Positions 1 to 64,000 of a DNA stretch of 64,000 nucleotides are shown in pieces. A program made the position numbers and the translations under genes. The stretch covers positions 6,087,904 to 6,151,903 of the forward strand of contig OZ004597.1 in NCBI GenBank assembly GCA_963924555.1. Reading direction: 5' to 3'. Position 1 is the stretch's first letter. Every line of letters starts with the position of its first letter. Source of the stretch: Crambe crambe (taxonomy: Eukaryota; Porifera; Demospongiae; Poecilosclerida; Crambeidae). The notes under the pieces were generated by a model. That model was not told the origin of the DNA. It ran no database searches and saw only the letters and a list, made by a program, of their open reading frames with translations.

Positions 1-265
1 CTAACTAGCTCTAGCTGAATCCACTCTCATTGTGTGTAAAGGTTAGTGACGATCTGAGCAAACCAAGTGAATGGGAACATACACATTAAAGTTCTTTTCC
101 TGAGAGGAAAAGAAGAGGCATAAATCATGATCAGATACATTATCAAAAAAAAGTTGGCCAAAATGTTCATAAGAACAAAGTCATGGCTACCAAACTTGAA
201 AAGGAGTTGTGCATGTGTATGTCATTAGCTATAAGAACCAATCAGTGAACTAACTAGCTAGCTAG

Positions 266-3201
266 CTACTTCAATTTTATCTTGATATCCATCTTTTTCA
301 ATTCTCCCATTGTAGTAAGCCGAGTCAGCACAAATGCCAATCCAAACAGTGCCCCACCCATATCTGCTATGTCGTCTCCAACCATGAAGTGAGTGTAGAG
401 AGCTCCCACCATTATCAAAGCTAGCATCCAAGTGGTCAGGACTCCAATGCGAGACCGTCCATACAAGATGATAAGTCCCACACAGACCAGCTCAGTCAAA
501 CCCACCAGGAACATGTATATCTCAGGCTTCAGGCGGAGAAGGTTCAGGGGAGGAACACGAACATATGAGTGAAACCGACTCTTCTGCATAATTAAGAATA
601 CGTAATAAGTAGTTGAACTCCATAACATTGATCCAACTCAAAAATAACATTCATTTGTGTTATTGCAATTATTTCTCCCCAAAGTGGGATACTGTGCTCC
701 CAACCTTTCAGTTATACCAACTAAACAACAGAGCAGAAAATAACATTCGTTCATGCTATTACAATATTTATCAAGAAGAAGAGCTCCTGATCTTTCATAT
801 TTTATAGTCTCATGATCATCTATAAACTATTATAGTGCACACAATGACACCACTTCTTAGTGATTACCATCCTTATATTATATAGCTCTTATCTATCTAG
901 CTGAGAAACGTGCGGTTATTATAACTTGATTATTTATTTGAATGACTGAATTGGTTAGTTTATGATCAAGTTGTTTTGTGGTCTGAAATGCATGTAGCAA
1001 TAACAAGGAATGCTTGATTAATAGTTCCTAACCTTGTTATTTTATGCTCTGAAATGTGTAGTTTTTACCTGTTATTTCATGCAATAAATGAGTTTAGACT
1101 GTTGTGCAATAAAATTAATGAGTACTTTTAGACTGAGGACCGAATGTTATCTTGTGCTCCAAAATGTGTAGTTTTTACCTGAGGAGAGAATGTTCTTTTG
1201 TGCAATAAATGAGTACTTTTAGACTGAAGACAGAGTGTTTGTACTTTTAGTCTGAAGATGGAGTGTTTGTGCAATAATTCAGTACTTTTAGACTGAGGAC
1301 TGAGTGTTATTTTGTGCTCTGTAAATGCATATAATGCATGGATAGCTATCTACTGGTAGCTGCAGTGTTCCCATTCCTTTGTAGGGACATGCAAATTATG
1401 CCGGTATAGTTTTGGGCATAATGGGTTGTACCTTAATGCCAGCACAATGCTGGCATAATTTTTACTTCCAGGGGTTGGCAGATATGGAGGTATTGATGTC
1501 GACTCTGAGTTCCTTTGTATAAACTGCTAAATTAGAGTATCCACCTACGTAATTGGTGGTGGTGCTGCTATTTTCTTTACTAAATGTTCCAGCAGACCAG
1601 CAGACTAACTTGCTGCTGATAAAATTATGATGGATGACTAAAAGAGGCTGCAATTATGCTACAATATTAATTTTCTTACCAATTATTAAAGCATAATAGG
1701 CATTTTTGTTGAGCATAATAGGGCAGGGGTTCTAGCATTGGAGCATAGCAAAATAGGGAAGAAAAAAGCGTGTCTCTATTCCATTGTGTAGCTATACAGC
1801 AGCTGTACATTCTTAGTTACACAAAGAAAAGTAATAGTGGCTACTAACTGGGAATAGATAGGGAGTCACTTCTGTACAGTGGATTGCAGTAATCTTGCAA
1901 CATGCACCAAACCAAAATTTACATAGCCTCCTTTCAAAGGACTTAATTGTGGCTTTAGAGTTGGGCTACTTTAAAGGGGTGGTTCTGAATTTCATGTTGC
2001 AAGATCACTGTAATGTTGAGCTGTGCCAGCATAAAAGGGCCTAACACAGACCTTCACTGAGTCAATACACAGTGGAACCTCAAATGGACACGCATGGGAC
2101 CCAGCCTTTGTCTTTTGTAGGTCCTCTTTTGGAGTTGTATACTTTGTTAAGAGGTTCGGAGTGTTCTTTATTCCACACTTAGTCTCACATAGCCAGACCC
2201 AATTCTTTCTTTTTATATCAGAAAAAGAAAGAATTGGGTCTGGCTACGCAAGACTCAAGGTCTAGCACTGAATAACACAGTGAATAGCTGAAGTTTGATC
2301 AGTCTTTTAGGTTATTTGTCACCTACCCAAATCATAAAATAGCAGTTACTCCTTATGGACTATCCCACATTCAGCCTAGTCTCGTGAGCCAGACATATTG
2401 CGGAAGAAGGGGGAGGAGAAAGGAGAAAATATTATGTCTGGGTGAAAGACGCAAGGTTTTCATGAACCTCTGCCAGAATGTTGGCAGAGCCAATCAGATC
2501 ATCGATTTATAAATTGTCATGCACTAGATCACATGCATGCCATCATCGTGCCAGAATTAGTTCCACATACTATTATAATGCAATGGCCTCTGATATGAAA
2601 GTTGATGAAGCACTGTCTACAGCAAGTGCACAACTCGGCTATGATCTGAGGCCAGACCAAGAACTAGCTATCAAGCATCATCCAAGAAAGTGAAGAAGGC
2701 AATCACTAACTTTGATAGCTACATGGTCTATCGCGCCCACGTGTTTGATTGGAATTTGCAGTCAAAGTCACGTGGAAAATGATGTGTAGTCAACATTCCA
2801 TTTGGATATGAAAACCTTGCGTCTTTCACCAGACATATTTTCTCCTTCCAATACATCTGGCTCACGAGACTACATTTCAGCCACAGAAAATTAGGCCACA
2901 CCCACTGTAAACCCAAGGTCCTACTATCTAGTAGCTGACTAGGGAGGTACTAGGCTAGTCTATACAGGCAAGTACACTCACTGCAGGTAGCCAAACAACT
3001 AATAAGGCATAGGGTCACTGGTATGGTGGTTTCTTTAGTCTATGGTATGGTAAACAGTCCAGTGCTCGATAGTGAATAACTTACCATTTCATCGTGCATA
3101 ACAGGGTTTAATCCAGGAAATACTTTGATCAACCCAGCAAATATGAACAGCAACAACACAATGGCTGTAGAGATCTGATACAACAACTTCGCTGTCCCCA
3201 T
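266..3201 (-). CDS. TMEM35/DoxX-like small membrane protein
   Basis: Two-exon gene: exon 1 3201-3085, exon 2 583-266, joined in phase 0 (donor GTAAGT, acceptor TATGCAG), giving 144 residues. Four hydrophobic segments are visible (about residues 6-28, 52-72, 75-95, 102-122) and the sequence follows the TMEM35 pattern: first helix ending in GLIKVFPGL, then a GLTELVCVGL helix, a GALYTHFMVGD turn and a final TRL-containing helix. TMEM35A (NACHO) in vertebrates is an ER chaperone for nicotinic receptors and TMEM35B is little known; which role applies here cannot be told. The start is the Met at 3201, because the open frame further upstream runs into the oppositely oriented STRA6 gene. The 2.5 kb intron holds repeats and foldback elements. 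Length is slightly short of the vertebrate 150-167 residues. Family call is good, paralogue call uncertain. Confidence 0.75.
1050..1330. repeat. Degenerate tandem repeat in TMEM35-like intron
   Basis: Several imperfect copies of a unit containing GTACTTTTAGACTGA followed by a GA-rich piece and TGTT, spaced by roughly 40-75 bases. No gene seen here. Confidence 0.7.
2180..2254. repeat. Short foldback element
   Basis: Arms of about 30 bases, beginning AGTCTCACATAGCCAGACCC and returning as its near-perfect reverse complement ending at 2254, with a loop of about 16 bases. It shares the AGTCTC...GCCAGAC terminal theme with the larger element at 2377-2872. Confidence 0.85.
2377..2872. mobile_element. 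Non-autonomous TIR element (MITE-like), about 0.5 kb
   Basis: Terminal inverted repeats of about 70 bases begin TAGTCTCGTGAGCCAGA and return as TCTGGCTCACGAGACTA at the right end; the arms also share the GAAAGACGCAAGGTTTTCAT segment. A TA may be the target duplication. No transposase is encoded; it sits in the TMEM35-like intron. Confidence 0.75.
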
Positions 3202-3285
3202 CTTTTCACCTCTATCGAGCCACGCCCACCCAGTTATAACGTACCACCCACCAATGGACCTTGACCTTTGATCAATAGGTTCTCC
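3202..3285. promoter_or_regulatory. Probable bidirectional promoter, TMEM35-like / STRA6
   Basis: Only 84 bases separate the two divergent start codons. The segment contains a CACCC/GC-box-like CCACGCCCACC stretch and an inverted CCAAT (ACCAATGG), with no TATA box visible. Transcription start sites are not determined, so 5' UTRs may overlap. Confidence 0.5.
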
Positions 3286-6200
3286 ATGCTGAAAATAGAC
3301 ATGGAAGAGGCGACTAGTGGGGGGAGCAGCAACAATAGTGCCTGTGGGATCGCCCACAATAACCATCTAATTGTGGCAGACCAGTATTTATCCTTTGGAA
3401 TCTTCTTATTACTCTCAGTAAGTTATGACTTTATCATGGGGTCCATCTATCTCCTACATATAGCTTGCATCTCTTGCTCCCCCTACTATGGTATGGCCAC
3501 CTAGCATCTCTTGCTACCCCTACTATGTTGTTGCTCTAGAGAAGTATTCATATAATAATTATGTGGGTTGGGTTGAGAGAGAAAGTCCTAAACAATTGCA
3601 AGGTGGACTTTTCCTTCCACAGTATGCGAGGGACTTCAAGTTTATCTTTCAGAATTGCATAATGTTCATTTGTAAGCAGTTTCATGATTATTACTTAATG
3701 TAGCTTAATAGATTGTCACTTAAATAAACTTCTTATGTTATGACATTCGTGTTATGATAGTAACTGATGGCCGACAATCTTTACATTTGTTGATCATCAT
3801 CACATTGGTGCTATGACATTCATGTTATAATAGTAACTGATGGCCAACAATCTTTAGGTTTGTTGGTCATCACATTGGTGCTGTGACATTCATGTTATGA
3901 TAGCAGCTGATGAGCAGAGTCCTAATCAGCGGGCTTGTGGGAGTCCTGATCAGTAGGCTTGCTTGTTGGTTAGTAATCTTTACATGTGATTGTTTGATTG
4001 TATTCCCTCAGCTGGTCATCATATTGGTGCTATGCTTCTCACAGCAACGAGCTCATCTCTGTTTGAAGTGTTGTTGGGGGCGTCCAAGTCTTGCAGTGTA
4101 AGTCACTCCCTTCCATAGCTCTCGGCACTTCTTCCCACTGCCCCTATTAATGTGTAATTTTATTACATTGCAGACCAATGAATTTTCTGATCTCACCTCG
4201 TTATCGACTTCCTTACATCCTGGTCTTTGTCATTATGGCTGACAATCTCTATCAGAGTTTACTGAATCTGTCTACACCCAATTCTGAAATTGCCAATAAA
4301 GTCTATCTCAACATCCTCTACAAAATTTGTAAGAATTTTGTCTAGTTAAATTGGCTAATGTAACCAGTACTCAGCTATTTCATCAGTCCTTAGTTTATTT
4401 AATTTGCTGCTCAGTAGCTGCATGTACAAACATGGCATGGTGTGTGTATATAAAGGATATGCATTGACATTACATGTGCATGTGAGCTATAAGACATGTA
4501 TTACACATATATTTGTATGTACAGTGATTCTGCCACTGCTTGTGGTTCTGTCAGTTGGTCTGACATTCTTGCCACTCTTTGCATGTGTGGAGGCCTCCAA
4601 ACGTTTCTTTGGCCATTGTCTGGGACTCTTCTATTCAGTTCTATGGTGTGTATGCATGTCACAGCTAGACTATCTAGCTATCTCATTAGTCCTGTGTGAT
4701 TGTGAATGTTATACCCATTGTTCTAGCTGGGCTGGGCTGGGCTGGGCTGGGCTGGTGTGGTCTGGGCTGGGCTGGGCTGGGCTGGGCTGGGCTGGGCTGG
4801 GCTGGGCTGAGCTGGGCTGGGCTGGGCTGGGCTGGGCTGGGCTGGGCTGGGCTGAGCTGGGCTGGGCTGGGCTGGTGTGGTCTGGGCTGGGCTGGTGTGG
4901 TCTGGGCTGGGCTGGGCTGGGTTGGGTTGGGTTGGATTGGAGTGCATGTAGCTATGGATTGTCTAATGTAGAGGAGCTGAAGTGAAAGTGATGCATTCTG
5001 TACATGTATGCCTGCAGGTTTGCCAACATATTGCTCCAGAGTATCTATAAAGGCTCCAGAATTGTCTGTAATGCTGGAAATGATCCATTTTTTGTGAGTT
5101 ATTAATTCCAAAATGGAGCACACCATTAGTTCACATGGACCATTAGCTAGCTAGCTACTAGTTCTTATAATTGTTGTGGAGGTTATGGTGCAGCAAGCAA
5201 TCGAGGCTTTTATTTAAAGTTTATGATCTTCTTCAGGTCATCATCTACATCTTTCAAAATGTGCCAGTTCTTCTAGTGTGTTTGTGTGTGGTATTTTGGT
5301 ATGCCTTTCAAGTTACAGCTCATTGTGTGAGATTCTTGCGTCATCGTCATCAGTTGAGTATAAGCAGTGAGGACAATCAACTAGGTCTCTTGCGTGTTTC
5401 TCCTACTCTTTCTCAGGTCAGCCACACCTACTCTACATCTACTCTTCCTCCATTTAGTTGCATATTTTCTGGCAGTCAGCACCTATTCAACAGCAAGCAG
5501 CTAATGAAGTGAGGAAATACCACTTGCTACGAGTCAAGAAACTTCTCTCCAGGTCTGTCCCTTCTTTGTGATCACTCTAATGTCAAGCTGCTGCTTACTT
5601 GCATGTGCATACGTAGGACATCACCCATACAATTATTACGTGGAAGGTTGGTAAACCTGTTGATCAAGGTCGGACGCTACTTCTTTCCCTATCATAAATG
5701 TGAGGTTTCACTTTCAAGTGATAATCTGATGTTTTATTTGTTGGTGTTATTAAATTGTACAGACATAAGATTACCTTTGCCTTTTCTGTGTGTGGTGGCT
5801 GCCATGATAATGTTTCTCTATCTGGTAATTTGTTCATTACAATGAATCACAACTACTTCCCCTTTCCTTCCTTCAGTGGAGCATTACTCTCATATCACTT
5901 GGACTTCGAACTGTTCACAAGTTTTCAGTTCAATATGAACAATATCTTAAGCCGGCCCTTAACATTACAGGAAAAGCAGATGATTTACTGGCTGGCATAT
6001 TTGTTGGTCTTCCAGGTGAGCAACCTCCACACCCCACACCCTGATAGCCATGTCATAGCGTCATTATTATCACAGTGGTGTTCGCTCTTTCCCCATTTGT
6101 GTCTCTGCTTATCTGTTCGTTCCTTTTGCTCCACATGGTTGGATCCATCAGGTACTGCAGCTATTAACCTTTGACCTCTGTCAGTGATGTTGTTTTTTAT

Positions 6201-7915
6201 CTACTCTGGCCAGCAAGCTCATTAAGTCTGTGGCAAGGGAAGGGTTCACTGAAACCCTACCAGGAAAACTAGGGAGAGTGGTAAGTTTCATATGTACATC
6301 AACAATGGCTACCTGCATACATAGTAGCCAATGACTGTGAAGGGTTTCAGTATGTATGTATGTATGTATGTATGTATGTATGTATGTATGTATGTATGTA
6401 TGTATGTATGTATGTGTTGTTATTTTGCTTTTGCTGCAGCCGTCAGCCTGGACATACTTGGGGATACAGTTCGGACTCTTCATATATGGTATGCATTGAC
6501 ATAATCATAATGATGTCTGTGATGTATACCAACACCTTTCTGCAGCATGGATCATCTACTTTGCAGTGTCTTTTCTTGTGGGTGTGGTTATCATTGTTCT
6601 TATCGTGGGTTTCAAGTTCTTTACCAGCTACTTTGTCAATGTTGCTCTTGTTCTCATGTAAGTAGCCGCACAGTTATGTAGTCAGTCCCTCACTCTTTGG
6701 CTTTGTGCGTATAGCATCCCTCTGGTGTGGGCAAGGGTCATCTTTTACCTTCAATTCCTCCTCTGCAAGTTTGTCTTCTTTGAAGACTCACAAGGGAAAT
6801 TTGTCTCCATCACTAATCAGTAAGTTTATTTCAATTCTGCCAGGAATAGTGTGGCTACTGGATGTGTACTTGATGCAGACGACTGTTCAACTGGTTAGCT
6901 TTCCTTCTGTTTCTGTACAATGGCTTTGCTGGCTTTGTGGGAGCTATTGTGCGAGTGATCATATCCATGGTGATCACTCTTGTCCTGGTCTTCCGCTTGG
7001 ACACAGTCACTGTCCCTCACTCATTCAAATTCCTCGATTTTGGTGAGAAGATTTGGCTGCATGATGCACATGTATAAATGCATGTATACATACATTCATA
7101 CATACACGTATGAATGCATGTACATGTACATATACATGCATTGTATGTACATTCCTTGCTTGCTATAGCTATGCTATTGACTCTGTCTCTGCCTGTGTTT
7201 CTACAGGTCACCGAGCATTCCTTGGATTCATGTATCTGTACTACACCTACAACAATGCAGTGGTCCACACTTTCATCTATCTCCTCACTAGACGAAGACG
7301 TCATCAGGAAATGAGTCCAGACTGCATCCAGAGTGACTCTAGTCCCCTTCTTCAGTCCCCTTGTGAGTTTTTTTAAGTGGACACTGGCCAGCATTAGGCC
7401 AGTTCCATAATTTTGGTTATCAATCCTTTACCAACCCAAGGATCTGGTTTGGGGGCATGGATTAGGACCCTTTACCAACCCAAGAATCTGCAAAAAAAAT
7501 ATTGGCCAGTCAAAACCATAAGCTATTGAAATTGCCTCAGAAGCCTCAGAAGTGTAGCCTTGACCCAGGCCCCCTCTCTATTGTCTGGGAATGACTGCAT
7601 GGCTTCGGAAGTACAGAGGTCCAGCAATTAATCAGACCAGATAGTGGCCCCCTTACAACTGTAGACTTCTACAATATTATTTATTTTATTTTTTATTTTC
7701 CAGCCCCCACTTTTTATGGTGGTAGTGAACGTCGGAGATTGAATTGCAATCGGTGGTTGGTGGCTTACACTTTGTTGAGAAACCCGTCGATTCAGGAACT
7801 CACTGCCAGTAACATAGCTGCCAGGAAGAGGCGGGAGGAAGCAACCACACCTCCAGCCCAGGAAGATGATACTATCACGAACTTTGATCTCTCCATAAAA
7901 AGAGATGAAGTCTGA
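3286..7915 (+). CDS. STRA6: STRA6-like retinol transporter / RBP receptor
   Basis: Multi-pass membrane protein of 683 residues (human STRA6 is 667). Exons: 3286-3417, 4012-4097, 4174-4328, 4525-4645, 5018-5093, 5237-5416, 5476-5552, 5617-5699, 5763-5824, 5877-6015, 6076-6151, 6214-6280, 6440-6488, 6546-6657, 6715-6819, 6879-7042, 7207-7362, 7704-7915. All junctions are GT-AG and phases match. Family signatures: the region after TM1 with PMNFLISP (PVDFLAG in human), the segment LLAGIFVG (LLAGFGIV), the YYTYNN motif (YYTYRNF), and the C-terminal [15 protein letters not shown], which matches the conserved WGLAYTLLHNP of STRA6. Known role: uptake of retinol from carrier protein across the plasma membrane. 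The exon starting at 6879 was chosen over one at 6844 because the latter hits a stop and loses the TM helix. AATAAA lies at 8011. The first Met could also be 3301. Confidence 0.88.
4726..4940. repeat. GGCTG pentanucleotide minisatellite
   Basis: About 40 copies of GGGCT/GGCTG with a few GGTGTGGTCT interruptions, lying in STRA6 intron 4. It opens long reading frames on both strands that are artefacts of the repeat. Confidence 0.95.
6353..6415. repeat. TATG tetranucleotide microsatellite
   Basis: Roughly 15 copies of TATG in the STRA6 intron between the exons ending 6280 and starting 6440. Confidence 0.95.
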
Positions 7916-8142
7916 CCATAAGTATTGTCATAATATATACAATCATGTATGTGTTGTGGAGTTTGGTTGGTATATTTATAGCTAGATAACATGGTTTACT
8001 TTCTGTTTATAATAAAAGTTGTGTGTGTGCATTCATTAATTTTTTAATGCTGAATTCATGCATGAAATTTGGTTAAAGAATTGAGAAAGTTAAAGCAGAT
8101 GCAAACAGACTTGACTAGAAGCTAACTGTTCTGCCAGAAGTT

Positions 8143-9796
8143 TCAGTAGTAATTGAGATCTACACCAGCACCACAAACAGACTTGTCTCCAGCATACTGC
8201 TTGATGGATGGACGTGTCCAGCCACCAAATGGCCTAAAATCGTCAAAGGAGGGGTTGTCATCATAATGGGCATACCTAAAGATAAACAATGATTCACTAA
8301 TATCTTGCAAGTTCAGTGTAGCTGCCATGCAGTAGACAATTGACGTGGAAGATAGCCCTAATTCGAAATAGGGAATAATGGTAAAGGGTCATCAGGAAAA
8401 TATGGTAAAGGATGGACTCACGTCAACTATGATTGTTATTATTTCAAGTGTATTGGTTATGTCTGAGAGTGAACATTAGGCATAAGGGAGTTTATAAACA
8501 ATCATGCATTAAGAGAGTTTGTATAACTGATGGCAAGTCCATGCACATGCAAAATGAACTTATCATCATGATTGAAGAAGCTATGAATTTACTGACCAGA
8601 GCTGATGTGAAGAGCCTCCTGTATAGTCATTGCCCATGATGCTACTCCATTGGGACTCACTGGCATACACACCTGTTGTCTTATGACTCTGCACAATCAT
8701 TACCTTAATAATGTAACCTTGTGTACCCGTAATCAAAAATCAACTGACACTGGCAGCTGATAAGAGCTCTTCAAAGAAGTTCTGATTGTCCTCCTTACTG
8801 GAGTGCCAGTAGATGGAACCCTATAAAAAGTGCATGCAGCTATGATAACTTCAGTGGAGACATGTAGCTATAGTCAAAGCCCGGCTGGTGCTAAGGATTG
8901 TTTTTCTTCACCCAGAGGACTTGAGCTGAATAATTAGCTACTGCCAATGGAGGCATATAACTAGCTAGCTATCAGTAAGGTAGAAATTGAGGCACACACT
9001 TAAAAGATAATTATGAGTGAGTTTATTATCTAACTAACTTAATCTTCCCCGGACTGCATAAAATTGATGGACTGGACTCAAAGTGTTCAGTACTGGGATC
9101 AACTGCTAATTCTCGGGGTTTCATAGAGGGGGGTAGGAAACCCGTCCCCACCCAAGAAAAATCCCCCCAATTCTTTAACTCAATACACAACATTGTTATT
9201 TGCTGATACTCATGAAAATGGTAGGAAAATTAGCCAACAACGAGTCCTCCAAAAACAAGTATAGTTTTCTTTTGCACATCCCCTCCCGCACCCTCCCTCT
9301 TGCTGTGGCCTAATCATTTCCCCCTCTATGAAAAAATCCTGTATGAAACCCTGATTCTACTCCATATAATAATTATTTCACCTCGATATCCAGCCATATC
9401 TGCCCATACGAGACATTCAGGGACCCAACTGCACACAAGAAGTGAACACAAACTGGATAGTATTTATCCACCCTGGCCTGGGTCACACCTACCCATCTCA
9501 AGGACTTGTTCCTTTGCTGACTTGCTGCATTTGGGACAAGGGAACATGTACACATCGACTAAGTTGAATCCTGCGGCGTGGGCATTGCCTATGGTAGACA
9601 CGGCACTGGAGTCAGGCTTTCCATAGCTCAAGTATGCCCGTACTATCACAAACTCATAGCCATCCTCCTTCAAGCATATGAAGGCAGTCGAAGAGGTCGA
9701 GGTGGAAAGATCAACACCCTTCGTTGCATTAATGAGGGGAAGCAACCAGCAGCAGCCTGTAAATCCAACAAGAAGAAACAAGCAGGCCAACTTCAT
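8143..9796 (-). CDS. Secreted GH25 lysozyme, nematode LYS-like
   Basis: Five exons: 9796-9493, 9428-9382, 8820-8749, 8688-8597, 8275-8143, all GT-AG with matching phases, giving 215 residues. Residues 1-24 form a signal peptide. The mature part is a single glycoside hydrolase 25 barrel of the type found in Caenorhabditis LYS proteins, Dictyostelium and Entamoeba: GVDLST at the N-terminus (first acidic residue), AHAAGF and [11 protein letters not shown], then QIWLDIE (the DxE catalytic strand), GVYASESQW, and the C-terminal [17 protein letters not shown] and [12 protein letters not shown]25 enzymes hydrolyse the beta-1,4 muramic bond of peptidoglycan; a role in defence or digestion of bacteria is inferred. 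It is convergent with STRA6 (227 bases between stops) and divergent from Frizzled. Exon 3/4 boundaries are slightly less certain because that intron is only 60 bases. Confidence 0.87.
9115..9360 (-). repeat. Dispersed repeat, copy A
   Basis: Contains CCTCCCGCACCCTCCCTCTT, TCCTCCAAAAACA and TGTATGAAACCCTGA. A related copy lies in opposite orientation at about 62290-62500. It sits in lysozyme intron 2. No coding potential is evident. Confidence 0.65.
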
Positions 9797-9922
9797 TCTT
9801 CATTTATTGCGCATGCGTAGACACCCCGGGGATTGTATGGTAGGGGTCGATCGTATTGCCTAACTAATAATTAAGTAGCTAGCTAATTCGGAAAATCGCA
9901 CCTTTGCACTGCAGTAAGAACC
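9797..9922. promoter_or_regulatory. Probable bidirectional promoter, lysozyme / Frizzled
   Basis: 126 bases between divergent start codons. Contains TGCGCATGCG at 9808-9817, a palindrome resembling the NRF-1 site that is common in bidirectional promoters of other animals. No TATA box seen. Confidence 0.5.
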
Positions 9923-12811
9923 ATGGAGTTGATCAGCCAGTTACTTCTACTAGCTGCTTCGCTCACCATTATCAAGGCCCAATGCAGCTCCCCCCGGTTT
10001 CAGTGAGTAGAATTATTGATACTGAATAGACGACTAGCTAGCTAGTACCATCCTTCTTCATGTGCACTGTTCAAGTGTGTTCGAGCCTATTATAATAATT
10101 GTTCACTGAACTGCAGGATAACCAATCCAGTGTGCACCTCCATTGCTGATACAGCATGCAGTCAATTCTACTCCCACGCTACTTTCTCTGGCAGTGAACC
10201 AAATGCCCTGAATGCTACTCGGAGTACACTTGAAAGGTATCGGCTTGCATTTGACCGATTGGATTGCTCCCAATATGCTGCAATCTACTTCTGTTTGTCA
10301 CTGATGCCTCAATGTGACCCTACTGCTCAAGGAGGAGTCCATTACCTCAGGCCCTGTGCCTCTCTCTGCCAGCTAATCATCAACAGCTGTAACAACTCCA
10401 TCAACTCCCTTGGTATAGGACAAAGTCTAGATGTCAACTGCCTTCTATCTTCTTGTTCAACAAGGTAATGAATTCTCAATACCTTTAATGTGCATGATAA
10501 CTGCATGCTTTCTCTGGGATCTAGCAGGAGAAAACCTTAATAGGTAATGTCTTCTGGAAGTATACTTGTATATGTTAGCTGAAATTGATCTAGTTTCATT
10601 AGATCTATGGGGACAAGAATATTTCTAGGATAAGCTATATCCCCATTTTTGTGTGAACTACCCCGTGCCCTAGTTGGCTTCAAGACAGTCTTGTCAGCTG
10701 TTTCCCTATCAATCATAGAGCTTCCCTTGACCTCACTGTGAGTATTAACTTCCTTGATAGGTAGCTAGATGGTTTTCCTTAGGGTGGCCAGGTAATAATG
10801 AGAATTAAGTAAGTGGTAACAGGGCTAGATCCAGGGGTGGGTTGTAACTCCACCCCCCTCTTGTTCCAGGACTCCAGGTCCTCTTTAAAAACTCCCACCA
10901 CCATATGTCTTCCCCTGTGTGCCCAGTCCTGCAACCCCACCCATCTACTTTGGCTTTAGTGCTAAATTGTAACTTGTTGGACCAAAAGTAAAAGTAAAGG
11001 ACTATTCCTCAAAATTAAGGGTGGCCCTGACCAGCCTGGCCACCCCTGTTCCTACCCAGTGAACTTCTCTGAGGCTACCTTAAAGTAATTACATCAAAGA
11101 ACACTTTTATGACTTAAACTTTGACACAACAAAGCAACAAATCACAGAAAAAAAATTTCAGCTTAATAGGTTGTCACTAGCTGCCAAGTTTTCATATTTC
11201 CAAGTGACATCACAGCCTACCTGACCATATGTACCTCAGCTCCCTGTTACATTTTGTTTAGCCACATCAAAGGAAGTAGCATAGCCAGCTTGTTACATTT
11301 TATTGTTCAAAGGAAGTAGCATAGCCAGCATGCAAAATATACCTCAGCTGCTTGTTACTGTTCAAAGGAAGTAGCATAGTTGCCTTGAAACCTGATCTGG
11401 TATTTTATAGGTGACCTATGTCGTGGAGTCATTCTTTGATCTTTGTGAAGTCAGCACAGAATTGTTGCACTGCCCTTTGAACCCTCATGTTGTTAACTTT
11501 CAACTGGTACTGGTATGATAAGCATATAGAATCCCTGTAACAGTGTTTACTTTTGATTTTAACTACAGGTTTCCTTCTGACAACTGCATTGATGCTGAGA
11601 ATGCTATCGTGCGGGCATCTATAGCAACACAGCCAACCAGTGGCTCCACAGAACCATCGCCGCTGCCACCAACCACAACTGATTCTTCCCCCATCACTGA
11701 TGACCCTAGAAACTCCAGCACCATTTATACCTGCCCACTCCCTAACAACACCTTTTTCACAGGTTCTTCCAAGTCATTTGCTCTTGGCTGGGTTAGTTTC
11801 TGGTCAGTTCTCTGCTTTCTCTCCACCACCCTGACTATCCTAACTTTCCTGTTAGACACCTCTCGATTCCAATACCCATGGCGTCCTGTGATCTTCCTAG
11901 CTCTCGTCTTCAACCTCCATTCCTTCGTCTACTTCTTCTCAGCAGCTCTCGGGCGGAGGATTGTAACATGCCCCAATGGTCGATTTGTGGAGAGTGGAGA
12001 TGCTTGGTCCTGGGCTCACACTCCTTGCATCTTGATTTTCATCTTCCACTACTATACAATGATGGCTGCCTTCATCTGGTGGGTCATTCTCACCATCTGC
12101 TGGTTCCTTGTGTCTGCTCTGCAATGGAGTCATGAAGCTGTCACCAAATTAGCTCTTTTCTTCCACGCCTCAGCATGGATCTTACCTCTCTTGATGACTA
12201 TCAGTCTCATGGCAGCCCGTGTGATTGGCGCTGATGAACTCACTGCCACTTGCTTTGTGGTGAGTAATGGGACCACGTCTTCCTTCCTAGCATTGCTGAT
12301 AGGTGTCATTGTGCCGCTGGTGATCCTCTTATGTGTGGGTGTAACATTTCTCATCCTTGGTTTTGTTGGTATTCTACGAATCAGATCCTTCATGCGTAGA
12401 GGAGGCAAGCAGCAGGAACAACAGATTTTGGAGAAACTGATGATACGAATAGGCATCTTTGTAGCTGTGTATATCGTCCCAGCGTCCGTTCTGGTTGGTT
12501 GTTTCATATACGAGTTGGCCTCTCGTGCTAGCTGGGTGCCCTTGAGTGAGGATTGTCCACGTTGTCCTCGTCCTAACAGTGCTGTCTTCATGGTCAGAGT
12601 CTTCATGTTCCTCTTGATTGGAATTCTGACTGGAATTTGGATCTGGTCTCGTAAGACCATCCAATCCTGGCAAAAGCTGCCAGAGAAGTGTGCAACCTGC
12701 TGCTCTTATCATCCAGACGAGAAAGAAGAAGCCAGACCATCTGCAGAAAATGTCATTTCCATTGGCATGCCCAGCTATTCCTACCCCGACTCTGGACTGG
12801 ACTCCACCTAA
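9923..12811 (+). CDS. Frizzled family Wnt receptor
   Basis: Three exons: 9923-10002, 10117-10464, 11569-12811, giving 556 residues. Residues 1-20 are a signal peptide; residues 21-150 form a cysteine-rich Wnt-binding domain with about twelve cysteines; then a Ser/Thr/Pro-rich linker with N-glycosylation sites, and seven hydrophobic helices over roughly 195-505. The cytoplasmic tail begins with KTIQSW (about residues 504-509), an exact fit to the KTxxxW Dishevelled-binding motif of Frizzleds, after the conserved GIWIWSRKT. The seven-helix domain lies in one exon. The tail of about 50 residues ends DSGLDST, without an obvious PDZ ligand. The protein would sit in the plasma membrane and signal through Dishevelled and beta-catenin. 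Which sponge Frizzled paralogue it is was not decided. Confidence 0.93.
11249..11385. repeat. Three-copy tandem repeat in Frizzled intron 2
   Basis: Three imperfect copies built around TGTTCAAAGGAAGTAGCATA and CTTGTTACATTTT. The rest of this 1.1 kb intron shows no other feature. Confidence 0.8.
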
Positions 12812-13276
12812 CTCTGCTCTCTGTCAACTTCACTTGTACACTATCAAACCACGATTTATAATTCTCTCTTTAAATGTCAGAGTGAAATTTATTATTTATT
12901 TATTTTCATGAATAACTGATAAGGAGGGAGTAGAAGTTGATTACTATAATGTGGTCACAGTTGACCAACAAGTGGCCTTTGATGGTTATGTTATGTTTGT
13001 GGGCCTTTGATAGTGGACCCCAGTATGTTTGATTGGGCCTTTGATGGTCGTGCTAAGTTGCCTTTGTGGCAATATTTGTGGGCCTTTGATGGTCGTGCTA
13101 GTGGACCTTGATAGTAATGTTTGTGGTCCTTTGTTGCCTTTGATGTTTGCACTAGTAGGTCTTCAATGTCACAACTTTGTGTGGCTCAGTGTTAGTGTGT
13201 GGTACTCCACCTTAGCTCAGTGTGGTACAAAATGTCATTAGAATTTAAAACAAAAGAGTAAGTTACAGGATTGTAG
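12812..13276. repeat. Intergenic gap with GGGCCTTTGATGGT repeats
   Basis: Between the stops of Frizzled and WDR3. From about 12970 to 13160 it carries irregular copies of a GGGCCTTTGATGGTCGTGCT-like unit. No gene or canonical AATAAA is seen for either neighbour. Confidence 0.7.
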
Positions 13277-16200
13277 CTACCTATGTGTTATCTTTCTCTT
13301 CTTCCTGACCATCATAGGAGCATCTTCGAAGAGTATTGTTCCTTTATTTTCCATCTCCCTCTGCAAAAAGTGCAGTCCTGCCAGGTTGAACCCACACATA
13401 TCCTGCAGCCACATATACAACACTCCCATTAAGGTAACCCAACACTCTTGAACCCACACACATCCTACAGCCATCCCATAAGGTTTGAACTATATTCATG
13501 ATAGGGATATTACAGGTGATACCACAATAGGATATCAGAGTTTCCTATCTGTGTGTATGTTAATGGCCAATGGTGATACAGAGCCAAATGTCTAAGATGT
13601 GACCCCAAAAAGTTCCCAAGCTAGGCCTGTAGCTAAAATAGTGCCCAGAAATTGACAAATGACCACCCTAAGGGTGGCCAAGGCCATCCTTGCAGGGTTC
13701 TGCCCAGGATTCTCGAGAGGTGGCTGAAATCTATCTTGTCATGCCCACTTTATAAGACCACTTAGGGTGTCCCTTTGGATCATCAAACAATAGCCAAGTG
13801 GTGGCCAAAATGGCCACTGTCAACCAGTGTAGGCAGGACCCTACCCTTGTTCCTACACCAGTGGTGTGTTTGGAGCTGACCTTGAGATGAGTTAACTGTG
13901 AGGTGGTGTGATGTGAGAGGGAGTGGAGTATTGGGAGAAGGACAGGGGAGGACACCAACTGGGGGTGGTGGACACGCAGAAGGAAAAACAGACAACGACA
14001 AACCAGTTCCACTTCCCAGCCTCTCTGCAATACAGCAGCCATCATCACAGAGTGCAGTGTACTAACTAGATATTACCTCACCTTCAACCAAATGTCTGCA
14101 AGCTGAAGAAACAGGACCATCTGGTCAAATGGCATCACCAGCAATGACTCTTCCAGTTCACTACGTACATCATAACATCAAGCATTGTCTCCAACCCCTA
14201 ATGCTAGCCTTGCATCTAATCCTTAGCCTTATAGGATTAACACTGCTCTCTTTAATGAACTAGCTAGCACATGATCTATGTGTGGCCTTATTGCTAGCAT
14301 TAGGGAAATCAGAAAGCAGTGATATGTGCCCAAGATATCACTCAAGTGAAAGAACAGCTACAAACCTTGACTTGATGCCCTTCACTACATTCAAGACATA
14401 TCTCTCAGCCTGCAGATGGAAAGTGCATAATGCAATAAGTTGATGAAGCAGCTGGGGTTGGCCTGTTAGAAAAGAATTACACAATTCCTTGGCAGGAAGA
14501 GACCTGTTCCCCCACTTCCTGCCAGGAACAAAATAGCCTGTTCATGGGGGTGGAAAGCACATACCTTGATATCACCCATGGCAACCAGGAGTACATGAGG
14601 TTTGGGAGGCACCAGCTGGATGGAAAAGGAATTGAAGTAAGAGATCAATTGACTTGCTCATGATGCAGACAAATACCTGCTTTCCTGCAGTGATGCATAA
14701 CTGTTGATGTTCACTCATCTTCTCCTCCTCTTCCTTCCAAATGGTCAGTGCCTCCAAAAGTTGATCAACCTGTGATGCAAGTGATGAGATGTAATTGCAT
14801 TGTGTGTGAATGGACGCATGTCACACCAATGTGACAACTTCACTGAATGGGTGATAATAAAGCTCGGACATAGGACATAAGGTGTTTATACTGCTGTCTA
14901 ACCACAATAAGGTGATTCACTACATATAGTTACGATAGTTGGGAGTTCACCATAGTTAGAACATAATTCAGTGGTTTTACAATGTTTCTAACTAACTTAG
15001 AAAGCAGTAGGTTTTCTAAGAGCTTAACAGTAGGTTTTCTAAGAGCTTAACAGTAGGTTTTCTAAGAGCTTAACAGTAGGTTTTCTAAGAGCCTGGGACA
15101 CTTAGAAAATCTACTGTTTGGCAGTTAGAACCGGCATAGTTACTGCATGTTGTCATGCAGTAAATTCTGGAATACGCCCGTGCACTATAAAAATTGAACA
15201 GTAAAGATAGTGGGCGGGGTTTTGAACTTCAGTTGGAGAGGAGCTAGTTTCTCATCTTTATAGCTAGACTCACCTTAGTTAGGGTGTCCTGCAAATGCAC
15301 AAATGGGAGAGACACTTCATTAGGAACTTCTCCTGGAATCTAAACACAGAAAAACAATCAGTAACTAAATCTCAGTATAAAGACATTGCTGTTCCTTACC
15401 ACATGCTCAGTTGTACCAGCTCCCGACAGCTGGTCCATAAATGCTTCACGCTCCTACATACACATACATACATAACAATTATGATGATTAACATAGCTAC
15501 CAAATTATTCTGTAACGTGATGCCAAATTTAACCATGAATGCATATCATCTCAGGTATGATCTGCAGCTGCAAAACTATAGCTAATGTGGTAAAGGGTTT
15601 ATATCACACTCTGTGACCCTATCAGGTACGTGATCTTTCAGTGGGAGTCAAAATGTATTCAGCATGGCAGCTGTTTCTTCTAGAAGGAATTAGCACTCTG
15701 AAACTCACCAGCTCTCTCTGCTCAGAGAGGATCAGGGGTTCCTGTGTTCTCTGCCACAGCCGGATGGACATGTCATGTGACCCAGACACCTTAAACACAT
15801 AATTAGACGTACAGTCAGATCACATGATTGGATGAATGGACAGGTCATGTGACTATAATGGTTAGAGATGTGACCTTTACTAGCACAAACTCACCACTTT
15901 GTCTCCATCACTTGTGATGGCCAAGCACCACACTTCACCATGGTGACCCTGCATCAATGACACAATAAACTCTAAAATAAGAACACCTTACTATCCAGCC
16001 ACTTATAAGAAATTAGTTGGGTCTGAGATGAATTGAGGATAGTAATTAAGTCACATAGACTAGATACAAACCTGGGTACAAGGCTAGAGGGATGGGTACG
16101 GTTAGAGAAATAGATGTGGTCTGAGCGAGGTTAGACGGCTACATGGTGGCCCACCATGTATCCCTTAACCTCATACCCAGGCCACCATGTATCCCTTAAC

Positions 16201-19200
16201 CTCATACCCAGGTCACCATGTATCACTTACCCTCATACCCAGGCCACCATGTATCCCTCTAGCCCAGGCCACCATGTAGCCACTAGAAGGGATACATGGT
16301 GATCTGGGTACGAGAAAGAGTTATTTATTCTTGGTATGAGGCTAGAGGGGATACATATATAAGATAGAAACCTTTAAAGTGAGGATATGTTGGAAGTTGT
16401 CGGCATCCCAGCACTTGATGGAAGCATCTTTACTGCCTGAGAAGAGGAGGTGAGTGTCAGGCACGAAGGAAACACATGTGATACTGTCCTCATGAGCAAA
16501 TATTGACTTGTGACAGTCACCAAAATCAAGACCCCAGATACGAAGATTCTTATCTGCTGAACAGCTCACCAGCAGAGTACTATCCTGAATGATGTAGTCA
16601 TGGTGATAAAACCAAGGTGCACATGGGGGAAGGTGGGTGTGGTATATGACATGCAATATAAGGGGAGTGGGGAGGTGTGGTGTATGACATGCAATATAAG
16701 GGGAGTGGGGAGGTGTGGTGTATGACATGCAATATAAGGGGAGTGGGGAGGTGTGGTGTATGACATGCAATATAAGTGGAGTGGGGAGGTGTGGTGTATG
16801 ACATGCAATATAAGGGGAGTGGGGAGGTGTGGTGTATGACATGCACTGTAAGGGGAACGGGAGGTGTGGTGTATGACATGCAATATAAGTGGAGTGGGGA
16901 GGTGTGGTGTATGACATGCAATATAAGGGGAGTGGGGAGGTGTGGTGTATGACATGCACTGTAAGGGGAACGGGAGGTGTGGTGTATGACATGCACTGTA
17001 AGGGGAACGGGAGGTGTGCTATACGTAAATACGCACAGAGGAGATGTCCATGGAGAGAACTGGTAGCTTGTGTCCATACAGAGATAGGAAAAACTGCACA
17101 AAAGAAATTAATCCCTCAATCATTGCTCAGACCGGCCAGGCCTTGTACTTGACTCACCTTGAGTGTGTCAGCAAAGAAGACCTTGATGGTAGAGTCAAGT
17201 AGAGCTACAGCCAAAAGACGTCCATTGGGACTATAACACACCCCTAAAACATCCTCTGACAGTTTGAGTGTACGAGTCAGTGAGAGGCTCAGTCTGTCAA
17301 TAATAAAAATAATCAGTAGTTTAGTCAGGGTAATCACCCCTGATCTCCCACCCCAACCCACCCCTGATCTCCCCCACCCCAAACCACCCCTGATCTCCCC
17401 CACCCCAAATCACCCCTGATCTCCCCCACCCACCTCTTTCTGTAACTGTTAGAATTACCATGTGGTTACCATGCACTCCTGGGTTACCATGGGGGTTACC
17501 ATGGGGGTTACCATGCAGGTACTTACACTTACTTTTTTCCTAAGACATCATCTCCTTTGGCCCTGTCTTGGGACACCAGTTCAAACTCCCAGAATTTCAC
17601 TGTATGGTCAGCACTTCCCGTCACCACACCCCTTTTATCAGGAAAGAGGGAAAGTCCCCAGATGGCTCCTTGATGAGCAGGGATTTCCTCCAGCAAAGAA
17701 CTTGATGATATATCAAAGAGCTGCAGGTGCCCAGACTGTACAAACATGCACAAAAAGAAGAATATAGCATTGTAGAACATTCCCACTTCATGGTGTCATA
17801 AGTAGGTTCCCCATTAGCTTCATCCCATGAAAATTGACTCCAGCACTGGGAGACATGCATGTAGAACGTTCCATGAAGTGGGAGAGATGTATGTGGAATG
17901 TTCCATGAAGTGGGAGACATGCATGCAGAACGTACTAGTACTATGAAGTGGGAGACATGCATGTAGAATGTGCATGTAGAACGTACTAGTACCATGAAGT
18001 GGGAGACATGCATGCAGAACATACTAGTACTATGAAGTGGGAGACATGCATGTAGAATCTGCATGTAGAATGTACTAGTACCATGAAGTGGGAGACATGC
18101 ATGTAGAATGTACTAGTACCATAAAGTGGGAGACATGCATGTAGAACGTTCCATGAAGTGGGAGACATGCATGTAGAACATGCATGTAGAACATACAAAT
18201 ACCATGAAGTGGGAGAATGCATGTAGTGTGTATAAGTTTTGTTTCTCCTTACCTTAGTTCCAATGATGATGTACCTATCTCCTGGCACAAATGTTGAGGA
18301 GAGTGCATATCTGGATGCCATGGTGCAGATGCACTGAAGTGTCGACCTGCAGTTCAGGGAAAGGATGACTCACAGAAGGCATTAGGAATGGACTCCCCAC
18401 CTATTCCACACTTTGACTGCTTTGGAAGAGCCAGAAAGAATTCTTGAATTGTCCAAGCTAAAGCACACAGTTCTAAGGAAGATCGAGATTAACAATGTTA
18501 GTCAGAGTGGGTGGAGGAGACGAGTGAGTGGAGGATGTGTGGGTGGTGGGTGGATGCGTGGGTGGAGATATGTAGGTGGTGAGGACATCTCTTGGGATCA
18601 CTTGCATCATGCAGACCAATAAGTATCCCAGATCCCATGAGCTTTATTGCTTTTGTCATGTTAAATGGTCTAGATATGTCATTGGTTCAGTCAGTTCATT
18701 GGTTGCTTAGCTATCAAGTATCTTGTGACAATCTTTGGGTGAACAATGCTCACTCTACAGTGCTGGTTACAATTGTCCATACTTGAAGTGACACAACTTC
18801 CACAATAGACAGCTGGATCACTGCACTCCATGTGGTAGATAATCAGACCACAAAGGCCATTGTGCCTCTGACTCCACCTCACCAGCAAACATAGGGGTGG
18901 GTTGATCATGTGAGCTCACAAAAAATGAGCAGTTCTATAAAAGTGAAGTCTATGAAAATGGCTGCTGCATCACTCTTACTTCTCTTGCTACTTGTAGCTG
19001 CTGCAGTGTCAGGTATGGTGTCAGGTATGGTGTCACTTATGGTGTCACTGATAGCACTCATAGCTACAACAGTGAATGAATGTAGTCTGTCAGCTAACTA
19101 GCTAAGCGAGAGAGGCAAGATATTCATCATCATAACAAATTGGGCTATACCAGAGGAGCATCATATCTCATCATAGAGGAGTATGTGCTGACTGTTCCAA

Positions 19201-22200
19201 TACTTAGTCCTCAAAATAAACAGCCTGACACAGGACATTTTCCGGCCATTTTCCCCACATGTCTGGTCAATTTGTGCCGAGAAGCTGTTCAAATTAAGGG
19301 GGTGGGGCAAATATTAGTCCTCCTACTGGTCAGTGATATTAAATGTAGTTGACTTTACATAATAATATGGCCCCTAATGTGAGCTCAAGTGTGTTACAAT
19401 TCTTCCCTGGGGGTGCACTATGTGTAAACCCTCTGCTCTGGGTAATGAGCATCATTTTCATAAACTAAACATGGCTGAACAGTGCATAGGAAATAACAAC
19501 CAGTGGAGTGATATGTATTTAGTAGCCATGCAAATCTCCATCCAAAGTGAAGTGTACCATACCATGGTCAATAGTTAATGGTCTCCCATTATCATTATGA
19601 TAATCATTGGACTTGATCATAACCTCCATTCCATGGTTGTGCTCCAGGCAGAAACAGCAGTAAGGAACATCCTCCCAGCAAGAACAGCAGTGAGGAGAAT
19701 GCTCCAGGCAAGCACACAATTGAAGGGAGCAAGAACGGCAGTGAGGAGAATGCTCCAGGTGAGAACGTCAGTGAGGAGAATGCTCCAGGTGAAAACGTCA
19801 GTGAGGAGAATGCTCCAGGAAAGAACGTCAGTGAGGAGAGTGCTCCAGGCAAGAACAGCAGTGAGAATACTCTAGGCAAGCACACAATTGAAGGGAGCAA
19901 GAACGGCAGTGAGGAGAATGCTCCAGGCAAGCACACAATTGAAGGGAGAGCTCCAGGAAAGAATGGCAGCGAGGGGAGTGCTCCAGGCAAGAACAGCAGT
20001 GAGGGGAGTGCTCCTGGCAAGAACACGAGTGAGGAAGACTTTCAAGGCAAAAAAGTCAACGAGAGTGCTCCAGGCAAGAATGGTAGTGAGAAGGACTTGC
20101 AAGGCAAGAATGGCCATGATGAGGATGGAATTCCAGGCAAGACTGACAGTATACCAATGGAGGCAAGGTATGGCATGAAGACTGGGGTTAATGTGACACA
20201 GGATAGGAGTGAAGATAAGACCAAGCAAGACATGTCCAAGGAAGATGACACCAAGGAAGACAAAACGAAGAAAGAAGAGATCAAGGAAGATGAGACCAAG
20301 GAAGATAAGATGAAGGAAGACGAGACCAAGAAGACCGAGGAAGATGAGACCAAAGTGGATAAAACCAAGGAAGATCAGATGAAGGAAGATGAGACCAAGG
20401 AAGATGCGACCAAGCTAAAGGAAGATAAGATGAAGGAAGATGAGATCAAGGAAGATGAGACCAAAGAAGATAAGATGAAGGAAGATGAGACCAAAAAAAA
20501 AGAGACCAAGGAAGATGCAACCAAGGAAGAGAAGCTAAAGGAAGATAAGATCAAGGAAGATAAGATGAAGGAAGATGAGACAAAGGAAGATAAGATGAAG
20601 GAAGATAAGCTAAAGGAAGATAAGCTGAAGGAAGATAAGATGAAGGAAGATGAGACTAAGGAAGGTGAGACCAAGGAAGATGAGACCAAAAAAGATGAGA
20701 CAAAGGAAGATATACCCAAGGAAGATGAAACCAAGGAAGAAGAAGATAAGACCAAGGAAGATATACCCAAGGAAGACGATACTAAGGAAGACGAGACCAA
20801 GGAAGACGAGACCAAGGAAGACAAGACCAAAAAAGATGAGACCAAAAAAGATGAGACCAAGGAAGATGAGACCAAGGAAGACAAGACCAAAAAGGAAGAT
20901 GAGACCAAGGAAGATAAGATGAAGGAAGATGAAGCAAAGGAAGATGAGACCAAAAAAGATGAGACCAAGGAAGATGAGATTGAGGAAGACATACCCAAGG
21001 AAGACGATACCAAGGAAGATGAGATCAAGGAATACAAGACCAAGGAAGACATACCCAAGAAAGATGAGATAAAGGAAGAAGATGAGATAAAGGAAGACAA
21101 GACCAAGAAAGATGAGACCAAGGAAGATGAGACCAAGGAAGATAAGATGAAGGAAGATGAAGTAAAGGAAGATGAGACCAAAAAAGATGAGACCAAGGAA
21201 GATGAGATCGAGGAAGACATACCCAAGGAAGACGATACCAAGGAAGATGAGATCAAGGAGTACAAGACCAAGGAAGACATACCCAAGAAAGATGAGATAA
21301 AGGAAGACAAGACCAAGGTAAACATACTCAAGGAAGATGAGACCAAGGAAGATAAGATGAAGGAAGATGAAGCAAAGGAAGATGAGACCAAGGAAGGTGA
21401 GACCAAGGAAGATGAGACCAAAAAAGATGAGACCAAGGAAGATGAGACTAAGGAAGACAAGACCAAGGAAGACGATACCAAGGAAGATGAGACCAAGGAA
21501 GACACACCCAAGGAAGACAATACCAAGGAAGATGAGACCAAGGAAGGCATACCCAAGGAAGGCATACCCAAGGAAGATGAGACCAAGGAAGACATACCCA
21601 AGGAAGATGATACCAAGGAAGACCATACCAAGGAAGATGAGACCAAGGAAGACATACCCAAGGAAGATGATACCAAGGAAGATGAGACCAAGGAATACAA
21701 GACCAAGGAAGACGTACCCAAGGAAGATAAGATTAAGGAAGATGAGACCAAGGAAGACAAGGAAGACCATACCAAGGAAGATGAGACCAAGGAAGACATA
21801 CCCAAGGAAGATGAGACCAAGGAATACAAGACCAAGGAAGACGTACCCAAGGAAGATAAGATTAAGGAAGATGAGACCAAGGAAGACAAGACCAAGGAAG
21901 ATGAGACCAAGGAAGATGAGACCAAGGAATATGAGACCAAGGAAGATGAGACCAAGGAAGAGGAAGATGAAACCAAGGAAGAGGAAGACAAGACCAAGGA
22001 AGACATACCCAAGGAAGATGAAGATAAGACCAAAGAATTCGAAGATGAGGAACAGGGTGATGGAGAGAGAGGTGAAGATGCAAAGTGGAATCAGTATATT
22101 ATGTGGGCTCTTTTCCCTATGTACGTGCTGTCCATACTAACTGTGTGTCTCTATGGAATCTTCAAAAATTTTAAAAGGTCAGTGTGTGTCAGACTGTCTA

Positions 22201-25200
22201 GTGTTGAATACACAAGACCCTTGCAATTCTCTTGAAATACGAATATGGCTTAAAACTTCCCACCCCTCTAGTACAAGCAGTAAATATGCACGCAACCAAG
22301 AAAGAATAGAGGAAGAAGGGCAACAAAAAGGTGAATCTAAAGTTATAACTTGTAACAGTGTAGAACACACTAGAGTACCTTATAATCACAGAGTTGGTGT
22401 CCTCTCTCGTGCCAGAAGGAAATCCACTACCTTACATGGGTGAGTCCCTGACATTATCACTTGGTGCATAATAATTGTGAAGGGCTGGATTACCATCGTG
22501 GCATATCCATATCACTCACTTGTGTTTTTATCTACTTATGACAGGAAGTCGCCTGCGGAAATACTGGTTCACCAATGAGAACCATGACATCATCATCACC
22601 ATAGTGAGTACAGTCATATCATTATTATGCGATATCTAACTTGTACACTGCTCACTCAGACACCAGTGTCCAAGAAATTAGGAAAAAAGAGTGAAGTTTC
22701 TTCACAGCTAGCAAAGCTGCAGTCCAAAGCTAAAGGAGGTTATTTGCAGACAAACATTTCAGTTGAATTCATTGAATCACACGTGAAGGTGACCCAGCCA
22801 CTCCATCAACAAGGGTCTCTCAGAGATGCCATCCACCAAGTCAACGAGTACTGGTCAGGAAAGGACGACCTCCCTTGCACAAAGGACTGGGCTCTTAAAT
22901 ACCGTCACAAGGGCGAAGGTCTGCCGCTAGACAAAGTGGTCCTCTTTGGCAGAAGAATACTGAAGGTGTGTTTTGACTTCACAAATGCATGCATATACAA
23001 ACACACATACACACACTATGTAAGTCCACATTTTGCATAGGCAACTACACACTGCATTTTCCACAGGCACACACAAACACACTGCATTTACACAGACTGC
23101 ATTTTGCACAGGCAATTGAATACCTGCACAAGAATGGATTGAAGCAAATAGGCCATGTGCAATCTGGAAATATCTTCATAGAAGGTGACACGTGTCTCTT
23201 GGGAGGCTATGAAAATGCCTTATTAGGGTACAGGTCACGACTCCATCAAGTGTGTGAGAACCATTTATCCAGTATCGACACCATCATGTTTGGTGAGCAC
23301 ATCACCATAGCAATAGCTAACAATAAGTCACTCAGCTACATACATTAGAGAACTGCATGATGGCAGATGTTAAGGAAGCCTGCATGAACTGAATATGAGG
23401 GGGGCACAACTGGATGAGTGCCTTCAGCACTACATGGATATGCACACACCCACCTAGCACCATCAGAGTAGTACCCACCTAGCACCATCAGAGTAGTACC
23501 CACCTAAGGTCAGTGCTCACAATGACAGTCAGTCACAGGACATTTTCCAGTCAATTTCTTCATTTTTCCAGTCATCTTCTGCCTTTGTCGGACTAATTTT
23601 TCTATTATAGCTATACTCTTAAAATTGCTATTAGATAATCATGTCCAGACAATACTAGAGTGTTACTGTGAGCCCTGAGTCCTAGCACCATCAGAGTACA
23701 TAACTACTCAGTCACTCTGTGGGGGATGATTTGGTTTTGCATAACAAAGATGAGCAGCTTCATTTCAGGTCACCTAATGTACGAGATGAGTGTGGGGAAG
23801 GAACTTGCTGGACTTGAGCCCACTAACACTGAATATGAAAGTGTTGTAGACAAAGGAACAAAAAATATCATCCGAAAAATCTTCTCTCGAGAAAAAGGAC
23901 GCTTCAAGATGACAGCAGAAAAGGTATGGTATAAAGAAGGCAGTGTACCATAATCCCATTCTGATCCAATGCAGCTGCTCAAGGAACAATACTTCAAACA
24001 GAAGATGGCTCAATGACTATTTGGTCAGGAGAAAACTATTCACAATCCTGTGTAATGTTTTTTTTATTGTTTTTGGTTTATTGTTGTTGTTGTTGTTGTT
24101 GTTTTTGCTAAATTTAGCTGTAAATTATATGATGACACACGACATACCTGACATCAGTTCTGTGGCCAGGGGTGGCCACAATATAGAGTTGGCATGCCGA
24201 CCCATCCACCACACTAAACACCTCCAGGCTGTTATTCTGCATCGTCAGCAATACCTAAATAATGTCCAAGAAAAGCACCCACCTCAAACTAGTTACGTAT
24301 GAACAATCTGTAGCCTTAATCAATTACCAACAACTCTCCATTCTTCCCATTCAGTAAGTCCACTGACCTGCAATAATAATAGAATAATTACAGGGGCAGG
24401 CGCAAAATATACAAACCATGATCCAGGGCTCTCTCTAACTATGCATAATATATACGCACCTGTGTTTACCACCACCCTTAATAGAGCACACCAGCTTCAA
24501 CTTGTCTTTAACTCCAAGAACCACCTCCTATAAGACACAAAATACTAAACTTTGATTTAGCAGTTGGACAATTAAGTGGATCTCTGCACAACTGCCTAGC
24601 AACTGTGTAGTACTCACCTCTTGATTAGCTTCAGGATTCTTCTTGCTGGCTTTTCTTCTGCGTTTCTTCAAAAGTTGTTCTAGTTCTGTTGCTGTACGCA
24701 CTTGATACAATTCAACTCCAGAGGACAGGCACTATGATGAAATAATCATAAATTTGGTCCTGAAGGAGACCCAGTTGTACTCACAAGACAGGCAAGGTGA
24801 CGTCCTGAAGGGTCCATTTTTATCAGAGAAAAACGTTCCTGAGAACACATCTTGATGCAGCCCATCTCCGTAGCAACCACAGACATCTACACAATAATAT
24901 TATAATTAATACTAGTGTTTGTGAAATGGACTACTTTGGCCTTGTTTTTGCTAGCTGACTACCTAATGGCCTTGTTTTTGCCAGCTGACTACCTTGTTCT
25001 TGCTAGCTGACTACAGGAGATGCTCGTAATCCACTCATGATTATAAGCAATTGTGAATGTCCTGTTCAAACTGAACAATACAGGGCTATGTAGGTTTCTG
25101 GGCTCTAAAAAATAAAAAATGGGGTTTTATCAACTAGGCCATGCACCAACATTGATGAAGACACTGTATTTCTACTGATAGAGCAGAGTCATACATACAT

Positions 25201-27250
25201 ACATACATACATACATACATACATACATACATACATTACATACATATACATACCTTGTTCTGGTCATCTTCCTGATAGGATAACTGGAAGGCTTTGAGTT
25301 GAGCATCACCTGAGGCTGTCACTAGACAGGGAAGGGTTGATGATGCAGGGGTTTCCCCTTGATCAATGCCTCCTCCCACTAATTCCAAAGACCACACCTC
25401 TCTGTGGTGGGACACTAACGTCTGGAAGCAGTGCTGCGTCTCCAAGTCCCACAGCTTAACTAAACCATCTTTAGAACTGGACATGAAAGAAACAAGAAAC
25501 CATTACATGCACATTCTCCAGGATTTGGATTTGCTTGCCTTGTGATGAGAACATTGTGAGTGGCCAAAAGTCGACAGTCAGTGACAGGACCTTTGTGACC
25601 TTTCAACCTATAAGCATGAAAGACACATTATAGACCAGTGACTTAACATAAAATGACTCAGCAGAAAGGACTAGGTTATTAAGGTGTATCAACTTATGTC
25701 CTCGTACCTATAGAGACCAGCTTCAGCCACTACATCCCAGAGGATCACATTAGTGTCCTTTGACCCTGATACCAGTTGTGTATGGGTAGAGTTGAAGCAG
25801 AGACATGTGATGGCTGACCTGTGTCCACTGCATACACACACAGACAGAGATATTATACAACGTGCAGGTTAATTATTTGTAGTTTTGAACACATTTTATT
25901 TTGTGCTACTATACCAACCCCAACCCTCGCCTCATGAGACTACGTATAGTATACCAACCCCAATCCTCGCCTCATGAGACTACGTATAGTATACCAACCC
26001 CAATCCTTGCCTATGGGGGAGAAACACACATGCTATTTTACTAACACCATTCACCATGTATGCAATATAATATACTATGTAGTTAATTAAGCACATGCGC
26101 ATGCAATTCATACCAGGCCCTTTCATTTTTCTTCTACCCCACTAAACAGCGGGCCTGGGTTCAAGGCTACATTCAATCAACCCAGTGCAAGGAGGGTAAG
26201 GCCAAACCAGTGTCATGACAGTACCTTAATGTCACCATGCTTGTGCGTTGATCCACATCCCAAAGGACTATGGAGCCATCTTCCATCCCAGCTGCCAGCA
26301 GACCTCCTCCAATGCAAACCACACCCACCTCAACTCCACCCCCCTTCAATTCTCCAATCTATCAAGTCATAAGATACTGCATCAAACACAGACTAAATGG
26401 AAATAATTACTTCATACCCACAAAAAATAGGGGTCTGGTGACACCGCTATACCGAATCAGTTTTTACCCCACAATTCTGGGGGGGAGGGGGGGGGAAGTT
26501 GCGGTATCGTGAATATCATTAGCGCGACCAAAGAATTCAATTAGCCAAAGAGCGACTTCCGCATGGCTGCAATTGAGCGCCATAGATTGGAGCCGGCCCG
26601 AGACTGAATCTTTGAAGGTTAAGTCAGCTAAGCACCTAGTCTGGCGTAGCGGCGGGTCACCTGAAAGATCTACAGTTGCAGGTTTCAGAGATGTTTTCGG
26701 GATCTTGCCTACAGGGTATGGGGTATGGGAAAAGCCTTTGCTATGGACCTTCGCAGCTCTGGATCCCCTGAGCCATCTATAGTTTGTGCTTTGACTGAAG
26801 AACAAGTTATGTGCATCGCGCAGGCGGCTGACCGTGGTTTTTTTCCGTGACCGCAATGACATCCTGATCACATTCCATTAGAACTGGTCCGGTATAGCGG
26901 TGTCACCAGACCCCTATTTTTTACCAGGGGTCGTCGCCCGCCAGACTAATGTCAATGCAGGCCACCAGTGCCTACAAGGCCTGCCAACCTGCACTCACAC
27001 TGACACAGAAGTCTGCAGTGCAGCCTGACTCATTAAAAGAAGGCGTGGTCATGACCTGACCTACCCACGTGGCTCTACTCACCAAAGTGCTAGTCCTGGG
27101 GTCCCAAAACTTTACATCTTCTAGAGCAGGTGCAGCCACCACCGTACGACCTTTGCTACCACGCAGCAGCACGGCCCCTCCTTTTCTTCCACTTATAACG
27201 CCATAGCAACACTCCCCGGAGTACGTGAGATACTGCTTGGTTAAAGGCAT
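13277..27250 (-). CDS. WDR3: WDR3 / Utp12 (DIP2), SSU processome WD40 protein
   Basis: 26 exons, 931 residues (human 943): 27250-26999, 26358-26225, 25827-25708, 25607-25539, 25476-25254, 24886-24785, 24731-24618, 24527-24460, 24367-24328, 24254-24148, 18472-18401, 18346-18253, 17735-17533, 17293-17158, 17093-17037, 16584-16372, 15948-15895, 15789-15709, 15453-15400, 15339-15274, 14769-14677, 14615-14565, 14409-14366, 14160-14082, 14024-13881, 13402-13277. Starts [10 protein letters not shown] as in human MGLTKQYLRY. Two WD40 propellers are visible (for example [37 protein letters not shown]), followed by the Utp12 domain with [15 protein letters not shown] and the basic end [11 protein letters not shown]. 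The protein acts in the nucleolus in 18S rRNA processing with U3 snoRNP. Intron 4 uses a GC donor (AAG|GCAAGC). Intron 10 (18473-24147) contains a whole gene on the other strand; intron 1 contains a TIR element. The donor of exon 16 (GTTTCT) is weak. Confidence 0.93.
15004..15096. repeat. 23-bp tandem repeat, about 4 copies
   Basis: Unit AGTAGGTTTTCTAAGAGCTTA in the WDR3 intron between exons 20 and 21, followed by an inverted partner (CTTAGAAAATCTACTG) at 15100-15117. Confidence 0.9.
16075..16335. repeat. Tandem and inverted repeat in WDR3 intron 16
   Basis: Copies of CCACCATGTATCCCTTAACC alternating with CTCATACCCAGG, flanked by GGGTACAAGGCTAGAGGG-like pieces related to the foldback family described at 62609-62682. 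Confidence 0.75.
16630..17015. repeat. 36-bp minisatellite, about 10 copies
   Basis: Unit starts GGTGTGGTGTATGACATGCA followed by ATATAAGGGGAGTGGGGA or CTGTAAGGGGAACGGGA. It fills WDR3 intron 15 and opens a Thr/Pro/His-rich frame that is not a gene. Confidence 0.95.
17330..17520. repeat. Short-unit tandem repeats in WDR3 intron 13
   Basis: Copies of CACCCCTGATCTCCC at 17335-17430, then of GGTTACCATG at 17460-17518. No coding content. Confidence 0.85.
17800..18235. repeat. Minisatellite in WDR3 intron 12
   Basis: More than ten imperfect copies of GAAGTGGGAGACATGCATGT, alternating with AGAACGT and ACTAGTACCAT. No coding content. Confidence 0.9.
18925..24016 (+). CDS. Membrane-anchored PXK/SLOB-like pseudokinase with KED-repeat ectodomain (nested in WDR3 intron)
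   Basis: Eight exons: 18925-19012, 19648-22177, 22272-22439, 22549-22603, 22660-22965, 23112-23292, 23769-23923, 23975-24016; 1174 residues. Residues 10-29 are a hydrophobic leader. Residues 30-200 repeat [10 protein letters not shown]-like units full of N-glycosylation sites. About 220-830 is nearly pure Lys/Glu/Asp/Thr in five- to six-residue units such as KEDET and KEDIP. A hydrophobic helix follows (about 846-868), then a basic stop. The C-terminal 240 residues match the pseudokinase domain of PXK and Slowpoke-binding protein: [53 protein letters not shown] is replaced by GHVQ and DFG by LGGY, so it is predicted to be catalytically dead. A PX domain is absent. Expected topology is type I with the pseudokinase inside the cell. 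Exon 4 uses the AG at 22547-22548, since the earlier AG causes a stop. Function unknown. Confidence 0.8.
20217..22050 (+). repeat. KED-coding tandem repeat
   Basis: About 1.8 kb of 15-18 base units of the form GATGAGACCAAGGAA, coding Lys/Glu/Asp/Thr. The low complexity keeps the other frames open on both strands, including an antisense Ser/Leu/Val frame, which I do not regard as genes. Confidence 0.95.
25190..25256. repeat. ACAT microsatellite
   Basis: About 13 copies of ACAT immediately downstream of the 5' splice site of WDR3 intron 5 (minus strand). Confidence 0.95.
26422..26922. mobile_element. TIR element, 0.5 kb, in WDR3 intron 1
   Basis: Perfect 32-base terminal inverted repeats containing GGGGTCTGGTGACACCGC at the left, with the exact reverse complement at the right. 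If the core starts at GGGG, a TA dinucleotide flanks both sides. The interior has no transposase-like frame; it is most likely a non-autonomous DNA transposon. Confidence 0.85.
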
Positions 27251-27356
27251 TCCTTCTTATACCTCACTTTTATTTAATGCCCACCACCCACGTGGCCTGC
27301 ATGACTCTTTATTAGTGCCCACCACTCGTATAATGGTGTAGCTAGCTAATGCAGAG
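27251..27356. promoter_or_regulatory. Probable bidirectional promoter, WDR3 / TANGO2
   Basis: 106 bases between divergent start codons, with a CACGTG E-box at 27289-27294. Ribosome-biogenesis genes are often driven by E-boxes in other animals; use here is inferred. Confidence 0.5.
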
Positions 27357-28693
27357 ATGTGTATCCTGCTTCTCCACTTTCATCCCTCTTCATCCTCTCA
27401 GTCTGCATCCCCTCCCTGCACTTGCCCCTACTACTTTGTTGCTGCTGACAACCGGGATGAGTTCTTTGAGCGACCAACAACACCCCTTGCCTTCTGGGAG
27501 GACAACCCTGCCATACTGGCTGGTTAGTTATAGTCTCCATTGATGGGAATCAGTGGTGTATTTGTTTATATGTAGGGCGTGACACTATGAGGGAGGAGCC
27601 AGGGGAAAGAGGGACGTGGCTGGGTGTCAGTAAAAGGGGCAGGTTTGCTGTCCTTACCAATTATCGTGTCCATCCAGACCAGCTCAAACCCAATGCCAAA
27701 ACAAGAGGTATGCACTATGCCATTAGCTCATGGCTTATGAACTTGGGGGAAAAAGTTCCTCCTGGATCCCTTAGGTCAGATTGTGAGTGACTTCTTAGCT
27801 GGAGAAAGAGCACCTGAAGATTACTGTCACTCTGTGTTGGAGAAAGGAAGTGATTATAATGGATTTTCCCTTATAGCTGCTGACCTGAGGTTAGTTATGT
27901 GTATGTCAAATACTTAGTGCAATGGAGCATCACTGCTGTATGTACATTGGTTAGTGACATCTACAAGGTTTTAGAAACCAAGTGGAGGTCTCAATACAGT
28001 ACCCACCCAATTGTTTCAGAACGTAGAAATGGCCTCCCTAAAATCAGCCAATACTCAACTGTATTCTCTGTGTCTGCACTGACTGTGTGTACAGTGATGG
28101 TGATAGAGAGGTGGTGTATTGTTCCAATATGGTTGAAGGTGGGGAGGGAAGTGTGGTTGTGTTGGATGGTGGTTACTATGGCTTGAGCAACGCTCTCTTG
28201 GACACTCCATGGAGCAAAGTACAACGGGGCAAGGAAAGATTCGCTGGGGTCATCCAAAACTTGCACCCAACCACTGACAAGCAACAACTGACAGAGAAGC
28301 TACTAGAGATAATGGCTGATGACACTTGGTAAGTTAAAGATTTTGCTACTGACAGATATCATATTTGCAATATTTCCAGTTTGCACCCTGACCCCAGCAT
28401 TCCAGACATGGGTATGGAGGAAGCCTTTCTTGAGTCCACGTCGTCCATCTTTGTGAAACCAATCACTATACAGGGCCATTCTTATGGAACAAGGTAGAGG
28501 TATTTGAGCCTATTTTCATGTTAGAGCTGTTGGAGTATTTGCATGATGATCATTTTATTGCAGAACGAGTTCTGTGGTTCTTGTGGATAAAAATGGTGTT
28601 GTTACCTTCACTGAGCGGAATTTGACTCTTCCACTACTGCCAGGAACTGCTAAAGAATGGACCACACGACAACATTCATTTTCAATCCAATAG
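27357..28693 (+). CDS. TANGO2: TANGO2 (NRDE-family) protein
   Basis: Six exons: 27357-27522, 27576-27707, 27775-27889, 28095-28328, 28380-28493, 28564-28693; 296 residues (human 276). The N-terminal Cys-2 and the NRDE motif (residues 32-35, in AADNRDEFFERP) define the family; further conserved blocks are GTWLGVSKRGRFAVLTNY, YNGFSLIAADL, YGLSNALLDTPWSK and VTFTERN near the end. TANGO2 is linked to Golgi organisation, mitochondrial metabolism and heme or acyl-CoA handling in other animals; the exact reaction is not settled. A Ser/Pro/Cys stretch at residues 10-24 is longer than in vertebrates. It is head-to-head with WDR3. Confidence 0.93.
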
Positions 28694-28703
28694 TCTCAAA
28701 GGC

Positions 28704-28848
28704 TTATCCATGTGATCTAATGTGTAGTGTTATATCATGTGATCTAATGTGTAGTGTTATATCATGTGATCTAATGTGTAGTGTTATATCATGTGATCTA
28801 ATGTGTAGTGTTATATCATGTGATCTGATGTGTAGTGTTATATCAAGA
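28704..28848. repeat. 27-bp minisatellite, 5 copies
   Basis: Five nearly identical copies of ATGTGATCTAATGTGTAGTG followed by TTATATC, directly after the TANGO2 stop. The remaining intergenic stretch to 29141 holds nothing recognisable. Confidence 0.95.
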
Positions 28849-29141
28849 CACACACACATACACCAGTCAATGTCAATATTCATTAGATTGTGTATTTTTC
28901 CTTGACATATATCTTGCCCTCTGGCAGCACTTCAAGCGCATTAAATTTATCTGAAATGTCCAAGATGACTGCTGATGGAAGGGACACAGGACAGGAAAAG
29001 GCACCTTCAGGTTACTTTTAGCTAGTCCGGTTTCAGAAATGAAGTATCATAAGTACCTGCCACAAAGCAATTAATACCAGTAGATATATTAATGATTTGA
29101 TTTGTAAACAAAGAACAATATGGACTTGGGGGTGGGGTTTT

Positions 29142-32138
29142 TCATTGGCTGTTGTTTTGTTCTCTTTGTTGTTTGTCCTTCCACTGGTTGACTATAGTGG
29201 AAGCACCCGTTCCAAACTTGTCCAGTTCACCATAATTGAATTGCAGGATCCGCCCCCAAGTCACACGTCGCAGAAAGTTCCAGTAAGCGAAGCGTAGGTT
29301 ATGTCCCTCCAAGATACACTAAATCATGTTTATAGTTGACAGGTCTGGCAAGTGAGGGAGTGGAACTCACAGCATGAAATAACCAGCCAGTGGACAGGGC
29401 ATAGATGAGCACCTCCCCATGGGGAATATACTTGAGCCATCCTCTGCTCACACCCATCGAGTACACAGTCTGCACATTATAAAGGAACGCAGTGTCACAG
29501 TCTATCCCAGTCAACCAGGGTCATAACCTGGTTTCATGTTGGTAAGGGGTCATCAATATCAAAGGCATGTATATCTTGAAAACTGGCACGAACAGAGTTA
29601 TGTTGGTGCAACACAACTCACCTCCAGTGCTTTCCATGCCACATACAGAGCAATGGAAGAACTTCGGTAGAAAAGCAAGGAGAGACCAGCTGCTAACCCT
29701 ATTGTATGTGCATAAAGTGGTGTGTGTGTGTGCCACACATGCATGGCTGTGATGAAGTAACATTATTGGTATGACATGACTCACCTGCTAACAGCAAGCG
29801 AAGGTCTCTGGGAAGAGGAAGGTAATACAGCACACTGTTCACCACCTAATAGAATAATAATACAGACTTCACCCATTGAAAGGGATGGGAACACTTCCTC
29901 AAAAACTTCCTAAGCCCTAAGGTCACAGTCCACAAACAAATCTTAATATAAGTAATTTTTTGATCGCTATCTCGGCTCAACACAATACCCTGATTCCATG
30001 CAAACACATACATGGTGACATTATCCATGCAACTATCAATGAATGATGAAGTTATACAATCATACTTTGTATCCTGCTGCCAATGACGATAAAAATGCTG
30101 CAAATCTGAAATGTTGAGGGTTGGTGAGTATGTGTCGGAGTTTGCCTGCATGGAGTACAAACATTTCATTGCGATACTATAGTGATCAGATAACTAGTAG
30201 TACTACATACCTCTCTCCTTGAAGAGGCGTGTACCTTTGCCAATAAGAGAAAGCAGAACTTGCAGGAAGTATCCCAGAAGAAATGCCCACATTCCTACCT
30301 GCACATCAACATAACAGACAGATTGTAACCAAAGTCACAGCTGCAACTTCTAAGGGAGTCATGGATACAACCATAGCTCTACCATAGCTACAAGTGTGAC
30401 TATTAGGGAAGTCATGGATACGATCATAGCTACAAGCATGACTATTAGGGACTACTATATTGAAGCCATGGATATGAACATAGCAACAGGTACGAATGCT
30501 GGGGATACAACCATAGCAACAGGGATCATGGGAAGTCATGAACATGACCATAACTATAATTGGGAGCCATGAATGACATTGGGAGAGTCATAGTCACATA
30601 CCAGGAGAATGCGAGTGAGTCGATTGTTCAGCACTGTTGACTCCAGAGAGCTAGCATATATTATGATGAAAATGAGTGAGTGCATTCGACTTCACTTGTA
30701 CAAACCTTGCCAGTGCTCCAGGCAGTTTTGGGGATAATAAGGTACTGCATAGAGTAACACATACATGAGTGAGGGCAGCCATATTAAGAAGTTGCTAATG
30801 TCCTACCCTACCTGAGAATAGTTCCTAGCACATCCTCCATTGATTTTGTTCTGTATGTTTGAGAAGTACGTGACTAATGATAATTAAAATGGCAAGTTTG
30901 AGAGGTAAATAATCAAGGTTCAAGTATTTCACTCCAACCTTACTGTGCATAGGTATCAATCCCACTAGGTACTAACACAAAACCCAACTCATTGTTACTG
31001 TGCATAGGTAATAATAAACCTGAATCTGTGGAAGATCACAGCGGTTGCCAGGGAGAACAGCAAAACCTAATTTATTATAAGCATATGTACATGATCATGA
31101 CATGGTTCTATCCCTCCACTGCATGCATGATGTAACTTACCTCTCCATAGGACAGTGAAGAGATGATGTTTCTATACTTGAGCATCGTGTAAGTCAGTTC
31201 TATAGCCTTCGAACATACAATCAGTTAATAATACTCCATGACACTAATTATGATGAATGGTCTCCAAATTATGCTTTCAACTATATAGGTCACATGCAAA
31301 TTGTTTGGGGGGATAACTAAAGATAGTCTTGGGGTTCCTGCTTTCAACTATACAGGTCACATGCAGTTTGTTCGGGGGGGATAATCTTGGGGTTCCTGAT
31401 ACTATAGAAGATGAACTGACAATGGTGGCCACATATCCAGCGAGAAGAGGACGCCTGCCTCTTCTTTCCACGAACAGAGCACATCCAGCACCCAATGAAC
31501 ATGGCAGGAACACTGATGTGTAATGGTAAAATCGACCAAATAAACGTCTGAAAGAAAGAAAGAAAGAAAGAAAGAAAGACAGGTTTTATAAAATGGAAGA
31601 TCGATGGTCATGCATTAGCTGGTATTTTGTTATCTCAGAATACCAGCTTAAACAAGGGTGATACAAAACTAAACAATGACACGTGGTGAGGTGACGTAAT
31701 TTTGAAGCTGGTATTTTGAGATAATCTGTTTCATATATGCAGCTAGCTGAGGATAGTAATGTTGCTTTAATGGAGCCAGACCTAAGCAAACAGATGAAGA
31801 ATATGGAGCCACCAACATTGGCAGCCAGGAATGCTGCCGACCGCACCACATGAGGGAGGACCTTCACAATCTCATGAGGGGACCATCTGTGGCGCAGCAC
31901 TTGAGATACCTAGTCAGTGGGTGATGAACACAAGAAGAAGCTAGTTACAAAGACAAGCTACTTTGAATGGACTTACCAAGTATAGGGGGAGGTAAAGTTT
32001 TAAGCCCTCATAGAAAACAATGCAGGTGACTTCAAGATTCGAGTAGAAGCACGAAGGAGACCACCTGTGGCCCACTTCATAGCAGGTTCCTTCTATATAG
32101 CGCCATTCAGACGGTCGAGAGAAAGGAATCATTCCCAT
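29142..32138 (-). CDS. TMEM135 family membrane protein, copy 1
   Basis: Fourteen exons: 32138-31977, 31909-31782, 31547-31421, 31206-31141, 31066-31020, 30850-30812, 30744-30706, 30650-30602, 30298-30211, 30145-30066, 29845-29785, 29698-29622, 29469-29371, 29318-29142; 412 residues (human 458). The N-terminal Cys-rich module CYEVGHRWSPSC matches TMEM135, followed by LKLYLPLYL, the ERRGRRPLLAGY motif (ERKSRRGLL in human), GEVLLF-type helix, LAAGLSLLFYRS, and the C-terminal YWNFLRR and KFGTGAS, which matches FGTGAS of human. TMEM135 is a multipass peroxisomal and mitochondrial membrane protein affecting mitochondrial fission and lipid handling. Copy 2 lies at 54.3-58.2 kb with the same exon plan. 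The start could also be the Met at 32132, which aligns with copy 2. Confidence 0.9.
31268..31400. repeat. Two-copy tandem duplication, about 65 bp
   Basis: TTTCAACTATATAGGTCACA and TTTCAACTATACAGGTCACA begin two units that both end TCTTGGGGTTCCTG. Lies in intron 3 of TMEM135 copy 1. Confidence 0.85.
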
Positions 32139-33539
32139 GTCTACGCCCACGTAACATTTCTTACACGTACGTACGTACGTACGTACATGTGCCGCGACGA
32201 TCACTTACCAACAATCCTGCAAGCCGGCCGGCCCCATCGACAAAAGGGTGTGGCTATGTATAAGTGGGCGTAGCTTAGCTGCATAATAAAGCTTGGCTCA
32301 TGTAGCATTTGCATGCATGCATGCATGCAGTGAATTTAACAGAGGAAATATCTTTATAGCTTTTCTAAATCGTGTGGCTTGCTTATTGTGATAAACTCTT
32401 GTGGAGGCTACCAATGTAGCTAATGGGTTGTCTATGTGATCTTAAAAAAAACCAATGTATAACAGAAACCCACTTCAGTTCCCCCTAACACAGCAGTTCT
32501 ATAAGTTCATGCAGTTAACACACTTTAAATATCAACTGGCTATTGAAGCTTTGCAGGAACTAATAGTATTTCAATCTCTTCAGAGGAGTTTCTTTAGAGC
32601 ACCAGTGTCACAGTGGATTTGGTACCCCCCAATATTTTGTACCCCCATGCAAAATATCCTAGTGGATTTTGCACCCCTACTAGCTACCTAGCTAGCTAGC
32701 AATGCACACTACGTTCACAGCTTGCTTATTGCTCTCAGTTCTGTGATGAAGTCTTTTTACATAGCACCCCTGGGACAAAGATGACATACAGAAGAAAGAT
32801 TTAAACTAAAGTGTAGCTAATAGAAGAATAAACTTATGATAACTGCTAGTAGATAAAGCTATACAGTCATTTAATTTTTTGTGAGCTCTCACCACATAGG
32901 CAGCAGGAGCTAGATTGGTGGTATGTCGGCCAGCCTGATGTAAGCAGCTAAATAGTGATTGGGTATAAGGTGGGGTTCCTACTTGGCCCGACATGTCACA
33001 CCAAGAATCAGGCATCTCTTGGTGGAAGTAGTACTGAATGTGAACCGTAGAGGAAGGAGGGGAGAAAAAATGTCATATAACCATGCATGCATGCATGCAG
33101 CACGCAGGATATCCTGCAGGTAGCCCCACCTATCAATTTAACCACTGATATTCTCTTGTTGATCTCTAGTTTACTTCTTTCATGATACAACTTGTTATCT
33201 GAAATTCTATTAATAGCTAAGTAATTTTGTTCACCTATTCAAATAATAGCTGTATGCAGATTTTTGGTTCTGTGTAATACAATCCCACTGAAAAATACTT
33301 AACTTTGGGTGGCTAGTAATATTATACTCTTTTGTGACCACTTATTTACACTTTTATTGACCATGTGGTTGCTGTGTCAGACCACCCTTATTAAATTAAC
33401 TACCCATACAAGAATTTATTTACCAGATCCGTTCCAGTCACAGGAATTGCAGCATAACATAATTGAGCAGAATTTGCCAAGGCCTATCAGATTTATACAA
33501 TAGCAAAAAGCGCAATAGGTGAATGGGAGACTACCAAGG
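32139..33539. other. Intergenic stretch without a gene
   Basis: Contains a (GTAC)n run at 32166-32187 and (GCAT)n palindromic runs near 32310 and 33085. No coding signal, TIR or RNA gene found. Confidence 0.7.
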
Positions 33540-34919
33540 ATGTCAATCAGCATGTTCACAGGTGGGACAAGAGTCAAAATTTGCTCTAAATTGCTCATCG
33601 TTATAGTTGGTTTCTACCTAATAATACGTGTATTCGAAGTAGTCACAAGGCATAAAGACATCGATGTCACAAGGCATAAAGACTCTTTTCCAAAGCCAAA
33701 GTGTGAAAAAGGTGAGCAGATGCAGAAGACTAGTGTGGTATTACCCAGGAGCAAAGATAATCCTTATGAACATAACCAGGCTTGGAAGATCCTCACAAAA
33801 GCTCTGAAAAATTACACACAGTTTCACAAAAAGAAGTTAGAACAGCTGAAGTTTTCAAATGCTGCTAATGTCAGGACACTTACCTGGGATTGTTTAAGAT
33901 TTACATGCTCTGGAGTAGGTGACCAGCTTTTCAGGATTCAGTTCTTTTTACTTGTCGCAATGATGTCAGATCGTGTCCTCATCATCAACTGGAGTTGGAA
34001 TTTTAAAAGGGTCATTGGCTACCTCATTCCCAATGAAATTGAGTGGGATTACAGAAATGCAGGTATTTGTACTGGAAAGTGTTCTCAGAATGCATACTTT
34101 ACCAACAATATACTGGGATGGACGAAAGAAGAAGTGGAGAAATTTAGTGAAGCGGTTTTTAGCTCTGAAAAAGATATCGCTGTAGCTGGTGCTCTATTTG
34201 CTACTACAATGTTCATTGGTAATATCGATTACGGAGACCTCATAACAAAAGGCATGGAAAAGCTTGGAGTATTTCAGCTGTTACAAGAAGATCGTAAAAA
34301 CGCTGTACACATTGGCCATCAACTATTCTGGTACAATATACTTGACTCTCTGGGTATCACAAGTATTTTGGAGTTGCCTCAAATGGGGAGTGGTCAAGCA
34401 CATGTCACATATCCATGGTGGTATATGAGCCATCTTCTGATGCGATACCTATTCAAATTCCCTGCAAGCTTACTTGATCAAGTGGATGATCTTCAAAAAA
34501 AACTGGGACTTCATCAAAAGAAATATCTTGCAGTGCATTTACGCACTGGGTTCTTAGGCACACCAGATGTAGAACCATGGTTTAACAGATACAAGTTTCA
34601 AGGATGGAAGTTGTTCTGGAATGAGGAAGACTGGGATTGTGTGTTGGAGCACAGCCTGAAGTTAGGAGATGAACTTGTTGGCAGAGGTTCACTCATTTAT
34701 GTCAGCACTGATACACATTTAGTGAAGAGAAGGATAAAAGAAAAATTTGCCGATAAGAAACGGTTTATATTTACCAATTTGACACCAACACATTCAAAAG
34801 CACACTTGGTAAATTGTGATAGAGATCCAACTATGTGGTTAGAGTTCTTCTTACTTCCCTCCCTCCGCTTCCCTCCCCTTCCCTCTGTCTTCTATGCAAT
34901 AACAACAGGTTCAGTGTAG
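33540..34919 (+). CDS. Type II membrane glycosyltransferase-like ORF, truncated and chimeric at the C-terminus
   Basis: Intronless frame of 459 residues from the first in-frame ATG. Residues 1-13 are cytoplasmic and 14-34 a signal-anchor helix, the Golgi type II layout. A luminal domain follows with several conserved-looking blocks: GVGDQLFRIQFFLL, YPWWYMSHLL, and KKYLAVHLRTGF at about residues 327-338. HLRTG resembles the HxRxG/D motif of GDP-fucose-binding transferases (FUT and O-FucT clan), so a fucosyltransferase-like role is the best guess. After DPTMWLEFFLL (about residue 440) the frame runs into pyrimidine-rich sequence that is not this gene: it is a copy of the receptor-kinase intron found near 45.0 kb. 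The expected last strand and helix of the fold are thus missing. It may be a retrocopy or a dead partial gene. Confidence 0.6.
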   Translation: MSISMFTGGTRVKICSKLLIVIVGFYLIIRVFEVVTRHKDIDVTRHKDSFPKPKCEKGEQMQKTSVVLPRSKDNPYEHNQAWKILTKALKNYTQFHKKKLEQLKFSNAANVRTLTWDCLRFTCSGVGDQLFRIQFFLLVAMMSDRVLIINWSWNFKRVIGYLIPNEIEWDYRNAGICTGKCSQNAYFTNNILGWTKEEVEKFSEAVFSSEKDIAVAGALFATTMFIGNIDYGDLITKGMEKLGVFQLLQEDRKNAVHIGHQLFWYNILDSLGITSILELPQMGSGQAHVTYPWWYMSHLLMRYLFKFPASLLDQVDDLQKKLGLHQKKYLAVHLRTGFLGTPDVEPWFNRYKFQGWKLFWNEEDWDCVLEHSLKLGDELVGRGSLIYVSTDTHLVKRRIKEKFADKKRFIFTNLTPTHSKAHLVNCDRDPTMWLEFFLLPSLRFPPLPSVFYAITTGSV

Positions 34920-35270
34920 GGAGGTGTGTCCAAACACTGCTTCAAGCGATGGTACCTGGGTGCCAGCACTGCAGGCTCTGAATATCAGTACTCATTCTGC
35001 CACCCTCAGATGGAGAGAAGACACTATTGGCAACCAGCAAACACGCACATTGTAATTCGTGCTGGGCTACAAACCAGCCAACATGTACTCCAACATAGCT
35101 AGCTACCAGTGGGAATCTACAAATGGGACTCAGGATTGAAAGCCAGCCCTATATCATTAAAATGAATTCTGACCTCTGTCATGTTGAACAGTGTTTGAGT
35201 GCTGGTTCGGAACTCGATCACATAGCTACGTGCTGTATAAAACCCCTCTCCTATGGATTACTGTGGCAGC
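34845..35270 (+). pseudogene. Duplicated, internally inverted fragment of the receptor-kinase gene
   Basis: 34845-35041 matches 45015-45223 in the same orientation (pyrimidine-rich intron end plus the first FN3 exon). 35042-35220 matches 45224-45415 as the reverse complement. 35221-35270 matches from about 45417 onward, again in direct orientation. The copy includes the intron 45276-45344, so it is DNA-level duplication, followed by inversion of about 190 bases. No intact reading frame. Confidence 0.85.
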
Positions 35271-35519
35271 TGACAACGTTGACAGTGCACTCCTGATCTT
35301 CAGGGGAGGGGTAGCTAGTCAACTATGCACACATTACAGAGGACACTATTGCCTTGGAGGTCCACAAGCTCCAATATTATTCAATCCCAATGACACCATT
35401 CTCAGTTAGTGCAATATATGTCATTCTAATCTGCAGTACTTTAGCTTTTAATGTATGGACTATCATTATTGAGAGGAGCTGTATCTTACTACCAATGATA
35501 GCTAGTCAGGGAATGAAGG

Positions 35520-35832
35520 ATGTCAAATAGTTGCAGATGCAAGTCACAACAGATACAGAAGGGAGGCTCACAGTGAGTCTCCCTTCTGTATCTATTGTGA
35601 TCTGTATCTGTTGAAGAGTGCTGAAAGGATCGCTGAACATTCCAAAGCTGTGCTTGGGGAACTTGAATTCATGATCTGGTTGATGTGGAGCAGGACAATC
35701 AGCCTGAACTGAACTAGCAGCTAAAGTTGAGATACTAGCTTGAGACATAAGCCTGGGAAAAAATATACCAGCTGCTAGCATAGATTATAGAGGGGAGCCC
35801 TAGTCCTCCCCTCGGCTCTATAATCTATGATG
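35520..35832. repeat. Two hairpin palindromes
   Basis: At 35545-35603, GATACAGAAGGGAGGCTCAC and its complement GTGAGTCTCCCTTCTGTATC lie back to back. At 35779-35829, ATAGATTATAGAGGGGAG faces CTCCCCTCGGCTCTATAATC. The rest of 35270-36061 has no recognisable gene. Confidence 0.75.
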
Positions 35833-36522
35833 CAGTAAACAAACAGTCCACTATTATTGTTCAAATTTAAATCTTCTTTCACTCAAGAAGTGATTGTCAC
35901 TGAACCAATAAGAATCGAGTTCCTTAAAAAAATCATTGACAAACTATGGGTGTGGTTTGGTCGATGGGTGGGTGTGGCTTACATCCTTGAAGCCTATGCG
36001 CATGCACGACAGGCTGGTCAATTAGCGCGCACTGGAATTTGGCAGTTGATATAAGATGTTTCAGTCTAATCGCCAACGTTCTGACTTCCGGTTTTTTAAT
36101 TTTGCGCGTGACGTCATTACAGCTGGCTGAATTACGAAAATGGCTGCCAGGTACATGATCTTGTTGCTTGACACACTGTGCTCGCTAGGGTCTTTTCAAA
36201 GAAATCTAATTTATCAGCGCACCTTCTTGGAGTGTTAAGGTAACAAAATATCATATTTATGTAGCTCTTTGAATGAATTTGAAAAAAATAGCTTCCATAA
36301 AGAAGAGCGGCTATGCTGCGGGTTTTTAAGACTCATTTTAAAAAAAAAATTGTATGCATTTGTTCAGTTAAGGAACACAACTGGATTTATCATCACCAAG
36401 TAGTGCACTATATTGGGAATATTTGTACTAAGTATAAAAGTGTACAAAGTTGCGTACAGGAAATGGCCCATGATCTTGGAACCCTGTATACTGTTTAGTG
36501 TAGCTTCAGATTCACATGATTG

Positions 36523-39500
36523 TCATAATATACAGGTATCACTGAAATCATCTTCACTTTCAGATTGTGAGTCAGCACCAAACACCGATTGCATGATATT
36601 GTCAATGTCATCATCATCTTGATACATGTACTCCACGTGATCATCAATATCGTCATCGGATTTGTCACTGGCTTCAATTAAGAAATCATCATCACTTTCT
36701 TCCGGGCGTTGATCCATCTCTAAGTGCTGGAGTTCGTTATCTTGGTCATTTGAAGCAGCATTTGCAGGAGTGTTAGAGCAGCCTATGCACTGGCATCCTG
36801 GCCTACATGTCGTTTCGTTCTTCTTGCACTTACAACGCCTTGAATTACATCCTGTCTTACATTTGCATCCATGGAAAACATATTCCAGTGTATGGTGAAC
36901 TTTGGCCACGTTCTCAGGTGTGTCCCAAACTATCTCCAACATGTTTCCATTACCTCGCTGCCATCCATAATCAGTAAGTGCTATTATAATAACACAAAAT
37001 ATTAACCTTACTTAGATTAGTCACTATACATACCTGGAAGTTCAATGTCATTGTCAGTAGAGGAATGCCACAATCCTAATACCCATAGACTCCTGTACCA
37101 ATGAAGCTTCAGAGCCTCAGTTGATGGTAAATTATGGGCCTCACGATCTGCTCTAAGCCAAACTCCCTTCCTTATCTTTTCCAACCACTGAGCATGAGTG
37201 TCTAGGTCATTTGACCCACTTGGTATAGAATGGTATAATGATACTGGTGTTTTGTGTTCAAAAGCTGAGGAATGCTTCTTAAAATATGCACAGCCTACTA
37301 GTCTTAGAAAAGCATACAGCGAAGGATCATCATGGTTCAGAGTGATCATTCCGAGAGACCCAGGAAGTTGTGATCCCTCGGAAATGAAACTGGCATATTG
37401 AAAGAATGTTGAAAGAAATGTACATTTCCCAATTCCAACAAAGAAAGAAACATAATCACACCCAGTACACACGTAGAGGGTTTGGATAACCTGGGGTCGA
37501 TGGAGAAGTGGGATTGCACTCAGGTCAGGGTCCCTATCTATAGCAAACAATAGAGCATCCATATCAAGAAGGGCAGGGTTTTCAACCAAGCTTTTGCTAA
37601 TTTGGATCACTATGTGTTTTCCAGGCATCGTTTTAGCAATTGGCAAGCCGACATGGTACACATCTGTGTCAGGACTATAAATGAGTACTTTGGAACCAGT
37701 ACAGTGCACACACCGTAACCAAAGTTGCATATCAGCTTCATCCATTGTTGTGTTTAATGATGGTCTTTCCATAGTCCCTTCCAACTGATTACAACTATAT
37801 GTTGTACCTTTAATGTTTGTGAAAAACTCTTGTTCAGGCTCTTTCATGTAACTGGGTACAATCTCCAATAATTCTCTTCCAAGGTAGGAAGTTAGATCTG
37901 CCTTGCATGTTCTGCATGCTAAAATTGTTCTCCACCTTTTGGGGATTGTAGTATCCGAGTGAAAAACCACACACTTGTGATCTGCCAATTCAGCAGTAAC
38001 TGCTGCATCTCGACGACCCTGTTCAATTTCTTTAGGTGTCTCAGGCAAACTACCTTGGTTATCAAAAACTACGTGTACTTCCCTTGAACCATGGTTGAAG
38101 TGTGATTTTATATACCTCACACATAACATTTTGGCATATTCTTTCATTTTTTGAATTGTAGGGAAAGGAGTCATCTGTATCATGAACATTCCTTCAAGAA
38201 TGACGGAAGTTGGAGTCCATTGAAGAGAAGTAAGCAATATGTCTTTGTACCTGTTTGTCAGATATTTCGTGGTTAAATGTTTAGCAGATTTGTAAGGGAG
38301 CCCATCTTTACCTACAAGAGCCCGGGGAACACTTGAGATAGATTGAAATGGGTTTTGACCGGGGGTTGGTGTTGCCCATGCTAGATGGCGCTTTAAAAAG
38401 CGTTGTGTGATTTTTCTTTCTTTTTCTACACTTTTAATTCTGTTTCTTTGAGTCTGTGTGATACTAAATGTCAACAATCGCTTTTTCCGGACCGGTGCTG
38501 TTGTGCTTGCTTCTTTCAATATTCTGTACTTCACATGTGCTTCAAATGCCTCTTGACCAATTTTTCTAAAATGGAGAAGGTCATTTGACTGGTCTGGGGT
38601 AGCTTGTTTGTGGTCTATGAGAGTGCAGAGAGTGTGTTCCTGATCACTATCAACCATCCCATGTGAGCTCAGAGCATGTACCATAGCTTTGGTATTCTCT
38701 TCGACAATCTTGTCTCTGGTGGTAGGGGTGTAGCAGGTTGTCCTGTTTTGTTTTGGAAGAATTTGGGATTTCAAATTATTAATGCATGCAGATCGAAAAG
38801 GAAGGTAGTTTGATAAGTGGGTCATCTTTTCCCTGTTTGGTCGAACAACTGCCAGCTTACAATCCTTATTAATTTTCATCTCATGGCACTCATCTAAGGC
38901 TACTCCGCACCAATCAGAAGGTGACAGGCGAACGGCAAATGCCCCCCTTTTCAATTGTAATTTTAAGCAGTCTGGAAGTCTGCATAAATCAAACAAGTGC
39001 CGAGGGAGTAGCCTTTGATATGTGCCATGATCAAATGCAGTGTAGAGTGGAACCATATGCTTTAGGCTAGCTACACGCATCTCCCAGTTTCTGTATCTGA
39101 TAGATATATACAGAGATAGATAGGGTAAGCAATCTTCAAATAAAAAGCCATGCCAAAATTTGTATGTATCATGTTTTTTTACAAGTGTTTCAAGGTGCTT
39201 CAAAAATTTGCTATAAAGTGTAGGTAGTTTATTGGCAACGAAAGAACTTGCCATTAATCGGAACTCTTCCAGATCCACTTCATTTTTTATTTGTTTGAAC
39301 TTGTCTAGTAGGTTGCAAAGACTGGCTTGAAATTCATCAATACTCTCGCCATAGGACTGTAAGAAGTACTCATATACTGATTCAAAACACTCTAAAAGAA
39401 ATAGGTGTGTTCTTCTAAAATTAGATGACGTTTTTAGAGACTTAAGAGTCTCTGACCTGAAACCGGCTTTTTTAGCCAAGTTAACCAACCCTGCATCATA

Positions 39501-40862
39501 GTATGGTTTCATTAACACTTTCTGATAGTTGTATAGTGTATGCCAGTCTCCAGGGATAGGAATGAGCCAATTAACATTATCCCCATATTCAATGCGAATT
39601 GCCTGAAGTACATCATATATTTTGGCATCACCAACAACTAATACCCACTTTTGATCAAGTTCAGTAATGAATGTTTTGTGTATTTGTCCTATGATGTGTA
39701 GCAAAGTGGCTTTGGAATCAGCCTTTTCACTAAGAACATCAACATACACTACATTTGAACATTCTGCTTCAGTGGATTGCTTTTGCAGGCAGTGGATAAA
39801 TGATGGTATTGCTGGGAGAGGGGTTGTACTGTCATCCCCAAGCTTATTGAAGTGTTTCAATAGCATAGCAAAGTGAATATCTCGTTTTAGTTTGTCCAAA
39901 GTAGCACTCTCAGTTCCAGTAATTAAGAAATCATTGATGTTGGGAGTTGTGTCACTCTGCTGGTACAATAGATTATCTATACCAATTCCATTTTCTAGAT
40001 CAGATTCCATAACATGGGTATGAGGTGAACTTTGCTCAGTTAAAGTACGCTTTCTCCTTTTGTGCCTGTGTACCACTACTGGTGAACTTTCAGTTTGCTG
40101 ACTAGCAGAATTGCTTACCCTTTCTTCAGCACTAAGCATGCCTGTTATTGGCAGGGGCTGTGTACATTGGGTGGATGTACCATGCCAACTCCTTGTATCA
40201 TCCATGCAAGAAACTATACCATGAGGTAACTGAATGTCAATGTTATCAATAGATATAACTGATAGCATGCCTGGAACAAGGTGGATTTTTATGCCATCTC
40301 TGAGTCTCTTTTGGACCACCAAGGTTGACAGTCGATTGCATGTATCTAAACTTGCCACGGCTCCAATCCTGTTCATTATCTTGACTAATTCCAAACTTCC
40401 CTTGTGACATAAGATTGTCTCGGTTAATAATACATGCATAGGTGCACTACATATGCTGTTAGTGTTAAAGAGTAGAACACATAATGCATAAAATTGTCGG
40501 ATGGTTCGTATGTCCATGCCTTCTTCAGTGGTAATGTGCTTCTTTCTTCGTTCATTGACTGTGCAGGTTAACTGCTTGAGAAACTGAATAAGTATGGGGT
40601 CGGTATTTTTTAATATATTTGAAATACTCATTTTGGTATAATTTTCTGGCTCCCTGAATTCTTGTACAAGTTTTCTAGATTGTTCATGTAATTTGGTATT
40701 TAAATACAGTGCTACTGTTTCAATGTCCTGTTTTGTTGGTACGTTGTGTTCAACAGTATTAACTATTGTAGTACTGTCAGGCTCATGTTTATTTGCTGTC
40801 TTCTGTTGTCCAAGAGCATGAGATAAAGCACTTGAGAGGTCACAATTTTTATGATAAATCAT
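36523..40862 (-). CDS. Academ-like transposase: XPG-like nuclease plus CXC domain
   Basis: Main exon 40862-37034, second exon 36980-36523, joined in phase (donor CCAG|GTATGT, acceptor TAATAG), 1428 residues if the Met at 40862 is used. Middle part holds VLVVGDAKIYDVL and GDWHTLYNYQKVLMKPYYDAG, blocks common to large transposon proteins of sponges and cnidarians. Residues about 1058-1065 (SPDTDVY) and about 1133-1147 (TGCDYVSFFVGIGK) fit the acidic strand and the GSDY...GIG loop of XPG/FEN1 nucleases. The second exon supplies a CXC (tesmin/TSO1-like) cluster, HGCKCKTGCNSRRCKCKK then CRPGCQCIGC, and a very acidic tail. Without the splice the frame would end at 37017 and lose the CXC domain. Expected to bind and cut the element ends. 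The N-terminus may extend into the next ORF upstream. Confidence 0.7.
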
Positions 40863-40995
40863 TGTGTTCCAATTCTTTTGTGTTTACACTCCATCACTAT
40901 ATCTTCCCCCAGGTAATGATGAAGTCTAGATATGAACCAGAGTGTGGATGGAATATCACTAGTGGTTAAGTTCAGGTAAGGATAGAGGGATGTTT

Positions 40996-41826
40996 TCAAA
41001 GCAGCTGATTCAAAGAAACTCCTGTAAATTGTGTTGGTAAAAGCATGGCTTCATTTCTGGTAAGTTTTTTGGCAATGTTTTGTGCAGTGTAGCAAAAGAT
41101 TAAATCATAGTATTCTTCTCTGCTTATATTAGCCTTTGAATTAATGGTATCTATTTGAGAGGAAATGGTGGCCATTACTGTTTCAAGGTTAATTCCTGCT
41201 GTACTATGAATTTCCTGTATAATGGACTTAGTGTGGTGAAAGTGGGTTATGATGCTATTGAAGAACTGGTAGCATCGATTACATATTATACTAGATTCCA
41301 CTAGGGTGCACGATTCACTGCTCATATTTTTAAGATAAGAATTAATGATGTCAGGTGAAGGGCAGTGTCGGAAGTATTCCTCTCCCCGTCTAGGCTTACT
41401 ATTACATGAATGGCATGGATGAGGAGCATGCAGAGCAGTGTACACTGTCATGTAGTGTTTTTGGCATAGTGGAACACTATCATCTCCTCCCTTTGAGATT
41501 TTAGTACCTAAAATTTTCTCCATGTCAGCGAGGGTTGCCATATTGGTGTGCCTATGGACCTCTAATATACAGTTTGTCACTCCGCAATATGCATTAACAT
41601 GAGTCTTAGGTTTCCATCTCGGATGATAATTTTCATTCCCGACATTTCTAGATGCTTGCTTGTAGCACGCATGGCAGATGCAAGCAGTGGTGCTCAAAGT
41701 TTGATCCTCAATTTCACTGATAAAATTATATACTTTTTGGTCCATCGTTAGTGGGTGGGTATACCTATTGCTCTCTCTTTGACATAGAGAGCAAGCACTG
41801 CATTTGCCCTTGTGTGTATTGGCCAT
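40996..41826 (-). CDS. Transposon-encoded Cys/His-rich protein (possible N-terminal part of transposase)
   Basis: 276 residues from an ATG near the right end of the transposon. Cysteine pairs at CSACSLC, CICHAC, CGVTNC, CHSC and CNRC with intervening histidines suggest two or three zinc-binding modules. It lies 133 bases upstream of the large transposase frame on the same strand. In related elements the zinc-binding N-terminus and the nuclease are one polypeptide, so the two may be exons of one gene, but I could not find a convincing splice pair. Function beyond the element is unlikely. Confidence 0.65.
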   Translation of the reverse strand: MANTHKGKCSACSLCQRESNRYTHPLTMDQKVYNFISEIEDQTLSTTACICHACYKQASRNVGNENYHPRWKPKTHVNAYCGVTNCILEVHRHTNMATLADMEKILGTKISKGGDDSVPLCQKHYMTVYTALHAPHPCHSCNSKPRRGEEYFRHCPSPDIINSYLKNMSSESCTLVESSIICNRCYQFFNSIITHFHHTKSIIQEIHSTAGINLETVMATISSQIDTINSKANISREEYYDLIFCYTAQNIAKKLTRNEAMLLPTQFTGVSLNQLL

Positions 41827-42449
41827 TATTTATCAAATTACTATTTTTTCTTATCTTTGAGTTATAGGTGTTGAGGAGAGGTGGAAGGATGAACGAACAC
41901 CTATTTTTGTTCTCCTATTGAATAAAAGATTGATCCTTGTTATGGCAGTGGATTTATTTTGTTGTACTCACTTGCAGCGAACTTGTGTAGCTAGCACCTT
42001 CACTGCCTATGGTAATTTAATGTTCAACTTTGTACCATCAATTATGCACTGTATAATAACACAACAGTTATTTTTTAAATGTGTATTAATGCTGTAGCTA
42101 TTGCTCTATCTTCATTACCTGTCTTGTGCCGTAATTGTTTGCTTACAGTAAATGGCCCACAGATGAAGTTGGTGACTTCAAAAGTGGTAGTAGTTGTTGA
42201 ATGAGCTCTAGCTAACTGGTACTTCAATTATTTCCTACTAAATTTCATGGATGGTTGCAGGGAGGGTTGACCACTTAACATTCCAGGTAACAAGCTACAG
42301 CTGCAAACCAACAACGAGTGACAGCTGCATAAAGCTGCCCGCGCCATTGCTAATTTTTGCTAATTTTAATCTCGCGGTGATGTCATAAAAAAATAAATTT
42401 GTATTACAGATATAGCACTTCCGGTACGTTGGCGAGCGCGATTAGACTG

Positions 42450-43110
42450 TTCTACTGTAAATAATGAAGGGGCTACGTCATGTAAAATTCGCCCTATTGA
42501 AGTTATTTAATTTCATGCCTACACTACTTCATTACTGGCAAGTAATAGAGGGGCTAACTTGTATAAAGTAATATCACTGCTATGAGGAAAAATTTACTTC
42601 CATGGATGCTCCTAGCGAAGTGGTGTAAAATTTTCCCCTATAGTTAAATATAACTGGCAAGAGTTTTACAAGTAACCTTTGACCTCCTGCTTTAGAAGAG
42701 TTCTATAATTATAGGGGACAGAATGATTGAGCTGCTGTGATATATTCTCATCTTTCACCACAGACTTAGTAGTCTCACCCTCATTGGCCATTAAACTTAA
42801 TTTAAAGCACATGATAGAAGCATATGAGGTCAAAAGTACGGACATCTCGCACATGTTACTATTGAGTAGTCGGTTATGAAGATCTTGCTGGGGTAAATTC
42901 TTGCCACTCTTGATGCGAAATTTGACGCGCAATAATTATAGTTTGGACTACTGCGCATGCTCAATTTAACATTCCAAAGGACACCCTGCGAGATAAATTT
43001 GCATTTAGCTAACAGCTAGGCCTACAGACTGGGGAAATAGACAAAACAGATCTAGCTAGCTATAGCTTTCCGTAGCTTTTCAACTGGAGTATTAGGATTC
43101 TACCAATGCT
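42450..43110. other. Intergenic stretch upstream of receptor kinase
   Basis: No gene recognised. A TGCGCATGC motif at about 42953-42961, similar to that in the lysozyme/Frizzled promoter, lies about 150 bases before the receptor-kinase start codon. Confidence 0.5.
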
Positions 43111-53947
<10,837 letters not shown>

Positions 53948-54027
53948 CTGATAATTATAGTTACAATTAGCTCTGCTGAACACTATCAACATAGATTACA
54001 TCCCTATGCAGATACTTCATAATTAGC

Positions 54028-54150
54028 TATGAGTCATGACAGTTTCAACCAACACCTCTGACCTAGCTCTCTAGCCACCCCAGCTGATCCAGATATGAGT
54101 CATGACATTTCAGATATGAGTCATGACAGTTTCAACCAACTCCTCTGGGG
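54028..54150. repeat. Direct repeat between receptor kinase and TMEM135 copy 2
   Basis: GAGTCATGACAGTTTCAACC occurs at about 54031 and again at about 54117, with a partial third copy (ATATGAGTCATGACA) between. Confidence 0.85.
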
Positions 54151-54298
54151 GGGATCAGCGCCTGCAATGGGTGAGGTATTAAAAGGTTACTCGAACCCCA
54201 CCCACCATGATGTCATTCACATCAGACACTACCCACGCGCAGCTTTTGACTTTTGAACTTATTGTTTTCGGGAGGCGTAGCTCTTATAGTTTAAAGGA

Positions 54299-57200
54299 AT
54301 GATACCTTTTTCCCGACCTTCGGAATGGCGCAGTGTAGAGGAGAGTTGCCACGAAGTGGGACACACATGGTCCTCGTCCTGCCTGTATTCAAATCTCCAA
54401 GTCTCGTGTATAGTCTTTTACGAAGGCTTGAAACTTTACATCCCTTTTTACTTGGTAATAGTCTTATAAGCTCTAAGATGGAACCTATCAAGCTAAGATG
54501 GAATCTGTCAGCACAGTTAACTATAGCTAAACTATGCTATGCAGGTGTCTCGAGTATTGCAGTGCAAGTCACCAATTGAATTGCTGAAGGTTCTTCCTCA
54601 TGCTATGAGGTCAGCTGCATTCTTAGCTGCTAATTTTGGAGGACCATTCTTCTTCTTCTGTCTTTTCAGGTATGGTGTATGATTGAAATTGTCAGTTTTT
54701 CTTGAGTTCATGCAACAATTAAACTCTATTTTGTAGGCGTTTGATTGGTCGATTTTATTTGTATTCATCAGTATTGGTGCCGAGTTCACTGGGTGGGGCC
54801 TGTGCTCTGTTAATAGAGAGGAGAAGCCGACGACCTACCCTTGCTGGATATTCAGCCACTGTGGTCAGTTAGCTAGTAACTTCACGGTTGCTAACTAATC
54901 AGTCTCTTTGTCTGTTATATATATATATATAGGCTATAGAGCTCCTTTTTTCCATGCTTAAGCACAGAAAAATACTTTCACCACTGCCCTATGGAGAGGT
55001 AAAATTGATACTTCAGCTTTTTCACTATGCAAGGCCAGGGTGAATGGTAAATGATAATTCTACAGGTTCTCCTCTTCTCCCTGGCAACTGCTGTTTTGTT
55101 CCACAGGTTCAAGTGCGTAGCTGGTTCTTCTAAGATCTTAATTATTTGTACAGATAATGCTTATTTCTACGTAGGACTCGTGCAGGAGCTGGAGATATGG
55201 TAGAAAGTGTTTTAAGGTATGCTAGCCATGACTGTGATGAAAACCACTCACTTTGCGGGTACATGTTATTAACCGTGTGGGTTCACTCTAAGAATGAAAG
55301 TGTGCACTACATATTATTTTAAGGCATGTTGTTTGTCAACAGTAAGGTATAAATTGTATGTAAATTGTAGCATTCCTTTGCTATAAAGTACACACTCGTT
55401 TCAGTGTGTAGTCTCTATGGAGTTTAAAGACTATGATTTTATATAGAATACAGCTATACTTAGCTAGCAAAGGTAACACTTTCATTCTGGATAAATTACT
55501 CCAATTTCATGATGAAATGGGTCGCATGATTTTCTGAGATGACACCTAACTACCATGAATGCATCTATTGCAGAACCTTACTATCTCCAAAACTGCCAGT
55601 TATAATATCAAGGTATGTAATAGCACATGCACTGATCATGTACATGTCATGTTCATGGTCTTATAGCTCCCTGCAATCAACACTGCTAGACAACAGAATT
55701 ACTCACATTCTCCTGGTATGTATGTATGTATGTATGTATGTATGTATGTATGTATGTATGTATGTATGTATGTATGTATGTATGTATGTATGCATGCATG
55801 CTACATATAATTATGTATGTATGTATTATGCAGGTAGGGGTGTGGGCATTTCTTCTGGGCTATTTCCTGCAAGTCCTGCTCTCTCTCCTTGGGAAGGGTA
55901 CACACCTCTTCAAAAAGAATGGTCTCACTAAGCCATTATAATACATGCACTAAATATCTATGCTGCTCTATATATCATGTAGAAAGAATGAAAACAATTA
56001 AATGTATACTGAAAGATCCTCTAAGCATTAAGTTTGCAGCATTTTTATCAATATTGGCAGCAGGATATAAAGTATGTCTAATCTTAACATGTAGGCATGC
56101 ATATCTATACCAAATAATAGGTGGTGAACAGTATGCTCTATTACCTTCCTCTCCCCAGAGACCTTCGCTTGCTGCTAGCAGGTGAGAACAATATGTAGTT
56201 AGCTCTAGTAAATGCTCAGTCATCACACATCAGACATCATAATGCAAATGTGGCACCGAACAATTTTTAAATACTGAGTCATGTAATTTCTTTCATTGTT
56301 GCGTAGTATCCATTAGCTATTTCAAGTACTGTATAGGCTAGTATGTGGGCAAGTGGTAGCTAATATAAACAGCTAAACTGAAAACAAAAAGTTGTTGGTA
56401 ACAGAATACATCTCATTTTCTAGCTAGCTAATTATTTTTTTTTAGGAATGGCAGCTGGTCTCTCCTTGTTTTTCTACCAGAGTTCATCTATATCCTTGTA
56501 TGTGGCATGGAAGGCTCTTGAGGTCTGTTAATGCATATAATGTACATGCACATGCATGTCTTATAGCTACAATAATTGCCCCCCCCCCCCCCCCCCAAAA
56601 AAAAAAAAGTTGGGGAACTGTTTTTGTTGCAAAATAATTGGTCCCCCAGACAAATTTTGCTGACATAATTTCCCCCTAGGACAAATTTTGCTGACATAGA
56701 TGATATCTATTATATGGTCCCCCTTCTAAGTGGAGGTCTGACTTTTAAAGTGTGATAGTGACTAAATTTCCATTTCTACTCTGACCATCTGGCCGGAATC
56801 AACTGAAGAGAGGAACCATTTTTGGCAACATGAGTGGTCCCCCTGATAGGAGAGTGGTTGGTGGTGGGCTATATATGAATGGAGGGGGGACCATTTGGAT
56901 AATCTCATGGTCTCCCAAAATGTTATAAAGGGCCGGGACTATCATTAGGGGCAGGATCTATAACAGGTGACAATAGATGACGTATACCATTCCTGGATAG
57001 AAAACTCTTGGGAGTTGTTTCAATTGATAGTTATAGTTACAGCTTCTCTTTATCTTGTGGGCCATTTATGTATGTATATGCATGGGGACCAGATTTGTTG
57101 TGACTATAGAACATGCATGCACTGATTATGCCTGCATGCATGCATGCATGCTAGATATAAGTGCCTGCACACATGCATGCATGACACATGCAGATTGTAT

Positions 57201-58235
57201 ACTCGATGGGTGTGAGTAGAGGATGGCTCAAGTACATTCCCCATGGTGAAGTGCTCATTTATGGCCTGTCCATCGGATTGCTCTTTCATGCTGTGAGTCA
57301 AAAGTTGAGGCTATAATAATGTGTAGCTATATAGTTAGGGATACCTGTAACAATATTATTTCAGTGTTTGACTAATTATAGCTACTGGGAGGAGAATTGA
57401 ATGTATCCTACATGCATGTCAAACATGTAACTGTTAACTACTAGTTAATTTATTGGCAAACTAGCTGGCTAAAAGGAGTGTCTGTGGTTGCATGCATGCA
57501 GTGGGTTGGAAAACTGGACTGGAGTACTGGAGCAATACTTTCTGTTGGCAACTATAATTATAGGTACTACAATTTTCCCACTTGTGAATTCTGCTTGAGC
57601 ATATGCAGGTGTCCAGGGTCCAAGCCCATAGCATGCAGAGCACCACATTTCCAGGGTTCTCCCCAAAGGGTGTTAGAGCGGTGCAACACCAACCACTCTG
57701 ATATGGCCCATTTTTCTTTCATAATTATGGTTAAAACAATGTATTTTAATAGCCACAAGAATATCAAAATCCTTTGATGTGGTATTCAAGCACTGCTCTT
57801 CACTGGGAGAACCTAATACATAATGTACAAGGCCGAAAGCACCTATTTTAGCATCATCAAGCCCATGCATAGCACATTATCGACAACCATTACCTATAGC
57901 GATGGAATAATTATAGCAAACTATGGATAATTATTAATAGCTAGCTAGCTTTCATAAACACTATACTACATGTCACACATATGCAGCTATCAGAGAGTGA
58001 GCAACAATTTTCCAATCCACCTATTGCAGCTATATAATACACTTCATTACTATACATATAACAGACTTTTATGGAGTCCCATAACCTGCCACTGGAGTAC
58101 TGGAACTTTCTGCGACGACGAACTCGGGGAAAGATCCTTGAGTTCAACTTTGACAAACTGGATAAGTTTGGAACAGGCGCTTCCATCAGAATCAAGCAAT
58201 GGAGGAACAAGCAAAAGGAAAAAAGTCATCACTGA
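54299..58235 (+). CDS. TMEM135 family membrane protein, copy 2
   Basis: Fourteen exons: 54299-54454, 54545-54669, 54737-54863, 54933-54998, 55066-55112, 55175-55216, 55574-55612, 55667-55715, 55834-55921, 55983-56071, 56121-56181, 56446-56522, 57194-57292, 58065-58235; 411 residues. Every exon corresponds one-to-one with copy 1 (29.1-32.1 kb), with the same phases and nearly the same lengths. Family blocks: [57 protein letters not shown] and KFGTGAS. In exon 11 three of four differences from copy 1 are silent in the frame [12 protein letters not shown], which supports both the frame and selection on protein. It starts 352 bases after the receptor-kinase stop on the same strand. AATAAA at 58350. 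A role in peroxisome or mitochondrial membranes is inferred from the family. Confidence 0.9.
55716..55796. repeat. TATG microsatellite
   Basis: About 19 copies of TATG just after the 5' splice site of TMEM135 copy 2 intron 8. Confidence 0.95.
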
Positions 58236-58349
58236 CAACACAATTGCATAGCTATAGCTGGTGACTCATGCAGCAAACCCCACACTAGCTAGCTATAATT
58301 ATGCTATTAGGGAGGCTTTTCATTCAAATTCAAGTTTATTGCTCACTAC

Positions 58350-58355
58350 AATAAA
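58350..58355 (+). terminator. Polyadenylation signal AATAAA for TMEM135 copy 2
   Basis: Canonical AATAAA 115 bases after the stop codon; the only good candidate in the region. Confidence 0.5.
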
Positions 58356-58359
58356 CATT

Positions 58360-60320
58360 GTGCTGCGGGGTTATACTATTCCAAGGATTATAGCTAGCTG
58401 CATGCTAAATGGCCATGCATCAATTTCTGAATCATTGAATTTTTATGCATGCATGGACTCGATCCAAAGCCACTAATGATCCATTAAGAATTATAAGCTG
58501 TAGGGCCATCCTATACTAGCAAAGAATGCTGTGTCACCTGGAAATGTGCACACTATATATTCATTCCTAGGCTTACAGCCATCTATAGCCATAACTCTAT
58601 AGCTAAGAATTCTCAGTAAGATAATCATAGCACTTATTTCCTATGGCTGTTTTGCATAGTTTACAGTGCTCAATTCTCACTCTGAATGGCAAGAGTTTCC
58701 AGCTAGTAATCAAAACAAATTCCTCTGTAGCTATAGGAACTCAAATGCCACTACTATGATAATTGGTTACTGGAAATTATAATTTTATAGGAATCCAAAG
58801 AAATTTTATGCTATAATTATAGCATGCATGTGGTTGATACATAGCTATATAGGTACTGTACGTACATGCAGCAGTTACTGTTCTGGTCCATAAGCATGTT
58901 CTGAGAAATAATATCAATTAACAGCTAATTAGCCAAACACCATTGATATATGAGACAGACTTCTGAAATAATTATAATTATTATTGATGCATGCATGGCT
59001 GCAGCTCAGGACTTCTTTTTGCACATGCTAGCTCATAAACTATATTATGTATACGTATTCAAGTATACTTTTCCTGTCACATTTTCTCCTGTCCTGTGTA
59101 TGATCACTGCTGTATATGGGGTGCCGTTTGTGTCAAAATTATGCTGAAAGCAATAATTATTAACAAGAGGTGCTGTTTAGAGAAGGATAAGGGCAGATGT
59201 TTTGAAGGCAAAGTACTGGATTTGGTAATCAGCAAAAAAAACAACAACCAGATGCTCAACCTGATAACCAATTAAACCTTTAAAGGAAAAATTAATCCTA
59301 TCTTTTTATCAAGCTGTGGCTATAGCTAAGTCACTTTGTAGAGGCAACCAGTCAGATCATTGCCGGCCTGACTAATAAATATTCAACCATGCATAGTATA
59401 GCTAAAGTGCTTTGTGCAGGTCAAACTAGTGCTCAATGAAAGTCTCTTGTCTCTCTATGAGCCACAAAGATAGGGTCTCTTGTTGCTTTGTGCACATGCA
59501 GGTCTCTCTAAACTCAGTATATAACTGTAGCTGCAGGTGCAGAAAGGGTGCTATGCACTGCCAGGATATATATTTAGCTGTGTAGGACATCTTTGTGAAT
59601 GCATAGCTACATTGTAGCTTAAGGGTGCCAATACATAGTAACTGAGGCATGTGCTACTATAAGCACTAATTAACCACAAACACTACCGCGCTAAAATAAC
59701 AGATAGTAAACCACAATAGTAGCAGCTGCTCTGGCACATCTAAAATCCATGCTAGCATGATTAAAACCAAGCATGGCAATGAGCCAATATTTTGCGTACA
59801 ATAACTACAAGGTAAGGTCTAAAAAGTTACGATTTGTTTATTCTAGAATTTCCAGAATGCATGGTCTTGTGTGGATATATAGAAAAGTAAAATACAAATC
59901 AACAAAAACTCATCGTAATTTTGATAGAAATATGTATAGGAAGCTTCATAACAAAAATTAGCCATAGAATCCAAGCGGTCTTTGAGATGCAACACAGTTT
60001 ACCTTGAGAATGAAATCGGTTGTAACATCTGTGAAAATCATCAGGCACTCTTCATTTTTGGTGTGTGTAGTACTACTTTAGTATGTAATATAACTTGGTC
60101 CAAGTTAGATGTCTCTAAGGCAAATAGTTTTAAAGCTATTCTTCCATAGCAACCATGCATGGGCGGGATGTATCGGCACCCTTAAAATTCCCTGAAAGTT
60201 GAAAAAGATAAGATTTCATATAATAGAATTCTTAGAAACATAGCTAGTGGAAAAATAGATCAGAGTAACCATAGTATTTCCTGGAGAGTAATATTATGAG
60301 AAGACATATAGTGCAGTAGT
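58360..60320. other. AT-rich intergenic stretch
   Basis: About 2 kb with short GCATGCATGC and TAGCTAGC runs and scattered small frames without family resemblance or splice continuity. I see no gene, TIR element or RNA gene here. Confidence 0.6.
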
Positions 60321-60332
60321 ACAGACTGCAGC

Positions 60333-60340
60333 TATAAAAG
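60333..60340 (+). promoter_or_regulatory. TATA box of the secreted His/Trp-repeat gene
   Basis: TATAAAAG 90 bases before the start codon at 60430, at a suitable distance for a 5' UTR of about 60 bases. Strong TATA boxes are rare at the other genes of this window. Confidence 0.6.
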
Positions 60341-60429
60341 CCATTGATTTGCTCACAAAGTTTCACACTTGCATCCAAGTTCATCTAACCCTGACCACAA
60401 CATAGCTATTCAGCTGATTCTCACTGATC

Positions 60430-61809
60430 ATGAAGATTATAGTCATAGCAGCACTGTACTGTCTACTTGCAGTTTGTTCTGCTGGGCCCATAGCCAAGAC
60501 TCAGTGGCATGCCAGAGCTCCAGCAAGGGGCTGTGTTGAAATTCTGTACACTTCTGGAGGGAGTCAATTCCGATCTTATGCATGTGATGGAGCAAATGGT
60601 AAGTTTCTTGTTTGTGAATACATTAGCTATAACATAGCTAAATAAGGAGCTGTCATTGCATGGTACTTATTTCCATCTCATATATATAGGACCCTGTCTG
60701 CTCGCACCACATGTTGATACTTGTCCAACAAGTGCTCTCTTCCACAAGCCCAACCTTGAGAGAGTTGCCAACATCCGTTCAAGAGATCATCTTGTCCGCT
60801 ACTACAACCAGATAGGTCAGTGTGTATTTCATCCACAGGCCAGAACTATACTAACTATGGTTGATTTTTTTTCTCCTTTCAGGTGGAGCATGTGTTTTTT
60901 CTGTCCTTCCCAGCTGCTGCAAGCCTGCACTTGAAGAAGGTATGATTCATGCATGTATTTTTTTTTCCAATATAAGTATAGCTAGCTATAAAGAAATATC
61001 TGCATGCAATTGGAAGAAGAGAAAGTCTGCCTAGTGCATGCAATTACATGAGCTACATTAACATTGCAGGGGTGAATTATTTTATGGTGAAGTGCATGAT
61101 GTGAAGTGTGTTTAAGTACAATCAATTGCAATGCTTGAAACTAGCTAAGTCTTTAATTAGAATAGCTGATAATTGTAAGTTTATTCTTGCAGCTGAGACT
61201 GAAAGCAGGTGTAAATGTGTAACACTGCCATCACATGAAAAAATTTGTGATCCCGTAGGCTGTCAACATTCTGGAGAACAAATTCAGGGTATGTGAGAGA
61301 ACACTAGCTATGTGTGTAGCTATACATGTAGTAGCCTCGAACCCAGCCTCTCTGGTGTTCGAGGCTATACATGTAGATGCTATAGTCCATGGGCCAATTA
61401 AGGCTCATAACCATCTGCAAAGTAGCTATAATTTCTGGGTCAGCAAACTGGCATGCTCTGATTCTATGAAATAACCACACTATAATTGCGTGCAGATGTA
61501 GATGAAAAGACAACAGATACAGAAGAGATGATAGCAAGGCGTTTTCTCAACAGGATCATGAGCCAGGGAACAGAACCTGATGAAGAATCTGATGAAGCTA
61601 AAGAGGCTTGGTGCCATCACCATCACTGGAATAAGGATGAAGCTAAAGAGGCTTGGTGCTGGAATAGGATCATGAGCCAGGGAACAGACGAAGCTAAAGA
61701 GGCTTGGTGCCATCACCACTGGAATGAGAACAGGATCATGAGCGAGGGAACAGATGAAGCTAAAGAGGCTTGGTGCCATCACCACTGGAAAAAGTTCTAT
61801 GCCGCTTGA
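60430..61809 (+). CDS. Secreted Cys-rich protein with C-terminal tandem His/Trp/Cys repeats
   Basis: Five exons: 60430-60598, 60690-60815, 60883-60939, 61193-61288, 61496-61809, all introns phase 1 and GT-AG; 253 residues. Residues 1-18 are a signal peptide. Residues about 30-150 form a domain with about twelve cysteines (for example GCVEILY, SYACDG, SVLPSCCKP, RCKCV, CDPVGCQ) that I do not recognise. The last exon is acidic and repetitive: the unit DEAKEAWC occurs four times, followed by HHHHW, W, HHHW and HHHW; NRIMS(Q/E)GT occurs three times between them. Clustered His and Cys next to Trp suggest metal binding or cross-linking; a repeat-bearing peptide precursor is the other possibility. 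Uniform phase-1 introns are typical of secreted animal proteins. A TATA box lies upstream. Function unknown. Confidence 0.8.
61331..61368. repeat. Small foldback in intron 4 of the His/Trp-repeat gene
   Basis: TAGCCTCGAACCCAG faces GTTCGAGGCTA with a short loop; a member of the CCTCGTACCCAGG family of palindromes. Confidence 0.7.
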
Positions 61810-62289
61810 ACAGAAAGAACTGAATGATAATTATAACTGTATTGTAGTTGTAGTTGTTAGTATAGCTGGCTGGCTAGCAGCTAATTATATAACTCATGCA
61901 TGTGGTAGCAATACATGTAGTTGTGATATGCTGCTTTATATCATTATAGTGAACTATCTATATTAATAGCTATGGAGACCCTGCATGTATATGTGGCACA
62001 TAATAGCTATTCTGCACTAGAAACAGTAACAGACATGCAAGTGATTCACAGATCCCCAAAATGTAACTATATCCCTAGCAATGTGTATACCATCAGCACT
62101 GTACATGCATGTGCTAGCCAGTAGATATTAAACTAGACAAAACAAATGGGGTGGGGCCGTGGACTGTGAGCTATATCCGATGCCACTCAATGAAAATTCC
62201 CAACTAAGGAGCTGTAGCTATATATCTCTCCACCAAAGAGTTTACCCTGGCTGCATCCATGCACACCATTCAATCAAGCTGATCAATGC

Positions 62290-62320
62290 TATAGTCAGGG
62301 TTTCATACAAGATTTTTTCT

Positions 62321-62353
<33 letters not shown>

Positions 62354-62500
62354 GGGGGAATGGATCTGTTATGATCACATGGCCACAGCAAGGGGGAGGG
62401 TGTGGGATGTGCCCCCTCCCGCGCAGAGTGTGAAAGAAAATTTAAATGTTTTTGGAGGACTCAATTCTCCTACCATTTTCAGAAGTATTGTGTATTAAGA
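62290..62500 (+). repeat. Dispersed repeat, copy B
   Basis: Inverted relative of copy A at 9115-9360: shares TCAGGGTTTCATACA, AGCAAGGGGGAGGGTGTG, CCCTCCCGCGC, TTTTTGGAGGACTC and CTACCATTTTC. It contains a G homopolymer run at 62324-62351. Confidence 0.65.
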
Positions 62501-62608
62501 TGAACTTGCAAGATGAGCACTGTGTCTGCTGTGTGGGGCCACATCAGTTGGTCTGCCATGAGTGAAGCATATTCCTGCATGAGTATATAGCTAGCTATAG
62601 TTATACTG

Positions 62609-62682
62609 TAGCCTCGTACCCAGGCCCACTTTTTTCGCGGGGCGGTGGAAAAAAGCGGGAAACGGGCCTGGGTACGAGGCTA
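62609..62682. repeat. Foldback element with GGCCTGGGTACGAGGCTA arms
   Basis: TAGCCTCGTACCCAGGCCCA at the left, GGGCCTGGGTACGAGGCTA at the right, about 35 bases of loop. Related single arms occur at about 16308, 26150, 44910 and 61331. Confidence 0.85.
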
Positions 62683-62814
62683 TAGTTACTGATGACTTAA
62701 GTGATTCCTAGAAGCAAGAACATAGCTAATTATGAGAGTTTGTCTACAGAGAAATAGAATCCTAGAATGTAACTCGATATTGAGGAGAGTGTAGTGGGAG
62801 AAATTTAATTATAT

Positions 62815-62885
62815 TATCAACCAGATAGGGCCTATGGTATGTCAGAGCACTACTGAGGGGCTGCATTGAACTTCAGTTCATAGTG
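62815..62885 (+). pseudogene. Possible relic of the secreted Cys-rich gene
   Basis: TCAACCAGATAGGG recalls the end of exon 2 (ACAACCAGATAGGT), and the following 40 bases, including GTCAGAGC and GGGGCTGCATTGAACTTC, resemble the 60506-60548 part of exon 1. A stop interrupts the frame. Weak but repeated similarity. Confidence 0.35.
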
Positions 62886-63156
62886 AAGTTTTATTTCACA
62901 TGATAAAGCTAAAAATTTCATAGCTGATGTAGCTAGCTACTTATAGAATTGATAACACTATACCAGTCTACACCTTATATTCCATTGGGAAAGTGATCAC
63001 TATTCTGTATAATAATATCAATACAAGTACATATGCTGTACATAATGCTTTAGTGTTCTGCTGATGCAGCACATGCAAGCATTACAAAAATTAATAGAAA
63101 ATAATACTATTATGCGCTATTATATATAATAGATGCCACATAAAATTTATACTGAG

Positions 63157-64000
<844 letters not shown>

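What the first reader, a model, noticed from the sequence alone, without database searches (positions are those of the whole stretch)
18473..24147. A complete membrane pseudokinase gene lies inside a WDR3 intron on the opposite strand
WDR3 exons 10 and 11 flank the interval in phase, and every exon of the second gene lies between them. The inner gene fuses a leader peptide, a glycosylation-rich stretch, about 600 residues of charged KED repeats, a TM helix and a PXK/SLOB-like pseudokinase with both HRD and DFG destroyed. PXK itself has a PX domain and is cytosolic; a receptor-like version with this ectodomain is not known to me.
Basis: partly seen in the sequence, partly recalled or inferred. 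Interest (0 to 1): 0.8.

Follow-up and report, generated by a model that had tools for sequence, protein, structure and literature searches.

The report
Membrane PXK-like pseudokinase nested in WDR3
A complete-looking gene inside an intron of another gene appears to encode a cell-surface protein whose inner end is a dead protein kinase of a kind described as cytoplasmic, and it is a stray relative of a cluster of such genes, several of them receptor-like, elsewhere in the same genome.

Summary
An 8-exon gene (window 18925-24016, +, 1139 aa) lies wholly inside one WDR3 intron (24147-18473, -); WDR3 reads through that junction. The protein has a leader, 14 N-glycosylation sequons, 603 KED residues (224-826, net charge -127), no ectodomain cysteine, a TM helix and a PXK/SLOB-like pseudokinase with GHVQSGN and LGGYEN in place of HRD and DFG. 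Only the gene's frame is open through the KED array, and its changes favour synonymous sites.

New here: it has relatives. I modelled 39 related pseudokinase domains on contig C8, 38 of them at 8.69-9.06 Mb of 9.17. Several are receptor-like: leader, Ig domain or glycosylated repeat stalk, TM, then pseudokinase. A PX-linked PXK-type locus on C9 keeps the DFG aspartate. A published survey says SLOB orthologues appear cytoplasmic (PMC1420674, passage).

Best reading: a receptor with a PXK-type adaptor built in cis; the KED stalk is an extreme ectodomain with no close match in this genome. Ligand, expression, catalysis and species are untested. New variant of a known kind.

The parts
18473..24147 (-). 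WDR3 intron that contains the whole second gene
   Evidence: sequence: donor CAG|GTATGT at 24148/24147, acceptor AG at 18474-18473; WDR3 protein continuous through the junction
18925..19012 (+). exon 1: leader peptide (residues 1-30), phase-1 donor
   Evidence: a second donor 12 bases downstream keeps the frame
19648..22177 (+). exon 2: glycosylation-rich repeats, KED repeats, TM helix
   Evidence: inside an 870-aa open frame; splice sites and phase
19648..20228 (+). N-glycosylation-rich region with 30-base and longer repeat units (PGKNxSEENA)
   Evidence: elsewhere only one weak, stop-ridden match
20229..22037 (+). KED stretch, residues 224-826; 15-base unit GAAGATGAGACCAAG, about 116 copies over 20211-21961
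22101..22177 (+). TM helix and start of the cytosolic side ([25 protein letters not shown])
22272..22330 (+). exon 3: charged juxtamembrane exon
   Evidence: similar exon in C8 paralogues
22545..22603 (+). exon 4: start of the pseudokinase (SRLRKYWF)
22660..22965 (+). exon 5: N-lobe part with GSLRD
23112..23292 (+). exon 6: former catalytic loop GHVQSGN and former DFG place LGGYEN
23769..23923 (+). exon 7: C-lobe (FGHLMYEM spans the exon 6/7 junction)
23975..24016 (+). exon 8: last helix and stop
   Evidence: intron before it shared by 17 of 20 models that span it

Best explanation
The gene encodes a type I single-pass surface protein: a stray, KED-stalked member of a receptor-like family of PXK/SLOB-type pseudokinases in this animal. 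Shown by sequence: nesting, frame, exon-level homology to 39 modelled pseudokinase domains on contig C8, a TM next to the pseudokinase in several relatives, Ig or glycosylated-repeat ectodomains in some of them, both catalytic motifs altered in nearly all, and purifying selection on the pseudokinase of the three Ig-type genes. Inferred: the 815-residue, cysteine-free, heavily glycosylated and negatively charged outside part is an extended brush or spacer rather than a folded ligand pocket. The pseudokinase acts mainly as a protein-binding platform, most likely steering internalisation or assembly of the receptor, as PXK does in trans for EGFR and the B-cell receptor. The fusion would put that adaptor in cis onto the receptor.
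For: Gene model with eight compatible exons; KED frame tests; genome search giving a C8 cluster plus this gene; 39 spliced models, 38 of 39 with the G[H/N]xx-GN loop and 38 of 39 with LG[G/D]Y at the DFG place, 34 of 39 free of stops in the better of two models; profile of 13 domains hits kinases in the PDB, best WNK3 E 4.5e-6 for the whole sequence (best single stretch 0.0012); Pfam I-set over cut-off for one C8 exon, just under for two more; Ig fold by AlphaFold2 and Foldseek; leader-Ig-TM junctions in phase for two genes; shared introns; dN/dS 0.21-0.22 for three pairs of Ig-type genes, medians 0.48 and 0.50 for the two tandem kinds. Role of PXK in EGFR and B-cell receptor internalisation: PMC4288052, abstract and passages.
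Against: No RNA or protein evidence. A Met at the head of the TM (MWALFP) could start a short form without the KED part. Splicing of the C8 genes is modelled by a home-made aligner and several models lack an N-lobe exon. Of ten C8 genes scanned, only six show a clear TM by my reading, with two more. The Ig exon is in three genes only. PXK's effect on EGFR is reported as PX-domain dependent and these genes have no PX match, so the trafficking analogy is weak there. PMC1420674 (passage) says SLOB family members of other species may have catalytic activity in spite of divergent motifs, so 'dead' is not proved. The window gene is a long branch.
Confidence: 0.6

Rival explanations
1. The real product is a short membrane-anchored pseudokinase that starts at the Met at the TM helix; the KED array and leader are not translated with it.
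For: A Met sits at the head of the TM; some C8 copies show, by eye, only a hydrophobic N-terminus without a recognised ectodomain.
Against: KED and glycosylation repeats are open throughout only in the frame that runs into the TM, with excess synonymous change, and a leader exon joins in phase.
Confidence: 0.15
2. Decaying duplicate: a copy of a C8-type gene moved into the WDR3 intron and is open by chance, not expressed.
For: Long branch in the tree; 5 of 39 C8 models carry stops and the C1 copy looks broken.
Against: No stop or frameshift over 1139 codons, shared splice sites, intact family motifs.
Confidence: 0.12
3. Two genes: a KED membrane or secreted protein and a separate cytosolic PXK-like pseudokinase, fused only in the model.
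For: No transcript; no close KED-type relative elsewhere in the genome.
Against: The TM lies in the KED exon and is followed after a 94-base intron by a juxtamembrane exon like that of the paralogues; several paralogues carry a TM at that place.
Confidence: 0.1

Closest known systems
PXK (MONaKA), PX-domain pseudokinase of animals
   Same: The C9 locus of this genome, with a PX match 589 bases upstream on the same strand, shows the same kinase-like signatures GSLKD, GHIHAGN, ENSLMG, FGHMLYEM. Likeness to human PXK itself is recalled, not compared
   Different: PXK is reported as mainly cytoplasmic (PMC4288052 passage); here a leader, ectodomain and TM stand in place of the PX domain, and the aspartate kept at C9 (VDTEN) is glycine (LGGYEN)
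SLOB family (Drosophila SLOB; Dictyostelium SLOB2)
   Same: Divergent kinase-like family; a survey lists four Slob-type non-kinases, three of which it says carry an N-terminal PX (PMC2754085 passages; that those are PXK is recalled)
   Different: Survey text says SLOB orthologues appear cytoplasmic and SLOB2 has a predicted N-terminal anchor (PMC1420674 passage); no Ig, stalk or leader is mentioned in the passages seen
Receptor pseudokinases of other kinase families (ErbB3, PTK7, ROR; recalled)
   Same: Ectodomain + TM + catalytically impaired kinase domain used as a binding platform
   Different: Those are of the tyrosine-kinase group; here the domain is PXK/SLOB type, and the KED stalk has no recognised folded domain
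Sponge TIR-Ig receptors (PMC12909245, PMC8242945 passages)
   Same: Ig ectodomain on an animal receptor, as in three C8 relatives
   Different: Cytosolic part is TIR, not a pseudokinase; relevant only if the species is a sponge, which was not tested

Membership tests
PXK/SLOB pseudokinase family | protein-kinase-like domain | tested here: met
   Profile of 13 domains against PDB sequences: kinases, best WNK3 E 4.5e-6, best single stretch 0.0012. Pfam kinase models match 7 and 5 of 13 members at E up to 1, best 9.3e-5; the window gene's own match is far below the cut-off (13.3 against 31.7 bits).
PXK/SLOB pseudokinase family | family signature shared with a PX-linked member | tested here: met
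   C9 locus with PX match upstream reads GSLKDAIYG, GHIHAGNVML, VDTENSLMG, SFGHMLYEM. No external PXK or SLOB sequence was compared
PXK/SLOB pseudokinase family | altered HRD and DFG | tested here: met
   GHVQSGN and LGGYEN in the window gene; 38 of 39 C8 models match the family pattern at each place
PXK proper | N-terminal PX domain | tested here: not met
   None of the 30 PF00787 matches reported for the genome lies at the window gene or in C8 8.69-9.07 Mb (exon-by-exon search, so a split PX domain could be missed)
PXK/SLOB as described | cytoplasmic protein | tested here: inconclusive
   Prediction says membrane: leader plus TM, TM in several relatives; no localisation experiment
Active receptor kinase | catalytic Asp in HRD and metal-binding Asp in DFG | tested here: not met
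   residual activity not testable here
Immunoglobulin-domain receptor (three C8 relatives only) | Ig domain in the ectodomain | tested here: met
   I-set 29.9 bits against a cut-off of 23.7 for one exon, 21.2 and 21.4 for two others; Ig-like fold, mean pLDDT 72 for the best of five models, 54-56 for the other four. The window gene has no Ig match in the pieces scanned
PXK function in receptor uptake | regulates internalisation | not testable with these tools
   needs cells

The most novel reading that the evidence does not exclude
The C8 cluster and its stray KED-stalked member are a lineage-specific class of variable, largely non-catalytic surface receptors: interchangeable ectodomains (Ig, glycosylated repeat stalks, polyanionic KED brush) on a built-in PXK-type pseudokinase, some with two pseudokinase domains in tandem, sited near a contig end and expanding like recognition receptors for microbes or self/non-self.
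Probability: 0.3. Interest if true: 0.85.

Novelty: new variant of a known kind. Interest (0 to 1): 0.62.

Why it matters
A pseudokinase family described as cytoplasmic appears here as the inner half of a group of predicted surface receptors. If confirmed it gives a natural test of what PXK/SLOB-type domains do (a motif-less kinase domain kept under purifying selection and hard-wired to an ectodomain), and adds a candidate class of variable receptors in an animal. The KED gene shows how far such an ectodomain can drift by repeat expansion. Nesting of a gene in an intron is by itself ordinary.

Tried and rejected
Uniqueness of the receptor layout: rejected, some C8 relatives share it. C8 copies as purely cytosolic: rejected for those with TM and leader, left open for the others. 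The hydrophobic exon upstream of copies 8912, 8922 and 8925 was not resolved. An Ig profile found three full Ig exons on C8 plus one weak fragment at 8959517 (iE 0.026); the genome search gave the same three, so Ig is not family-wide. PX on the C8 genes: no match. RNA families in 18400-24300: none at gathering thresholds. tRNA: none in the window (run with the bacterial code). The tree (37 rows: 35 C8 models, window, C9; models 8915259, 8951471 and 8917812 and fragment 9028496 left out) puts the window with 8931296 at 95/91 but warns of long branches meeting, so that place is unsure. Some C8 copies are near-identical (8912/8921; 8980611/9009368 identical in the tree), so the copy count may include recent or assembly duplicates. 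C1:1098065 is a broken tandem-type copy. Literature: searches listed no paper on membrane PXK/SLOB receptors, but several showed only part of what they found (20 of 2609, 10 of 650, 12 of 41, 12 of 22, 15 of 18), and the library is open-access only.
Full report
WHAT WAS CHECKED. The finding claims that a complete membrane pseudokinase gene lies inside a WDR3 intron on the opposite strand. On the minus strand the WDR3 exon ends at 24148 with ...GHRTDV plus a split codon; the next exon starts at 18472 and continues TVCFSLDN. The protein hand-joined over this point, with two further exons, best matches human WDR3, 7mq8 chain LQ, E 5e-64, and the best aligned stretch runs through the junction. So the 5675-base intron is real by homology. 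Exon numbers were not counted.

THE GENE MODEL. On the plus strand eight exons from 18925 to 24016 join with GT-AG introns and compatible phases into 1139 residues plus stop. A splice-aware aligner, given this tail as query, returned the same cytosolic exons, which validates the aligner rather than the model. The leader exon ends in phase 1 and has a second possible donor 12 bases on that keeps the frame. The order is leader (1-30), repeat region with 13 sequons starting at residues 32-174 and a 14th at 211, KED stretch (224-826; 175 E, 161 K, 113 D, 74 T; net charge -127), TM from 848, charged juxtamembrane exon, pseudokinase. The ectodomain has no cysteine.

IS THE KED STRETCH TRANSLATED? 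A 15-base repeat can be open in several frames by itself, so the open frame alone proves little. Four things favour translation. First, over the KED stretch the sense frame has 0 stops and the others 19, 78, 3, 1 and 11. Second, aligned to the 15-base consensus, 67, 54 and 103 substitutions fall on codon positions 1, 2 and 3, and the synonymous fraction is 0.339 against 0.199 expected. Two other frames also exceed expectation (0.286 against 0.217; antisense 0.42 against 0.335), so the signal is the strongest of the six but not overwhelming. Third, the register holds: 1693 of 1784 aligned bases are in the sense register. Fourth, none of 500 arrays with as many random substitutions stayed open in any plus frame, with a mean of 9.7 stops in the sense frame under a transition bias; this null is too harsh because real substitutions are copied along with units.

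RELATIVES IN THE SAME GENOME. The genome has 143 Mb in 119 contigs and is not named. The pseudokinase part matches a dense cluster on contig C8, 8.69-9.07 Mb of 9.17 Mb, plus copies at C8 8.00 Mb and C1. Of these 39, 38 have the G[H/N]xx-GN loop, 38 have LG[G/D]Y at the DFG place, and 34 are free of stops in the better of two models. At least two further matching places (8.004 and 9.066 Mb) were not modelled. Thirteen domains (12 of the 39 plus the window) were aligned: 22 invariant columns. Their profile finds solved kinases, best WNK3 at E 4.5e-6 for the whole sequence, 0.0012 for the best stretch. Single sequences are weak against Pfam kinase models.

RECEPTOR-LIKE LAYOUT OF THE FAMILY. Of ten C8 genes scanned for hydrophobic stretches upstream of the pseudokinase, six show by my reading a clear TM just before the juxtamembrane region (9039, 9036, 9033, 9045, 8710, 9058); in 9039, 9036 and 9045 TM and juxtamembrane region share one open frame, and in the others joining was not tested. 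Four do not show it clearly (8928, 8866, 8913, 9048). Two more were seen later: 8941 and 8931, the nearest tree neighbour of the window gene, with TM and juxtamembrane region in one frame. Three genes carry an Ig exon. One passes the Pfam I-set cut-off (29.9 against 23.7 bits), two fall just short (21.2 and 21.4), and a genome search finds just these three. AlphaFold2 on two of the three (the third straddles two loci) gives an all-strand model at mean pLDDT 72 in the best of five models and 54-56 in the rest; Foldseek matches it to Ig domains of receptor phosphatases, titin and Robo. For two genes, leader, Ig and TM exons can join in phase. Three other C8 places hold a repeat stalk TSEMVTATSESTNET with N-glycosylation sites, in open frames of 191, 134 and 55 residues. 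Nine adjacent pairs of two kinds of pseudokinase domain look like genes with two domains in a row, and a linker exon recurs between them.

THE PX-LINKED MEMBER. The genome search reported 30 PX matches. One, C9:6041229-6041375, lies 589 bases before a pseudokinase match on the same strand; the fetched 800 bases read GSLKDAIYG, GHIHAGNVML, CKLVDTENSLMG, SFGHMLYEM. It keeps an aspartate at the DFG place. A PX match also lies before a weaker match on C5 (E 0.009), not fetched. So a PXK-type locus exists beside the receptor-like family, and no PX match was reported at C8 8.69-9.07 Mb or at the window gene.

HISTORY AND SELECTION. Five introns of the window tail are shared in place and phase with 26 of 27, 34 of 37, 35 of 37, 17 of 20 and 9 of 16 models that span them, while 76 other introns in the 37 models used have no counterpart. 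The gene therefore arose by DNA duplication, not retroposition. Pairwise dN/dS is 0.21-0.22 for the three pairs of Ig-type genes (dS 1.0-1.3, so rough), median 0.48 for 54 of 55 pairs of one tandem kind (one pair with too little change was dropped) and 0.50 for 45 pairs of the other, one pair above 1. The domains are thus kept. Neither the glycosylation repeats nor the KED repeats have a close match elsewhere: one weak, stop-ridden match for the first and five weak low-complexity matches for the second.

HOW IT MOST LIKELY WORKS. Shown: anatomy, homology, altered catalytic motifs, conservation. Inferred: surface display, an extended polyanionic glycosylated stalk, a pseudokinase used as a platform. 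PXK is reported as mainly cytoplasmic and as helping EGFR and B-cell receptor internalisation, PX-dependent for EGFR (PMC4288052, abstract and passages seen). I propose that here the PXK-type adaptor is in cis, so that the receptor carries its own trafficking or assembly module and does not need PX-mediated membrane binding. That last step is a proposal. Against a wholly dead domain, the Dictyostelium kinome paper notes that SLOB family members of other species may be active in spite of divergent motifs (passage).

NOVELTY. [quoted passage not shown] PMC2754085 lists four Slob-type non-kinases, three of them with an N-terminal PX (passages). Eight literature searches (listings only, several partial) showed no receptor-like member. 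The library is open-access only, so this is weak evidence of absence. I file it as a new variant of a known kind.

Noticed in passing
G000 C8:8.69-9.07 Mb (loci L029-L048): Cluster of PXK-like pseudokinase domains near a contig end (38 modelled), nine adjacent pairs that look like two-domain genes; ectodomains vary (Ig, glycosylated repeat stalk, unresolved).
   Followed up: partly
L037 4177-4749, and C8:8984933 and 9014090 (-): Repeat stalk TSEMVTATSESTNET in open frames of 191, 134 and 55 residues in three relatives: the same kind of repeat-length variation as in the KED gene.
   Followed up: partly
G000 C9:6041229-6042603 and C5:220128-221072: PX matches followed by PXK-like matches on the same strand: likely PXK proper, possibly two loci.
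   Followed up: partly
window 16636-17018 and 17903-18226: Minisatellites (38/113-base and 89-base units) that by position lie in other WDR3 introns.
   Followed up: no
window 37017-40883 and 40996-41829 (-): Two long open frames (1288 and 277 aa) of unknown, perhaps transposon-derived, nature.
   Followed up: no
window 11522-12811 (+): 429-aa open frame that by eye looks like a seven-helix receptor; not tested.
   Followed up: no
window 33519-34919 (+): 466-aa open frame with one N-terminal hydrophobic stretch, glycosyltransferase-like by eye; not tested.
   Followed up: no
window 45495-45672: Perfect GA dinucleotide run of 89 units inside an open frame whose upstream part looks fibronectin-III-like by eye.
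   Followed up: no
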